This document shows, piece after piece, positions 1 through 64,000 of a stretch of 64,000 bases of DNA; the stretch's first letter is position 1, and the number at the start of each line of letters is the position of its first letter. The stretch is from positions 1 through 64,000 of the forward strand of contig NZ_JAMXLV010000014.1 of assembly GCF_024054535.1 (NCBI RefSeq), in the 5' to 3' direction. This stretch comes from Thermococcus alcaliphilus. Lineage in GTDB: Archaea > Methanobacteriota_B > Thermococci > Thermococcales > Thermococcaceae. The notes beneath the pieces were generated by a model. It saw only the letters and a list, made by a program, of their open reading frames with translations, did not search any database and was not told the DNA's origin. A program made the translations under genes and the position numbers.

Positions 1-28
1 GATTTTGTTTCGGCGAAAAGGTTTTAAG

Positions 29-60
29 GCTGAAACCATCCAGTGAATAATGGTTTCAGC
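29..60 (+). terminator. Hairpin followed by pyrimidine tract, probable terminator
   Basis: Two perfect 11-base inverted arms (29-39 and 50-60, starting GCTGAAACC) enclose a 10-base loop and are followed at 71-86 by a C6T3CT5 pyrimidine run on the plus strand. This would fit the 3' end of a gene lying before the window. No coding sequence is visible in bases 1-227. An imperfect hairpin (TGTC..GGGAT with ATCC..GACA) lies at about 97-136 and is unexplained. A structured RNA instead of a terminator is possible. Confidence 0.4.
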
Positions 61-227
61 TTGCATGTTTCCCCCCTTTCTTTTTCTGTGGTAGTGTCTG
101 GGATTTAAACCTGACGCCTCACTGCTTATCCTGACAGTATCTTAGAGATTGTAATGATAATGATATTACATTAACTTTATAAGATTCGAACTCATTAGTA
201 TTCAATACCGAACTTGAGGTGATAGCC

Positions 228-404
228 ATGAGTGAGGAGTTAGTTTTCAAAGTTTTAAAAGAAGCAGGAAGACCTTTAAAGAGCGCTGAAATAGCAGAAT
301 TAGCCGGAATTGACAAGAAAGAAGTAGATAAAGTCATTAAAAAGCTCAAAAAGGAAGGGAAGATAATTTCTCCGAAGAGATGTTACTACGCTCCTGCTGA
401 GTGA
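228..404 (+). CDS. Small winged-helix DNA-binding protein
   Basis: A 58-residue basic protein consisting of essentially one winged helix-turn-helix: a first helix (residues 3-14), a SAEIAELAGIDKKEVDKVIK recognition segment and a short basic wing ending in KRCYYAP. The frame is open from a GTG at 219, but the ATG at 228 follows GAGGTGAT at 216-223 and is preferred. A TATA-like CTTTATAAG lies at 175-183, preceded by a partial palindrome GTAAT..ATTAC (151-169) that could be an operator. It probably acts as a small transcription factor or accessory winged-helix protein. Target unknown; no ligand domain is present. Confidence 0.7.
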   Translation: MSEELVFKVLKEAGRPLKSAEIAELAGIDKKEVDKVIKKLKKEGKIISPKRCYYAPAE

Positions 405-456
405 TTTCCGCTTATTTTATTAACCCCTAAAACTTTTACATTTTTGGTGGGTGAAA

Positions 457-1545
457 ATGGAGGAAATGCTCAAGCTGGCGAGTCAATTTTACGAGGACGA
501 ATACAAAGATTCAGTTCTCTATGCTTCTTTGAGTAGAGGGGAAAAAGATCCAAAGCTGAAAGAAGAATTTTTAAGGTTATCTCACATGGAATCAAATCAC
601 GCAAAATTCTGGCACGACTTTTTGGCCAAAAGGGGCAAAAAACCTGAGAAAATAAAAATAGGCAGGCTCAGTTTCTTTTCTGTAAAACTGCTTAGAAAGC
701 TTTTAGGTCCTGGAACTGTTGTTTCCCTGCTTGAGATGGGAGAAAACTCGGCTATTCAAAAGTATTTCAGCTTTCTGACAAAATACAAGCTTAGCGATGA
801 AGAGAGGGAGGCAATTTCTAAAATAATCTTAGATGAACTTGAGCATGAGCGCTTTTTCTATGAGAGCAAGAAGCGCTTTCATGTAGAAAACATAAGGGAT
901 TTTGTCCTTGGAATGAACGATGGTCTCGTAGAGCTTTTGGGGGCAGTTACGGGACTTTCGGCAGTTTACATCCACAATCCGAAAATAGTAGGGATTAGCG
1001 GCTTGATAGTTGGAGTCGCGGGAGCACTTTCAATGGGGATAGGGGCGTTTATATCCGTCAGGTCTCAGAGGCAGGTGAATGAGAGTGTAAAACAGAGAAT
1101 GGAAGTGCTTTTCAAAGTTTCTCCGAAGAGAGCAAAGGAAGAGCTTATAGAGAGGCTTTTGGAGAGCGGTATGCCAGAGGAGGTTGCTAAAGAAGTTGCG
1201 GAAAAGCTCTCTTCCAATGAAAACGCAATGATAAATCTTCTTGTGCAAGAAAGCAATGAAAATGAACTCCGTTCGGCCCTCTATACTGGTCTGGCTTACT
1301 TAACTGGGGTGGCTTTTCCAGTATTACCGTATTTTGTTGCCTCTTCCTCGTTATTGGCTCTACCTTTCTCAATCCTCTTGGCTGGAACTGCTTTGGCCAT
1401 GGTTGCCAGCGTAATCTCCATACTTTCGGGAATTTCAATAAGGAAGAAAGTATTTGAAATGGTCTCCACTGGATTGGGGGCAGCTTTCCTGAGCTACCTT
1501 TTTGGAAGGTTAATGGAAAGCCTTTTCCACATTTCGGCACTTTGA
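457..1545 (+). CDS. Ferritin-like / VIT1-CCC1 fusion membrane protein
   Basis: This 362-residue protein has two parts. Residues 1 to about 135 form a four-helix ferritin/rubrerythrin-like domain with spaced acidic and His positions (FYEDEYKD, HMESNHAKF, EMGENSA, DELEHERFF) suited to a di-iron site. The rest is a VIT1/CCC1-type transporter beginning FVLGMNDGLVELLGAVTGLS, with several hydrophobic helices and an acidic cytoplasmic loop. Known relatives such as MbfA bind iron or manganese on the ferritin part and export it. Metal detoxification or storage is therefore the likely role. The ATG at 457 is chosen because the GTG at 451 sits inside the ribosome site GGTGGGTG. Single gene, own strand. 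Confidence 0.8.
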   Translation: MEEMLKLASQFYEDEYKDSVLYASLSRGEKDPKLKEEFLRLSHMESNHAKFWHDFLAKRGKKPEKIKIGRLSFFSVKLLRKLLGPGTVVSLLEMGENSAIQKYFSFLTKYKLSDEEREAISKIILDELEHERFFYESKKRFHVENIRDFVLGMNDGLVELLGAVTGLSAVYIHNPKIVGISGLIVGVAGALSMGIGAFISVRSQRQVNESVKQRMEVLFKVSPKRAKEELIERLLESGMPEEVAKEVAEKLSSNENAMINLLVQESNENELRSALYTGLAYLTGVAFPVLPYFVASSSLLALPFSILLAGTALAMVASVISILSGISIRKKVFEMVSTGLGAAFLSYLFGRLMESLFHISAL

Positions 1546-1654
1546 GCGTGAGTTTTCTGGTATTTCTTCTTATTTTTCTCCTAGTTGGGCTCTCAGGCTT
1601 CTTTTGGTAGCATCGCAAACTTTATAAATTAGGGAAGGATTTAGTGTTATTGAC

Positions 1655-1795
1655 GGGGGCGTGGTGTAGCCTGGTCCATCATCGCGGGCTCCAGAGGTGT
1701 GAAGACGAGCGGGTTTGCTGATTTGGGGATGAGCCTTTGGAGCTCTGACCCGGAGAAACCCGCGGACCGGGGTTCAAATCCCCGCGCCCCCACCA
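1655..1795 (+). tRNA. trnW: tRNA-Trp (CCA anticodon) with 63-base intron
   Basis: Acceptor strands GGGGGCG (1655-1661) and CGCCCCC (1785-1791) pair perfectly; A1792 is the discriminator and CCA is encoded at 1793-1795. The anticodon stem GCGGG (1684-1688) pairs with CCCGC (1759-1763), with anticodon CCA at 1691-1693. The stem is interrupted after G37 (1694) by an intron at 1695-1757. A TATA box, CTTTATAAATT, lies at 1619-1630, about 28 bases upstream of the 5' end. Intron-bearing tRNA-Trp is the norm in Euryarchaeota. Confidence 0.97.
1695..1757 (+). ncRNA. Box C/D guide RNA within the tRNA-Trp intron
   Basis: The intron holds a C-like box (GTGAAGA, near 1698), D' CTGA at 1718-1721, C' GGATGAG near 1727 and D CTGA at 1745-1748. 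The base five upstream of box D (G1740) pairs with C34 inside a duplex covering positions 31-36. The base five upstream of D' (G1713) pairs with C39 inside a duplex running over 1756-1763. This predicts 2'-O-methylation of C34 and position 39, as established for tRNA-Trp introns of Haloferax and Pyrococcus. The D' duplex includes intron bases AA plus A38, so it must form on unspliced precursor. Confidence 0.88.
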
Positions 1796-1903
1796 ATTTG
1801 TTCTGGTAGAATTAGCGTTTAAAAATAAAAAACGATTTTGCAGGCTCATTTCTTGCTACTTCATCATAAAAATCAGAAAGGAGAACGGCAATCATCGCCT
1901 GCT

Positions 1904-2356
1904 TTAGGGTTCTTCTTTCACGGTAACGAAGGAGACCATAGTTACGGTTTGTCCAACGCCCTTTATTTCTCTAAGCTTATCAATCACAACTTTTCCAATG
2001 TCTTCAGCCGAAGGGGCCCTAACCTTTATCAGGAGATCCCATTCTCCAGCGATTATGTGAACTTCATAAACTTCTTCAATTTGGGCGATCCTTTTGGCAA
2101 CTTCCCTTTGCGTTAGTCCTGAATCGGGTTCATACCTGGCAAGGATGAATGCTGTAGTTCCTAGATTGAGCTTCTTGTAATTGGGTTTGATAGTGAACTT
2201 CTCTATGATGCCCTCGCTTACGAGCTTTTTTATCCTGTAGTGAACAGTTGTCCTTGGGATGCCCAGCTTTTTGCTTAAGCTAGCTATGTTCTCCCTCGAA
2301 TTCTCCTTAAGCTCTTTTAACAGTTTTAAATCAATTGTATCTAGTACTTCACCCAT
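1904..2356 (-). CDS. Lrp/AsnC family transcriptional regulator
   Basis: A 150-residue protein of normal family length. The N-terminal helix-turn-helix (LDTIDLKLLKELKENSREN, then LGIPRTTVHYRIKKLVSEG) is followed by an AsnC/RAM effector domain with a beta-strand core (TAFILARYEP, VYEVHIIAGEWDLLIKVRA). Family members form dimers to octamers and respond to amino acids. The ATG follows a GGGGGA ribosome site. The upstream stretch 2357-2410 contains three TGTCA elements on the plus strand, possible autoregulatory sites. The effector is not evident from sequence. The 108 bases between tRNA-Trp and this gene's stop hold nothing recognisable. Confidence 0.9.
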   Translation of the reverse strand: MGEVLDTIDLKLLKELKENSRENIASLSKKLGIPRTTVHYRIKKLVSEGIIEKFTIKPNYKKLNLGTTAFILARYEPDSGLTQREVAKRIAQIEEVYEVHIIAGEWDLLIKVRAPSAEDIGKVVIDKLREIKGVGQTVTMVSFVTVKEEP

Positions 2357-2410
2357 ACAAATCCCCCATAATTGTCAAATTTTCAATAAAATGTCAGTTT
2401 TTATTGTCAT

Positions 2411-2971
2411 TCAATCCTTTTTAAGATTTTCTTTTAGCCATCGTGTAAACTCCCTTAGGGCTAGTCCTCTGTGAGAGATTTTGTTTTTTTCTTCTATTTC
2501 CATCTCGGCAAACGTCTTGTCATAGCCTTCCGGCATGAATATTGGGTCGAACCCAAATCCCTTACTGCCGCGTTTCTCGTTAATTATTTTTCCGTGCACA
2601 ACTCCCGTAAATATGTGAAGCTCCCCATCGTAATACCCTATCACGCTTTTGAAGTATGCTCTTCTGTCTTTAATTCCCTCCATGAGCTTGAGAATTCCTT
2701 CGTTTCCCAGGGTTTTGTAAACGTAAGCTGAGTAAACTCCTGGAAATCCCTTTAAACTCTCAATAAAAAGACCGGAGTCATCTATGAAGAACGGTTCGGT
2801 TATGTGTTCTTTTAACCACTCTACTCCAAAAGCGACAACATCTTCTAGGGTGTTTGCCTGTATCTCAGGATATTTTATACTCTTCTGCACAACCTCTACA
2901 CCCAGAGGGGAAAGGTATTTTCTAACCTCTTCGACTTTTCCCTTATTGGATGTTACAAACACTAGTCGCAT
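2411..2971 (-). CDS. rdgB: XTP/dITP diphosphatase (HAM1/RdgB)
   Basis: A 186-residue Ham1 family protein that hydrolyses ITP, dITP and XTP to monophosphate plus PPi, keeping deaminated purines out of nucleic acid. It shows the N-terminal [14 protein letters not shown] substrate loop, [22 protein letters not shown] with the catalytic acidic residue, [12 protein letters not shown] and the C-terminal [10 protein letters not shown]. The frame extends to a GTG at 2980, but that GTG lies within the ribosome site AGGTGAAAACA, so the ATG at 2971 is used. The gene lies between an Lrp regulator and the adenosine-specific kinase, a nucleotide-metabolism context. Confidence 0.93.
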
Positions 2972-3011
2972 TGTTTTCACCTAAAGAAAAAAGAGGTGAA
3001 GTATTAAAAAG

Positions 3012-3500
3012 CTAATCTATAGTATAGCCAATTTTTTCGACAAGTTCCCTTCTCTCTTTCTTCTGTTCGTTGGTCTCAATTCTAGTTGCGGCTTTTCCAT
3101 CTACTATTCCGAGAACAGAGCGTCCAAGTTCTGTTTCGGCCACTATAACCTGCATGGGGTTTTCACTCGCACCGTAGACCATAGCCACTGCCGGGTGGTT
3201 TTTTATGGTGTTAAGCACGTTTATTGGGAAGGCGTTTTTCATAAGGATTACAAAAACATGACCTGCTCCAATCTTTAAAGCATTTTTTGCGGCCAATTCT
3301 TCGAGTTCTCTATCGTTCCCGGTGTACCTTGTTAGTTGTGGCTTCGCCTCGTTCATAGCAACCCCAAACTTTATTCCGGGAACCGCTGTGAGAAGAGCCC
3401 TAGCTAAGTCGTCAACGGTGAAGATTGAGAAGTTCCCCTGACCGATGATGCATTCTACCCCCTCTGGTTTTTCTACCTCTACAACCTCTATTTTGACCAT
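3012..3500 (-). CDS. Adenosine-specific kinase (DUF355 family)
   Basis: A 162-residue protein matching the small archaeal adenosine-specific kinase family, with hallmarks KPEGVECIIGQGNFSIFTVDD, GIKFGVAMNEAKPQLTRYTGND and GAGHVFVILMKNAFPINVLN. The family phosphorylates adenosine to AMP and is unrelated to ribokinase-type adenosine kinases. Three start codons compete (3512, 3506, 3500). GGTGATG at 3510-3504 places the ribosome site ahead of the ATG at 3500. The upstream SPASM-protein gene ends at 3506, so its stop lies within this ribosome site, which suggests translational coupling in one operon. Confidence 0.85.
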   Translation of the reverse strand: MVKIEVVEVEKPEGVECIIGQGNFSIFTVDDLARALLTAVPGIKFGVAMNEAKPQLTRYTGNDRELEELAAKNALKIGAGHVFVILMKNAFPINVLNTIKNHPAVAMVYGASENPMQVIVAETELGRSVLGIVDGKAATRIETNEQKKERRELVEKIGYTID

Positions 3501-3505
3501 TTCCA

Positions 3506-4474
3506 TCACCATCTACTACTTAATTTTTCATACATAAAACTTTTTTGGACATTATATCCTAGGGGGTAGTCCAGTGGGCAGTATTCCAACCCCGTTATAT
3601 CTCCGGAGGCATAGTATTCCAGTGCTCTGCAATCATGGCATGTGGAGCTAAATGGACAGAGTTTGCAGCTTTCTATGTCTTCCTTTCTCAGTTTCCAGAA
3701 TCTTTTCAATCTGCGTTTCCTGAGTATCTGCTTTAGGCTTAGTTCTTTTACGCTCCCTACTACAAAATTCCGCAAAAGAGGGCAGGGAAGAGCGAATCCT
3801 TCCGCGGTTATAGCCAGAGTGCCGCTCAAACACGGATGGAATTCATTATGAGCTTTGAATGTCCTCTTAGCATCCATTAAATCGAAATCAACTTTTCTCA
3901 GTGAGCCCGGAAAAAGTACATCAAGGTATACCTCACCAGGAAACGAAAAATCTGCAATATTTCCAATTTCGTCTCCTTTAATCATGAGAAGTACAGCATA
4001 CGCTCCCTCTATGCTTTGAAGCCTTTTTATATTTTTGTGAGAATATCTAGCTTCTACAATAGGCTTAACATTTGTTGGGAAGGATATCTTCTCGAAGTCT
4101 TCAAGTCTAACAACGGGATAGACATTCTCAATTGGAAGCGTTGCAGAAAAGCGAGAAAGCTCTTCCAGAAGAGATAAGTCGTCATAATTTGTCAGGTAAA
4201 GGTCTTTGCCAGAAATCGTTGAGAACTCCCTTATTACCTCTTTTATCCGCTCAAGCTCTAGGGGAGCATCTCGAAGAATGAACTTATTGTTGCCAATGCA
4301 TCCTATTGATCGTGGTATTCCTTCCACTTCCGAAAACTCCCCTTTTCCTGAGCCGAGTTGCAGTATAAGTCTTTCGAGCTTTCCATTGTGTTCTCTTTCC
4401 ACCCATGGTGGTTTTGCTAAGGTAACGATGGAGCTTTTACTAAGGCTCAAAACATCGTTACCACTTATCTCCAT
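3506..4474 (-). CDS. SPASM-domain protein with degenerate radical-SAM core
   Basis: A 322-residue protein. The C-terminal half has a complete SPASM-like cysteine pattern: C215-x10-G-x4-C231, then C270-x2-C273-x5-C279-x2-C282 and C299, expected to hold auxiliary Fe-S clusters. The N-terminal half reads like a radical-SAM barrel (LELERIKEVIREF, KDLYLTNYDDLSLLEELSRF) but has one cysteine (C59) and no CxxxCxxC, so it should not bind the SAM-cleaving cluster. ATG follows GGTGAT. It is probably co-transcribed with the downstream adenosine kinase, and the pterin-cofactor genes lie upstream on the same strand after a 93-base promoter-like gap. Function unknown; an inactive scaffold, electron carrier or peptide-binding homologue are options. 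Confidence 0.6.
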   Translation of the reverse strand: MEISGNDVLSLSKSSIVTLAKPPWVEREHNGKLERLILQLGSGKGEFSEVEGIPRSIGCIGNNKFILRDAPLELERIKEVIREFSTISGKDLYLTNYDDLSLLEELSRFSATLPIENVYPVVRLEDFEKISFPTNVKPIVEARYSHKNIKRLQSIEGAYAVLLMIKGDEIGNIADFSFPGEVYLDVLFPGSLRKVDFDLMDAKRTFKAHNEFHPCLSGTLAITAEGFALPCPLLRNFVVGSVKELSLKQILRKRRLKRFWKLRKEDIESCKLCPFSSTCHDCRALEYYASGDITGLEYCPLDYPLGYNVQKSFMYEKLSSRW

Positions 4475-4567
4475 TTAATCACCGCTAACTACACAATGAG
4501 AAGCTTTATTAATTTTACTATTTATTGTTGTTTTTAAATTATGATTAATAATAGTTAAAAAGGAGCT

Positions 4568-5011
4568 TTAATGTACCTTTTTGTCGGGTATTGCTTTTTC
4601 TCCTTCAATCCAAAACACACCTTCATCGGTCACTTCTTTCTTCCATATTGGAACCCTCTTTTTTACTTCATCTACAGCCCAAATACAGGCCTCAAAAGCT
4701 TCTTTTCTGTGCTTCCCAGCAGCTACTATGAGAATTGTGTTCTCTCCCACTTCAAGCTCGCCATAACGGTGCCATATAACCATATCTAATATTGGGAATT
4801 TTTTCAGGGCCTCCTCTCGAATTCTCTTCATCTCTTCTATCGCCATTTCTTCATAGGCCTCATAAATGAGCTTTTTAACTCTCCTGCCGTGGCTCTCGTT
4901 TCTAACTTTTCCGAGAAATATCGCGATTCCTCCACTTTTTGGAGACGAAACAAGCCCAACGGCTTCGGCAATGTCAAAATCCTCGGGTTTTTTAAAGAGT
5001 CTAATCTTCAA
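4568..5011 (-). CDS. moaE: Molybdopterin synthase large subunit MoaE
   Basis: A 147-residue MoaE, which with MoaD transfers sulfur to precursor Z (cPMP) to form molybdopterin, used as tungstopterin in Thermococcales. Recognisable segments are GGIAIFLGKVRNESHGRRVKK, the Arg/His-rich AAGKHRKEAFEACIWAVDEVK and VPIWKKEV with the active-site lysines. The start is an unusual TTG at 5011, which overlaps the end of MoeB by 11 bases and lies 7 bases after GGTGATC. No ATG or GTG nearby would retain the N-terminal strand. Last gene of the three-gene moaD-moeB-moaE run. Confidence 0.92.
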   Translation of the reverse strand: MKIRLFKKPEDFDIAEAVGLVSSPKSGGIAIFLGKVRNESHGRRVKKLIYEAYEEMAIEEMKRIREEALKKFPILDMVIWHRYGELEVGENTILIVAAGKHRKEAFEACIWAVDEVKKRVPIWKKEVTDEGVFWIEGEKAIPDKKVH

Positions 5012-5699
5012 GCTCGATCACCTCAAAGGAATTGTGCATTAGATCAACAATGAGTAGTTTGTTTGCCAAGACTTCTCCTTTGCCAGTCAACAGCTTTATA
5101 ACCTCTGCCGCTTGTATGGTTCCTATAACTCCCGCTGTTGCCCCCAAAATCGGGAACTTTTCTTTCTTCTTTGGTGGCACTGGGAAGATTTCTTTAAGAC
5201 TCTTTGTCTTTCCGGGAATGATAGTGGTTACCTGCCCGTAAAGGCTCTCAACGGCTCCGTGAACAAGGGGAATTTCCCTTTTATGGGCAAACTCATCCAG
5301 AAGGTACCTCGTCTCGAAGTTGTCTAGGCAATCAACAATAACATCAACGTCTCTAAGAACCTCTTCTATGTTCTCCCTCGTTAGCTTTCCAACAAAGGTT
5401 TCTATCTTTATATCCGAGTTAAAGCGCTCAAGCTTCCATTTAGCTGATATTGGCTTCGGGTTCTTTTCCAAGTCCTCTTCCCAGTGAAGAATCTGCCTGT
5501 TTAAATTGCTCAGTTCTGGGAGTTGTTCATCTATGAGCAAGAGGTTTACTCCCGCAGCTGCCAAATAATAAGCGACGGGGCTTCCAAGTCCTCCTACACC
5601 TACAACGGCCACTTTGCTTTTCTTGAGCTTCTCTTGCCCTTCAACCCCGAAAATCCTAATCTGTCTGTCGTATCTTTCCAGCTCCTTCTCCGTCAGCAT
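5001..5699 (-). CDS. moeB: MoeB/HesA/ThiF family adenylyltransferase
   Basis: A 232-residue E1-like enzyme that adenylates the C-terminal Gly-Gly of a MoaD/ThiS protein. It has RYDRQIRIFGVEGQEKL, the nucleotide loop VGVGGLGSPVAYYLAAAGV, the metal/ATP segment SNLNRQILHWEEDL and the VDCLDNFETRYLLDEF helix. The only cysteine seen is the one in VDCLDNF, so the paired CxxC zinc ligands of many MoeB proteins are absent. The ATG at 5699 lies one base after the MoaD stop and follows GGTGGATGAT. The gene order indicates that the adjacent MoaD is its substrate. Confidence 0.9.
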   Translation of the reverse strand: MLTEKELERYDRQIRIFGVEGQEKLKKSKVAVVGVGGLGSPVAYYLAAAGVNLLLIDEQLPELSNLNRQILHWEEDLEKNPKPISAKWKLERFNSDIKIETFVGKLTRENIEEVLRDVDVIVDCLDNFETRYLLDEFAHKREIPLVHGAVESLYGQVTTIIPGKTKSLKEIFPVPPKKKEKFPILGATAGVIGTIQAAEVIKLLTGKGEVLANKLLIVDLMHNSFEVIELED

Positions 5700-5700
5700 A

Positions 5701-5970
5701 TCATCCACCACTCGTGGGCGGGAATAAAGCTACAATGTCACCATCTTTTAATTCCTCATCGAAAGAAGCGTATCTGCCGTTCCTTGAGATGTTCACATCT
5801 GCGCTATCATCGTAGTCTTCACCAAAAATTTCCTCCTTAAACTCAGGATGGAGTTCTTTTATCTTCTCAACAAGGTCTCTTATCTTACTTCCCTCTGGAA
5901 GATCAATTTCCTCCTCTCCTGTTCCAGCTAGCTCCCTAAAGCGGGCAAAATACCTCACTTTCACCTTCAT
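5701..5970 (-). CDS. moaD: MoaD/ThiS family sulfur carrier
   Basis: An 89-residue ubiquitin-fold protein ending in PPTSGG, the diglycine tail that MoeB adenylates and that becomes a thiocarboxylate. KVKVRYFARFRELAGTGEEE is the typical first strand and helix of MoaD. It is first in a tight operon with MoeB (1-base gap) and MoaE, so the product is probably the small subunit of molybdopterin synthase; sharing with other thiolation pathways is possible. A ribosome site GGTGAGAAG precedes the ATG. Confidence 0.92.
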   Translation of the reverse strand: MKVKVRYFARFRELAGTGEEEIDLPEGSKIRDLVEKIKELHPEFKEEIFGEDYDDSADVNISRNGRYASFDEELKDGDIVALFPPTSGG

Positions 5971-6032
5971 CTTCTCACCATCTAAAATTACTGGGTGTGT
6001 TTTATAAAAGGTTTGTCATAAAATAAAAGTGA

Positions 6033-6539
6033 TTACCAAGGAACGCTTTTCCACTTTAGCTTATACGCCAAAACATTGGCTCCCCAATGGATGAACGGAG
6101 TTACAAGGAGAAGAAATAATACCTGTCCAGTCGTGAGAGTCTTTATTGGATAAGCTAAAACTAGTGCAGAAACTAAAAAGCCCCATTGGTCGAGACCAAC
6201 TGCCGGATAACCTCTTTCCATACCTATTCTTCTCTTAACAAAGCTCCCGATCAGGTCTCCGAGAAGAGCTCCAAAGGAGAGCGCAAAAGCAAGTTTTAAG
6301 GCAATCGAAAACGAGCCATAAAAATCGGGCTTGATTTGATATTGAATAATCCCTATTAAAACTCCCGTAAAAAGTCCTCCGAAAAAGCCCCTCCAGGTTT
6401 TCCCATCACCAAGAATTCTCTTTCCATCGACAAAACTCTTTCCAAAGTCCATTGGTGTTTTGCCTTTGAAGATCACTGGGGAGGCATTTGCAAAATACGC
6501 TGGGAGAATGTACCACAAAGCTTCGAGCAGTTCATTCAT
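6033..6539 (-). CDS. carS: CDP-archaeol synthase CarS
   Basis: A 168-residue integral membrane protein of the CarS (formerly DUF46) family, which transfers CMP from CTP to unsaturated archaetidic acid in archaeal phospholipid synthesis. It starts with LLEALWYILPAYFANASPVI and has the conserved cytoplasmic DGKRILGDGKTWRGFFGG and later RRIGMERGYPAVGLDQWGFL, with about five hydrophobic helices. Both conserved loops are intact. GGTGGTTAA precedes the ATG. It stands between the pterin genes and a regulator and shows no clear operon partner. Confidence 0.93.
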   Translation of the reverse strand: MNELLEALWYILPAYFANASPVIFKGKTPMDFGKSFVDGKRILGDGKTWRGFFGGLFTGVLIGIIQYQIKPDFYGSFSIALKLAFALSFGALLGDLIGSFVKRRIGMERGYPAVGLDQWGFLVSALVLAYPIKTLTTGQVLFLLLVTPFIHWGANVLAYKLKWKSVPW

Positions 6540-6572
6540 TTAACCACCGCCCTAATTAACTTGGGCTTGTTT

Positions 6573-7103
6573 TTAAGGGTTTTCACTATTTAGCTTTTCT
6601 TCGAGACACTCTAAAAGGGCTTTCAGAACTTGCTCATCCTCATTTTTCAGGAAGATGTTTATGATCTTTTCTGCAATGGCATTTCTCTGAAGAGCAAATT
6701 CTATTCTCTGCCTTATTTTCTCTGCTTCTTCGCTTTTATCGTTTTCCACTTCCTTCAAAGCCTTCAAAAGGTTTTCTCTGGTTTGCTTGACGTCTTCCTC
6801 TATTTTTTTATAGTATGCCTCTTTTCTCCACTCTCGAATATTCTTTATTGCTGTGTAATATGCCTTTTTATCTCCTGGCTTTTTGATCCTTTTTACAAGT
6901 CCAATATTTTCTAGGAGCTTCAGTGCGGTGCTCACGTGAGAAAGTGAGTATCCAGTCCTCTCAGCAATTTCTCCTAGGCTTAACGGTTCGTCTTCAAAGA
7001 AGAGAACTCCGTATATGTATCCATAGAGCTCACTTAACCCAAATCTTCTTGCGGTATTTGCGAAGTGCTCCATCATGATCCTTTTAGCTTCCTCAACCCC
7101 CAT
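6573..7103 (-). CDS. GbsR/MarR-like winged-helix regulator
   Basis: A 176-residue protein with an N-terminal winged helix (FGLSELYGYIYGVLFFEDEPLS, then GEIAERTGYSLSHVSTALKLLE) and a long charged helical C-terminal half (residues 95-170) typical of GbsR-like dimers. The ATG at 7103 follows GGAGGTGTAGGT; the longer frame starting at 7124 would include this site and is rejected. It is divergent from the exporter operon, and a perfect palindrome lies between the two genes. Local repression of the exporter and of itself is the likely role. The inducer cannot be read from the sequence. Confidence 0.8.
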   Translation of the reverse strand: MGVEEAKRIMMEHFANTARRFGLSELYGYIYGVLFFEDEPLSLGEIAERTGYSLSHVSTALKLLENIGLVKRIKKPGDKKAYYTAIKNIREWRKEAYYKKIEEDVKQTRENLLKALKEVENDKSEEAEKIRQRIEFALQRNAIAEKIINIFLKNEDEQVLKALLECLEEKLNSENP

Positions 7104-7145
7104 ACCTACACCTCCTATCTCCACAAGGTTTTTAAGATTTGAAGG

Positions 7146-7173
7146 CTATAAATCTTTCGGAAAGTTCCGAAAG
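7146..7173. promoter_or_regulatory. Divergent promoter with palindromic operator
   Basis: The sequence GCTATAAATC at 7145-7154 can serve as a TATA box for the exporter operon; read on the other strand it is GATTTATAGC, suitable for the regulator gene. Immediately downstream, 7154-7173 holds two perfect 9-base inverted arms (CTTTCGGAA and TTCCGAAAG) separated by AG. On the exporter side the palindrome lies between TATA and the expected transcription start; on the regulator side it covers the BRE position. It is most simply the binding site of the adjacent winged-helix protein. Confidence 0.75.
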
Positions 7174-7188
7174 TTCAGAGGTGAGAGA

Positions 7189-9435
7189 ATGCTCAAGAAG
7201 CTCGCGAGGGTAATAGTAAAATACAGGGTGGCATTTTCATTGATAGCCCTATTCTTGCTAATTCTCTCTGTATACGGAGTACAGCTGTTGGAATTCGAAA
7301 GCGACCTTACTAAACAGCTTCCCCAAGATTTGCCGGCAGTGAGGGATTATTTGATACTCCAAAATGAATTTCAAAGTGGAGATTCTGCTCTTATAATTGT
7401 CAAGGTGGCCTCTATTGAAGAGGGCGGTGTCTATGACATTAGAGACCCCGAGGTGATAAAGTCAATCTACGAACTCGAGGAGCGTTTAAGGGAGCATGAA
7501 TATGTAACAGACACAACAAGCATTGCTGATATTTTTATTCAAATTCTTGGCAGATTGCCTGAAAACGAAGAAGAAGTTAGATTTGTTTTGAATACTCTCC
7601 CCCCAGAAGCCCTGCAGGGGTTGATAAGCTCCGATTATAGAACGACCATTATAGTAGCTACTCTTACGGCAGGCTCTGGCTCCCAAGCGGTGCAGAGAGT
7701 TTATGAGGACATTGAGAGAGATATAAACGAGGTACGCTTCCCAAAAAATGTGGAGGTTATTCAAACCGGAACAATTGGAATCACATATAGGATTCTGGCA
7801 ATGCTTCAAGGTGATCTAAATAGAACAATGGCCATTGCCTTCCTCTTCGTGGCGTTTCTGTTGATCTACTTTTACAAATCCGTTTTTAGGGCAATGCTTC
7901 CCCTTATACCTCTGGTATTTGGCGTAACGATGACTCTCGGTTTTATGGGGCTGCTTGGGATTCCAATAGACATGGTAACTACCGTAGTTGGGGCAATGAT
8001 AGTTGGAATGGGTATTGACTACGGTGTTCACGTAACAAATCGTTATTTTGAGGAAAGGAAAAAGGGCAGAGGTATTGAAGAGGCTGCAGAAGAAGCTGTG
8101 GCAGAGACTGGAAAGGCCTTGTTGGGGGCAGCTCTGACAACCATAGCTGGATTTTCTGCATTGAGTCTTTCCGTTTTGCCTTCTCTCCGCAGATTGAGTT
8201 TTGTCTTGATAATGGGACTCAGCTTAGCAGCGATAAACGCTGTTGTAATAACCCCTTCACTTATAATCCTCTACGAGGATATTATGAGGAAAATCAAAGG
8301 AAAACACGAAGTTCCTGAGATAAGAGCTCATTCAGGTTTTATTGCTAAGTCCTTTAACACCCTTGGCAGGATCATTAAGGGACATCCAAAAACAACTCTG
8401 CTTATTGTGTCTCTGATGACCCTTGTGTTTCTTTATGGTTTAACTCAGGTAACAACGGAGGTTAGACTTGAGAAAATGATTCCCGAAGGCATACCAGAAA
8501 TTGAGGCTATGAAAGATGTTAGATATGAATTCGGTGGTCAAGACGAGCTGGATTTAATAGTGAAGGCAGAGGACGTAAGGGATCCAACAATAGTGAGGGA
8601 CATATACCGCTTTGAGCAGGAGATACTTGCCGACTCTCATTACAACAATGTCTTTGAGACCAACAGCATAGCGAATGTAGTTGTCAGAAAATACGGCTAC
8701 ATTCCCGAAGACAAGGAAAAAATAAAAGAAGCTATAAAAGAGGGAGGAGCTCCCATAAATGAAGACTACTCGATGACTCTAATCCAGGTAAGAGGTAACT
8801 TCGGCGGGGTTAGGCCAGATGACTTTAGGGCTATTATGCACTATTTTGAAGAGCAGGCAAAAAGTGCAGACTTTCCTCCGGGAGTTGAGATAAGACCCGC
8901 TGGAGATTTGTATCTAAACTACGTTTTAGATGGTCTTACAAATCAAGAGCTCGGCAAGATATCCACCTATGGTAGCATTCTTGTTGTGCTGGTAGTTATA
9001 CTGCTCTTCAGAAGGCCGCTAGTTTCGATTGCAATGATACTACCCATGTTCCTTGGTGCCCTTTGGACCGTTGGCTACATGGGGCTCGCGGGCATACCTT
9101 TCACTCAAACTTTAGCTGGTGTTATCTCGATGATAGTTGGTCTTGGAGTTGACTACGGAATGCACCTTACCCACAGGTTTTTGGAAGAACTTAGGGAGGG
9201 CAATCCGTATCCCATAATCTCTGCAGTTGAAGGAGTTGGTCCCGGGATCTTGGTTGGGGCTTTAACTACGGCTGGAGGATTTTTAGCTTTGCTTAGTGGA
9301 GAACTCACCGCAATACACGACTTTGGAAAAACCCTAGCGGTTGGAATCTTCGCTTCAATGTTTGCCGCTTTCACGGTAACACCTGCTTTGCTCCAGCTGT
9401 TTTATGGAAAAAGGATAAGAGGTGAGGAAAAATGA
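7189..9435 (+). CDS. RND/MMPL superfamily exporter (HAE3-like)
   Basis: A 748-residue membrane protein with two repeated halves. Each has one N-terminal membrane helix, a large exported loop (about residues 40-205 and 420-580) and a block of five or six helices. The signatures GMGIDYGVHVTNRYFEER and GLGVDYGMHLTHRFLEEL carry the buried Asp of MMPL proton relays in both halves. Relatives move hydrophobic or lipid-like molecules across the membrane. The start at 7189 follows GAGGTGAG; the frame from 7075 would run through the promoter and operator. It overlaps the next gene by four bases (ATGA). Confidence 0.9.
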   Translation: MLKKLARVIVKYRVAFSLIALFLLILSVYGVQLLEFESDLTKQLPQDLPAVRDYLILQNEFQSGDSALIIVKVASIEEGGVYDIRDPEVIKSIYELEERLREHEYVTDTTSIADIFIQILGRLPENEEEVRFVLNTLPPEALQGLISSDYRTTIIVATLTAGSGSQAVQRVYEDIERDINEVRFPKNVEVIQTGTIGITYRILAMLQGDLNRTMAIAFLFVAFLLIYFYKSVFRAMLPLIPLVFGVTMTLGFMGLLGIPIDMVTTVVGAMIVGMGIDYGVHVTNRYFEERKKGRGIEEAAEEAVAETGKALLGAALTTIAGFSALSLSVLPSLRRLSFVLIMGLSLAAINAVVITPSLIILYEDIMRKIKGKHEVPEIRAHSGFIAKSFNTLGRIIKGHPKTTLLIVSLMTLVFLYGLTQVTTEVRLEKMIPEGIPEIEAMKDVRYEFGGQDELDLIVKAEDVRDPTIVRDIYRFEQEILADSHYNNVFETNSIANVVVRKYGYIPEDKEKIKEAIKEGGAPINEDYSMTLIQVRGNFGGVRPDDFRAIMHYFEEQAKSADFPPGVEIRPAGDLYLNYVLDGLTNQELGKISTYGSILVVLVVILLFRRPLVSIAMILPMFLGALWTVGYMGLAGIPFTQTLAGVISMIVGLGVDYGMHLTHRFLEELREGNPYPIISAVEGVGPGILVGALTTAGGFLALLSGELTAIHDFGKTLAVGIFASMFAAFTVTPALLQLFYGKRIRGEEK

Positions 9436-12134
9436 GAAAATACCTCGGACTTATACTGGGAGTGCTGATTATCATGGGTGGTTTTAATCTTGTTATGGCT
9501 GAGGAAGAGCTTCTCTTTGAGGGTTATCTCAACAAAGGCGACTCAATACTTGTGGGTCCACTTGTAGTTGTTCTCCAGGATGTCCAGAAGGATTACGTAG
9601 AGAACGAGTACAAGGCCATGATACTCATCATAAAGGACAACAAGGTACTTAACATGAACTATACCTCGCTTAAAGTTCCCAATCCAGAAAAAATACAGGA
9701 GCTTCTCACAAACACCACATTCCTCTACGCAATGGCAGAAACTCTCGGCTACAACACAACAAATCCCGTAGAGCTCGCCCAATTCTATCTGTGGCTTAAC
9801 AGTGCATCCCAAGAGGAGATTGTGGATGCGGTGTTCAAAACCATTGAAGAGCATCCCGAACTGGGTATCTCAAAAGAAGACCTTCTCATGACTGTCACTT
9901 ATCCCAATATAAGCCTCATAGGCGAAAACGAGACCATAGAAGTTGAGGTTGATGGAGAGAAAGTAGCTATTACAGCCCTTCAGATTTATCCAAATGGTGC
10001 AAGAATAAGCATAAGCGGCCCTTCTGAATGGAAAGCTTCAATGATACCAGCATACCTTACGGCATGGGCTGAAACTCCGAAGAAAGTTAGGCCGGGCGAT
10101 GAAATTACTGTCAAAGTTCATATAAAGAACGAGGGAGCTTTAAAAGCAAGGTTTATTACGGTAGTTGTGTCCCCAACCCCTGTTTCATTTGCTCCTTCCG
10201 GTGGAGGGACGGGTGAGGTAATAGCTCAAGTTGCATCCCAGAGCGGAGTTGTGCAGAGTGTTCTTTTGCCGGTAGATAGCGCAGTGAAGTACATAGAATA
10301 TCTGGACGGAAAAGAGGAGAAAGTCGTTGAATTCAAGTTCAAGGTAAATGAAAACATTGATCCAGGTATTTATCCCCTCTACATTTCACTTGCATATCAC
10401 GTGCAGAGAGGAGAGAATTTGCAAATGCTGCAAGGCTTTGATTATTTCTCCATAACTGTAATTCGGGAGGGGGAAGCAACTTTTGAGATAGAGAACATTG
10501 AAAAACCTGAAGTAGTTCACCCGGGGGAGGATTTTGAGGTAACCATTGGTCTTAGAAACCTTGGTTTCGAGCCGGCAAAAGAAGTGCTTGTTGATCTCTC
10601 TCCTTCATTAGAATTCCAGAATGGAGCGATATTAATCGATAACACAACAAAACAGCACTTTACCTACGTAATAAATACCAACAAGGTCATGGAGTATAAG
10701 TTCAGACTGCACGTAAGTGAAGACGCCTCTACTGGAAGCTATCCGATGAGGCTGAAGGTTTCATACTACAGCGGTGATTCAAAAGATCAAAGAGAGCAGA
10801 CCTTTGACTTTTCAATCCAGGTTGTGAGAAGAAATCAGGCCTTTATTGAGATTGAGAGTGTTGAAATGGATCCAAAAGCAATAGAGCCTGGGGATGAGTT
10901 TGTGCTTAAGGTAAAGGTGAAAAACGTAGGTGAAGAGAGGGCAAGGGCCTTTTCCTTCAGAATAGAGCCGAGTGAAGTGAGTGTGCCTGGAGAGGTTACG
11001 AAAGTCGATCTCTCTTCCCTTCAGAACCTCCCAATACAGGGAAGCCAGAGCATGAGCGAAAACCTTCAAGTTGCCATAAACCAAATAATGGAGCAGCTCG
11101 CTAGGGAGAACATAAATGCTTTCCTGCCCATTGGAGAGGATAACATAAAATACTTGCCCGAGTTAGCTCCGGGAGAAGAGAAGATTCTGGAGTTTCACTT
11201 AAAAGCAAATGAAAGGCTCGAAAACGGTATTTATCCCCTAAAGGTTTCGCTGGAATATCTTAGCACACCAAATGATGAAAAGCTAACGGATGACAGGTTA
11301 ATTGGCATACCAATTCTCGGCAGGGAGCACATAATAATTTCAAAGGTCTCAACGTCTCCTAGCAGGGTTTTGGCTGGAACGAACAACGTAGAGATAAACT
11401 TTGAAGTGGAAAACATAGGCAGTGGAAGTGCTCGTTATGTAATTCTAAAACCAATGCCCGAGGATCCATTTGAGTTAAGTGAGACGAGCGAGCAGATAAT
11501 AAATATAGGTACTCTAAGACAAGGAGACTCAGCAAAAGCTAGCTTCAAAGTAAACGTTAAAGGGGAAGCAAAAGGAGGAACGTACGAGATTCCAGTAAAG
11601 ATAGAATACAAAGACTCATCAGGCAATGCTAGGGAGGATATAATCAAGATACCAGTAATAGTGAATGAAAAACCAAAAATAACTGTTGAGAAGGTCAGCT
11701 TTGACAAAACACCCATGCAGGGTGAAGAGGTGCTTGTGTACATAAGGGTCAAGAACATCGGCGGAGAACAGGCTGAAAATGTGATAATAGAAGGCGTTGT
11801 AAAAGCTGATCAGCCCTTTACGCTATCAAAAAGGTCTGATTACATTGGAACTCTTGACCCAGGTAAAGAAGGGGAAGGCGTTTTGGAATTGAGCATAGCA
11901 AACAATGCCATTCCCAAGGACTACACGATTCAGGTAAGGATCAGGGCGGTTGGTGATAAGGAGAGCGGAGATGACAACGTGTACGTCTTTGAGGAATCAA
12001 TTACGATTCCCGTTAAAGAAAATACAAAGACAAGAAGGAACCTGAGAACCGTTGGGGTGTTTGTTGGGATTCTAGCTTTAGTAGTAATCTTATGGACGTA
12101 TTGGAGAGGGAAAAAAGGTGGCAAACCCTTTTAA
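9432..12134 (+). CDS. Large secreted CARDB-repeat surface protein (COG1361-like)
   Basis: A 900-residue protein with signal peptide (MRKYLGLILGVLIIMGG to LVMA), a long beta-rich body and one C-terminal membrane helix followed by a basic tail (VGVFVGILALVVILW, then RGKKGGK). The body contains at least four Ig-like CARDB/NEW3-type units, recognised by repeated openings such as KVRPGDEITVKVHIKNEGAL, VVHPGEDFEVTIGLRNLG, AIEPGDEFVLKVKVKNVG and PMQGEEVLVYIRVKNIG. It is therefore an outward-facing, membrane-anchored protein. Start overlaps the exporter stop by ATGA. It probably works with the exporter as an outer adaptor or surface receiver; this is inference from linkage. Confidence 0.82.
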   Translation: MRKYLGLILGVLIIMGGFNLVMAEEELLFEGYLNKGDSILVGPLVVVLQDVQKDYVENEYKAMILIIKDNKVLNMNYTSLKVPNPEKIQELLTNTTFLYAMAETLGYNTTNPVELAQFYLWLNSASQEEIVDAVFKTIEEHPELGISKEDLLMTVTYPNISLIGENETIEVEVDGEKVAITALQIYPNGARISISGPSEWKASMIPAYLTAWAETPKKVRPGDEITVKVHIKNEGALKARFITVVVSPTPVSFAPSGGGTGEVIAQVASQSGVVQSVLLPVDSAVKYIEYLDGKEEKVVEFKFKVNENIDPGIYPLYISLAYHVQRGENLQMLQGFDYFSITVIREGEATFEIENIEKPEVVHPGEDFEVTIGLRNLGFEPAKEVLVDLSPSLEFQNGAILIDNTTKQHFTYVINTNKVMEYKFRLHVSEDASTGSYPMRLKVSYYSGDSKDQREQTFDFSIQVVRRNQAFIEIESVEMDPKAIEPGDEFVLKVKVKNVGEERARAFSFRIEPSEVSVPGEVTKVDLSSLQNLPIQGSQSMSENLQVAINQIMEQLARENINAFLPIGEDNIKYLPELAPGEEKILEFHLKANERLENGIYPLKVSLEYLSTPNDEKLTDDRLIGIPILGREHIIISKVSTSPSRVLAGTNNVEINFEVENIGSGSARYVILKPMPEDPFELSETSEQIINIGTLRQGDSAKASFKVNVKGEAKGGTYEIPVKIEYKDSSGNAREDIIKIPVIVNEKPKITVEKVSFDKTPMQGEEVLVYIRVKNIGGEQAENVIIEGVVKADQPFTLSKRSDYIGTLDPGKEGEGVLELSIANNAIPKDYTIQVRIRAVGDKESGDDNVYVFEESITIPVKENTKTRRNLRTVGVFVGILALVVILWTYWRGKKGGKPF

Positions 12135-12167
12135 GCTTTCAATTCTTTCAATTTTTAGGTGAGAGCT

Positions 12168-13055
12168 ATGGGCATAGGCAAGATACTTGGAGTGATAGGA
12201 CTCATCGTGTTTCTTTGGGTAGCTTACTTAGGTTATACGCTAATTACTCTAACCCCCCAAATAAGAGCCGAGTGGGGATACGTTGACGAGAACACTATCG
12301 AACTTGACGTAACAGTATATTTTGGGAAATCTCTCCCAATTTCGGCAAATATTAAGGAAGCAGATTTGTACTGGGCAGGAATAAAGGTGGGCACGCTGAA
12401 AGACCTAAAAATTGGATTCTTAAAGGACAGTGCAAGAGGGGTGCTTGTACTCAAAAACAGAGAGATCGTTGAAGCCCTAAAGGAGCACATAAGAAACGGG
12501 GAGCAGAGTGATATCGAGATAAGGGTGAGTGGCTCATTATTTGGCATCCCAATTATAAGGGGAAGTTTTTCACAGCCACTCAAGACTGACTTGTTGGCTT
12601 ATGTCAGCAACATAACGATAGAGAGCTCTGGGGACTTAATCAAGACTCCCGCAGTCGAGGGAATGCCTTCTAAATGGGGAAAAATTGATGAAAATGGAAT
12701 TGAGATTTTAAGCGATGTAAAGCTTTACAATCCCAATCCCTTCCCTCTGCCACTTTTTGGGGTCAAATACTACATAGATGCCAATGGGTACCAAGTAGCA
12801 CAGGGAGAGCTCCTTGAGAAAGTCATAATCCCAGCAAACGGCAGAGGCACGGCAAAAATAAGAACAGTAGTTGATACAAACATCCTTCCAAAGGTAATTG
12901 CAGAGCACATAAAGAGAGGAGAGAGGAGCGAAGTAACCTTAAAGCTCACTCTAACTGTGAAGGTGCTCAATCAAGAAATAGAGATGCCGCTTCCAGAAAT
13001 CAAGAAGAGAGTTGAGACAAACGTAATCGAACAATTGAATCTGGCTTTTAGCTGA
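12168..13055 (+). CDS. LEA14/WHy-like membrane-anchored protein
   Basis: A 295-residue protein with an N-terminal membrane helix (GKILGVIGLIVFLWVAYLGY) and two beta-sandwich units resembling LEA14/WHy domains. The second is the clearer, with LSDVKLYNPNPFPLPLFGVKYYIDA followed later by ANGRGTAKIRTVVDTN. WHy domains occur in desiccation and lipid-contact proteins. The ATG at 12168 follows TTAGGTGAG; the in-frame GTG at 12159 is part of that site. It is 33 bases after the CARDB protein and probably the third gene of the exporter operon. A periplasm-like or lipid-interface role in the same system is inferred. Confidence 0.75.
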   Translation: MGIGKILGVIGLIVFLWVAYLGYTLITLTPQIRAEWGYVDENTIELDVTVYFGKSLPISANIKEADLYWAGIKVGTLKDLKIGFLKDSARGVLVLKNREIVEALKEHIRNGEQSDIEIRVSGSLFGIPIIRGSFSQPLKTDLLAYVSNITIESSGDLIKTPAVEGMPSKWGKIDENGIEILSDVKLYNPNPFPLPLFGVKYYIDANGYQVAQGELLEKVIIPANGRGTAKIRTVVDTNILPKVIAEHIKRGERSEVTLKLTLTVKVLNQEIEMPLPEIKKRVETNVIEQLNLAFS

Positions 13056-13103
13056 CCTAAACCTTTAAATTTTCCCTTCTATTTTTCATTGGAGGTGAGA
13101 ATT

Positions 13104-13616
13104 ATGAAAATGATTGAAATTCACAATCATCTAAACAAAATCTGGGGTGAGATTTTTGAGTTAAACGAGGTGCTGAGAGAAAAGCTTAAGCCCTTTGGCT
13201 TTAAAGTCGAACCGGTGGAGGAAGTTTTCAATGCGTATATTTTCCTTGAGGGCGAATGGAGAGAGATGCTCTATCCTCACCCTGCTTTTGAGATAAAGCC
13301 TCAGGGGGAGGTAGGAGCAACAATTCAAAGCTTTTACTTCGTGTTTGCGATTCCTAAGGAAAAAATAACCAAAGAATTTGTCGTCGAGTTTCTCAAAAAA
13401 TTCCCAAAAAGCTATATTTACGGAACGGAGAACTTTTTGGAAGATATTTACAATCACCACTCCCCCAGAAACCCTGATGAAGTTTACACGGATATAGAAA
13501 GAAGTCAAGAACAGGTTTTTCAGTTTGAAGTTGAGGCTGAAGATAGCCAAGATATTGAAAACAAGCTCTTCGAATTTATAGAACTGGCAAAGAAGTATAA
13601 AGTCCTTGAGATTTAG
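13104..13616 (+). CDS. DUF3201-like protein of unknown function
   Basis: A 170-residue soluble alpha/beta protein that I associate with the Thermococcales family DUF3201 (PH1010-like). It contains aromatic and acidic stretches (EMLYPHPAFEIKPQGEVGAT, YIYGTENFLEDIYNHHSP) and a highly charged C-terminus. No catalytic motif stands out. The ATG at 13104 follows GGAGGTGAG; the longer frame uses a TTG before that site. It lies 8 bases before the RNA methyltransferase gene, whose ribosome site overlaps its stop, so a link to RNA modification is possible but unproven. Confidence 0.6.
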   Translation: MKMIEIHNHLNKIWGEIFELNEVLREKLKPFGFKVEPVEEVFNAYIFLEGEWREMLYPHPAFEIKPQGEVGATIQSFYFVFAIPKEKITKEFVVEFLKKFPKSYIYGTENFLEDIYNHHSPRNPDEVYTDIERSQEQVFQFEVEAEDSQDIENKLFEFIELAKKYKVLEI

Positions 13617-13624
13617 GTGATCTC

Positions 13625-14776
13625 ATGTACAGGGAAGCTTTTCCAGAAGAGCTCCAAATGTACTATTACAACCTTTTTGGAAGTGAAGCGGAGGAGATAA
13701 TGAAAAAGCTGAGGGAGCCGGTAGAGAAGTACTACATAAGGGTCAACACACTTAAGATAAGCAGGCAGAAGCTCATGGAAGAGCTTAGAAAGGAAGGGTT
13801 AAAACCAAAAAGAAGTCCCTATCTCGAAGAGGGCATCTATTTTGAAAGGGAAGGGCCGAATTTTTCTGACGATTATGAACCTAAGTTGCCGAAGGTCGTT
13901 GCAAATAAATTTGCAGCAGAGAGTGTTTACCAAGGTGCTCAACTCTATGCTCCAGGCGTATTAAAGGCCGATAAAGGGATAAAGGAGGGAGATGAAGTTC
14001 AGATAATGGATCCTAAAGGACTTCTCGTGGGCATAGGCATTGCAAGGATGAGCGCCAAGGAAATGGTTGTTGCCACGAGGGGAATAGCTGTTGAAGTAAC
14101 TCTCCCCAAATTCAAACTACCGAGTCTGAATGAATTAAAAGCCTATGAAAAAGGCTACTTTTATGCCCAAAGTCTCCCTTCTATGGTTGTTGCCCATATT
14201 CTGGAACCACAGGAAGAAGACCTTATAATTGATATGGCAGCTGCTCCGGGGGGAAAAACTTCTCACATAGCACAGCTCCTTGAAAACAGGGGGGAGATAA
14301 TAGCAATAGATAAATCTAAAAACAGACTTGCCAAAATGGAGAAAGAGCTTAAGAGACTTGGGGTGAAAAACGTTAAGCTTGTTCAAATGGACTCAAGGAA
14401 TCTGCCAGATCTTGGGATTAAGGCCGATAAAATCCTCTTGGATGCTCCGTGCACGGCTTTAGGAGTAAGACCAAAGCTCTGGGAGACGAGAACACCGAAG
14501 GACATTGAAGCGACGGCAAGATACCAGAGACATTTCATAAACGCTGCAATAAAGAGCCTTAGAAAAGGGGGGATACTTGTTTATTCTACATGCACCTTAA
14601 GCTACGAGGAAAATGAGGGGAATGTGCAGTATATGCTAAAGAAGGGGCTAAGGCTTGAGGAGCAGAAAATTTTTATAGGCTCACCTGGATTGGGGATAAA
14701 GGAGGTACAACGCTTTTACCCTCATAAGCACCTCACTCAAGGCTTCTTCATTGCAAAGCTAAGGAAGGTGAGCTGA
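13625..14776 (+). CDS. RNA (cytosine-C5) methyltransferase, NSUN6-like with PUA domain
   Basis: A 383-residue protein in three parts: an N-terminal RRM-like region, a PUA domain at about 95-165 (AESVYQGAQLYAPGVLKADK, VGIGIARMS) and a Rossmann methyltransferase domain. SAM motif MAAAPGGKTSHIAQLL, catalytic-site DAPCTALGVRP and STCTLSYEENE give the two cysteines used in m5C formation. The PUA insertion before the catalytic domain is the arrangement of NSUN6 and its Pyrococcus homologue, which methylate C72 of tRNAs. tRNA is therefore the probable substrate. GGTGATCTC precedes the ATG. Confidence 0.85.
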   Translation: MYREAFPEELQMYYYNLFGSEAEEIMKKLREPVEKYYIRVNTLKISRQKLMEELRKEGLKPKRSPYLEEGIYFEREGPNFSDDYEPKLPKVVANKFAAESVYQGAQLYAPGVLKADKGIKEGDEVQIMDPKGLLVGIGIARMSAKEMVVATRGIAVEVTLPKFKLPSLNELKAYEKGYFYAQSLPSMVVAHILEPQEEDLIIDMAAAPGGKTSHIAQLLENRGEIIAIDKSKNRLAKMEKELKRLGVKNVKLVQMDSRNLPDLGIKADKILLDAPCTALGVRPKLWETRTPKDIEATARYQRHFINAAIKSLRKGGILVYSTCTLSYEENEGNVQYMLKKGLRLEEQKIFIGSPGLGIKEVQRFYPHKHLTQGFFIAKLRKVS

Positions 14777-15789
14777 TGAAAAAAAGGAACTCCCTCATGG
14801 TCTTTGTTGGAATTGGAGTTATAATAGCACTTATATGGTGGGCAGGGGTAGAGGAGACGTTGAAGCTTGTGATGGAGGCTAAGCTTGAATATTTTCTCTT
14901 GGCATTGCTTATGCAAATTCTTGCAACCCTTGCATGGGCTTTTAGGTGGAGAATATTTCTAAAAAGAGCCGAAGTGAGGGTTCGGGTGAGGGATATTATC
15001 ATTGCCACTATGGTTGGGATATTTGCGAACAACCTAACCCCAGGAGCTAGGGCGGGAGGAGAGCCAGCTAGAATGTACGTGATAACCAAAAAGTCCAATA
15101 GCGGTTATGGCCAAGTTTTTGCAACTATAATGGCCGATAGGATTTTGGATGTTATTCCAGTCCTCATTTTTACCCTTCTTGCGTTTAAGTACGCTCTCTC
15201 ATTAAAGGTAAAGCTCCTGTTATCCGTCCTTTCCATATCAACGGTAGTGCTTCTTTTGATAGTGGTTGTAAGCCTCTTGATTTCTTTGAATGAGAGCTTG
15301 GCCTTTAAGGTGCTTAATAAGATAGCGGGGCTTATAAAGCGTGTATTTCCAGAAAAGTTTGCAGGAATAGAAGAGACACTCGAAGAAAAGCTCAAAAAAT
15401 CCATAATGGACTTTAGAAAGACTTTTCTGGAGCTTTCCAAAGACCCGGTTGTGCTGGGTAAGACCTTGTTCTATTCTCTAGCCCTCTGGGTGTTCATGCT
15501 CCTTAGGACTTACTTTGTCTTTGAAAGCATTGGGTACCATCTTGAGATTCAAAAGATTCTAATGGTTCAAATGGCCGGCATTGCTCTGGGAATGATAAGC
15601 ATCCTTCCCGGTGGGGTTGGAATAACGGAGGCAGTTAACTCTGCCCTCTATCTTAGCTTGAGAATTGATAAGAGTTTAGCCGTTACCGCGACGGTCTTAG
15701 ATAGGTTTATATCCTTCTGGCTCCCAACAATTATTGGGGGAGGATTGAGCGTTTATCTTGGTGCAAAGCTAAGCAAGGGTAGAGCGTGA
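14776..15789 (+). CDS. LPG synthase-type TM protein (UPF0104, flippase-like)
   Basis: A 337-residue polytopic membrane protein with about eight helices. The signature [19 protein letters not shown] and the later [20 protein letters not shown] mark the lysylphosphatidylglycerol-synthase TM/UPF0104 superfamily. This includes AglD-related proteins and putative lipid flippases. No aminoacyl-transfer domain is fused, so lipid-linked glycan or lipid transport is more likely than lysyl transfer. The start overlaps the methyltransferase stop by one base (TGATG), which indicates co-translation. Confidence 0.83.
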
Positions 15790-15793
15790 GATC

Positions 15794-16627
15794 ATGAAGT
15801 TTGGAATCGCCGCTCGAAGAGACCGTGAGGAGGCTTTAAAGCTTGCATATAGGGTATACGACTTTCTCAAGGTAAGTGGTTACGAGGTTTACGTTGATGA
15901 AGAAGCCCATGAGAATTTTCCACATTTTTCTCCTGACGATGTAATCCCTCTTGAGAGAATGGATGTTGACATGATGATAGTCATTGGAGGAGATGGGACT
16001 GTTCTGAGAGTTGAGCATAAAACCACTAGAGATATTCCCATTCTGGCAATAAATATGGGTACTTTGGGCTTTTTGGCAGAGGTTGAACCTGCAGAAACTT
16101 TTTTCGCTATTTCCAGAGTTCTTGAGGGAGACTATTTTATAGATGAGAGGATGAAAATCAGGACTTTTGTTGAAGGCTTTAACAACATACCCGATGCACT
16201 TAATGACGTTGTAGTTTTAACCGGAATTCCGGGTAAGATAACCCATCTCAAATACTACATCGATGGGGAGCTTGCTGAGGAGATAAGGGCTGATGGCTTG
16301 ATAATATCAACTCCTACAGGTTCAACGGCTTACGCCCTTTCGGCTGGAGGCCCTTTAGTTGACCCCCGCTTGCATGCTATTCTTCTAGTTCCCTTAGCCC
16401 CAGTTGCCCTTACCGCAAGACCCCTTGTTGTCCCGGACTCTTCCTCAATTGAGATAGAGGTATTGACGGAAAGGGAAATTATTCTCACCGTTGATGGACA
16501 GTTCTATACCCAACTTCCACCCCATTTGAGAATAAGAATTGAGAAGTCTCCCAGAAAAACAAAGTTCGTAAGGTTCTCGAAGAGGATCTATCCAAAATAC
16601 ACGCTAAAGATAAAAAAGAAGTTTTAA
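15794..16627 (+). CDS. ppnK: NAD kinase
   Basis: A 277-residue ATP/polyphosphate-dependent NAD kinase that makes NADP+. The [11 protein letters not shown] motif at residues 65-75 carries the catalytic Asp. [13 protein letters not shown], the second-domain [19 protein letters not shown] and the C-terminal beta-sandwich ending in [11 protein letters not shown] complete the fold. The ATG follows AGCGTGAGATC and lies 4 bases after the flippase gene, so the two are probably in one operon. It converges on kae1 with a single-base gap between stop codons. Confidence 0.95.
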
Positions 16628-16628
16628 G

Positions 16629-17639
<1,011 letters not shown>

Positions 17640-17640
17640 T

Positions 17641-18559
17641 CATTAAAGAGAGATAAGGATTTATTGGAACCAAGTAGTTTGTTCAAGTTCATGAGTTGCC
17701 TCAAGAAGCCGTTTACTTTCAATTCTTCTAAAGTCTTATTGGAACCGGTATTCGTTGCAGTTCCCCCAAATCCTCCAATTTCCACAACTTTCAATTCTTC
17801 TAAAGTCTTATTGGAACATATCCAGAATACTTATTCAAATTATGTCCAAATCCTCTTTCAATTCTTCTAAAGTCTTATTGGAACGGGCGGCAAGCTCACA
17901 ACGTCAAAGGGAGGCATTATTTAGGCTTTCAATTCTTCTAAAGTCTTATTGGAACAATTTCTTTAAGATGTGCAAAATTCCTTCAGCAGCGCTTTCAATT
18001 CTTCTAAAGTCTTATTGGAACTAGAATTCTCACTCACCCAGTTTACGGACTCTTGGGGCTTTCAATTCTTCTAAAGTCTTATTGGAACCCTATGTCGTCA
18101 GGAGTTATGTGCCCAAGGATGTCATTCTTTCAATTCTTCTAAAGTCTTATTGGAACTCAAGAAGTATGAGGAGGAGGGAGACATTGACAAGACTTTCAAT
18201 TCTTCTAAAGTCTTATTGGAACTTGAGTTCTTCAACAACCTCGACAGCTTTGAGATGTATGCTTTCAATTCTTCTAAAGTCTTATTGGAACCAGCCGTGT
18301 TAATCAAACCACCATAAAAGCCCACCGCCTTTCAATTCTTCTAAAGTCTTATTGGAACCTTCCTCATTCTCCCACCTCTCGTACTCCTTCACAAAGCTTT
18401 CAATTCTTCTAAAGTCTTATTGGAACACCCCTTACATCTTTCCGCTAGTTCTTGGTAGCCTTGCTTTCAATTCTTCTAAAGTCTTATTGGAACGTGCTCT
18501 ATCCAATCAAGGGCTTCCTTACGACCTCTCTTTCAATTCTTCTAAAGTCTTATTGGAAC
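17641..18559 (-). CRISPR. CRISPR array, 13 intact 30-base repeats plus one degenerate
   Basis: Thirteen identical repeats begin at 17716, 17788, 17855, 17926, 17992, 18059, 18127, 18193, 18262, 18329, 18397, 18464 and 18530, each 30 bases. The minus-strand form begins GTTCCAATAAGAC and ends AGAATTGAAAG, so crRNAs would carry the AUUGAAAG 5' tag known in Pyrococcus. Spacers are 36-42 bases. A fourteenth, decayed unit at 17641-17670 keeps only the TTATTGGAAC end and is preceded by a 45-base spacer; a decayed terminal repeat marks the end far from the leader. No cas gene occurs in the window, so processing must come from elsewhere. Confidence 0.98.
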
Positions 18560-18640
18560 AGGGGCGAATTTTCCTCTAAACACCCTATAAAGTAATTAGA
18601 GAGCTTGAAATTTATAAGCCTTTCCACAAAGGGTCAATAA
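18560..18640 (-). promoter_or_regulatory. CRISPR leader with TATA box
   Basis: Upstream of the first minus-strand repeat, the sequence is AT-rich and contains GGCTTATAAATTTC on the minus strand (about 18620-18607), a good archaeal TATA box. Transcription would begin near 18590, about 30 bases before the first repeat at 18559. This places the leader on the high-coordinate side, consistent with the decayed repeat at the other end. The rest of the gap up to 19044 (about 400 bases) has no credible gene; two inverted repeats in it are listed separately. Confidence 0.75.
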
Positions 18641-18881
18641 AACAGCATTTTGAAGCCTTTAATTCCAATGATCAACTAGGAGTTTGGGCTTATTTTGCAA
18701 ACGAAAATCTTCAAATTTCTCCATGTCCAATCTTGTTCACGAAACTTCCATAGGGAGAACAGAAACCTAAAACAAAAATAAAACCACAAAAAAGCATTAA
18801 ATCCAAAAAGGTTAAATTTTCACGAGGAGAGAATATCAAAGGATTCCTGAGAAGCCTCAGTTCAAAATTCCGAAAAAATTT

Positions 18882-18939
18882 GGTTACAAAATTCTCAAAA
18901 TTTTGTAACCCTTCGTCTGATAGTAACTTTTAGTTACTA
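18882..18939. repeat. Two adjacent perfect inverted repeats sharing a GTTAC core
   Basis: The first inverted repeat has 12-base arms at 18882-18893 (GGTTACAAAATT) and 18899-18910 around a 5-base loop. Ten bases later a second has 8-base arms at 18921-18928 (TAGTAACT) and 18932-18939 around TTT. All four arms contain GTTAC or its complement. They lie about 320-380 bases upstream of the first CRISPR repeat and 106 bases after the end of the flavin reductase gene. They may be a bidirectional terminator, a regulator site or ends of a lost element. Confidence 0.6.
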
Positions 18940-19044
18940 AAGACTTCCAGAACCCTCTTGAAGCCTTAACATCAAAATGCGAACAGAAAAAGTTGAAAAA
19001 TTTAAAAATATCCGTTTACATCGTGATAGAAAGATATTCGAAGA

Positions 19045-19566
<522 letters not shown>

Positions 19567-19578
19567 TCACCCCTATCT

Positions 19579-20919
19579 CTATTCCCTTTGTTCTTTAAAA
19601 GCCCTTCTTAAGCTGAGCCAGTAAAGAGCTTTGGCTGCCCTTTCTGGCGTTGAAAAGTTTTTGAATCCGTGGGCATTTAGAAGCTTCACGCCCTCTTTTA
19701 CGAGCTCTCCGGCCATAAAGTTAACCACAATCGGTTTGTCACACTTGGCATCTATGATGGCTTTTGCTATCTCCTCACTTGGCATAAATATCGGCGGAAC
19801 GCAGATAACTAGTAAGCTGTCAACGTTCTTATCTTTACAAACCACCTCTATCGCTTTTTTGTACCTCTCGTAGTCTGCATCTGCTATTAGGTCAACTGGA
19901 TTTTTTGTTGAGCACTGGGGAGGCAAGAATTTTTTAAGCTCCTCTATGGTCTCTTCTTCAAGCTTTGCAATCTCTAACCCCAGCTTCTCGGCTTTGTCAG
20001 TAGCTAAAACCCCTGGACCTCCGGAATTTGTTATTATGCCTATCCTCTTCCCTCCACTCTCGTACATCTCAAAGATTTTTGCCGCATCAAAGAGCTCCTC
20101 CATCTCTTCAACTTCTATTGCCCCAAACTGCATAAAAACACCTTTGTAAATTTCGTAACTTCCTGCTAAGCTTCCGGTATGGCTTTGGGCTGCTTTGCTG
20201 CCGCTTTTACTTTTTCCAGCCTTGAGAATTATCACGGGCTTTTTGGAAGTGGCGTATTTTAAAGCTTCAACAAACTTCTTCCCATCCTTCACTCCTTCAA
20301 TGTAGAGGGCTATCACTTTAGTGTTCTCATCGTCGGCAAAGTACCTCAAGAAGTCGCTTTCCGTTAAATCGGCTGCATTGCCATAAGAAACAAAGGCAGA
20401 GAATCCTATGCCTTCCTCATTTCCCATAGCCAAGGCTGCACCGCCGAAGGCTCCGCTTTGGGAGATTAGGGCTAAGCCTCCCTTCTTGACCCTGACCTCA
20501 AAGGAACCAAAGAACTCTGCATGAACTCCAAAAATTCCGGCACAGTTGGGCCCAATGATTCTTACTCCCTTCTCTCGAGCCTTTTCAACGAGTTCTCTCT
20601 CAAGCTCAGCGTTGCCTATCTCACTAAATCCAGCACTTATAACCACTGCTCCCTTAACCTTTTCCCCAATTTCCTCAATTAGAGAAGGGACGAGCTTTGC
20701 GGGAATCGCTATTATAGCAACGTCAACATCTTTTTCAAGCTTTTTTGATATCTTGAGTTTTCTCCCAGCTATTTCGACTTCTCCTCCTTTGGGATTCACG
20801 GGAATAATCTCGCCCTTAAAGCCCCCCTCTACTATATTCTTCAGTATTTCGTAAGCTATTGCACTCTTCTTGAAAGAGCCAAATACCGCTACCGATGAAG
20901 GATAAAAGAAAAAGTCCAT
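19579..20919 (-). CDS. Acyl-CoA synthetase (ADP-forming) alpha subunit
   Basis: A 446-residue alpha subunit of the NDP-forming acyl-CoA synthetase family, which in Thermococcales makes ATP from acyl-CoA, ADP and Pi at the end of sugar and amino-acid fermentation. A CoA-binding Rossmann domain (SSVAVFGSFKKSAIAYEIL, VISAGFSEIG, IGPNCAGIFGVH) is followed by two ligase domains. His247 in AQSHTGSLAGSYE is the expected phosphohistidine. No beta subunit (ATP-grasp) is adjacent, so its partner is elsewhere. Several paralogues with different acyl preferences exist in this order; which one this is cannot be told here. The ribosome site GGAGGTGACCTA overlaps the end of the preceding gene. Confidence 0.9.
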   Translation of the reverse strand: MDFFFYPSSVAVFGSFKKSAIAYEILKNIVEGGFKGEIIPVNPKGGEVEIAGRKLKISKKLEKDVDVAIIAIPAKLVPSLIEEIGEKVKGAVVISAGFSEIGNAELERELVEKAREKGVRIIGPNCAGIFGVHAEFFGSFEVRVKKGGLALISQSGAFGGAALAMGNEEGIGFSAFVSYGNAADLTESDFLRYFADDENTKVIALYIEGVKDGKKFVEALKYATSKKPVIILKAGKSKSGSKAAQSHTGSLAGSYEIYKGVFMQFGAIEVEEMEELFDAAKIFEMYESGGKRIGIITNSGGPGVLATDKAEKLGLEIAKLEEETIEELKKFLPPQCSTKNPVDLIADADYERYKKAIEVVCKDKNVDSLLVICVPPIFMPSEEIAKAIIDAKCDKPIVVNFMAGELVKEGVKLLNAHGFKNFSTPERAAKALYWLSLRRAFKEQRE

Positions 20920-20923
20920 TAGG

Positions 20924-22021
20924 TCACCTCCGTTTTGCTAACAGGGGGAGTAAGAGTATTAACAAAACAAACCCTGGGCCGCAGATACCTTTTTTCTGCT
21001 CTACAACGATAATAACGCTTTTACCATCTGTTTTCTGGTCCTTAATTCCTAATCTGGCTGGGGCTTTGACACTTACTTTATCAAACCTAAAGGGCAAGGT
21101 TATATTTGCGCTCCAGGTTTTCTTGGTGAGGCTTTCTTTGTAATCTACCTTTGGCTTCGCTTTACCCCATACAATCACTTTATTGCCTTCAATTTTGGAG
21201 TTTATCTCTTGAATGTCCATGGTTTTGTTGAACTCTTCCCTAATTTTTGTTTCGTGGTAGCTAGTAGCGTTAACTCCCTCGAAGGTTGCATTAAACTGCA
21301 CAAGTCCGCTTAGGGGGTCATAATAGAGTTGGATGCTCTTCATAGTCTTTGCCAGAAATTCATCAAAAGGAATGAACTTGGTGGTATTTTCTGATGTTTT
21401 GTTCATGATAGCTTCATAGACGGAGGAATCAAAGGTTATCACGACTATTGGAAGGTAGTAGCCGTTTTCCCATGATGCAACATTCTCTACTAGCTCCTTT
21501 GGTTTTGGGGCGAGGGTTATGAGATAAGCCTCTTTTGGAAGAACAATTGTAAGTTTTCTCCAGCTGTATTCAAAAACTCTATTTTTAAACCAAAATTGCA
21601 TAGGTCCATAAACTGAGCTCTGCAGTGTTTGGTTTTTCTCCACAAGGTAGTTGTATATTTTAAAAGTTACAACGGCAGTCCAGTTCTTCCCAAGTTTTAC
21701 GGGGCCTTCCTCAGGCACCACTACCAATGCTTCTTGGGTTTGCTTTTCCACTTCCCTCTTAAAATTGCCGTATATTAATGAGTAAACAAAGTCGTGAAAT
21801 TCTTTTTCTGCCTTCCCTGGGTTCGTCTGGGAAAGATTTTCGAAGTAGTTTAGATAGAATGGATCTTTGAGCTGAGCGTTGATCTTAACCAAAGCCGTTC
21901 CGCTGGGGTAGATGGTCATGTAGATGTCAATGTTGAAGAGGTGTTGATTTTCATAAGCGTAAACCTGAGAAAACGATGCTAACAGCATAACCGTAATTAG
22001 AATCCACGCACCTCTCTTCAT
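20924..22021 (-). CDS. CGP-CTERM sorted secreted protein
   Basis: A 365-residue exported protein. An N-terminal signal (RGAWILITVMLLASFSQVYA) leads to a beta-rich body; the last residues, ICGPGFVLLILLLPLLAKRR, are a CGP-CTERM signal as found in many Thermococcales surface proteins. The Cys-Gly-Pro is followed by one hydrophobic helix and basic residues. The ATG at 22021 follows GGAGGTGATAGAA; the frame runs 11 codons further but through that site. The gene stop is 4 bases from the acyl-CoA synthetase start. Function unknown; it is an outward-facing, probably processed and lipid-anchored protein. Confidence 0.82.
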   Translation of the reverse strand: MKRGAWILITVMLLASFSQVYAYENQHLFNIDIYMTIYPSGTALVKINAQLKDPFYLNYFENLSQTNPGKAEKEFHDFVYSLIYGNFKREVEKQTQEALVVVPEEGPVKLGKNWTAVVTFKIYNYLVEKNQTLQSSVYGPMQFWFKNRVFEYSWRKLTIVLPKEAYLITLAPKPKELVENVASWENGYYLPIVVITFDSSVYEAIMNKTSENTTKFIPFDEFLAKTMKSIQLYYDPLSGLVQFNATFEGVNATSYHETKIREEFNKTMDIQEINSKIEGNKVIVWGKAKPKVDYKESLTKKTWSANITLPFRFDKVSVKAPARLGIKDQKTDGKSVIIVVEQKKGICGPGFVLLILLLPLLAKRR

Positions 22022-22090
22022 TTCTATCACCTCCAAAACTTTTTCAAATAGCAATACAAAAATTTATTGGTTCATTGATAAAGAGGGATA

Positions 22091-22561
22091 ATGATGAGGA
22101 AGTACAGAAAGGTTGTGGTTGGTGGAACCTTTGATAGGCTTCATTTAGGTCACAAAGCCTTGCTTAGAAAGGCTTTTGAAGTGGGCAAGTACGTCTACAT
22201 TGGTTTAACTTCCGATGAAATGATAAAAACTAAACCCTACGCTGAGAGAATCCTTCCGTATGAAATTAGGCTGAGGGATTTGCTAAAGTTTTTTGAGATA
22301 AATGGATACAAAAACTACCGAATAATAAAAATACACACTGCAATAGGCTTTGCAGACAGAATAAAGAGTTTAGATGCAATAGTTGTTAGTGAGGAAACAT
22401 ATAAAGGTGCCCTCCTGGTGAACAGAGCGAGAAAAGAAAAAGGTCTAAAACCTCTTGACATTGTTACCATAAAGCTAATCAAAAGCAAGCTTGGAGATAA
22501 AATAAGCTCTTCCTTAATAAGGGCTGGTTTGATAGATCCTTTCGGGAACCCAAAGAGGTGA
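22091..22561 (+). CDS. coaD: Phosphopantetheine adenylyltransferase (archaeal type)
   Basis: A 156-residue nucleotidyltransferase converting 4'-phosphopantetheine and ATP to dephospho-CoA. The HxGH loop sits in VVVGGTFDRLHLGHKALLRK, and GLTSDEMIKTKPYAERILPY and SSSLIRAGLID complete the fold. Two consecutive ATG codons (22091, 22094) follow GAGGG; either may be used. It is divergent from the CGP-CTERM gene with about 69 bases between them and ends 4 bases before the FAD oxidoreductase gene, so those two are probably co-transcribed. Confidence 0.94.
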   Translation: MMRKYRKVVVGGTFDRLHLGHKALLRKAFEVGKYVYIGLTSDEMIKTKPYAERILPYEIRLRDLLKFFEINGYKNYRIIKIHTAIGFADRIKSLDAIVVSEETYKGALLVNRARKEKGLKPLDIVTIKLIKSKLGDKISSSLIRAGLIDPFGNPKR

Positions 22562-22565
22562 TAAA

Positions 22566-23825
22566 ATGAGAGTGGTCACAATTGGGGCTGGACTTGGAGG
22601 ACTTTTGACAAGTGCTTTTTTAGCCAAGGCAGGTCATGAAGTAACAATTCTGGAAAAAGCTCCTTTTGTTGGGGGTAGGTTCACAAACTTAAACTACAAA
22701 GGCTTTCAATTGTCTACTGGTGCCCTTCACATGGTTCCTCACGGAGAAAATGGGCCCTTAGCCCATCTATTAAAGCTTTTGAATGCCAACGTGGAAATAG
22801 TAAACTCAAACCCAAAGGGCAAGTTCTTTCTGGAGGGAAGCCTTTACCACTACAGAGAGGGATGGAAGTATCTTTCCCTCAAAGAGAAGGCCAAAGCGAT
22901 GAAGCTCCTTGCAGAGATAAAAGCCAATAGACTTCCAAGTGGCGAAGATGCAAACATGAGCTCTTGGGAGTGGCTTCAGGAGAAGATTGGGGATAATGAG
23001 TTCGTTTACCTTTTCATAAAGAGCTTTCTTGGCTGGGCGGTTAGCTTGGCTCCAGAAGAAGTTCCGGCGATAGAGTTGGCTAGGGAAATAAAGGCAACTT
23101 TGAAGTGGGGAGGTCCGGGCCTAATAAAGGGCGGATGTAAAGCTGTAACAGAAGAGCTTGCGAGAATTGTAAGAGAGAATGGAGGAAAGATAATAACCAG
23201 AAAGAAGGCTGTTGAAATCGATGAAAACAAGGTAATAACGGCAGATGGTGAAGAATACCCCTACGATGTGCTCATCTCAAATATTGGAATAAAGGAAACG
23301 GTGGAGCTTTTTGGAAGGGACAAATTTGACAGGGAGTACCTGAAAAAAGTTGATGCCCTAAAGCCTGCTGAAGGAATTAAAATCAACGTCGCTTTGAAAG
23401 GAGAGCCTAGAATAGGCAACACCGTTGTCTTTACCCTAGATACTCAAAGGATAAACGGCTACAACGAGCCTTCTGCCTTGACTCCAGAGCTTGCAAGAGA
23501 AGGCTATACCCTCATAATGACGCATCAAGCCCTAAGGAGCAAAGATGTAAAGAAAGAGCAAAAACTTGGCATTGAGGATCTTTATTATCTCTTCCCGGAG
23601 CTTGACAAAGAGGGTGAGGTTCTAATGGTTCAAACTTACCTAGACAGAAATCCCGTTAACAGAGTAGCCTCTGGAACCCATCTTGACTTCCCACTCGAAA
23701 ACGTCTACATAGTTGGGGATGCAAACAAGGGAGAGGGAGGCATAGAGGTAGAGGGGATAGCCCTCGGCGTTATGAAAACCCTTGAAAACCTTGGCATTGG
23801 AAGGTTTAGCGAGTGGTACCTCTAA
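22566..23825 (+). CDS. FAD-dependent oxidoreductase (phytoene desaturase-like)
   Basis: A 419-residue flavoprotein of the COG1233/phytoene dehydrogenase group. The dinucleotide site is VVTIGAGLGGLLTSAFLAKAG followed by EVTILEK and VGGRFTN; the C-terminal FAD motif is VYIVGDANKGEGGIEVEGIA. The family covers desaturases, saturases and amine oxidases. In archaea, relatives include prenyl-chain reductases, but the substrate here is not evident. The start is 4 bases after coaD with GAGGTGATAAA. Bases 23826-23978 downstream hold only promoter-like AT-rich sequence. Confidence 0.83.
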   Translation: MRVVTIGAGLGGLLTSAFLAKAGHEVTILEKAPFVGGRFTNLNYKGFQLSTGALHMVPHGENGPLAHLLKLLNANVEIVNSNPKGKFFLEGSLYHYREGWKYLSLKEKAKAMKLLAEIKANRLPSGEDANMSSWEWLQEKIGDNEFVYLFIKSFLGWAVSLAPEEVPAIELAREIKATLKWGGPGLIKGGCKAVTEELARIVRENGGKIITRKKAVEIDENKVITADGEEYPYDVLISNIGIKETVELFGRDKFDREYLKKVDALKPAEGIKINVALKGEPRIGNTVVFTLDTQRINGYNEPSALTPELAREGYTLIMTHQALRSKDVKKEQKLGIEDLYYLFPELDKEGEVLMVQTYLDRNPVNRVASGTHLDFPLENVYIVGDANKGEGGIEVEGIALGVMKTLENLGIGRFSEWYL

Positions 23826-23978
23826 TCAAAACAGCAAAGAGAGTTCTTAGAAATCTTTAAATTTGCAAGCTCTTTCAATTATTTTTCGAAGTTTTTTCTA
23901 AAAGAACTATTTTATGACTAAGAAACCCTTTTAATTCGCTAAGGTCTAACTTTATACACCAGTGCTGGAGGGAGTAAT

Positions 23979-24926
23979 ATGAGGAAGAGGGTTGTCATAG
24001 CTTTAGGCGGGAATGCTATTCTGCAGAGAGGACAAAAGGGGACTTATGAAGAGCAAATGGAGAATGTGAGAAAAACTGCAAAGCAAATCGTTGATATTAT
24101 TCTTGATAACGATTATGAAGTCGTGATAACCCATGGCAATGGTCCTCAAGTTGGAGCTATTCTCCTCCAACAGGATGCTGGAGAGCATATGTATGGCATC
24201 CCCGCTCAGCCCATGGACGTTTGCGGTGCAATGAGTCAGGGACAGATTGGTTACATGATACAGCAGGCGGTAATTAACGAGCTTAGGAAGAGGGGCATAA
24301 ACAAGCCGGTGGCAACGATAGTTACCCAAACGATTGTTGACAAGAACGACCCGGCATTTCAGAATCCCTCAAAGCCCGTGGGACCGTTTTATGACGAAGA
24401 GACTGCCAAAAAGCTTGCCAGAGAGAAGGGCTGGGTTGTCATAGAGGACTCTGGGAGGGGATGGAGGAGAGTCGTTCCTTCACCGGATCCGATTGGGCAT
24501 GTTGAAGCTCCAATAATCCAAGACCTCGTTGAGAAGGGCTTCATAGTAATAGCCTCCGGTGGGGGAGGAATTCCGGTTATTGAGGAAAACGGTGAATTTA
24601 AGGGCGTTGAGGCAGTTATTGACAAAGATTTGGCTGGAGAGAAACTTGCTGAAGAGGTTAATGCCGACATCTTTATGATACTTACCGACGTCAATGGCGC
24701 TGCCATTAACTACGGCAAGCCGAACGAGCAGTGGCTTGAGAAAGTTACTGTTGATGAGCTCAAGAAGTACTACGAGGAAGGGCACTTCAAGAAGGGCAGC
24801 ATGGGGCCAAAGGTTCTTGCTGCCATAAGGTTCATCGAATGGGGTGGAGAGAGAGCAGTAATTGCCGCTTTAGATAAGGCCGTTGAAGCCTTAGAAGGAA
24901 AAACTGGTACTCAAGTTGTTAAGTGA
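23979..24926 (+). CDS. Carbamate kinase
   Basis: A 315-residue amino-acid-kinase-fold enzyme interconverting carbamoyl phosphate + ADP and carbamate + ATP. In Pyrococcus this protein was first studied as a carbamoyl-phosphate synthetase. Conserved parts are [62 protein letters not shown] and [13 protein letters not shown]. Length matches the family. The ATG follows GGAGGGAGTA. It has its own promoter region (CTTTATACACC near 23950) and no close partner; its product feeds pyrimidine or arginine synthesis. Confidence 0.94.
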
Positions 24927-25045
24927 CTTTTTCCTCTATTCTTTCACGATACATTTGCAATGCATGGGATCTCAATTTTATTTACCAAAAGTTTTAAAAA
25001 TATTAAGTTACAATAATTCTGTAGGGATATTCAGGGGGTGAACTC

Positions 25046-25888
25046 ATGGATCCGCTGAGTGGATTCATAGGCTCATTGATATGGTGGATACTGTTCTTCT
25101 ACCTACTCATGGGGCCTCAGATTCAATATCGCCAATTGCAGATTGCTAGGGCAAAATTGCTGGAAAGATTGGCAAGAAAGAGAAACTCCACAGTAATAAC
25201 AATGATCCACAGGCAAGAAAGTATAGGTTTCTTTGGGATTCCCGTGTACAAGTTCATAAGCATTGAGGATAGCGAAGAGATATTAAGAGCTATAAGGATG
25301 GCTCCAAAGGATAAACCAATTGATCTGATCATCCACACGCCGGGAGGATTGGTTTTGGCGGCAACGCAAATAGCAAAGGCTTTGAAGGATCATCCCGCAG
25401 AAACAAGGGTGATAGTGCCGCACTACGCAATGAGTGGTGGGACTTTAATAGCATTAGCTGCTGACAAGATTATAATGGATCCTCATGCGGTTTTGGGACC
25501 GGTTGATCCTCAGCTCGGCCAGTATCCAGCTCCGAGCATAATAAGGGCAGTTGAACAAAAAGGTGCAGAGAAAGTTGATGACCAAACTCTCATACTTGCT
25601 GATGTAGCAAAGAAGGCAATAAATCAAGTTCAGGAGTTTGTGTACAATCTCTTGAAGGACAAATACGGTGAAGAGAAAGCCAGAGAACTGGCTCAAATAC
25701 TAACCGAGGGAAGATGGACTCACGACTACCCAATAACTGTTGAGCACGCAAAGGAACTCGGTCTTCATGTTGAAACAGACGTTCCAGAAGAGGTCTATGC
25801 CTTAATGGAGCTCTATAAACAACCTGTAAAGCAAAGAGGAACTGTAGAATTCATGCCTTATCCGGTAAAGCAACAAGGGAAGGACTAG
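25046..25888 (+). CDS. Membrane-anchored ClpP-class serine protease (SDH family)
   Basis: A 280-residue protein with a single N-terminal membrane helix (GSLIWWILFFYLLMG) and a ClpP/crotonase-fold catalytic domain of the archaeal SDH (DUF114) family. The oxyanion-hole region LIIHTPGGLVLAA is followed by the nucleophile Ser130 in HYAMSGGTLIALAADKI and by HAVLGPVDPQLGQYPAPS. Likely a membrane-bound Ser/Lys-type peptidase related to signal-peptide peptidase SppA. GGGGGTGAACTC precedes the ATG; a TATA-like GTTTTAAAAATATT lies near 24990. Substrate unknown. Confidence 0.88.
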   Translation: MDPLSGFIGSLIWWILFFYLLMGPQIQYRQLQIARAKLLERLARKRNSTVITMIHRQESIGFFGIPVYKFISIEDSEEILRAIRMAPKDKPIDLIIHTPGGLVLAATQIAKALKDHPAETRVIVPHYAMSGGTLIALAADKIIMDPHAVLGPVDPQLGQYPAPSIIRAVEQKGAEKVDDQTLILADVAKKAINQVQEFVYNLLKDKYGEEKARELAQILTEGRWTHDYPITVEHAKELGLHVETDVPEEVYALMELYKQPVKQRGTVEFMPYPVKQQGKD

Positions 25889-26033
25889 CTAAGCAAATTT
25901 TTTGTTTATTTACATCACTTTTTGAAAATCTAAACACTAGTTCCCAGTTCTGGTGAATAATTTCGCATCTCAGCCAAAAAGTTTTTATTTGGTTTTTACA
26001 TCCCTTTAGTTAGGCTTAAATCAGGGTGAGATT

Positions 26034-26975
26034 ATGATCAACTATTCTAAAATGGAGGAAGGGGAAGAGACCATGCAAGTGAAAGTAGACCCAGAGGAAA
26101 TTAAGAGGATAAAAGCCGAAATAGAGGCTTTAGAAAGAGAGAAAAAAGAGATACAGGAGAGATTGGAACAGCTCCAAAAGGAGCTGAATATTTGGATACA
26201 AAAAAGAGATGAGAAGAATAAAGAAGTAAGGCAGTTAAGGGAGAAAGCAAGAGAATATAAAATAAAAAGGGATGAAATCAACCAGCAGATTAAAGAGCTC
26301 AAAAAGAACAGAGAAGAAATAAACGCTAAGCTTGATCTTCTTTATCAGGAAGCCATGGAGTACAGGGCGAAGAGGGATGAATACAGACAGCTAAGAAGAT
26401 TAAAGATGCCAAAAGAAAAGATAGAGGAAAGAATTGAAAAGCTTGAATGGGAACTGCAGACCAATCCAAACATAACCCCCGAAAGAGAAAAACAAATAGT
26501 TGATCAAATACAGGTTTTGGCTACAGAGCTTGAGATTCTCCAGCAAGCTGAGAGATTCCATAAGAAACTCCAAGAAACGAGGAAGAAGATTGAAAGTTTG
26601 AAGAAAGCAAGAAGGGCAATAGGGATGGAAATACAGAAGCTCGCAAATCAGAGTCAGCAGTTCCATGAACAGATGCTAAAAGCTTACCAGCAGGCAGATG
26701 AGATTAAAAAAGAAGCAGATGAGTATCACCAGAAGGTAGTTGAGCTCAGGGAAAAGATTAGGGAAGTTAGGATGGATCTCAGAGAGGTAGAGAAGAAGAT
26801 ATTCGAGTTTGATCAGAAGCACAAAGAGCTTATAGCGTATAAGATGGTTGCAAGAATGAGGGCAAAGAAAGATGCTACATTCGAAAAGGCAGTTGAAGCT
26901 CTTGAAAAGTTCAAGCGCGGTGAAAAGCTTACTTTGGATGAGCTCCTGCTGCTCCAGAGATACAATCTGGTGTGA
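26034..26975 (+). CDS. Archaeal coiled-coil protein (COG1340-like)
   Basis: A 313-residue protein that is almost entirely alpha-helical coiled coil (residues 20-300), rich in Glu, Lys, Gln and Arg, without membrane helix or catalytic motif. It resembles the COG1340 family of uncharacterised archaeal coiled-coil proteins. The ATG at 26034 follows GGGTGAGATT; an alternative ATG 12 codons later (MQVKVDPEEIK) is the family-like N-terminus and follows GGAGGAAGG, so the first residues are uncertain. Only three bases separate it from arcS, suggesting co-transcription. Confidence 0.8.
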   Translation: MINYSKMEEGEETMQVKVDPEEIKRIKAEIEALEREKKEIQERLEQLQKELNIWIQKRDEKNKEVRQLREKAREYKIKRDEINQQIKELKKNREEINAKLDLLYQEAMEYRAKRDEYRQLRRLKMPKEKIEERIEKLEWELQTNPNITPEREKQIVDQIQVLATELEILQQAERFHKKLQETRKKIESLKKARRAIGMEIQKLANQSQQFHEQMLKAYQQADEIKKEADEYHQKVVELREKIREVRMDLREVEKKIFEFDQKHKELIAYKMVARMRAKKDATFEKAVEALEKFKRGEKLTLDELLLLQRYNLV

Positions 26976-26978
26976 AGC

Positions 26979-28694
26979 ATGGAAATTATAAAACACGAGG
27001 GTCCAGGGAGGCTTGGGTTAGTCAAAATTAAGGAAAAGACCTTTAAGACGCCCGCTTTGTCTGGAGTAGATTTTACCCTTTCGCCGTTCAATTCTTACTT
27101 CTACCCCAAAGATTTTGGGGAATATGATTTCAACCTTGCCCCTTCAATCCCCCTCAGCTTTTATACCCCAAGGGAGATAGTAGAAAAAGCTTTGAGCAGG
27201 CTGTATGACGTTGATTACTCAAAATTCAACGCCCTTTATGTCCCGGTCGTGAGGAACCTCGAATACATTGATGAGTTTCTAGAAAATGTCCTTTCTCAGC
27301 ACTCATTTGATGCCCTCTATATAGGAAACGCGAAAATCTTTGTAAAGGACTACCGGAGGTTTGTTCAAGCCATTAGGCTTATCCGGGAGAAAGATCCAAA
27401 TTTACTCCTCATTACTGACCTTGAGCCTTTCTTCTATCCCCTGGCTGTTTATCTCGGTATTGACGCCTTCGATACCCGTTCCTTGAAGCTCTACGATTTC
27501 CACAAGAGGGGCTTTACCCAATTTTCTCCGATACTGTGGGATGAGAAAGAGAATTCTCTTGAATTTGCTAAGGAGGTTATAAAACTTGTTAAAAAGGCTC
27601 TTGAGGAAGGGAAGCTCCGCTATCTGGTTGAGAACTTTTTCTACACTCAAGCTCACGCCGGAATATTGAGGATAGCTGATAAAGAAAATTGGGACTATCT
27701 TGAAAAATACACCCCAATACAAAGGGATACCGTTTACTTCATAAGCGATGCCTCCCAGAACAGGCCGGAAGTAGTGAGGTGGAGGCAAAGGGTAGTTGAG
27801 AGATTTAAGCCCCCTGAAAACGCTGAAGTGCTCTTTCTCTTCCCATGCTCAGCTAAAAAGCCCTATTCTCACTCGCGCTCTCACACCCTTTACAGAAAAG
27901 CCCTCAAGGAAGCCCTTGGAAGTGGGATATACAGGATACACGAGCTCATTTTAACTTCTCCTTTTGGAGTGGTGCCGAGAGAGTGGGAGTGGTTAGCCAA
28001 ATACGACATTGTAGTCACCGGCCATTGGAGTGAAGAAGAGATAAGCTCTGCGGCTGAGCTCTTAGCTAAGGTTCTAGAGAAATACCCCAAGAGGATTCCG
28101 ATAATAGCTCATTTGGATGAAGCTTATGTAGATGTTGCTAAAAGAGCCAGCGAGATTAGTGGGAGAGAGATAATCTTTACTCCAGTTAAAAACGGCACAA
28201 CGAGTAAGGAAAGCTTGGAGGGCTTAAAGAAGACGATAAAAGAACTAGGCTTGGATTTAACTGCTGGAAAAGAAGATAGAACTTACCGCTTCTACGAGAA
28301 CATTAGGAAAGTGTTTGACTTCTACTTTGGCTTGGGTGCTGGAGAGGCGGTTCTCCCCGAGGATGCGAGAATCATAGGTTCCAAGATGCTCCGCATTCTC
28401 ATAGGCAATGAGCAAACCGGAACTTACCAAGACGGCGTGATAAGTGTGACGCCATTCGGCATGCAGCGCATCTACAATGCAACGAAGAGCTATTACGTGA
28501 AGATTGACTTCGATCTCAGGGGAGACGTTTTTGCCGTGGGGGTTAATGAAGCAGATTACAAAATACGCCCGGATGACATTGTTGGCGTTGTAAGGGATGA
28601 AAAAGTAGTTGGCGTTGGAAAGGCTATTCTGAGTGGAGAGGAAATGGTGAAGGCAAAGAGGGGCATTGCGGTGAAGGTTAGGAAGAAGGCATAA
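26979..28694 (+). CDS. arcS: Archaeosine synthase ArcS (TgtA2)
   Basis: A 571-residue protein that converts preQ0 at G15 of archaeal tRNA toward archaeosine. The N-terminal half is a TGT-like barrel without the Tgt active-site motifs. The ArcS-specific PCSAKKPYSHSRSH lies at residues 289-302, and a C-terminal PUA domain follows (about 495-571, DFDLRGDVFAVGVNEADYKI, VVGVGKAILSGEEM). In Thermococcales ArcS works with a radical-SAM partner (RaSEA), which is not in this window. Start is 3 bases after the coiled-coil gene. Length is normal. Confidence 0.93.
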   Translation: MEIIKHEGPGRLGLVKIKEKTFKTPALSGVDFTLSPFNSYFYPKDFGEYDFNLAPSIPLSFYTPREIVEKALSRLYDVDYSKFNALYVPVVRNLEYIDEFLENVLSQHSFDALYIGNAKIFVKDYRRFVQAIRLIREKDPNLLLITDLEPFFYPLAVYLGIDAFDTRSLKLYDFHKRGFTQFSPILWDEKENSLEFAKEVIKLVKKALEEGKLRYLVENFFYTQAHAGILRIADKENWDYLEKYTPIQRDTVYFISDASQNRPEVVRWRQRVVERFKPPENAEVLFLFPCSAKKPYSHSRSHTLYRKALKEALGSGIYRIHELILTSPFGVVPREWEWLAKYDIVVTGHWSEEEISSAAELLAKVLEKYPKRIPIIAHLDEAYVDVAKRASEISGREIIFTPVKNGTTSKESLEGLKKTIKELGLDLTAGKEDRTYRFYENIRKVFDFYFGLGAGEAVLPEDARIIGSKMLRILIGNEQTGTYQDGVISVTPFGMQRIYNATKSYYVKIDFDLRGDVFAVGVNEADYKIRPDDIVGVVRDEKVVGVGKAILSGEEMVKAKRGIAVKVRKKA

Positions 28695-28708
28695 CTCTCG
28701 ATGGTTCT

Positions 28709-29008
28709 ATGCCCAAGTATTTCAAGCGAGGAGTAAAGAGGGAGCACCATTTCCTCAAGGGAATTGAGAAGCCGCTTGAGGAGATAGCCAGTATTCCAGA
28801 GGTTAAGAAAGTAATTCCGGGGAGAATATATGCCAGCGACTCAAGAGGCTTTGAGATAAAGGTGACAAGAGAAACTCACGCAGGATTAAAGCTCGTCGCA
28901 AAGAGCGACGGTTCTGTGCAGGAGGTTTTTCTCGTTGTAGATAAAAAGCAGAGGGAATTCGTCTGGAAGAAGATAGAAGAGCTCGCAGAGAAGTGGAGAA
29001 AGGGTTGA
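28709..29008 (+). CDS. Small conserved archaeal protein, possibly DUF2103
   Basis: A 99-residue basic protein, 14 bases after arcS on the same strand. It has a His pair near the N-terminus (KREHHFLKGIEKPL), a strand region VKKVIPGRIYASDSRGFEIK and a helical C-terminus ending KIEELAEKWRKG. It resembles the DUF2103 family annotated as putative metal-binding. No obvious ribosome site precedes the ATG, as expected if translation is coupled to arcS. A role near tRNA or RNA metabolism is suggested only by linkage. Confidence 0.6.
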   Translation: MPKYFKRGVKREHHFLKGIEKPLEEIASIPEVKKVIPGRIYASDSRGFEIKVTRETHAGLKLVAKSDGSVQEVFLVVDKKQREFVWKKIEELAEKWRKG

Positions 29009-29038
29009 AGGTTTAAGGGGTTTTTGCTGTTCAGCTAT

Positions 29039-29665
29039 TCAGAGCTCCCTTTTCCCCTCGAAGAATTCAATAAGCTCCTCGTCGCTTATGTCTTCTTCAT
29101 ATCCGAGCTCCTTTTTCTGAAGCTCTATTAAGCCTGGGGTAAGCAAAAGCTTTCCTTCCAGCTTTGGCACCGCGTAGTGGAGGGTTATCTCGCTGAAGTC
29201 ATCAAGCTTTATAGTTGGATGCTCTTCATATTCTATTTCCTCCAGTCTTTTTCCTTCCGCTATGAGTTTTGCAACTATCGCCGAACCGTCTATCGAGAAC
29301 TGGACTTTTCCAATGTTTCTTGCCTTAGCCCCTTCGATCTTTGAGGTTATGAACTTCTTCGTCTTTCCTGTGAACTCAAAGTCCCCGAGGATTCCTCCCA
29401 CAACTATGATCGTGTCTTCCTCTATGTCCTCTGGTTTGAGCTCCTCTTCAGCAAAGGGATCAAGGATTATTATTTTTGAGCGATCAAACGGAAACTCGGT
29501 GACGCTTTGTGAAATAACTCCGCCGAGTTTGGCGAGCTCTTCTCTCTCCTCCGGCAAAACGTTTGTGAAGATGAGCTTATCCCCCCACCACTCGCTTGCG
29601 TGTTTATACTCAAGCAGAACCCACTCTCCAAGCTTTTCAAGATGTTCTATTATTAAATACACCAT
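29039..29665 (-). CDS. SFM1-like SPOUT methyltransferase (DUF431)
   Basis: A 208-residue protein of the SFM1/DUF431 family. Conserved elements are YLIIEHLEKLGEWVLLEYKH, IIILDPFAEEELKPEDIEED, VVGGILGDFEFTGKTKKF and the C-terminal HYAVPKLEGKLLLTPGLIEL. Yeast Sfm1 methylates an arginine of ribosomal protein Rps3 with a SPOUT (knotted) fold. The archaeal substrate is not known to me, but a ribosomal protein is a reasonable guess. The frame opens with a GTG at 29674 inside the ribosome site GGGTGAG, so the ATG at 29665 is taken. It lies just downstream of tRNA-Pro on the same strand. Confidence 0.83.
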   Translation of the reverse strand: MVYLIIEHLEKLGEWVLLEYKHASEWWGDKLIFTNVLPEEREELAKLGGVISQSVTEFPFDRSKIIILDPFAEEELKPEDIEEDTIIVVGGILGDFEFTGKTKKFITSKIEGAKARNIGKVQFSIDGSAIVAKLIAEGKRLEEIEYEEHPTIKLDDFSEITLHYAVPKLEGKLLLTPGLIELQKKELGYEEDISDEELIEFFEGKREL

Positions 29666-29686
29666 TTTTCTCACCCAGAAACTTGA

Positions 29687-29764
29687 TGGTGGGGCCGCCG
29701 GGATTTGAACCCGGGTCTCCGGCTCCCGAAGCCGGAAGGATAGACCAAGCTACCCCACGGCCCC
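29687..29764 (-). tRNA. trnP: tRNA-Pro (CGG anticodon)
   Basis: On the minus strand, GGGGCCG (5' end 29764) pairs perfectly with CGGCCCC near the 3' end; the discriminator is A and CCA is encoded (29689-29687). The anticodon stem CCGGC/GCCGG encloses loop TTCGGGA, giving anticodon CGG with G37, as expected for proline. The T loop GGTTCAAATC is standard. A TATA box ATTTATA (29797-29791, minus) lies about 28 bases upstream. No intron. Confidence 0.96.
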
Positions 29765-29852
29765 TCAGCGCTAACTTTCAAGCATCTGGTTATAAATCTT
29801 TCCCAACTCTCCCAGCAAAAGATATAAATTCTAAACGGCATAGTGGTGAAGG

Positions 29853-30914
29853 ATGCCAATGATATCAATAATAGTCCCTACATACAATGAGCGGGAAAAC
29901 TTGGAGGAGCTGTTTGAACGGATAGCGAAAGCTTTAGAAGGAAAGGAGTTTGAAATAATAATTGTGGATGACGATTCTCCGGACAGAACTTGGGAAAAGG
30001 CGAAAGAGCTTGCAAAAAAATATCCCGTAAAGGTTATAAGGAGAACAGACGAGAGAGGGCTTTCTTCTGCTGTTATTCGGGGTTTCGAAGAGGCGAGGGG
30101 AGAGATCTTTGTGGTTATGGATGCTGACCTGCAACACCCCCCAGAAGTTATCCCTGAGTTGATTAAAGCTATTGAGAGTGGGGCCGATATAGCTATAGCG
30201 AGCAGATATGTGAGAGGAGGAAAAGTTGAAAATTGGTACTGGTGGAGAAAACTCATCTCAAAAGGAGCAATAATGATAGGCAGAGTTGCTCTGCCAAAGA
30301 TAAGGGGGATTAGAGATCCTGTGAGCGGGTTTTTTGCCCTTAAGAGAGAAGTTGTTGAGGGAGTTGAACTCAATCCAGTGGGCTTCAAAATCCTTCTTGA
30401 GATACTTATAAAGGGCAGATATTCAAAAGTCGTGGAGATTCCCTTTACATTCGGGTTAAGAAGTTCGGGAGAAAGTAAGTTAAGCAACAAGCAAATACTG
30501 AACTATCTACGCCATCTTTACAGGCTCATGAAATGGGAGGGGGAGATAGACAGGCTTGTTAAATTCTCCATAGTTGGTTTAAGCGGCATTGTTGTAAATG
30601 AAGGCTCTCTTCTTGGCTTTGTGGAATTTTTAGGGTGGGACAAGAGGATAGCGGTAATCCCAGCGACTGAGCTTTCCATACTGAACAATTTTATATGGAA
30701 TGACCTCTGGACGTTTAGGGATCTAAAGAGAAAGCCGATTCACATACGCTTACTAAACTTTCATCTTGCCGCACTTACAGGAGCTTTAGTTCAGTGGAGC
30801 TTCTATCTAATTCTTTTGTATCTGGGTGTTCATTACCTAATAGCCAATCTCTTTGGCATAGGAGCCTCTTTCATTGTTAGGTTTCTCTTCAATCGGAACA
30901 TCACATGGGCATGA
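29853..30914 (+). CDS. Dolichol-phosphate mannose synthase with GtrA domain
   Basis: A 353-residue protein very like the structurally known Pyrococcus furiosus DPMS. The GT2 catalytic domain (about 1-230) has IIVPTYNERENLEELF, the nucleotide/metal residues IIVDDDSPDRTW, MDADLQHPPEVIPELI and GLRSSGESKLS. Four C-terminal GtrA-type helices (about 235-350) form the membrane anchor. It transfers mannose from GDP-mannose to dolichol phosphate for N-glycan and lipid glycosylation. A TATA box GATATAAAT lies at 29821-29829, giving a short leader with GGTGAAGG. It ends normally at ITWA, just before a hairpin-rich segment. Confidence 0.93.
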   Translation: MPMISIIVPTYNERENLEELFERIAKALEGKEFEIIIVDDDSPDRTWEKAKELAKKYPVKVIRRTDERGLSSAVIRGFEEARGEIFVVMDADLQHPPEVIPELIKAIESGADIAIASRYVRGGKVENWYWWRKLISKGAIMIGRVALPKIRGIRDPVSGFFALKREVVEGVELNPVGFKILLEILIKGRYSKVVEIPFTFGLRSSGESKLSNKQILNYLRHLYRLMKWEGEIDRLVKFSIVGLSGIVVNEGSLLGFVEFLGWDKRIAVIPATELSILNNFIWNDLWTFRDLKRKPIHIRLLNFHLAALTGALVQWSFYLILLYLGVHYLIANLFGIGASFIVRFLFNRNITWA

Positions 30915-31260
30915 CCTCCTTCCTGCCTTTAGCGAGAGGTTAAGCCGAATCCTCACCAAAGGCGGGAAGGTTTACGGGCAACTCATTCCCTACTCCCGTT
31001 GCCGGTTTCGGTTCGGCCCGAGGGCACGGTCTTGTGCCCGTTACCCCTACCGCAAAGCGGATTGGGGTTATCGTTTTGACAACCTTCTTCAGTTTTTGAC
31101 TGCCCGAGAGGACAATTTTTTGAAGGACGCCTTACGGCGTCCACTCCCCTTCAAGCTGAAGGGGGCACTTAAACTCCTCGTCTCATCGGGTTCTAAGTTT
31201 GGCCTTTTCAAGCTCTTATTACTCTGCAAAGTTTAAAAGAGTTTCGGTTCTTTAAAGGTT
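30915..31260 (-). other. GC-rich hairpin-dense non-coding segment, possible IS200/IS605-type relic
   Basis: No gene of normal appearance lies here, but six stems do: 30918-30930/30958-30970 (13 bases, one mismatch), 30977-30982/30998-31003, 31022-31027/31034-31039, 31043-31068 (two-part stem), 31125-31131/31136-31142 (minus-strand loop GTAA, a GNRA tetraloop) and 31146-31153/31157-31164 (CCCCTTCA arms). GC is clearly higher than in neighbours. On the minus strand, about 60 codons are open from near 31130 to a stop after PVNLPAFGEDSA at about 30940, which might be a transposase tail. A remnant or miniature IS200/IS605 element with omega-RNA-like hairpins, or a standalone structured RNA, are the options. 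Conserved motifs of RNase P and SRP RNA are not seen. Confidence 0.4.
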
Positions 31261-31318
31261 GCCCTTCAATTACTGCATCCCCCCTAAAGGGCAGGTTTTC
31301 AGAGAGAAAAATGTAAAG

Positions 31319-31326
31319 TTTAAATA
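31319..31326 (+). promoter_or_regulatory. TATA box of KaiC-like gene
   Basis: TTTAAATA at 31319-31326, 33 bases before the ATG of the KaiC-like ATPase, with AGGGGGA as ribosome site. It marks the end of the hairpin-rich segment and an independent promoter for the two-gene KaiC-like unit. Confidence 0.6.
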
Positions 31327-31358
31327 TTCCACCATTGTAAAATCATAGGGGGAATTGT

Positions 31359-32069
31359 ATGGAAAACGCTTCAAGCGGATTCTACAGACGAATTTCTACA
31401 GGAGTGAAAGGGCTCGACGACCTTATTGGAGGTGGGTTAATCCCTGGAAGAGTCTACGTTGTTACAGGCCCGCCGGGAAGTGGTAAAACAACTTTGGGGA
31501 TCCAGTTTCTTGTGGAAGGTGCAAAAAACGGGGAAAAGGGAGTGTACATATCTCTCGTTGATGATTCAAAGACAATAATCCAAGACATGCTCCACTACAA
31601 ATTTAATCTGCTTTCTTTTCTCAGAAGCAAGAAGATAGTGATATACGACCTGAGTTCTACCATCACAAAGGGCAATACAAAGCCCAGTTGGGGAGAAATC
31701 CTCGAGGAAATAAAGAGGATCATTCTCCATGAAAATGCAAAAAGAGTTGTCATAGATTCTTTTACCCCATTGGAGCTTATGGTACGAGATCCAGAAAACA
31801 AAAGAAGGGAGATAGTTAGGTTGATAAAACTCCTTTCTGCTATGGAAATAACCGCACTTATAATAACCGAAATGATGGAGTCCGATAAGTACACGGATGA
31901 TTATTACGTTGCAAGCGGAGTTATAGTGATGCACCACTTTATGAGGCAGTTCCAGATGATCAGGGCGATTCAGATACTGAAGATGAGGGGAACCGCACAT
32001 GACAACAACTTGAAAAAGATAAAGTTCACCGAAAATGGGATAGAGGTGTATAATGAAGCCCCATGGTGA
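31359..32069 (+). CDS. KaiC-like RecA-family ATPase
   Basis: A 236-residue protein with one RecA/KaiC domain. ISTGVKGLDDLIGGGLIPGR leads to Walker A TGPPGSGKTTLGIQF; Walker B is KRVVIDSFTPLEL; the C-terminal RAIQILKMRGTAHDNNLKKI is the typical KaiC/GvpD end. A single domain makes it an archaeal KaiC-like signalling or regulatory ATPase, not a clock KaiC. It overlaps or abuts the following small charged gene, which probably encodes its partner. The ATG follows AGGGGGAATTGT. Confidence 0.87.
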   Translation: MENASSGFYRRISTGVKGLDDLIGGGLIPGRVYVVTGPPGSGKTTLGIQFLVEGAKNGEKGVYISLVDDSKTIIQDMLHYKFNLLSFLRSKKIVIYDLSSTITKGNTKPSWGEILEEIKRIILHENAKRVVIDSFTPLELMVRDPENKRREIVRLIKLLSAMEITALIITEMMESDKYTDDYYVASGVIVMHHFMRQFQMIRAIQILKMRGTAHDNNLKKIKFTENGIEVYNEAPW

Positions 32070-32074
32070 TTGCA

Positions 32075-32488
32075 GTGAAGAAGGAGGACTTAATAAAAGA
32101 GGCATACCGCTTTGGGTATTTTGTTGGCTATAAGGGGCACACGGAATGGGTGTCGTGGATAGCTGGAAAGAAAAGAGAAATCTACAGACAGGCTGAGGAG
32201 TTGGGGATATATAAAGAAGTCAAAATTGCTTATGAGAAAGGTCTTCAAGATGGAAAAGAGAGGCGGATGAAGGAAGTAGCCCAGGGGCTTGAAAAACTTG
32301 AAGATGAAATCCTGCCAGAAAAGCCAAAGGTTGAAAATGTTGAGGAGAAGGAAGAAATTGAAATTGAATTTTCCCGATTTTCAAAAACCCCCAAGATTGT
32401 GGAGCCCCCAGAAATACTCGAACTCATAAAGGCACTCGAGGAGCCTAAGATGCTAACTCTTCCTAAGATGCTAGGTAAAGAGGAGTAA
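32075..32488 (+). CDS. KaiC-linked charged protein of unknown function
   Basis: About 137 residues. The N-terminal third has a distinctive aromatic repeat-like segment EAYRFGYFVGYKGHTEWVSW, followed by a helical middle (YRQAEELGIYKEVKIAYEKG) and an acidic, low-complexity C-terminus with Pro-rich spacers. The longer frame starts at an ATG at 32063 inside the end of the ATPase gene, but GGTGATTGCA precedes the GTG at 32075, which matches the spacing seen elsewhere here. Tight linkage implies it is the partner or regulator of the upstream KaiC-like ATPase. I do not recognise a named family. Confidence 0.65.
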   Translation: MKKEDLIKEAYRFGYFVGYKGHTEWVSWIAGKKREIYRQAEELGIYKEVKIAYEKGLQDGKERRMKEVAQGLEKLEDEILPEKPKVENVEEKEEIEIEFSRFSKTPKIVEPPEILELIKALEEPKMLTLPKMLGKEE

Positions 32489-32529
32489 ACTTTATCGGCA
32501 ATTTTGTTCTATTCTTACTGGTGTTATCG

Positions 32530-34215
32530 ATGAAAGAGCTCTTGAAAGAAGCCGAAGTTTTTAACCCGGAGAATGTTTTGGGATATATCTCCGAGATAAG
32601 CAAGTTTCATAGAATCCAAGGGTCCAAGGAGCTGGTTGAAGCTGCCAGATACATAACCGAGGAATTAAGAATAAATGGCATAAAAGCAGAACTGCTTGAG
32701 GATTCTTATGACGGGGAGAAATGGCACTTAACCCTTTCCTCTCCAATAGCATGGGATCTAATTTACGGGGAAGTTGAGATCGCTGGAAGGAGAATAACGA
32801 CCTCTAAAACTCCCCTTCTTGTGATGGCGCACTCGCCACCGGGAGAAGCCGAGGGGGAAGCCATAGCAATAGAGAGGGAGGAAGACTGGGAGAATGCAAA
32901 GGGCAAGATAGTTATTGTGAGTGAGAAATGGCATGAAAACTACAGAAAAGCGAATGAAAAAGGAGCCCTTGCGTTTATAGCTTACAGAAAGGGAATGGGC
33001 AAGGCCTTCCCTTACATCGGACTATTTTTGACCAAGAGGGACTTAAAATGGGCAAAAATTCCCGCAGTTGCTTTAAGCGAAGAGATTGCAAACACTATTA
33101 TTCAGAAATTGAAGAAGGGTGAAAAGGTAACGGCAAAAATCAAGGTTGACACTTTAATCTCTGAGAGTCAAGTTCTTCCAATTGTTTACGCAAAGGTGGG
33201 AAAGCCACCGTATGTTCTGTTCACAGCTCACATATGCCATCCAAAGCCAGGCGCAAACGACAATGCAAGCGGAGCAGCAACGCTGATTGAGCTGGCTAAA
33301 GCACTTAATACTCTTTACGATGATTCATTTCGGTTTGGCTTTGCTTTTCTCTGGATTCCAGAGCATTATGGAACGCAGGCTTTTATAGAGAAATATGCAA
33401 AGCTCGATGATTACTACGTGGCAATAAACCTTGACATGGTTGGGGGAAGTGAAGACAGAGCTAACTCAACGATAATGATAATTAGAACGCCATTATCAAG
33501 ATTTTCAATTGTTTCCGGAATTCTCGAGTATTTCATTGGCCTCGCGAATTCCGAAGGAGAGAGCTTTGGGGGAAGTTCTCTGCCAAAAATGAAGGCTAAA
33601 AGCTATCCTTATGAGCTTGGAAGCGATCATGATGTATTCAACTTCTTTGGAATTCCAAGCGTAATGCCCATAACCTGGCCTGACAGGTTTTATCACTCAA
33701 GCGAGGACAGTGTTGAGAAGATAAGCAAAGAAAGCCTTGAAATAATAGGGAGAGCAGTATTGGCAACTGCATTAGCCCTTGCAAAAGGAAAGAAAGAGGA
33801 GCTTGAGAGATTCGCCAGAGGTTTTACAATGAAGTACCTTGGAGAGCTCAGCATTGAAAGGGATCTCGAAGTGGCAGAAAAGTTGGTTATGCTTGGGCTG
33901 TCGAGGGATTCTAAGTTCCTAGGGCTAAACATGGGACACGAGTTTACTTTTGAACCTTGGCTAAAGTGGAAGAAAAAGGGCATTATTTATCCAAGATCTA
34001 TAAAGCAGATTGACGAGAAGAAGGGGGAGGAGCTTGGAAAAATATTGGAAGATAGGAAAATGGGTGTCTTGCTCCATGAGCTATTAATGCTGGGGGAGAT
34101 AATGCCAAAAGAAGAGGCATTCAAAGCTCTGGAAGAGGAGTACGGGAAGTTTGAGAAAGAAAAGCTTGAGAAAGCGGTTGAGATATTAAGATCTTTAGAT
34201 ATCATCGTTTTTTAG
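32530..34215 (+). CDS. M28-family aminopeptidase (DUF4910-like)
   Basis: A 561-residue peptidase. A PA-like insertion (about residues 85-200) interrupts the M28 domain, whose metal ligands are visible in TAHICHPKPGANDNASGAAT, the catalytic Glu in WIPEHYGTQAF, the Asp in INLDMVGGSED and the final His in GSDHDVFNFFGIPS. The C-terminal 140 residues form a helical, probably winged-helix-like extension. No signal peptide is present, so it probably acts on cytoplasmic peptides. The ATG at 32530 follows GGTGTTATC; the GTG at 32521 is part of that site. It overlaps the convergent regulator gene by 21 bases. Confidence 0.87.
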   Translation: MKELLKEAEVFNPENVLGYISEISKFHRIQGSKELVEAARYITEELRINGIKAELLEDSYDGEKWHLTLSSPIAWDLIYGEVEIAGRRITTSKTPLLVMAHSPPGEAEGEAIAIEREEDWENAKGKIVIVSEKWHENYRKANEKGALAFIAYRKGMGKAFPYIGLFLTKRDLKWAKIPAVALSEEIANTIIQKLKKGEKVTAKIKVDTLISESQVLPIVYAKVGKPPYVLFTAHICHPKPGANDNASGAATLIELAKALNTLYDDSFRFGFAFLWIPEHYGTQAFIEKYAKLDDYYVAINLDMVGGSEDRANSTIMIIRTPLSRFSIVSGILEYFIGLANSEGESFGGSSLPKMKAKSYPYELGSDHDVFNFFGIPSVMPITWPDRFYHSSEDSVEKISKESLEIIGRAVLATALALAKGKKEELERFARGFTMKYLGELSIERDLEVAEKLVMLGLSRDSKFLGLNMGHEFTFEPWLKWKKKGIIYPRSIKQIDEKKGEELGKILEDRKMGVLLHELLMLGEIMPKEEAFKALEEEYGKFEKEKLEKAVEILRSLDIIVF

Positions 34216-34527
34216 TTCTTTCTCAATTTCATTTATCTTTTTGACAACATTTTCCTTAAGTTTTGCCAGAAGCTCAGAAGGTGAGACTGCGGAATAAACA
34301 TAGCCAAGCCAGCCTCTTTGAATGAGCTCTCTCTTGAGAACTCCCCTTTTGTACAAGTTGAGGACGTGTTCCCTAACACTTCTCTCGCTTATTCCAAGCT
34401 CCTCTTTTATTTCAGTTATCCTCATAGGGGCTTTCTTTTCCAAGAGCAGGCGGTATATTCTAAGTTCGTTTTTCTTGAATCCCAATGTTCTCAAGAGTCC
34501 CTCAAGCTTATCGTACACGTCCCCCAT
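34195..34527 (-). CDS. Small winged-helix regulator (TrmB/ArsR-like)
   Basis: A 110-residue protein with a winged HTH: LEGLLRTLGFKKNELRIYRL, KAPMRITEIKEELGISERSV and HVLNLYKRGVLKRELIQRG, then a short coiled C-terminal helix. It resembles the HTH part of TrmB but lacks the sugar-binding domain. The ATG at 34527 follows AGGTGTGAGAGAAAG. It lies between, and 21 bases into, the convergent peptidase gene, and 38 bases after the phosphoesterase gene on its own strand. Target unknown. Confidence 0.75.
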   Translation of the reverse strand: MGDVYDKLEGLLRTLGFKKNELRIYRLLLEKKAPMRITEIKEELGISERSVREHVLNLYKRGVLKRELIQRGWLGYVYSAVSPSELLAKLKENVVKKINEIEKELKNDDI

Positions 34528-34565
34528 CTTTCTCTCACACCTATGAATATTTAGCTTCATACATT

Positions 34566-35222
34566 TTAAGCCTTACGGTTTAGCTCAACTTTGCCAATAT
34601 AGGTTCCGTCTCCAAGAAAAGCCTCTCCTGATGAAGAATCTTTCAAAAATGGGATCATTTTTATACCCTCTCTCACGTCGAATCCTTCTATGTAGGGATT
34701 TACCGTGGGCAAAATCAGAAAATCTCCAACTTTAAAGAAGCACTTGACTTTTCTAATGTTCCTTCCAATCCTCAAGCTGATTGCAGGGTGAATGTGTCCT
34801 AGAAAAGCTTTCTCAAACTCAACTTCCGGAAGGTTCTGGTGTCCATGGAGGAAAAGCATATCATCAAGGAGAAAATGACTGACTACATTTACATTTTTGA
34901 ATTCCTTTGCGACTTCTTCTATTTTCCCATCGTGGTTTCCTTTTGTTATGACAATCCTGTATTCTGCAATCTCAGAAAAGAATTCCATAAGGAGCTTTTT
35001 GACAAATCTACTCATTCCGAGGGGTTCTTTTATGTCACCTAGGATAATCACCAAATCTGGATCTTTATCTTTTATAAACTCTGCAAGGCTTTTTTCGAAT
35101 TTTGTTCTTACCCTTAACCCCCTCGAAAGTTCAAAAGCTATGTGAGGATCTGCAAGAACAAGGGTTCTTTCAGAAGATGTTTTTAGTTCAAGGGAAAGCT
35201 CCTCGTAAGGGAAGTTTTCCAT
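34566..35222 (-). CDS. Metallophosphoesterase (COG1407-like)
   Basis: A 218-residue calcineurin-fold phosphoesterase with all metal-binding motifs: VLADPHIAFE, VIILGDIKEPLG, ITKGNHDG, FLHGHQNLP and FLGHIHPAISL. The group resembles archaeal COG1407 enzymes, often linked to DNA repair or RNA helicase genes, but no such neighbour is here. The ATG at 35222 follows CGTGATTATC, and the GTG at 35231 is inside that site. Substrate unknown. Confidence 0.85.
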   Translation of the reverse strand: MENFPYEELSLELKTSSERTLVLADPHIAFELSRGLRVRTKFEKSLAEFIKDKDPDLVIILGDIKEPLGMSRFVKKLLMEFFSEIAEYRIVITKGNHDGKIEEVAKEFKNVNVVSHFLLDDMLFLHGHQNLPEVEFEKAFLGHIHPAISLRIGRNIRKVKCFFKVGDFLILPTVNPYIEGFDVREGIKMIPFLKDSSSGEAFLGDGTYIGKVELNRKA

Positions 35223-35260
35223 GATAATCACGTAAAAGAGATATAAAGATTGAAGAAAAA

Positions 35261-35374
35261 TCAGATTATTCCTCTCTCCTTCTTTCTCTGCCTCTTTAGT
35301 CTCCTAATCCTCTTTTTAATCCACTTCCACCTCATTCTTCCCTTCTTTTTCCATTTCCTTGGTCTCCTCTTCAT
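35261..35374 (-). CDS. rpl41e: Large ribosomal subunit protein L41e
   Basis: A 37-residue, extremely basic protein ([20 protein letters not shown] and so on, ending KERGII) that matches eL41, the smallest ribosomal protein, which lies at the interface between subunits. The ATG at 35374 follows GGTGATGATC, the same ribosome site and spacing as at AlaRS. It is easy to miss because of its size. A TATA-like GCTTAAAAACC on the minus strand near 35430 fits its promoter. It is 38 bases upstream of the phosphoesterase gene on the same strand. Confidence 0.95.
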
Positions 35375-35530
35375 GATCATCACCCCGATAATCGTTCCAG
35401 ACTAAGCTCACCTTGCTTGGTTTTTAAGCTTTTCCATCAAAAGGGATCAGAAAATAGCAAAGACAAAAAGAACAAAATAAAGGAGATTAAAGGAAAATCT
35501 GGTCAAGCAGAGCTTTGTCTCTTGTCGAAG

Positions 35531-35611
35531 TCTTATAAATAGTTATAATCCCTCTATATCACGTTAGTGGATAATAAAAAGCCTCTTAGTGCGATTGTGA
35601 TATTTAAATAG
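35531..35611 (+). promoter_or_regulatory. Promoter-like elements and inverted repeat in a 400-base gap
   Basis: The gap from 35375 to 35773 holds no gene I can support. It has a good TATA box at 35531-35540 (TCTTATAAAT), a 7-base inverted repeat ATATCAC/GTGATAT at 35556-35562 and 35597-35603, and a second TATA-like TTTAAATA at 35604-35611. Any transcript from these would run about 150 bases before the nitrilase gene. It may be an unannotated small RNA or a long regulated leader. Confidence 0.35.
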
Positions 35612-35773
35612 GAAATTTCTGGCTCTAGAGCAATTCCAGTGATTTTGGGCTTTTTAAAACTCTCAAAAATTATGTAATTTTAATTTTTTCTTTCTATAGC
35701 TCTTGGCTTGGACAAAAATGTGTTCGTTAAGTTATTAACCGTCAAAACCCTAAAGCATTAAGGAGGGATTGAA

Positions 35774-36568
35774 ATGAAAGTTGGATTTGTTCAGATGGAG
35801 CCAAAGCTTTTGGATCTTAATGCCAACTTAAGCAAAGCTGAGAAATTAATTGGAGAGGCTGCAAGACAAGGTGCAAAGCTCATTGTTCTTCCAGAGCTTT
35901 TTGACACGGGCTACAATTTTGAGACAAAAGAAGAAGTGGAGGAGATAGCCCAGCAGATTCCAGATGGGGAGACCACTCAATTTCTTGTTGAGCAGGCAAG
36001 GAAGCATGAAGCGTTCATAGTGGCTGGAACCGCTGAGAAAGATGAGAGGGGGAAACTTTACAACTCCGCTGTCATTGTGGGACCAATAGGATGGGGCTAC
36101 ATTGGAAAATACCGCAAGGTTCACCTTTTCTACAGGGAGAAGCTTTTCTTTGAGCCTGGAAACCTTGGCTTTCACGTCTTCAACATAGGTATTGCAAAAG
36201 TTGGAATTATGATATGCTTTGACTGGTTCTTCCCAGAGTCGATGAGAACACTCGCCCTTAAGGGAGCTGATATCGTTGCACATCCGGCTAATCTGGTTCT
36301 TCCCTATGCTCCAAAGGCAATGCCAATAAGGAGCCTTGAAAACAGGGTATTCAGCATAACAGCAAACAGAATCGGAGAGGAGAGGGGATTAAGGTTCATA
36401 GGCATGAGCCAGATAAACTCACCAAAGGCTGAAATCCTGCTCAGGGCAAGTGAAGATAAGGAGGAAGTGGGGGTTGTTGATATAAACATCGAAGAGGCGA
36501 GGAACAAAAAGCTTAACGAGTTCAATGACATCTTCAAGGATAGAAGACCGGAATACTATGCTCTGTAA
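35774..36568 (+). CDS. Nitrilase / carbon-nitrogen hydrolase
   Basis: A 264-residue C-N hydrolase closely resembling the thermostable Pyrococcus abyssi nitrilase, active on small aliphatic dinitriles. The Glu-Lys-Cys triad is visible in VLPELFDTGYNF, GKYRKVHLFYREK and IMICFDWFFPES. Length and ending (DIFKDRRPEYY) match that enzyme. The ATG follows AAGGAGGGATTGAA. An amidase role on an endogenous substrate is more likely physiologically than nitrile hydrolysis. It appears monocistronic; the next gene has its own TATA box. Confidence 0.92.
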   Translation: MKVGFVQMEPKLLDLNANLSKAEKLIGEAARQGAKLIVLPELFDTGYNFETKEEVEEIAQQIPDGETTQFLVEQARKHEAFIVAGTAEKDERGKLYNSAVIVGPIGWGYIGKYRKVHLFYREKLFFEPGNLGFHVFNIGIAKVGIMICFDWFFPESMRTLALKGADIVAHPANLVLPYAPKAMPIRSLENRVFSITANRIGEERGLRFIGMSQINSPKAEILLRASEDKEEVGVVDINIEEARNKKLNEFNDIFKDRRPEYYAL

Positions 36569-36621
36569 TTTCAAAACTTTAATTTTTGTTGGGGTTTATA
36601 AAAAGAGTGATGCGTGGAGAA

Positions 36622-38364
36622 ATGATAGACAAGCTCCTGTCGATAGATAGCGGTGAACTCATTCAGAGAGCACTGGAAGATGCAAAGGCTCTGGAGGAGT
36701 TAACTAAGTTAGTGAACTCTTCAGAGTACTCGGTTAAGGTAAGGGCACTACAAGTGCTAAGTGAAATTATACCCAAATTGCCTGCAGAGAAACGCCGATC
36801 GATTCTTGATATTCTCTTATCATCCCTTCTTGAAAACCTCTTTGATGAAAATAGAAGGGTTCAAGAATTGAGTTTGAGGGTTTTATCGGCTTTAATAACG
36901 GAAGTCTCTCTATTTCCTGAAGAGGCATTGGAAATTTTAAAAGCAGTAAGCATTCCTCGGTTGCTTGAAGACGACTTTGTGTTTCTTGGATTTGTGGAAA
37001 TTTTTAAACGGCTGAAATTCATCAAATACCATCCCTCAGTACTAACCACCCTTAATGAGATGACTCTCTCTAAGGACGAAAGAATAAGGGTTCTGGGAGT
37101 ATGGGGATTGTGGAGGCTTCTTAATTCCGTCGTTATGGGGGTTCAAGCTGCTGAAATTTTGGAAAAAATAATATCAAAGATACCTTCTCTGATGGAGAGC
37201 CTTGATGAAACCGTGGTAGAAGTCACGCTCCAGCTTGTTAAGGAAATTGTTGCAAAATACAGGGATTCAGGGAATATTATACGGAGGGTTATCCCTTGGA
37301 TAAAAGAAATGAAAGAGCTCAAAAAATCGGGAAGCTGGCTGATAAGAAGTGAACTTGAAAATGCAATTCAGTATTTATCGGAGGTTGTGAGAGATTACTA
37401 CAGTAAGAGAATAAACGAGGCCTTAAAATTGCTTGAAGAGCTTGTAGAGCAAGAGAAATACGAGGATGCACTTTTCATAGCTGGATTAATAGGGAATGAT
37501 GACATACTCAGGTGGATCTCTCAAAAGATAAACCTTTCAAAGAAAAGGGAAGTAATTGATGAGCTTCCGAGAATCGTAAGAGGGCCAAAATATGCCACTC
37601 TTCCCCTTAATCTGCAAGAGAAGACACTGTACATACCAAGTTTAGGCTCACTCACAATAAGAAGAAGAAAAATAAGTGGAGAAAATGAAGAAAAAGAAAT
37701 TGGATTTTCTGAGAGAAGTGACAAAGTCAATGAGAGCTCAAAAATTCCGGGTGGAGCAAAGATTCTGGAGAAATTAAGAAGTACTGACCCTACAGAAGTT
37801 ATAGATGGAATATGGGAATTGTATGAACTCTCAAAGAACATAACGCCCGAAAATGTAGAAGGGTTTCTTATCTTTGTACCAGAGTTGATTAGGATATTCT
37901 CATCTTCCCGCAATGAATGGGTAGTGGATAAAGTGAGCATGATACTGGCAAAGATTTTAGCATACTCCTCCTCTAGGAGTTACTTATCCCTCATATTGAA
38001 CTTTCTCGTTTTGGAAGGAAGAGAAAAAATCAAGGCCATGAGGTTTTTCAAATACTACTTTTCTTACAAGTGGGATAAAGAGGCATGGGCCATTGTCTGG
38101 GAAAAGTTGAAAGAACTGCTTATGGATAAAAATACTTCTATTGAGGTATTAGGTATGCTCAACAACCTTGTCGATGTTATTCCCAGGGAAGAAAAAGATG
38201 TTTTGGAGAAGATAAACGAAGTTTTAGAGAATTTGAAAATCGAGAAACCAGGAGAGCTTCAAGAAGGGGTAAACCTGCTTAAGGAAAAAATAAATAAAAA
38301 GTTAAAAGAGGAAATGTCCAAACATAAAAACGGAATGATGAGTCTGGAGCCCCCTGATTGGTGA
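36622..38364 (+). CDS. HEAT-repeat-like alpha-solenoid protein
   Basis: About 580 residues of amphipathic helices arranged as HEAT/ARM-like pairs (for example VKVRALQVLSEIIPKL, EDDFVFLGFVEIFKRL, RIRVLGVWGLWRLL). A charged linker near residues 330-385 separates two solenoid blocks. No catalytic motif or membrane helix is present. A TATA box GTTTATAAAAAG at 36594-36605 puts the transcript start near 36620, so the frame opening at 36586 cannot be wholly translated; ATG 36622, or 36610, is likely. It is followed 24 bases later by a small coiled-coil gene, a probable partner. Role unknown, probably scaffolding. Confidence 0.72.
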   Translation: MIDKLLSIDSGELIQRALEDAKALEELTKLVNSSEYSVKVRALQVLSEIIPKLPAEKRRSILDILLSSLLENLFDENRRVQELSLRVLSALITEVSLFPEEALEILKAVSIPRLLEDDFVFLGFVEIFKRLKFIKYHPSVLTTLNEMTLSKDERIRVLGVWGLWRLLNSVVMGVQAAEILEKIISKIPSLMESLDETVVEVTLQLVKEIVAKYRDSGNIIRRVIPWIKEMKELKKSGSWLIRSELENAIQYLSEVVRDYYSKRINEALKLLEELVEQEKYEDALFIAGLIGNDDILRWISQKINLSKKREVIDELPRIVRGPKYATLPLNLQEKTLYIPSLGSLTIRRRKISGENEEKEIGFSERSDKVNESSKIPGGAKILEKLRSTDPTEVIDGIWELYELSKNITPENVEGFLIFVPELIRIFSSSRNEWVVDKVSMILAKILAYSSSRSYLSLILNFLVLEGREKIKAMRFFKYYFSYKWDKEAWAIVWEKLKELLMDKNTSIEVLGMLNNLVDVIPREEKDVLEKINEVLENLKIEKPGELQEGVNLLKEKINKKLKEEMSKHKNGMMSLEPPDW

Positions 38365-38388
38365 GGAAGTTTCGCGGGGCTGACCGCA

Positions 38389-38667
38389 ATGATAAAAAGA
38401 ATACTATGCAAAGACCTCTATGAAGAAATAGAACGGCTTGAGCGCTCTGTTGTGGAGCTTGAGGAACAGATAATTGAGTTAAAGACCCAGCTCAGCATGA
38501 AAACTGAAGAAGCAACGAGTCTCTATATCGAGAACCAAAGCCTGAGACACAAAATAGAAATGCTGGAAAAAAGTCATAAACAGCTCATTGAGATGCTTAA
38601 AAAGATGAAAATTCCTTTTGTTGTCGTAAATGAGGATGAGTTTGAAGACGTTGAAGTCGACAAATAA
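38389..38667 (+). CDS. Small coiled-coil protein
   Basis: A 92-residue protein: one long coiled-coil (residues 8-75, LERSVVELEEQIIELKTQL, IENQSLRHKIEMLEKSHKQL), then FVVVNEDEFEDVEVDK as a short acidic tail. It is 24 bases after the HEAT-like gene on the same strand and probably forms a unit with it. No strong ribosome site is seen before the ATG (GGGGCTGACCGCA). Function unknown. Confidence 0.65.
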   Translation: MIKRILCKDLYEEIERLERSVVELEEQIIELKTQLSMKTEEATSLYIENQSLRHKIEMLEKSHKQLIEMLKKMKIPFVVVNEDEFEDVEVDK

Positions 38668-38756
38668 TTTTAAAACAATTTGTGAACGCTCCTTCAGACA
38701 AAGACTTTTTAATATGAAAAGCAACTTTTAGGTTAGACTCAAGGATGGTGATGATC

Positions 38757-41480
38757 ATGGACATGAGTACAAGGATGTTTAAGGAAGAAGGGTGGATAAG
38801 AAAAACCTGTAAGGTCTGTGGAAAACCTTTTTGGACGCTTGACCCAGATAGAGAAACCTGTGGGGATCCACCATGTGATGAGTACGAATTCATAGGAAAC
38901 CCGGGCATCCCAAAGAAGTACACTCTCGACGAGATGCGTGAGAAGTTCCTGAGCTTTTTTGAGAGAAAGGGACACGGAAGAGTAAAACGCTACCCCGTTT
39001 TACCCAGATGGAGAGACGATGTGCTCCTCGTTGGAGCGAGCATAATGGACTTCCAACCGTGGGTTATAAGTGGTGAAGCCGATCCCCCCGCAAATCCACT
39101 CACGATAAGCCAGCCATCAATAAGGTTTACCGACATAGACAACGTTGGAATAACTGGTAGGCACTTCACGATATTTGAAATGATGGCACACCATGCTTTC
39201 AACTATCCAGGAAAGCCAATTTATTGGATGGATGAGACCGTTGAATATGCCTACGAGTTTTTCACCAAGGATTTGGGGATGAAAGGAGAAGATATAACCT
39301 TTAAGGAGAACCCGTGGGCTGGTGGAGGAAACGCTGGTCCGGCTTTTGAGGTTCTCTACCGCGGTTTAGAAGTTGCCACTTTAGTGTTCATGCAGTATAA
39401 GTTAGCCCCTCCAGACGCTGATCCCTCTCAGGTTGTTGAGATTAAGGGAGATAAGTATGTCCCGATGGATACGAGGGTCGTTGATACTGGTTATGGGCTT
39501 GAAAGGCTTGTCTGGATGAGCCAAGGCACTCCAACGGCATATGATGCAGTCTTGGACTATGTCATTGAGCCCCTCAAAAAGATGGCTGGAATTGAAAAAA
39601 TAGACGACAGAATCCTCATGGAGAACTCAAAATTAGCGGGAATGTTTGATATTGAAGACATGGGTGATTTGAGAGTATTGAGGGAGACAGTTGCAAAGAG
39701 GGTTGGAATTGATCCAGATGAACTTACGAGACTCGTTAGACCGTATGAACTGATATACGCAATAGCCGACCATACAAAAGCTCTCACCTTTATGCTTTCC
39801 GATGGTGTTGTTCCCTCTAATGTTAAAGCTGGTTACCTTGCCAGACTCCTCATAAGAAAGAGCATAAGACACCTCAGGGAGCTCGGTTTGGAAATTCCCC
39901 TCAGCGAAATAGTTGCAATGCACATAAAGGCTTTACACAAGACTTTCCCAGAGTTCAAGGAAATGGAAGATGTTGTTCTTGATATGGTCAACGTTGAAGA
40001 AAAGAAATACGCAGAGACCCTAAAGAGGGGAAGTGGATTAGTCAAGAGAGAAATCGAAAAGCTTAAAAAACAAGGCATTAACGAACTCCCCCTTGAGAAG
40101 CTTATTCTCTTCTATGAGAGCCACGGCTTGACTCCCGAAATCGTCAAGGAGATTGCGGAGAAAGAAGGCATGAAAGTCAAGGTTCCGGACAACTTCTACA
40201 GCCTAGTTGCCAAAGAGGCTGAAAAAACTGCCAAAAAAGAAGAGGAGAAGAGAATAGTGGACTTTGAGCTCGTTCAAGACTTGCCAGATACGAGAACTCT
40301 CTACTATGAAGATCCGTTTATGAAGGAGTTTGATGCAAAGGTGCTTAGGGTAATAGACGACTGGGTGGTTTTGGATCAGACTGCGTTTTACCCCGAGGGC
40401 GGAGGTCAGCCGTGTGATTTGGGTGAGCTCAACGGAATTAAAGTACTCGATGTCCAGAAAATTGGCAAAGTAATCCTCCACAAGGTGGAGAAGCCTGAGG
40501 TTTTCAAAGAAGGAGGCACCGTTCGCGGAAAAATTGACTGGCAGAGGAGAATACAGCACATGAGGCACCACACCGGTACTCACGTTCTCATGGGAGCCCT
40601 TGTTAGGGTTCTTGGAAAACACGTTTGGCAGGCCGGTTCTCAATTGAGCACCGATTGGGCTAGATTAGATATAGCTCACTACAAGCGCATCAGCGAAGAG
40701 GAGCTCAAGGAGATAGAGCTCTTAGCTAACAGGGTAGTAATGGAAGACAGGGAAGTAAAATGGGAATGGCTGCCAAGAACCGAGGCGGAGCAAAAGTACG
40801 GCTTTAGGCTTTATCAGGGAGGAGTAGTGCCGGGTAGGATAATTAGAATTTTGAACATTAAAGACTGGGATGTGCAGGCATGCGGTGGTACCCACTTACC
40901 TAGAACGGGCTTAATAGGTCCAATAAAGATACTTAGGACAGAAAGAATACAGGATGGAGTTGAGAGGATAATATTCACATGTGGCGAGGCAACTATCAAG
41001 GAATGGCAGAAGGAAAGGGAGATATTAAGCAGAACGAGTGAGGTATTTAGAGTTCCTCCAGAGAAACTGCCAGAGACTGCAGAGAGGTTCTTTGAAGAAT
41101 GGAAGCAAGCAAGGAAAGAAGTGGAGAAGCTCAACAAAGAACTTGCGAAGCTTTTAGTCTATGAGCTCGAGAGCAAAGTTGAGAAAATAGGAGAGATTGA
41201 GTTCATTGGAGCTATAGTGGAGGGAGAGATAGATCACTTAAGAGAAGCAGCTCTGAAGCTTAAGAAACCAAAGAGGGTTGTTGCTTTGATAAGTGAAGAC
41301 AGCAAAGCCGTTGTAGTCAGCGTTGGTGATGAAATACCACACAAAGCCGGTGATTTGATAAGGATAATCACGAAGGTTGCAGGCGGAGGCGGTGGAGGTA
41401 AGAAAGACCTTGCCCAAGGAAAGATAAAGAACGTCCTGAAGGCTAAGGAAGCTCTAGAGGAGCTCAAAAAGGCTCTCTAA
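38757..41480 (+). CDS. alaS: Alanyl-tRNA synthetase
   Basis: A 907-residue archaeal AlaRS. It begins with a zinc-like Cys cluster [20 protein letters not shown] typical of archaeal enzymes, then the class II catalytic core ([32 protein letters not shown]), the editing domain with [12 protein letters not shown] and [10 protein letters not shown], and a C-terminal region ending [17 protein letters not shown]. The ATG at 38757 follows GGTGATGATC; earlier in-frame ATGs lie in that site. TATA-like TTTTTAATAT lies near 38705. A free-standing editing protein of the AlaX family is encoded at the end of the window. Confidence 0.97.
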
Positions 41481-41507
41481 TTTTTTCAAATTTTTGGAGG
41501 GTTTGAG

Positions 41508-41873
41508 ATTAAAATAAAAGCACTCACTGGAGAATTAAGTAAAACTGCGGAGGAAATAGGTTTTAAAGCCCTTAAGGAGTTCTCCACGAAGGATAATGCA
41601 AGAATAGACTTGGCTATTCTGAGAGGGGATGAGAAAATTTTGGCAATTGAGTTTGAGAACTCCTATAAATGGATAAAGCAGAGAATTCTTTACAATGGAA
41701 TAAAGGCCCACCGTGCTGGCTTTAAACACCTCTGGGTGGTTTATCCCTTTAGAAACGAGCCTTTAAGAAACGGCTGGGTTAGTAATTATCTCAAAGAGCT
41801 CGGAATGAATCTCGAAATAGTTTCTCCAGAGGAGATTGAAGAAAGGGTTAGGAAATTTTTAGAATCCTTATAA
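41508..41873 (+). CDS. PD-(D/E)XK-like protein with no standard start codon
   Basis: The frame downstream of alaS reads as a coherent 121-residue protein from ATT at 41508: IKIKALTGELSKTAEEIGFK, then NARIDLAILRGDEKILAIEF and so on. D34 with E48 and E50 gives a D-x13-ExE pattern suggestive of a PD-(D/E)XK nuclease fold. A ribosome site GGAGGG (41496-41501) lies six bases before this ATT. The first ATG/GTG/TTG in frame is a TTG at 41610, which would cut off the putative active-site Asp. Either AUU initiates, or one base has been lost or gained near 41503-41520. It overlaps the convergent Nif3-like gene by 6 bases. Confidence 0.6.
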   Translation: MKIKALTGELSKTAEEIGFKALKEFSTKDNARIDLAILRGDEKILAIEFENSYKWIKQRILYNGIKAHRAGFKHLWVVYPFRNEPLRNGWVSNYLKELGMNLEIVSPEEIEERVRKFLESL

Positions 41874-42626
41874 TCCCGTTGGGTTATCAACAAACACAGT
41901 CTTGACCCCAAATTTCTCTCTTAGGATGGGCATTAAAGCTTTAACTCCAAGGGTTTCTGTGGCATAATGTCCTGCCGCTATAACGGTTAACTTTCCTTCC
42001 TTAGCTGTGTGATAATCGTCGTGTAAAAACTCTCCCGTTATGAAGAGATCAACACCTTTTTCTATTGCCTCTGGGATTGCAAATCCTCCCCTGCCGCTGA
42101 CTACTGCAACGCTTTTTATTTCCTCGACTCCAAATTCATAGGCTTTTACATACTCAGTCTTCAGCTTCTCTACAAGTATTTGTGCCACCAAGGGTAAAGG
42201 TTTTGGTTCCTCAAATTCCGAAATGTATCCAATGCTTATTCCGTTGTACTCTCCGAAGGGTTCCTTTGGCTCCAAACCTAAGAGCTTCAAAAGCTGGGCA
42301 TTGTTTCCTACCTCGGGATGAACGTCAAGAGGCAAATGAGCAGCGTAGAGGTTCATCTCATTTTCGAGAAGAAACTTAAGCCTCTTCTGCACAAGCCCTC
42401 TGACATACTCTATTCCGCCCCATATTAAGCCGTGATGGACTATTAACATATCTGCTCCTAAAGCTCTGGCCTTAACAAAGGTGTCCATACAGGCATCAAC
42501 TGCAAAAGCGATCTTTTCCACCTCTTCTCTTCCCTCAACTTGTAGTCCGTTTCGGGATTTATCGGGAAAAGAGTTTATGCTTAAATACTCATCAAGGAAC
42601 GCGATAATTTCCTCCCCTTCCACCAT
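41868..42626 (-). CDS. Nif3-like dinuclear metal-centre protein
   Basis: A 252-residue protein of the Nif3/DUF34 family, which forms hexameric toroids with a dinuclear metal site. Typical parts are RNGLQVEGREEVEKIAFAVD, ADMLIVHHGLIWGG (His pair), NLYAAHLPLDVHPEVGNNAQ and the C-terminal AAGHYATETLGVKAL with metal ligands. The family's function is unsettled; cyclohydrolase-like or metal-insertion roles have been proposed. The ATG at 42626 follows TTGGTGAACAAAA. It is divergent from elp3. Confidence 0.88.
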   Translation of the reverse strand: MVEGEEIIAFLDEYLSINSFPDKSRNGLQVEGREEVEKIAFAVDACMDTFVKARALGADMLIVHHGLIWGGIEYVRGLVQKRLKFLLENEMNLYAAHLPLDVHPEVGNNAQLLKLLGLEPKEPFGEYNGISIGYISEFEEPKPLPLVAQILVEKLKTEYVKAYEFGVEEIKSVAVVSGRGGFAIPEAIEKGVDLFITGEFLHDDYHTAKEGKLTVIAAGHYATETLGVKALMPILREKFGVKTVFVDNPTGL

Positions 42627-42718
42627 TTTTGTTCACCAAAGTCATTACTCTTTGATGCTTAAAACACTTTCAGGTGAAGACTTTTAAATGCCCATACTAT
42701 CTTATGAACGTGATAAGA

Positions 42719-44482
42719 ATGGAAGAAAAATATAGAAAAGCCTGTGAGGAGATTGCAAGGGCCGTAATTTCGGGCGAGATTAAGGATAGGAGAGAGCTCA
42801 ATAGGTTTAAGGTTAAAATCGCTGCTAAATATCATCTCTCAAGGATCCCTACTAATTCAGACGTGCTTAGAGTAATGAGCAGGGAAGATAGGGAGAAGTT
42901 CAAGGACTTCCTCAAAAAGAAGCCTACCAGGACAATCAGCGGGGTTGCCGTTGTTGCAATGATGACGAAGCCATTTCCATGCCCGCATGGTAGGTGTATC
43001 TATTGTCCCGGCGGTCCAAGCGAGGGTTCTCCCCAAAGCTACACTGGAAAGGAGCCATCAGCTTTAAGGGCTCTTCAGAATGCTTATCATCCCTATCTCA
43101 TAATGATGAACCGCTTGAAGCAGCTCTATGATATCGGCCACGATATAGATAAAGTTGAGGTCATTATACAGGGTGGGACTTTCCCTGCTGTTGATTTGGA
43201 TTACCAAGAGTGGTTCATAAAAGAGGCATTCAAAGCCATGAACGATTTTCCCTACTTTAAGGACATTGAGAACCTTGAAGAGAAAATTAGAAAGGCAGTT
43301 CTTTTTGGAGAGATTGACGAAGACCCTCTCTTCAAAAAAGCATGGGAAAGGACTCACAAGAAGCCGTACTATTATCTTGAGGAAGAGCAGAGAAAGAACG
43401 AGAAGGCAAAGGTCAGAATGGTGGGATTAACTATTGAAACAAGGCCAGATTGGGCTATGGAAAGACAAATCGACAGAATGCTCAAGCTCGGCACAACGAG
43501 AGTAGAGCTTGGAGTTCAGACGGTCTTCAATTTCATCTATGAGAGGGTAAAGAGGGGGCACACCGTTGAAGACACCGTGAGAGCTACACAGCTCCTCAAA
43601 GATGCTGGTCTTAAGATAAACTACCACATGATGCCGGGTTTGCCGGGAAGCAACTTTGAGAGGGACTTAAAGGCCTTCCAAATAATCTTTGAAGATGAGC
43701 GCTTCAGGCCTGATATGCTCAAAATTTACCCCACTCTGGTCACAAAGGACACGCTCCTCTACAGATGGTATAAGGAAGGGAAATATAAGCCTTACACGAC
43801 TGAAGAAGCTGTCGAGCTGCTTGTTGAAGTGTACAAACTCCTTCCAAAATGGGTTAGAGTTATGAGGATTCAGAGAGACATCCCGGTTCAGCTTGTTGAA
43901 GCTGGAGTAAAGCACTCCAATTTGGGACAGCTGGTGTTCAATGAGCTCATAAAGAGGGGCATAAGGCCGAGGGAGATAAGGTTCAGAGAAGTCGGACATC
44001 AGATGCAGAAGTTTGGGGTTCAGCCAGAGGTTGAGCACATCAAATTGCTAAGGGAGGATTATAAAGCAAGCGAGGGACATGAGGTATTCCTGAGCTTTGA
44101 GGACGTGAAGAACGACATTCTAATCGGCTTCATCAGGCTTAGAATCCCAAGTGAAAAAGCCCACAGGAAGGAAATAAACTGCTGTCCATCAGCAATAGTT
44201 AGGGAGCTTCACGTTTATGGACCTTTGGTTCCAATAGGAGGAAAGCCGAAGTACGAGTGGCAGCACAGGGGTTACGGAAGGGAGCTTTTAGCTGAAGCGG
44301 AAAGAATAGCGAGAGAAGAATTCGACGTAAAGAAGATGCTCATTATAAGCGGTGTCGGCGTTAGGGAATACTACAGAAAATTCGGCTACAGAAAGGATGG
44401 CCCATATGTGAGCAAGAGGCTTGACAAGGGCTATGCAAACTTTGTGAAAAGCAAAGAGTTTGATGCGCATTTGAACACCTGA
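42719..44482 (+). CDS. elp3: tRNA U34 carboxymethyltransferase Elp3
   Basis: A 587-residue Elp3 homologue. It has a radical-SAM domain with C88-x4-C93-x2-C96 in CPHGRCIYCPGG, the acetyl-CoA-using core (GVQTVFNFIYERVKRGHTVE, YHMMPGLPGSNFERD), a C-terminal zinc/linker region and a GNAT domain (HVYGPLVPIGGK, QHRGYGRELLAEAERIARE). Archaeal Elp3 alone makes cm5U at wobble uridines. TATA-like CTTTTAAATGCC lies at about 42683, which excludes the longer frame from 42674; GTGATAAGA precedes ATG 42719. Length is normal. Confidence 0.95.
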   Translation: MEEKYRKACEEIARAVISGEIKDRRELNRFKVKIAAKYHLSRIPTNSDVLRVMSREDREKFKDFLKKKPTRTISGVAVVAMMTKPFPCPHGRCIYCPGGPSEGSPQSYTGKEPSALRALQNAYHPYLIMMNRLKQLYDIGHDIDKVEVIIQGGTFPAVDLDYQEWFIKEAFKAMNDFPYFKDIENLEEKIRKAVLFGEIDEDPLFKKAWERTHKKPYYYLEEEQRKNEKAKVRMVGLTIETRPDWAMERQIDRMLKLGTTRVELGVQTVFNFIYERVKRGHTVEDTVRATQLLKDAGLKINYHMMPGLPGSNFERDLKAFQIIFEDERFRPDMLKIYPTLVTKDTLLYRWYKEGKYKPYTTEEAVELLVEVYKLLPKWVRVMRIQRDIPVQLVEAGVKHSNLGQLVFNELIKRGIRPREIRFREVGHQMQKFGVQPEVEHIKLLREDYKASEGHEVFLSFEDVKNDILIGFIRLRIPSEKAHRKEINCCPSAIVRELHVYGPLVPIGGKPKYEWQHRGYGRELLAEAERIAREEFDVKKMLIISGVGVREYYRKFGYRKDGPYVSKRLDKGYANFVKSKEFDAHLNT

Positions 44483-44551
44483 GCTAGACGTTGTGTATTT
44501 TTACTTTCTTTTGTTGTTTGTTGTTTTTACTTTTATCTTTTCGTTTTTTCC

Positions 44552-44587
44552 AATAGTAAATTTTATATAGTTTGAGTGCTTACTATT
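44552..44587 (+). promoter_or_regulatory. Inverted repeat bracketing the TATA box of the Cys-rich precursor gene
   Basis: Perfect 8-base arms AATAGTAA (44552-44559) and TTACTATT (44580-44587) flank TTTTATATAG (44561-44570), the only good TATA box before the gene at 44617. The arms would sit over the BRE and the transcription start. Binding of a dimeric regulator would block TBP/TFB or polymerase. The T-rich stretch 44483-44550 before it may terminate elp3. Confidence 0.6.
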
Positions 44588-44616
44588 TGTGAAAATTTCC
44601 TCACGCTTGGGGGGGA

Positions 44617-45336
44617 ATGAGGAAGAAGTTAAGCTTGCTTGTGGTTTTGTTGTTGGTTGGAGCGTACGCAGCTTACGCAGTAAGCCAGCCCAAGCCCCCA
44701 GAAGTTAAAGGTTGCGTGAATCCATTTAGAGAAGTCAAGCCTGTGGAAAAAGCTCCAGAGAACTGGTCTTCAGTGCGTGTTTTTACCAAAATCCTCGTTA
44801 GCAAGGACCTTAGGAGTTTGGCAAAGCCTTGGGAAGTTGATTATAAGAATGTCAAGATAGTAAAGCACGTTGTAGACTATAACGGCGAGAGGATTGAAAT
44901 GCTTGCTATGGCTTTTCCATTAAAGGATGGCAAGCACGTAATAGGCTATTATGAATTCTCAAAACCAGTACAAGGAGTTAAAACGAGGGCGTATCTGTTG
45001 GAGTTCTCTGTTTCGAATACTGAAAAACGCTTAACAACAAAAGCAATGACCACGAATGGCGAAGTGACACCACTAAGCAGTTGCAAGCACGAATGCACAA
45101 GTGACGCAGACTGTGGCTACTTCGCAGACTGTGTCTCGTACTGTTGTGACTATAACTGGGGATGTATGGTAGGTTGTTGTGGCGACTGTGCATTTCCATG
45201 CGGAGCATGTGCTAAAGGAAATGTATGGGCATGTGGAGAATGTCTCTATTGTGTTATAGTTTCATGTCCTTTGTGTGCTACTGGATGCTGTGGCGAAGAG
45301 GGGACTTACTGTGACTACTTAGCACCGGGACCATGA
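44617..45336 (+). CDS. Secreted Cys-rich precursor, halocin C8-like
   Basis: A 239-residue exported protein: signal peptide (KLSLLVVLLLVGAYAAYA), a propeptide-like domain (about 30-150) with a single Cys, and a C-terminal domain of about 85 residues with 20 cysteines, including CC pairs and C-x2-C steps (ACGECLYC, SCPLCATGCC). This layout resembles halocin C8-type archaeal bacteriocin precursors, where the Cys-rich part is released as the peptide and the N-terminal part gives immunity; the resemblance is architectural and not an alignment. GGGGGGGA precedes the ATG, and small membrane-protein genes follow. A structural cell-surface Cys-rich protein is the alternative. Confidence 0.6.
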   Translation: MRKKLSLLVVLLLVGAYAAYAVSQPKPPEVKGCVNPFREVKPVEKAPENWSSVRVFTKILVSKDLRSLAKPWEVDYKNVKIVKHVVDYNGERIEMLAMAFPLKDGKHVIGYYEFSKPVQGVKTRAYLLEFSVSNTEKRLTTKAMTTNGEVTPLSSCKHECTSDADCGYFADCVSYCCDYNWGCMVGCCGDCAFPCGACAKGNVWACGECLYCVIVSCPLCATGCCGEEGTYCDYLAPGP

Positions 45337-45346
45337 GGTGTGCAAA

Positions 45347-45682
45347 ATGAGAGAGTTAAGTAACAAGAGGTTTTATTTGGTTCTTGCATTATCTTTAATT
45401 TTTACGTGGTTGGCGGTATTGGACAATACACCGCCTTTTATAGCCTTTGGCACAATAGCATTCCCCATGGTGATGGGGTATTTCCTTATAACCTGGAGGG
45501 AATTTCCTGGCATTATTTTAGCGAGTGTAGTATGGGGCATTATGATGCTACTAGTGAACTTCCTTGCAGGCTCGTTATCCGAGCAAGTTGTTAGAACTGT
45601 TATTCTAAAGATGTCGAACGCTATTGTTGGAGTGTTGGCATTTATAACTTTTGAAAAATTAGTGAGGAAACGTGTACAATAA
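45347..45682 (+). CDS. Small four-helix membrane protein, possible immunity or export partner
   Basis: A 111-residue hydrophobic protein with about four membrane helices (FYLVLALSLIFTWLAVL, PFIAFGTIAFPMVMGYFL, FPGIILASVVWGIMMLLV, NAIVGVLAFITFEKL) and a basic C-terminus. The ATG at 45347 follows GAGGTGTGCAAA. It starts 10 bases after the Cys-rich precursor gene and is surely co-transcribed. No family recognised. Immunity, export or membrane anchoring of the neighbouring peptide is inferred from position only. Confidence 0.65.
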   Translation: MRELSNKRFYLVLALSLIFTWLAVLDNTPPFIAFGTIAFPMVMGYFLITWREFPGIILASVVWGIMMLLVNFLAGSLSEQVVRTVILKMSNAIVGVLAFITFEKLVRKRVQ

Positions 45683-45703
45683 TCGGACCATTAGGTGTGC
45701 AAA

Positions 45704-46006
45704 ATGAAAACAGACAGTTCCTTATTCCTTGTTTCCATTTTTGGAGTTCTTTTGGGTGGAGTGGCATTATTAACTGGACTATGCTAGGTATCCCTTCGTA
45801 ATATTGTACTTTATGCTCGTTTTAGTGTTATTGCCTGCGATTTTAAGAAAAACCTGCCCATAAGCACGGCTGGAATTCTTTTGAGCATCCCCTTGGCTTA
45901 TTTTGCAGTTGAAAGCATCAAAGGCCTCAGCGCATCGACGTTACTTCTAGTGGCATTTGAACTTGGCCTAATTGGTATATATATTGAAATGATCTGGAGA
46001 AGATAG
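45704..46006 (+). pseudogene. Frameshifted small membrane-protein gene
   Basis: An ATG at 45704 follows the same TAGGTGTGCAAA context as the previous gene. The first frame stops after 27 residues (SSLFLVSIFGVLLGGVALL). The +1 frame then continues RYPFVILYFMLVLVLLPAIL up to 45863, and a third frame takes over at the A-run near 45848 and reads KNLPISTAGILLSIPLAYF to the TAG at 46004-46006. Joined, they give about 100 residues with four hydrophobic helices. Two frameshifts indicate decay or, less likely, sequencing error. It is probably a tandem relative of the preceding gene. Confidence 0.65.
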
Positions 46007-46095
46007 ACACCTTAGTACACTGGCTCATACATTTGAGAAGCCCGGATAGCAAAATTTTGTTTGTGTTCTTCCATTAATTTTGGCAGAAAAAGCTT

Positions 46096-47763
46096 TCAGT
46101 TCACAATTATCTTAACTCCTTCTATTTCCTTCTCTTCTCTCTCGATTCTCTCAAATGTGAGCTTTTCCCAGTTAATCCTATAGGAGGAGCCGTTAACATT
46201 GGGTACCCAGTCATCTGGATCGAGAATTATCATTGTAGGTCTTCCTTTGGTCTCAACTTCTAAAACAGATGAGCCGTTCACGAAGATCCTCTTCGTTATG
46301 TTCTCCACTGGCGTAACAACTTTTACTTCAAGGGGCATTGCAAAGCCGTTCTCTTCACTTATATTGAGCCTTAAAATGTAGTTTGAATCCTTTTGAAAGA
46401 CTTTTAAGCTTGAAACCGTGAAGTTCGGGTAGTCCGCCCTATAAAACCACTCTCTGAAGAACCAGTCTAAATCTTGCTTGGTTAGATTTTCATAGATTTC
46501 CTTAATCAGATCTAATGTTTTCTCAGTTTCCCTGCAGTCTTTAACGTGGCAAATCTCAAGGAGCTCCCTAAGCCCTTGGAAGAAGGTTTCGTTTCCAACA
46601 ACAAACTGTAGAGAGCGGAAAATAAAGCCACCCCGTTGGTATAGGTTGGTTTGGTGCCTCCTTGTGACGGTGTTAATATCAACTATCGGTGTTCTATCCC
46701 TCGAGCTGAGGCATATTCCTTCCCAGTAGTCCGCTTGTTCAAGCGTCGGTTTGTAGAGAAATGACGTGTATGTTGCGAGAGACTCATCTAAAACTCCAAG
46801 CTCAGCATATATTCCAAACCAGTTGTGGGCAACTTCATGGGGAATAAGGTTTTCAAATTGGGTTCCTACTGCCCCTCCATAGAGCCCGAATCCTTCAATT
46901 TCACTTCTATGCCCTTTGATTCTGATGTAAATGAATTCATCGTACGGATATGGGATCAGATAGAAGGAATACACTTTCAGAATTTTTGCAAGCTCGTCAA
47001 CAACCCACTCTCCCTCATCTGTTAGTGCGATAACCCTTACACTTCTGCCATATATTTTAATGGACTTTTCATATGTATTCCACTTTCCCAAAAGAATGTA
47101 AAATCTCCCACTATCTGTATGGAAGGTATCTCCCTCTGGAAGAAGCGGCTTGTATTTATCGTTTGGAAGCTTTAAAAGACCTGCGAGAGTGTAGTTAGAT
47201 GTGTGGGAAGAAACTTTAACCATTAAATTTCCCTTCACCTTCGAAAGCCCCATATAAGCCTCGGGTGGAAGGTAGAAGGAGCTTTTGGTTGATTTAATGT
47301 GCCAATCGATTATATCCCTCATGTTAACATCAAAAAGAGGCTGATATTTTGAGGTATAAAAAATTTTAATCTGCTGGGTATTCTCAATAGGCTCTATATC
47401 CAGTAGCAAAAGACCATATCTTCCGTCGTAAAATGCTGTTATATTGGCCTTTGCGCCGCGAACTTCAATTTCCTCAACCTCGAATTTTAAGATTGATGAG
47501 TTCTCAAAGAGGAGGGGTATTGTAGTCGGAGAGCTTAGAGAAAGTTCAATCTCCTGAACTCCTTTGGTTGTAGCATTCCAGCCGTCAAAAGCTATCTCAA
47601 GGGTTATAGTTTCATTTCCAATAGTTTCCTCATACTTTTCAAAAAGACGTTTAACATTCGGGACTTCTGAGAACTGGAATCCCTTGAGTTTTACCTTAGA
47701 AGGGCTAATACACATGACCATGAGAACTGCCAAGATTATCACTATGATAGAACGCGCTTTCAT
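46096..47763 (-). CDS. M1-like metallopeptidase, probable lipoprotein
   Basis: A 555-residue exported peptidase. The signal ends in LMVMCISP, a plausible lipobox with Cys18. A beta-rich N-terminal domain precedes the catalytic domain with HEVAHNWFGIYAELGVLDES. The zinc motif HEXXH is intact, but the downstream Glu (in LDESLATY) comes 13 residues later, not the 18 of standard M1 enzymes, so the active-site loop is short. The C-terminal domain is beta-rich (MPLEVKVVTPVENITKRIFV). Likely a cell-surface aminopeptidase for external peptides. Bases 46007-46095 after its stop hold nothing notable. Confidence 0.85.
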   Translation of the reverse strand: MKARSIIVIILAVLMVMCISPSKVKLKGFQFSEVPNVKRLFEKYEETIGNETITLEIAFDGWNATTKGVQEIELSLSSPTTIPLLFENSSILKFEVEEIEVRGAKANITAFYDGRYGLLLLDIEPIENTQQIKIFYTSKYQPLFDVNMRDIIDWHIKSTKSSFYLPPEAYMGLSKVKGNLMVKVSSHTSNYTLAGLLKLPNDKYKPLLPEGDTFHTDSGRFYILLGKWNTYEKSIKIYGRSVRVIALTDEGEWVVDELAKILKVYSFYLIPYPYDEFIYIRIKGHRSEIEGFGLYGGAVGTQFENLIPHEVAHNWFGIYAELGVLDESLATYTSFLYKPTLEQADYWEGICLSSRDRTPIVDINTVTRRHQTNLYQRGGFIFRSLQFVVGNETFFQGLRELLEICHVKDCRETEKTLDLIKEIYENLTKQDLDWFFREWFYRADYPNFTVSSLKVFQKDSNYILRLNISEENGFAMPLEVKVVTPVENITKRIFVNGSSVLEVETKGRPTMIILDPDDWVPNVNGSSYRINWEKLTFERIEREEKEIEGVKIIVN

Positions 47764-47828
47764 ACATTTGTTTTCTATTCCGAGAGATTTAAAAGTTTCG
47801 GGAAGAGCTTTTTATGAGGGGTTAAAAA

Positions 47829-48344
47829 GTGAGATTCAAGCCAAAACCATTGAAAAGCGATGTGAAGTTTGAGTGCAAATTCTGCTTAGACTGTTGTAGA
47901 GGGAGGTTCATTTACCTAACTTTGCATGACATAAAGAACATAATGAGAAGGGGGCATGATCCACAGGATTTTATCCTTTTAACTGCAGAAGAAGGGAAAA
48001 TACGCTTTGTTTTGGCCTATAGGGAATGGGATCTTGGGTGTGTTTTCCACGATCCAGAGACTGGGAAATGTAAAATCCACGACTACAATCCTTTAATTTG
48101 TCAGATCTATCCGTTTATGGTGTCCCACAAGCCGCTTGGCATTAAAGGTGAGGAGCCCTTTGAATATAATGGAGAAAAGCTGTGGCTCTACTATGATGAG
48201 AGCTGTCCAGGGATTGGCGAAGGGAAAGAGGTTATAACAAGGGAGGAAGTAGCAGAACTCGGTGTGAGGTTTCATAAAGAATTTGAAAAAACTGATTTGG
48301 AAGGCTTAAACACTCTTTTGAACGGTGAAAACAATGGAACTTAG
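47829..48344 (+). CDS. YkgJ-family cysteine cluster protein
   Basis: A 171-residue protein of the zinc/iron-chelating YkgJ-like family. The N-terminal [21 protein letters not shown] gives four closely spaced cysteines, and the later [20 protein letters not shown] plus [10 protein letters not shown] provides more. It may bind Fe-S or zinc; an oxidoreductase role is often proposed but unproven. The start is a GTG at 47829 after GAGGGGTTAAAAA. It overlaps the next gene by 11 bases, so both are in one operon. Confidence 0.82.
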
Positions 48345-48834
48345 ATACAGGAGGGCTTCCTCCTGGGAGTTTGATTTGATAATGAAGGAAGCTGAAAAGT
48401 TTGGGGAGTTAAAACATGAGTTCTTTGGAATAGTTGAGGGAAAGTTTAGGGATGTCTATGCGGTAAACGAGGAAGTTTGGAGAGAAATAGAAAACCTAAA
48501 GGTAAAGCCCTACGCATTTGGAACCTTTGTGGGTACAATAAAGGTTGACAAAAACCTTGTTGAGAAATTCTATCCAAACATTGAGTTCTTTTATTTTGTG
48601 GATATTAAGAAGAACTATGTAGTTCTAAAGCCAAAAACTGCATTTCTTTTCACAACTGGCAAAGACGTGCCGAAAAAAGGGGTCAAGGAGTACAACTGGC
48701 AGGGGAGCAAAAAGCTTGTTATCCTAAATGAAGAAGGTCTAATCCTCGGACTCGGCATTATAAACCCAAAGAGCGAAAAGAAGTTCATTAAAAACATTAC
48801 GGACATTGGGGAGTTCATAAGGCGGCACAAGTAG
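48334..48834 (+). CDS. NIP7-like PUA-domain protein
   Basis: A 166-residue protein with an N-terminal pre-PUA domain ([38 protein letters not shown]) and a C-terminal PUA domain ([36 protein letters not shown]). It resembles archaeal homologues of NIP7, a ribosome-assembly factor that binds U-rich RNA. The ATG at 48334 follows CGGTGAAAACA; a GTG nine codon bases earlier is in that site. Overlap with the YkgJ-like gene suggests joint expression. Confidence 0.78.
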
Positions 48835-48860
48835 CGTTTTTGTAGTTTTTAACCGTAAAC

Positions 48861-48868
48861 TTTAAATA
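48861..48868 (+). promoter_or_regulatory. TATA box of the second KaiC-like operon
   Basis: TTTAAATA at 48861-48868 with a purine-rich BRE (CCGTAAAC) directly before it. Transcription from here would give a leader of about 70 bases before the GTG start at 48960, unusually long for this window, where leaders look short. The leader contains no obvious strong hairpin. Confidence 0.55.
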
Positions 48869-48959
48869 TCCTCAATATATAATTCCAATTGGTAACTAAA
48901 ATCACTATTCTCTCTAACCCGCTTGAATCAGATAAAGATCCATTACAGGGGGTGAGAAA

Positions 48960-49703
48960 GTGATTAAGAGAGTAAAAACTGGTATTCCGGGGATGGATGA
49001 GATACTTCATGGAGGAATTCCGGAGAGAAACGTAGTTTTGCTCAGCGGAGGCCCGGGAACAGGAAAGACAATATTCAGCCAGCAGTTCTTATGGAATGGC
49101 CTACAAATGGGTGAACCCGGGATTTATGTAGCTCTTGAAGAGCATCCAGTTCAAGTTAGGCAAAATATGGCTCAGTTTGGATGGGATGTCAAGCCATATG
49201 AAGAGCAAGGAATGTTTGCCATGGTGGATGCCTTCACAGCTGGAATCGGGAAGTCTAAAGAGTATGAGAAGTATATAGTCCATGATTTAACCGATATTAG
49301 GGAGTTCATAGATGTATTGAGGCAAGCTATAAAAGACATCAATGCCAAAAGGGTTGTTGTCGATTCTGTTACGACGCTCTATATAAACAAGCCCGCTATG
49401 GCTAGAAGCATAATCCTTCAGCTCAAGAGGGTCTTAGCTGGCACTGGATGTACAAGTATATTTGTGAGCCAGATCAGCGTTGGAGAAAGGGGATTTGGAG
49501 GGCCTGGAGTAGAGCACGGTGTTGACGGTATTATAAGACTCGATCTTGACGAGATCGATGGCGAGCTTAAACGCTCTCTCATAGTGTGGAAGATGCGTGG
49601 TACAAGTCATTCAATGAGAAGGCATCCATTTGAGATAACCGACAAGGGAATAACAGTCTATGCGAATAAAGTTCTGAAGAGAGGTGGGATTGTAGAAATT
49701 TGA
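48960..49703 (+). CDS. KaiC-like ATPase (PH0284 type)
   Basis: A 247-residue single-domain KaiC-like protein. [20 protein letters not shown] precedes Walker [33 protein letters not shown], Walker [14 protein letters not shown] and the C-terminal [20 protein letters not shown] are intact. It matches the archaeal KaiC family that includes PH0284. The start is a GTG at 48960, following GGGGGTGAGAAA. Its gene ends 13 bases before that of a coiled-coil HTH protein, probably its partner in a regulatory complex. Despite the name, no circadian role is implied. Confidence 0.9.
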
Positions 49704-49716
49704 GGAGGTGAGGATA

Positions 49717-50667
49717 ATGACAGTTGAGATTCCACTGAACCCTGTTGGGAGGCAGGAGATTCACCAATTAGAAAGCATTCTCCTCTTTGCAACTCTCTTT
49801 AGGCCGGAGGTTATTGAGCTAATCAAAGACCCGGCAGAAAGGTTAACATGGGTTGACAGTTTAGCGGTTGCAGCGGGAGCAATTGCGAGAGAAAAAGCAG
49901 GAATGACAACAAGCGAGATTGCGAGGGAACTTGGTAGAACTGAGCAGACAATAAGAAAACACCTCAAGGGAGAAAGCAAAGCGGGGCAACTTGTTAGAGA
50001 AACCTACGAGCTGATAAAGCAAGGAAAGCTCGATGAGCTAATCAAAACTATTGAAATGATTGAAAAGGGTGGCTTAAAGGAGGTTATTGCTAAAGAAGAA
50101 TATGAAAAGCTTATGCAGGAGTATGAAAAGCTCAAGATTGAATACGAAAAGGTCAGAGAAGAACTTGAAAAGATGAAGCAAACTGTAGACCTTGAAAGTT
50201 TGGAAAAGGCAAGAGAGGAGATAGAGAGACTCAAGAAAGAACTCGAAACAACGAAAGCAGAACTCGAAAAAATCAGGAAGGAAAAGAAAGAGCTTGAAAA
50301 AGAGCTCGCAGAGGCTAAAGTAAAAATTATGGAGCTACAAAGCAAAAAGAGTGAGGAGGCGAAAATTAAAGAGCTTGAAGAAAAGCTTAAGGCAAAGGAA
50401 GAGGAAATCAAAAGGCTGGAAAGATTGGTCGATGAGATAACACGTGAAAAGATGGAGCTTGAAAAGAAAGTCGAGGAGTTTGAGGGGCTTGCCGATGAGT
50501 GGAGAAAAGAAAAAGAAGAGCTTGAGAGAAAAGTCAATGAGCTTTTAAAAGAGAACAATGAGCTCAAACAGAGAATTGAGGAGCTTGAGACGTACAAGAT
50601 CAGGTTTGAGAACCTCAGAGATAAGATAGAGAAAATAAAGATAGAGCTCGAAAAACTCCTAGAGTGA
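49717..50667 (+). CDS. HTH protein with long coiled coil (COG1318-like)
   Basis: A 316-residue protein. Residues 1-110 are a predicted regulator with a clear HTH (KAGMTTSEIARELGRTEQTI, RKHLKGESKAGQLVRETYEL); residues 120-316 are one continuous charged coiled coil. The N-terminal part matches COG1318 regulators; the coiled-coil extension could bridge distant DNA or bind the neighbouring ATPase. The ATG at 49717 follows GAGGTGAGGATA. The stop is immediately adjacent to the convergent speH stop with no spacer. Confidence 0.82.
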   Translation: MTVEIPLNPVGRQEIHQLESILLFATLFRPEVIELIKDPAERLTWVDSLAVAAGAIAREKAGMTTSEIARELGRTEQTIRKHLKGESKAGQLVRETYELIKQGKLDELIKTIEMIEKGGLKEVIAKEEYEKLMQEYEKLKIEYEKVREELEKMKQTVDLESLEKAREEIERLKKELETTKAELEKIRKEKKELEKELAEAKVKIMELQSKKSEEAKIKELEEKLKAKEEEIKRLERLVDEITREKMELEKKVEEFEGLADEWRKEKEELERKVNELLKENNELKQRIEELETYKIRFENLRDKIEKIKIELEKLLE

Positions 50668-51084
50668 TTATCTCTCGTTTCTTCTGTCTAATTTTTCTTC
50701 CCATGTTAGGATCATGTGGGTGAATGTGCCCTCTTCCTCTTTGATACCTCTTTTGACTTCTGAGACGTGAGCGTACTGAGCTTTGAACTTCTCAAGGATG
50801 TAATCAACGGCCTTCTCTGGATCTGCCTTCTCGCCGCATGTGTAAACATCTAATGCCGCATATCCTTCCTCTGGCCATGTATGAACAGAAATATGGCTCT
50901 CGGCAACAATAACAACTCCGCTAACTCCAGTCGGTGAGAACCTAAAAAAGTAGCTCGCCTTAACTTCCATGTTTCCTACTTTTGCTGCCTCTAGGAAAAT
51001 CTCTCTTATCTTGTTTGGATCTTTTAGAACCTCTGGATCGCATCCTGAGGCTTCAACCACGTAGTGATATCCAATGGTGTCCAT
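50668..51084 (-). CDS. speH: S-adenosylmethionine decarboxylase proenzyme
   Basis: A 138-residue class 1 SAM decarboxylase of the short archaeal/bacterial type, giving decarboxylated SAM for polyamine synthesis. Self-cleavage is expected before the Ser in AESHISVHTWPEEGYAAL, generating the pyruvoyl group; DVYTCGEKADPEKAVDYI has the conserved Cys. The ATG at 51084 follows GGTGATGCTC; upstream in-frame ATG and GTG lie within the site. A TATA-like AAGTTTTAAAACC on the minus strand near 51130 is its likely promoter. Confidence 0.95.
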   Translation of the reverse strand: MDTIGYHYVVEASGCDPEVLKDPNKIREIFLEAAKVGNMEVKASYFFRFSPTGVSGVVIVAESHISVHTWPEEGYAALDVYTCGEKADPEKAVDYILEKFKAQYAHVSEVKRGIKEEEGTFTHMILTWEEKLDRRNER

Positions 51085-51223
51085 GAGCATCACCTACTTC
51101 AGTTATTCACCTTAGGTTTTAAAACTTGTTCTTTATAGTGGCTATTGAATAGATTTTTAAATGCTACGGTGGAGTATCTAAAAAGACAATGCAGTACATT
51201 AAAAATCCATAGAGGTGAACACA

Positions 51224-52075
51224 ATGCTCGAAAATACCCTCAAAAAACTCGCAACTGCAGATCCTAAAAAAATGATAACTTACCCATTAATCGTTTTTCT
51301 CGTAGCACTTTTAATATTGGTGATCCATTTTCCAACCCTTGGAACAGATCTTAAGGGAGGAGTGGTTATAACTATTCATGGAGGAAATGCAGACGCAAAA
51401 GATGTTGAAAGCCTATTAAAAGCGGAAAATTTTGAAGTAACGGTTAGAGAAATTAAGAGTATTACTGGGGATACAAGAGTGGAAGTGAGGGCATCTACCG
51501 ATGTTAACGTACAAAGAATAATCGAACTCATAAAGTCAAAATATCCCGATGCAGCAATCTCACAAACCCAATTTGGACCTAGTTTATCAAGAACGGCTCA
51601 AGAACAAAGTTTGAAAGCAGTTTCTCTAGCCTTTCTAGGGATGGCTGTTGTTGTGTTTTTGTTCTTTAGGGTTCCAGTCCCATCGTTGACTGTCATATTC
51701 TCGGCCCTTTCAGACATGACAATAGCCCTTGCCTTAATGAGCATCTTTGGTTTGGAGCTAACTCAAGCAACAATCGCTGCTCTATTAATGCTTATAGGTT
51801 ATTCCGTTGACAGCAACATACTCCTCACTACCAAGCTTTTGAGGAGGAAGGAAGACACCGTTGAGGAGGCTTATTTTTCAGCTGTCTCTACGGGCTTTAC
51901 TATGAGCACAACCACGTTGGGAGCTTTAGCTTCACTATGGGCAATCTCCCAAGCAGAAGTCATAGATATGATAGCCGCTGTACTGATTTTTGGATTGTTG
52001 GCTGATTTCATGAACACATGGATACTCAATGCTGGAGTGCTAAGATGGTACATACAAAGGGGTGAGAAAAAATGA
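51224..52075 (+). CDS. secF: Protein-export membrane protein SecF
   Basis: A 283-residue SecF with one N-terminal helix, an exported domain (about 40-130) and five C-terminal helices. Landmarks are [58 protein letters not shown] and the final [13 protein letters not shown]. With SecD it uses the proton or sodium gradient to help release translocated proteins. TATA-like GATTTTTAAATGCT lies near 51155; GAGGTGAACACA precedes ATG 51224. It overlaps secD by four bases, in the F-D order common in archaea. Confidence 0.94.
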
Positions 52076-53592
52076 ATCTAAAGAAGCTCCTCTTGAACGG
52101 CAGGGTTCTTTTGCTCATACTTGTTATCGTGGGCTCGATCTTAACAATAATTGCTCAGGGGATAACCTATGGTTTGGACATAAGTGGAGGTGTTGAAATA
52201 ACTGTACAGCTTGAAAAACCTGTTGACCAGTCAACTATGGAAGAGGTTAGAATTTCCCTTGAGAATAGATTGAACACTCTTGGAGTTAAAGATATCACGT
52301 TAGAGCCATGGGGAGATCAAATAATAAAAATAAGAGTTGCTAATGTCACGGAAGAGGAAGCAAACAGCATTATAGACACCATAAATCGTCAGGGTGTTTT
52401 CTACGCTGAATTCAATGGTGTCATATTTGCAACTGGGGCTGACATAAAGAGGGTTGATCAGGTAAGCTACGAGCCCAGAGAGGGAGCTTGGATTGTTCCG
52501 TTTTCAATATCTAAAGAAGCCGCGGAAAAGTTTGCACAGTTAGCACTGGGAAAAGTGGGCTATCCCGTAGACATCTTTCTCGACCCGCCGGTAAATTCAA
52601 CTTTGATAGTTTCACAAGAGATATACACACTAATGAACTCAAATGAATTTCAGTTTGTGCCTGATGCCAAACCTTTACCACAAAGGCTTAAAGAGGCGTT
52701 CAACATTGATGTAGTCCCTTACACAAATCAAAGCGTTGAGGAAATAGCCAAGCTTGCCCAAGGGAAAGAAAAGGTTATCCTCGTGGGCGTTAATGGAGAG
52801 CTAGAATCAACCTTGAAGAACTTGGGAATAAAAGTTGAAAAGAGAGAACCAAGGGCTGGAGAGGCGGCAGATGAATTTATTAGGAGAATATTAGGTCTTT
52901 ATGGGCCATATAGACTTCAAGAAGGACTCACTACTGGAGAACCCCACACTGAATTGGCAATTTCAATTGGGGGGTCCAAAGAGGACATTGCAGCAATGAG
53001 ACAGGCTCAGGTCGTTTCAGTGGTGTTAAGGAGTGGATCACTTCCAGTAAAAGTTTTTGTAGAAGGAGTTAACTACATCCCCCCAACCTTGGGAGAGCAG
53101 TTTAGAAAACAAGTAGTACAAGCTGGGATAGTGGCTTTGCTAGTGGTTGGATTAATAGTCTATCTCCACTACAGAAAGGCAAGAATAGCTATTCCAGTAG
53201 TGCTTACAAGTTTAAGTGAGGTTATTGCAATTTTGGGAGTTGCTGCACTGATAAGATGGAATCTCGATTTGCCAAGTATAGCTGGTATAATAGCGGCTAT
53301 AGGTACTGGAGTTGATCAGCAAATAGTCATAACAGACGAGCTTTTGGGCGGAAGAAAGAAAGAAAAAATCACAAAGAGAAGTGGAGTGCTGAAGAGAATG
53401 GGAAGGGCGTTCTTCGTTATCTGGGCATCAGCAACCACCACAATAGTTGCAATGAGCTTTCTATTCAAGTTCTTCGTAGGAGGTTTGAGGGGCTTTGCCT
53501 TCACCACAATACTTGGAGTGCTCATTGGAATATTGATAACAAGGCCAGCATATGCTGAAATAGCAAAAGTGCTCCTCAGTGAAGAGAGGTGA
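52072..53592 (+). CDS. secD: Protein-export membrane protein SecD
   Basis: A 506-residue SecD with one N-terminal helix, a large exported P1-type domain (about 35-330) and five helices. Conserved parts are [73 protein letters not shown] and [19 protein letters not shown]. The ATG overlaps the secF stop (ATGA). Works with SecF and the SecYE channel in the membrane. Confidence 0.95.
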
Positions 53593-53598
53593 GAGTAG

Positions 53599-54294
53599 AT
53601 GTTTATTGTGATAATGGGGGCCGGAAGGGTTGGATACCTTGTAGCTAAGATGCTGGAAAATGAGGGGCATGATGTTACAATAATTGACATAGACAAGGAG
53701 AGAGCCAAAGAGCTCTCCTTCCTTATTAATGGTCTTGTGATTGAGGGAGATGCTACGGACCATAAGACCTTAGAAGAGGCTAATGTGAAGCAGGCAGATG
53801 CTTTTGCAGCATTAACTGGGAGAGATGACGCAAACATATTAGCGTGCATTCTCGCAAAGCACCTAAATCCTGAGATAAAGACCGTTCTCAGGATAAGTAA
53901 ACCGAAAAATAAGGAAGTCTTTGAAAGGGTTGAGGATCTAAAAAAATACTTTGATGTAGTTATAAGCCCGGAGGAAATAGCAGCTAACTACATCTTCAGG
54001 AGTTTGACAACTCCAGGGTTTGATAGGGTTTTGTTCCCTAGGGAAGGAGCAGAAATCGTTAAGTTCCGTTTGGATGATGAGAGTGAAATTTCAGAAAAGT
54101 CAGTAAAAGACCTCAACTTGCCAAGGGACTCCCTTATAGTGGCAATATATGATGAAAAGGGGAACTTAACAATCCCCTCAGGGGATACGAAACTTCCTAA
54201 AAAGGGCGAAGTGGTTGTTTTTGCCAAAAATTCAGTTCTAAACGAAATCAAAAAAATTTTTGAACAGAAGAAAAGCGATGGAGAACAGACTTGA
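53599..54294 (+). CDS. TrkA-type K+ channel regulator (RCK domains)
   Basis: A 231-residue cytoplasmic protein with RCK_N Rossmann domain (MFIVIMGAGRVGYLVAKMLE, DVTIIDIDKERAKEL, GDATDHKTLEEAN) and RCK_C domain (about 140-220, EIVKFRLDDESEISEKSVKD). It binds NAD(H) or adenine nucleotides and gates a membrane K+ transporter of the TrkH/Ktr type, whose gene is not in the window. It starts 6 bases after secD. No membrane helix, so it is a regulatory subunit only. Confidence 0.9.
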   Translation: MFIVIMGAGRVGYLVAKMLENEGHDVTIIDIDKERAKELSFLINGLVIEGDATDHKTLEEANVKQADAFAALTGRDDANILACILAKHLNPEIKTVLRISKPKNKEVFERVEDLKKYFDVVISPEEIAANYIFRSLTTPGFDRVLFPREGAEIVKFRLDDESEISEKSVKDLNLPRDSLIVAIYDEKGNLTIPSGDTKLPKKGEVVVFAKNSVLNEIKKIFEQKKSDGEQT

Positions 54295-54393
54295 ATTATA
54301 TCCAAATTAATCCTTGAATCTCTTTTATTGTTTTATCATTTATGCAAAAATTTTCATCTTTTCTGTCCTCCTTTGTGCACTTTTGAGCATAAA

Positions 54394-54403
54394 TTATTTA
54401 AAG
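54394..54403 (+). promoter_or_regulatory. Promoter of the ATP synthase operon
   Basis: TTATTTAAAG at 54394-54403 is the best TATA box in the 168-base gap before the first ATP synthase gene, giving a transcript start near 54425 and a leader of about 38 bases. The T-rich stretch 54310-54360 upstream probably terminates the secFD-trkA unit. All nine downstream genes are closely packed, so this may drive the whole operon. Confidence 0.55.
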
Positions 54404-54462
54404 CGTTTACTTAACACTCCTTTGTACGGGTTACTTTCATTAAATTCATCGGAGGGCTTCTC

Positions 54463-54774
54463 ATGGAGACAATCATTAAAGAAATTGTGGATGCCGAGAA
54501 AAAAGCCGAAGAAAGAATTGAAAAGGCAAAAGAAGAGGCAAAGGTAATAATAAACCGTGCAAAAGAAGATGCTAAAAAAATTGAAGAGGAAATTCTAAAA
54601 GAAGCCCAAGAAAAGGCGAACTCCCTTATAGAAGCAAAAAGATCAGAAGGAGAGCAGGAAGCAAAAAAGATTTCTGAAGAGGGTGAAAAAGAACTTGAGG
54701 AGATAAGGATTAAGGCCACACAAAACTTTGAACAAGCAATTGAAGAGGCAATAAAGCTCATTAGAGGTAGATGA
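54463..54774 (+). CDS. atpH: A-type ATP synthase subunit H (peripheral stalk)
   Basis: A 103-residue protein, nearly all right-handed coiled coil rich in Ala, Glu and Lys (EKKAEERIEKAKEEAKVIIN, AKEDAKKIEEEI). It pairs with subunit E to form the peripheral stalks joining subunit A/B heads to subunit I. First gene of the operon. GGAGGGCTTCTC precedes the ATG. It lies 3 bases before the subunit I gene. Confidence 0.9.
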   Translation: METIIKEIVDAEKKAEERIEKAKEEAKVIINRAKEDAKKIEEEILKEAQEKANSLIEAKRSEGEQEAKKISEEGEKELEEIRIKATQNFEQAIEEAIKLIRGR

Positions 54775-54777
54775 GAG

Positions 54778-57263
<2,486 letters not shown>

Positions 57264-57297
57264 GCCTTCTCCCTATTATTACCAGGAGGAATCCTCA

Positions 57298-57909
57298 ATG
57301 GAAGGAGCAAAGCTAATTATCGAAGAGATCAACAGGGAGGCAGAGCTGAAAATAAAGTACATCCTAGAAGAGGCAGAAAAAAAGGCAGAAGAACTTAGAA
57401 AGGAGGCTGAAAAAAGAGCAAAAGCAAAAGCTGAGTGGATAATTAGAAAGGCCCAAACACAGGCAGAACTTGAGAAGCAGAGAATAATCGCTAATGCAAA
57501 GCTTGAAGTTAGAAGGAAGAAGCTTGCACTTCAAGAGGAGTTAATTAATGAGGTTTTGAAAGCATTAAAGGAAAGGCTAACCTCAATATCGGAAGAAGAA
57601 TACCTTGAAGTCCTCAAAGAGTTAATTATTCAGGGAATCGAAGAACTGGGAGAAGGGAAGGTGATAGTAGCTTCAAATAAAGAGACTCTCGCTCTATTGG
57701 AAAAACACTTGGAAGACATTAAGAAGGAGGCAAAAGAGAGACTCGGAAAGGACGTTGAAATAGACATAGGAACACCAATAGAGACCATCGGGGGAGTTGT
57801 AATATACAACTCCGATAGGAGCATAAGAATAGACAACACATTTGAGGCAAGAATGGAGAGATTTCAAAGTGATCTTCGTTCTATAATAGCAAAAACCCTG
57901 TTTAGGTGA
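57298..57909 (+). CDS. atpE: A-type ATP synthase subunit E (peripheral stalk)
   Basis: A 203-residue protein: a long N-terminal helix (about 1-95, EINREAELKIKYILEEAEKK) that coils with subunit H, and a C-terminal globular part (GEGKVIVASNKETLALLEKH, IGGVVIYNSDRSIRIDNTFE) that binds the top of the A/B hexamer. The ATG at 57298 follows CCAGGAGGAATCCTC; the frame opens 15 codons earlier inside the intergenic region. The gene overlaps or abuts subunit C. Confidence 0.94.
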   Translation: MEGAKLIIEEINREAELKIKYILEEAEKKAEELRKEAEKRAKAKAEWIIRKAQTQAELEKQRIIANAKLEVRRKKLALQEELINEVLKALKERLTSISEEEYLEVLKELIIQGIEELGEGKVIVASNKETLALLEKHLEDIKKEAKERLGKDVEIDIGTPIETIGGVVIYNSDRSIRIDNTFEARMERFQSDLRSIIAKTLFR

Positions 57910-57914
57910 GGAAT

Positions 57915-59024
57915 GTGGAAGTTAGCACCATAACAGCAATTCTTGACACAAGTTTGGCGGTCATATTTACATGGGTAGCCTACAAAACCGGACAAATTTT
58001 GTGGAAGTACACCCCATATTCATACCCAAACGCTAGAATCAGGGCAATGGAGGCGAGGCTTTTCACAGAGCAGAAGTTCAACGAGTTAGCGGAATCAAAG
58101 ACCCCGAATAACTTTATCATGAACCTAGAGGACACAGATTACAAGCCGTATTTAACATCTCTCCCGGCTTTGAACTCCGAAAGTATAGATAGAGCCCTTG
58201 ACAAAGCTTTGACAGACACATATGGACTTTTCTTTAAAATCCTCCCCAAGAGGACAAGAGAGTTCTTCAAACTTCTCCTTGAAGAATGGGACGTTAGGAA
58301 CATAACTTCTTCTGTTAAAGCAAAGCTAAGGGGAGAAGTTGCTAGGGATTACATAAACGAAATTGGCACAATGGTTGAAAAAGTGAAGGCCATTGCTGAT
58401 GCAAAGAGCTTTGAGGAAATACTCGTTATACTGGAAGGGACAGAATATGAGGGGGCTTATCAAAAGTTCTTACTAAAGGAGATAACACCAGAGGAGTTTG
58501 AAACAGAACTTTACAAAAACCACTATCTGAAGCTCTCCAAATATGCAGCGACAAGAAAAGATGAGGAAAAGACAATTCTGCAGGAGTTCGTGAGCCTAAA
58601 AATCGACAAGATAAACCTAAGCACGATACTTAGAGGAAAGGCACATGGGCTAGGGGCTGATAAACTTAAAAATTCTCTGATACCTGGAGGCAAGATCAAG
58701 AGGAAGACCCTTGAGGCTCTTGCAAACATGGAAGATGTCGAGATGGTTCTGGCAGAGTTAGACTCCACAGAGTACTCGGGGATAATAAGGGAGCACAGAG
58801 AAGAGATACTGGAGGACATTTCAGCATTTGAGAGAGCATTTGATAGGTACATACTTCAAAGAATGGCGGAGCTGACGAGATTCTATCCATTGAGTATTGC
58901 AGTGCCCTTAAGCTATATTCTCCAAAAAGAAAGTGAAATACGGAAGCTCAAGGCAGTAGCAAAGCTAATAGAGGACGGTGTAAAGCCAGAAACCATAAAG
59001 AAAGTAATAGGTGAACTGCCATGA
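57915..59024 (+). CDS. atpC: A-type ATP synthase subunit C (central-stalk socket)
   Basis: A 369-residue V-type C (d-like) subunit that links the rotor ring K to the central stalk D-F. It is mostly helical, with three related units and conserved features such as [20 protein letters not shown] and [14 protein letters not shown] / [14 protein letters not shown]. The likely start is a GTG at 57915, because GGTGAG plus a four-base spacer precedes it and the GTG at 57906 is inside that site. Overlaps subunit F start by four bases. Confidence 0.92.
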
Positions 59025-59329
59025 AAATAGTGGTTCTTGGAGATAAGGACACTACACTCGGTTTTAGACTTGCAGGAGTTCACGAAGCGTACTCATTTGG
59101 AGAAACTATGCATGAGTTAGAAAGAGCAAAAAATAAGCTAAAAGAGCTTATAGAAAGGGAAGATGTTGGTGTAATTCTGATAACAGAACGACTGGCACAA
59201 AAAGTTGAAATTCCTGACGTGACTTTCCCGATAATCCTTCAAATTCCTGATAAGTATGGATCACTCTATGGTGAGGAACAATTGAGGGAAATCGTTAGAA
59301 AAGCCATAGGTGTAGAGATAAAGAGGTGA
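59021..59329 (+). CDS. atpF: A-type ATP synthase subunit F (central stalk)
   Basis: A 102-residue Rossmann-like subunit: [40 protein letters not shown] and [20 protein letters not shown]. It binds subunit D in the rotor and is thought to modulate coupling. The ATG overlaps the stop of subunit C (ATGA), and the end overlaps the ribosome site of subunit A. Confidence 0.94.
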
Positions 59330-59334
59330 AAAAC

Positions 59335-61092
59335 ATGGGAAGGATAATTAGAGTTACCGGACCGTTAGTTGTGGCTGATGAGATGAGAGGCTCGAGAATG
59401 TATGAGGTCGTTAGAGTTGGAGAACTTGGGCTTATTGGAGAGATAATTAGACTGGAAGGAGACAAAGCTGTTATCCAAGTTTATGAAGAAACCGCAGGTG
59501 TTAGGCCCGGTGAACCCGTTGTCGGGACGGGAGCCTCTTTGAGTGTTGAGCTTGGTCCAGGGTTGTTAACCTCAATCTACGATGGAATACAGAGACCTCT
59601 AGAAATCTTGAGAGAGAAAAGCGGAGATTTCATAGGAAGAGGACTTACCGCTCCAGCGTTGCCTAGGGACAAGAAGTGGCACTTCACACCAAAGGTGAAA
59701 GTTGGTGATAAGATCGTTGGCGGAGACATAATTGGTGTTGTTCCCGAAACGAGCATCATAGAGCACAAAATAATGGTACCGCCCGGGATTGAAGGCGAGA
59801 TAGTAGAGATTGCTGAAGAGGGAGATTACACGATAGAAGAAGTCATTGCAAAGGTTAAAACCCCAGACGGGGAGATAAAGGAGCTTAAGATGTACCAAAG
59901 ATGGCCTGTTAGAGTTAAAAGACCATACAAAGAGAAGCTCCCTCCAGAGGTTCCGCTAATTACTGGTCAGAGAACCATCGATACTTTCTTCCCTCAGGCA
60001 AAAGGAGGAACCGCTGCAATTCCGGGACCATTTGGAAGTGGAAAGACGGTAACACAGCACCAATTAGCCAAGTGGAGTGATGCTGAAGTTGTAGTATACA
60101 TTGGTTGTGGCGAGAGAGGAAACGAGATGACGGATGTTCTTGAAGAGTTCCCCAAGCTGAAAGACCCGAGAACAGGCAAGCCATTGATGGAGAGAACCGT
60201 TCTCATAGCAAACACCTCAAACATGCCCGTTGCTGCTAGAGAAGCCTCTATTTATACGGGAATTACAATAGCAGAGTATTTCAGAGATATGGGTTATAAC
60301 GTAGCTTTAATGGCAGATTCAACTTCAAGATGGGCCGAAGCTTTGAGAGAAATCTCAGGAAGACTTGAGGAAATGCCTGGTGAAGAAGGTTACCCAGCTT
60401 ATCTAGCTTCAAAGATAGCCGAATTCTATGAAAGGGCCGGAAGGGTTAGAACGTTAGGAAGTGACGGTAGAATTGGAAGCGTAAGCGTTATTGGAGCTGT
60501 TTCTCCGCCAGGTGGTGATTTGAGCGATCCTGTCGTACAGAACACTCTAAGAGTCGTTAAGGTCTTCTGGGCTTTGGACGCTGATCTGGCAAGGAGGAGG
60601 CATTTCCCGGCAATTAACTGGCTTACGAGCTATTCTCTCTATGTGGACTCTATAAAAGACTGGTGGCACAAAAATGTTGACCCAGAATGGAAGGCGATGA
60701 GAGATGAGGCAATGGCACTCCTGCAGAAGGAATCTGAGCTTGAGGAGATAGTTAGAATAGTGGGCCCAGATGCATTACCAGAGAGAGAAAGAGCTATCCT
60801 TCTAGTAGCAAGGATGATCAGAGAGGATTACCTCCAGCAAGACGCCTTCCATGAGGTTGACACGTACTGTCCTCCAAAGAAGCAGATAACAATGATGAAA
60901 GTTATACTCAACTTCTACCACTATACAATGAGGGCAATAGATATGGGAGTTCCGGTAGAGGAAATTGCAAAGCTTCCTGTTAGAGAGGAGATAGGAAGAA
61001 TGAAGTACAATCCAAACGTTGAGGAAATAGCTTCACTAATGAAGAAAACAGAAGAGCAGTTTGAGGAGCTCTTTAAGAAATACGGGGAGTGA
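59335..61092 (+). CDS. atpA: A-type ATP synthase catalytic subunit A
   Basis: A 585-residue catalytic subunit with P-loop GPFGSGKTV at residues 231-239, the A-specific insert before it (about 115-195), the Walker B/catalytic region [20 protein letters not shown] and the closing [20 protein letters not shown]. The P-loop is uninterrupted: the VMA intein found at this site in some Thermococcales is absent. The ATG at 59335 follows GAGGTGAAAAAC; the GTG at 59326 is in that site. Hydrolyses or makes ATP with subunit B in an A3B3 head. Confidence 0.97.
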
Positions 61093-61097
61093 TAAAG

Positions 61098-62486
61098 ATG
61101 CCCGGAATGGAATACTCCACAATAAGCAAGATTTACGGTCCTTTGATGATAGTTCAAGGCGTTAAAGGGGTAGCCTACGGGGAAGTTGTGGAAATAGAAG
61201 TCGAAGGTGGAGAGAAAAGAAAGGGGCAGGTGCTAGAGGCGAGAGAAGACCTAGCTATCGTCCAAGTTTTTGAGGGGACAAGAGACCTCGACGTCAAAAC
61301 GACGAGGGTTAGATTCACAGGAGAAACGCTCAAAGTTCCGGTGTCAATGGACATGCTTGGAAGGGTATTCAACGGTATTGGTGAACCAATAGACGGTGGG
61401 CCTGAAATAATACCTGAAGACAGGAGAGACGTTCACGGAGCTCCTTTGAACCCTGTGGCAAGAGCATATCCAAGAGACTTCATTCAAACCGGTATCTCAG
61501 CAATAGATGGGATGAACACCCTTGTTAGGGGTCAAAAGCTCCCAATATTCAGCGGTAGTGGTTTACCTCACAATATGCTCGCCGCTCAGATTGCGAGACA
61601 AGCAAAGGTCTTGGGTGAAGAGGAGCAGTTCGCTGTTGTATTTGCCGCAATGGGTATCACATATGAAGAGGCAAACTTCTTCAAGAAGAGCTTTGAAGAG
61701 ACCGGAGCAATTGAGAGGGCAGTGCTATTCCTTAACCTTGCAGACGATCCAGCAATTGAGCGTATCATCACCCCGAGAATGGCTCTTACCGTTGCTGAAT
61801 ATCTAGCTTTTGACTATGACATGCAGGTTCTGGTTATCTTAACGGATATGACCAACTATGCAGAGGCTTTGCGTGAAATTTCAGCAGCAAGAGAAGAAGT
61901 TCCAGGAAGAAGAGGTTATCCAGGTTACATGTACACTGACCTTGCAACTATCTATGAGAGAGCTGGTAGAGTCAGGGGAAGGAAGGGAAGCATAACTCAG
62001 ATGCCAATACTCACAATGCCCGACGATGACATTACCCACCCAATTCCGGATCTTACAGGATATATCACCGAGGGGCAGATAGTTTTGAGCAGAGACCTTC
62101 ATAGAAAAGGTATTTACCCACCAATTGATGTGCTCCCAAGCCTTAGCAGATTGATGAAGGACGGTATAGGAAAAGGAAGAACAAGAGAAGATCACTCCCA
62201 GCTAAGCCAGCAGCTCTATGCGGCTTATGCGGAAGGTAGGAGTCTTAGAGACCTTGTGGCGGTTGTAGGTGAAGAAGCCCTAAGTGAGACTGATAGAAAG
62301 TACCTTGAATTCGCAGACAGATTCGAGAGAGAGTTTGTCGCCCAGGGATACGATGAAGACAGGGGAATCTTTGAGACCCTAGACCTCGGATGGGATCTCC
62401 TATCAATACTGCCGGAGTCAGAGCTCAAGAGAGTAGAGAGGAAGTACATAGAGAAGTACCATCCAAAATACAGACACTCCTCTTGA
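61098..62486 (+). CDS. atpB: A-type ATP synthase subunit B (non-catalytic)
   Basis: A 462-residue regulatory subunit. In place of a P-loop it has [20 protein letters not shown]; also present are [40 protein letters not shown] and [20 protein letters not shown]. It alternates with subunit A in the head and contributes the nucleotide-pocket arginine. The ATG at 61098 follows GAGTGATAAAG; the frame opens at a GTG inside that site. Start overlaps the end of subunit A by translational coupling distance only. Confidence 0.96.
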
Positions 62487-62511
62487 CTTCTTTTATTTTG
62501 AGGTGAGCTAA

Positions 62512-63156
62512 ATGACGAAAATACTGAAAGTCAAGCCAACCAGAATGGAGCTTTTGAGACTAAAGAGAAGGATAAAGCTGGCTGAAAAGGGGCACAAAAT
62601 TCTCAAGGAAAAGCAAGATGCCCTTATTATGGAGTTCTTCACAATATACGATGAGGCTCTGGCACTGAGAAGGGAACTCAATCAGAAAATAGCGGAAGCA
62701 TTTGAACAGCTTAGATTAGCTGAGATAGACACGGGAATTGTCAGGCTTAGCGAGATAGCCCTTAGTGTAAGGCCAAATAAAGAGATAGATATTAAAAGAA
62801 GGAACATCATGGGAGTACCGGTGCCTTTAATTGAGGCGGAGGGATTTAAGAGAGACCCCAGCGAGAGAGGCTATGCTTTTGTTTCAAGTTCTTCCAAGGT
62901 GGATATTGCATCGGAAAAATTTGAAGAAGTTCTTGAGCTGGCTATAAGGCTAGCAGAAGTGGAGGAAACACTAAAGAGGCTTGCTAAAGAGATTGAAAAA
63001 ACAAAAAGAAGGGTTAATGCCCTAGAATATATCATCATTCCAAGAATGAAAGAAACTGTGAAGTACATAAGTCAGCATCTGGATGAGATGGAGAGGGAAA
63101 ACTTCTTCAGATTGAAGAGAGTTAAGGCTCTTCTCGAAGCTAAAGCTCAGGCTTAG
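62512..63156 (+). CDS. atpD: A-type ATP synthase subunit D (rotor shaft)
   Basis: A 214-residue subunit, mostly two long antiparallel helices ([20 protein letters not shown] and [40 protein letters not shown]) forming the shaft inside the A3B3 head. The variable middle includes the segment [32 protein letters not shown] precedes the ATG. Last gene of the operon; AlaX follows after 44 bases. Confidence 0.95.
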
Positions 63157-63200
63157 TTAGCTTTTTATCTTTTTATTGAGATTCTCTTCTGGTGAGACAT

Positions 63201-64000
63201 ATGACGTTCAAGTTGTTCTATATCGACCCCTACCTAAGAGAGGCTTCTGCAAAGATTGAGGATGTTGAAGTTAGAGGGAATAGAATTAGGGTATTGCTTG
63301 ATAAGACAATATTTTATCCCGAAGGCGGCGGACAACCCAGCGACAGAGGGGTAATAAAGGGGGATGGCTTTAGGATTGAAGTTGAAAAAGTTGAGGGAAA
63401 AGATGAAATCTGGCATGAAGGAAAGCTCAAAGGGAGGATTCCAAAGGAAGGGGAGGAAGTGAAGCTTGAGCTTGACTGGGAATGGAGATACGAAAACATG
63501 AGGCAACACACTGGCCAGCACATACTTTCTGCAATCTTGAAAAGGATGTACAACAGCGATACCACTGGATTTCAGATATTCTCGGAATACAACAAGATTG
63601 AGATCAATTTTGATGAGGAATTAACGTGGCAACACATTCTCGCTGCAGAGCTTGAAGCCAATGAAATCGTTTGGGCCAACATTCCCGTAGAGGTTAAAGA
63701 ATATGAGGAGCTTCCCGAAGAGGTAAGTTCCGCTCTTAGAAAATCCCTACCTAAGGATATATCAGGAAAAATCCGAGTGGTGAAAATAGGAGACGTTGAT
63801 CTAATTCCCTGTGGAGGAACTCACGTAAAAAATACCGGAGAAGTTGGCTTCATAAAAGTCCTCAATTTCTACAGAAAAACCAAGAACATCTGGCGTATAG
63901 AGTTTGCCTGTGGATATAGGGCTCTCATATACTTAAACAAGCTCTTGGAAGATTACTGGGAAAGCCTAGATAAGATGCCCAACAAGAATAGGCCCCTGAT
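63201..64000 (+). CDS. alaX: Alanyl-tRNA editing protein AlaX (truncated by window end)
   Basis: The first 266 codons of an AlaX-type trans-editing enzyme that deacylates Ser- or Gly-tRNA(Ala). It begins MTFKLFYIDPYLREASAKIE, has [15 protein letters not shown], the zinc motif MRQHTGQHILSAIL and the second zinc site IPCGGTHVKNTGEVGF. Being still open after 266 residues, it is of the long AlaX-L class. GGTGAGACAT precedes the ATG at 63201. It is homologous to the AlaRS editing domain encoded at 38757-41480. Confidence 0.94.
   Translation, partial: MTFKLFYIDPYLREASAKIEDVEVRGNRIRVLLDKTIFYPEGGGQPSDRGVIKGDGFRIEVEKVEGKDEIWHEGKLKGRIPKEGEEVKLELDWEWRYENMRQHTGQHILSAILKRMYNSDTTGFQIFSEYNKIEINFDEELTWQHILAAELEANEIVWANIPVEVKEYEELPEEVSSALRKSLPKDISGKIRVVKIGDVDLIPCGGTHVKNTGEVGFIKVLNFYRKTKNIWRIEFACGYRALIYLNKLLEDYWESLDKMPNKNRPL

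Follow-up and report, generated by a model that had tools for sequence, protein, structure and literature searches.

A polymorphic, Cys-rich precursor of Thermococcaceae and its candidate membrane antidote: a probable bacteriocin-like system

The locus at positions 44552 to 46006 of the window (the whole 64,000-nucleotide stretch of Thermococcus alcaliphilus DNA that was analyzed) probably encodes a polymorphic, disulfide-rich bacteriocin-like effector together with a cognate membrane antidote. Comparison with related genomes, denoted below by G numbers with G000 as the window genome, demonstrated, besides a predicted export signal, a constant pro-region, a polymorphic core and a putatively cognate partner, that cassettes are exchanged, that partners occur as orphans and that the site can be empty. 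An antagonism system had been proposed here by an earlier, sequence-only reading, and the co-variation of core and partner, the swaps, the orphans and the empty site strongly support such a system at the sequence level; on the same evidence, the family appears to work like an archaeocin, outside halocin C8. Opinion could fall either way on the broader proposal that these are undescribed polymorphic disulfide-rich archaeocins confined to the Thermococcaceae and built from a constant pro-region joined to one of many cores, each with a small membrane immunity protein, with inter-genus exchange by pro-region recombination and possible release at a heat-labile Asn-Gly without a dedicated protease.

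Constant and variable parts of the precursor

The precursor gene (44617 to 45336, plus strand) was recognized from its ORF, its translation and its homologues. It encodes 239 residues comprising a hydrophobic N-terminal signal peptide or membrane anchor (residues 1 to 24, 44617 to 44688), a conserved pro-region (residues 25 to 120, 44689 to 44976) and a polymorphic Cys-rich C-domain, hereafter the core (residues 156 to 239, 45082 to 45333), all on the plus strand. Twenty Cys were found in the translated ORF between residue 156 and the end, that is, in the last 84 residues, which confirmed the earlier reading of a secreted precursor whose C-terminal core is rich in Cys. Among 27 aligned members of the family, mean pairwise identity was 73% over the signal segment and 76% over the pro-region, versus 41% over the C-domain (28% without the Cys columns) and 30% over the middle of the C-domain (18% without the Cys columns). 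The Cys framework was kept, and the number of Cys was even, between 14 and 20, in 31 of 31 cores, as would be the case if every Cys were paired in a disulfide.

An Asn-Gly pair, at residues 147 and 148 of the window precursor (45055 to 45060, plus strand), lay 9 to 11 residues ahead of the first core Cys in 30 of the 31 loci and formed an invariant column in one alignment; the linker surrounding it was poorly conserved. At high temperature, the bond between Asn and Gly is chemically labile. This near-invariant pair is a natural candidate for the processing site, although its use as such is hypothetical; no dedicated protease or exporter was recognized at the locus. The AlphaFold2 model of the precursor was of moderate confidence (mean pLDDT of 69.5, with about 80 in the core) and predicted a strand-helices-strand core, for which searches of PDB and viral structures with the predicted structure returned no similar fold.

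Relatives of the precursor were found in 42 of 94 Thermococcaceae genomes by protein search, and in 44 of 115 genomes of the phylum by profile search, all of them Thermococcaceae and distributed over 5 of 12 genera. Within genera the family is patchy, and many precursors are decayed. The gene is more than a chance reading frame: it is conserved, and its frame is open, in about 40 genomes of the Thermococcaceae. Viral contigs of IMG/VR and plasmids yielded no precursor relatives, and no Pfam, NCBIfam or PADLOC model matched the family; similarity to a known toxin, bacteriocin or immunity family was likewise not found in these collections, in PDB sequences or in the fold searches. PDB sequences gave nothing significant, and a weak match to omwaprin (E value of 0.29) was rejected as a chance resemblance of Cys pattern. 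A highly diverged relative was also observed at locus L078 (contig C147 of G091, 896 to 1429), where a precursor of 28% identity carries a different Cys-rich core and is accompanied by its own small membrane gene; by eye, the product of this gene is similar to the orphan that follows the G007 core remnant.

Partners, cassette exchange and orphans

The partner ORF (45338 to 45682, plus strand) starts 1 nucleotide past the precursor stop and encodes 114 residues with four hydrophobic segments, predicted to span the membrane, in agreement with the small membrane protein noted earlier; it is the candidate immunity protein of what is referred to here as the class-A C-domain. Behind it lies a second small-membrane-protein gene, ORF3 (about 45704 to 46006, plus strand), which is a pseudogene and a probable orphan partner. 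Since ORF3 has gained 1 nucleotide near 45779 and lost 1 nucleotide near 45845, as judged by the intact 103-residue copy in the sister genome G004, and is thus frameshifted twice, its earlier description as decayed was correct.

Partners were assigned at 31 loci as the first hydrophobic downstream ORF by a fixed rule of length, hydrophobicity and position, not by curated annotation. In nearly all loci they overlap or adjoin the precursor stop, four transmembrane segments were predicted in 24 of 35, and the one partner that was scanned had no recognizable domain. Across the 31 loci, partner similarity tracked core similarity (r = 0.75) much more closely than pro-region similarity (r = 0.32). 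When the set was dereplicated to 27 loci, partner and core had a partial correlation, given the pro-region, of 0.71 (reached in 0 of 5000 permutations), compared to 0.12 for partner with pro-region given the core. All 12 partner-similar pairs among these 27 loci were also core-similar, a property shared by 21 of the 351 pairs overall, and the AUROC for partner similarity was 1.00 for the core and 0.68 for the pro-region. Conversely, 9 of the 21 core-similar pairs had dissimilar first partners (for example, G029 versus G089 and G010, G068 versus G019, and G076 versus G065), indicating that the pairing is not absolute or that partners are sometimes lost.

Exchange was apparent from loci that occupy the same chromosomal site. 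Between the window and G007, the flanks were about 91% and the early pro-region 98% identical, after which identity fell to background through the core and the partner. G010 and G005 likewise share a site, with pro-regions that are 91 to 96% identical; in G010, a new core and partner are inserted before the old G005-type partner, which is kept as an orphan and is 95% identical in its first 83 residues. In G007, a core remnant is followed by a small membrane ORF of 65 residues resembling one that lies behind the G005 cassette. Core-plus-partner cassettes are replaced in place. Between G049 and G024, which belong to two genera, the DNA of the promoter and early pro-region was 91 to 100% identical, against about 80% for most of the upstream flank, which indicates recent inter-genus transfer. 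In G001 and G002, about 2 nucleotides separate the Elp3 and M1 peptidase genes, the pair that flanks the window cassette, and in G006, G008 and G011 the two genes are likewise neighbors; this adjacency in sister species indicates that the site also occurs empty.

Homologues of the window partner were found in 8 of 94 genomes. They stand beside a class-A core in the window genome, G004, G005, G008 and G055, beside a class-A remnant in G027, and behind another cassette in G010; the one in G025 has no precursor with it and adjoins a partner of a second type. Orphan partners of foreign type also lie behind other cassettes: one of G007 type in G089, others of G013/G024/G064 type in G019, G022, G023 and G074, and others of G048/G052 type in G073 and G079. 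At locus L094 of G025 (1266 to 1854), two different types of orphan partner occur in a genome that has no precursor, an array that is a putative resistance-only island, and a homologue of ORF3 was found in G003, another genome without a precursor. That partners are kept when foreign or solitary is easier to reconcile with a resistance function than with a part in processing or reception. The earlier proposal that the membrane-protein pair may serve in immunity or export is supported for the first partner, which behaves as an immunity candidate in that it follows the core and is kept as orphans.

Competing explanations and known systems

Two alternatives accept the pairing of core and partner and assign it another purpose. 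In a system of self/non-self recognition or signaling, the core would be a strain-specific ligand, such as a pheromone or a factor for adhesion or mating, with the partner as its cognate receptor. Recognition systems, too, would pair a polymorphic ligand with a membrane protein that co-varies with it, and similar alternatives have been discussed for the VARTIG module of Thermococcales (PMC8416519), but the persistence of partners in foreign-type arrays and in precursor-free genomes fits resistance better than reception, and the partner is tiny, with no domain recognized in the one scanned; we regard this alternative as unlikely. Alternatively, the partner might be dedicated to maturing, exporting or anchoring its C-domain, in which case the core could still be toxic. 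Such a role is suggested by the immediate downstream position, translational coupling and co-variation with the core. The export handle, however, would be expected in the constant pro-region, which partners do not follow (AUROC of 0.68 versus 1.00 for the core), and partners persist in G025 without any precursor, so that a role of this kind is quite improbable.

The two remaining alternatives would place the precursor in a familiar class. The precursor might be just a Cys-rich protein of the cell surface, or one that binds metal, which diversifies under selection (exerted by viruses, for instance) and whose neighbors are unrelated to it; fast-evolving surface proteins are common, and toxin homology was not found. 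This alternative is very improbable here, however, because the neighbor co-varies with the C-domain only and because cassettes are replaced, partners are orphaned and the site occurs empty; rather than a broadly distributed, intact and unprocessed surface protein whose membrane genes are not co-conserved, the family proved to be patchy, with partners that co-vary with the core. The halocin C8 type, to which the sequence-only reading had assigned the locus, has a similar layout of signal, long pro-region, Cys-rich hydrophobic core and small membrane protein (compare loci L034 and L038, described below). Neither the window genome nor any family carrier among the 61 genomes searched matched the halocin C8 model TIGR04449, and 0 of 27 family members matched it; hhalign against halocin C8 precursors, with a profile built from two halocin sequences, gave probabilities of 1.6% for the full length and 0.1% for the core. 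Given also the different Cys framework, membership in the halocin C8 family was rejected, and we leave it almost no probability.

The preferred reading, a bacteriocin-like effector with a membrane antidote, suggests the following mechanism. The pro-region would direct export and keep the core inactive, and the core would be released near the invariant Asn-Gly before the first Cys. Once oxidized, the partly hydrophobic core may act against rival strains of the Thermococcaceae, either on their membrane or on a receptor within it. The partner, with its three to four transmembrane segments, would protect the producer, and orphan partners would give resistance to the cores of rivals.

The resemblance to halocin C8 (TIGR04449) lies in a secreted precursor with a long pro-region, a C-terminal Cys-rich hydrophobic peptide and a small membrane gene downstream, as at L034 and L038. 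The present family differs in having 14 to 20 Cys in another framework and a polymorphic core on a constant pro-region, and it shares no sequence or profile similarity with halocin C8. As a separate observation, G085, the only one of the 61 searched genomes in which TIGR04449 scored above its cut-off, lacks the present family and has two genuine halocin C8-like precursors (L034 and L038), each with a small membrane gene downstream.

Class II two-peptide bacteriocins have a double-glycine leader and are exported by ABC transporters. Two of their immunity proteins, LagC and LciM, are 110 and 154 residues long and have four experimentally mapped transmembrane segments (PMC6957408). They resemble the partners described here as small four-transmembrane immunity proteins cognate to a small antimicrobial peptide, by analogy and not by homology; their systems are bacterial and have no disulfide-rich core, and homology to them was not found.

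Polymorphic toxin systems (Zhang et al. 2012, PMC3482391) are similar in having a constant N-terminal part, an exchangeable C-terminal effector, a cognate partner downstream, and orphan partners or remnant cassettes. Found here were a conserved N-terminal part joined to a variable, recombining C-terminal part (76% versus 18 to 41% identity, with breakpoints at orthologous loci) and downstream orphan cassettes (orphans in G010, G089, G019, G074, G073 and G025 and the core remnant in G007). The gene directly downstream is specific to the C-terminal type in the sequence comparisons and is a candidate for immunity. A known toxin domain and a dedicated secretion or delivery domain of such systems were not matched in the family by the Pfam, NCBIfam, PADLOC, PDB-sequence and fold searches. 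The present precursor differs in being only about 240 residues long with no long delivery domain, its effector is a predicted disulfide-rich peptide and not an enzyme, and small membrane proteins serve as the partners. VARTIG modules (arCOG07710, PMC8416519) likewise consist of a hypervariable secreted Thermococcales protein followed by membrane proteins in a PTS-like organization. VARTIG proteins are large, carry Ig domains and lack Cys-rich cores, whereas the present family matches no Pfam domain, Ig models included. A conserved GN motif is pointed out for VARTIG proteins (PMC8416519); the motif conserved in the present family is NG.

In the literature searched, the present family was not described, although the survey by Makarova et al. 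2019, which was outside the search, may list it as a candidate, and no bacteriocin-type weapon was described for Thermococcales; a 2025 review of the Thermococcales mentions neither toxin, bacteriocin, antagonism nor killing. As far as could be checked, a bacteriocin-like effector and immunity system is new to this order. Thermococcales are the best-studied hyperthermophilic archaea. If the proposal is true, they would have a polymorphic peptide effector and immunity system that is stable at 80 to 100°C and comprises many natural core-immunity pairs, strain competition in hot vents would become testable in the genetically tractable T. kodakarensis and P. furiosus, and the cores would be a source of very stable multi-disulfide peptide scaffolds.

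Elements upstream of the precursor

In 33 aligned upstream regions, the shared features are a BRE/TATA element and, as ribosome-binding site, a poly-G tract. In the window, the TATA box TTTTATATA and its upstream A-rich BRE (44561 to 44569, plus strand) form the conserved promoter element of the family, visible as a TTATATA column block in the alignment, and the poly-G ribosome-binding site (44609 to 44615, plus strand), assigned from the alignment and from tract lengths, lies directly 5' of the start codon. The operator that had been attributed to this cluster is a single 8-bp inverted repeat (44552 to 44587) with arms AATAGTAA at 44552 to 44559 and TTACTATT at 44580 to 44587, flanking the TATA box. 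Such a repeat turned up in 2.9% of Markov-shuffled versions of the region, and it is imperfect in G004 and lost in G007 and G005. Since chance yields it this often and since it is absent from the nearest relatives, an operator role is not supported and was rejected.

The length of the poly-G tract is mostly 4 to 12 G in nearly all loci (7 in the window, 12 in G005 and 10 in G089), and this variation could permit slippage-dependent, phase-variable translation. A palindrome, TTCGAT-N4-6-GTCGAA and variants of it (TTCGA-TCGAA), was also observed about 130 to 150 nucleotides upstream of some precursors, for example in G055, G064, G017 and G019. In the alignment of upstream regions it was absent from the window; at the other loci, it may be part of the promoter of a divergent neighbor gene.
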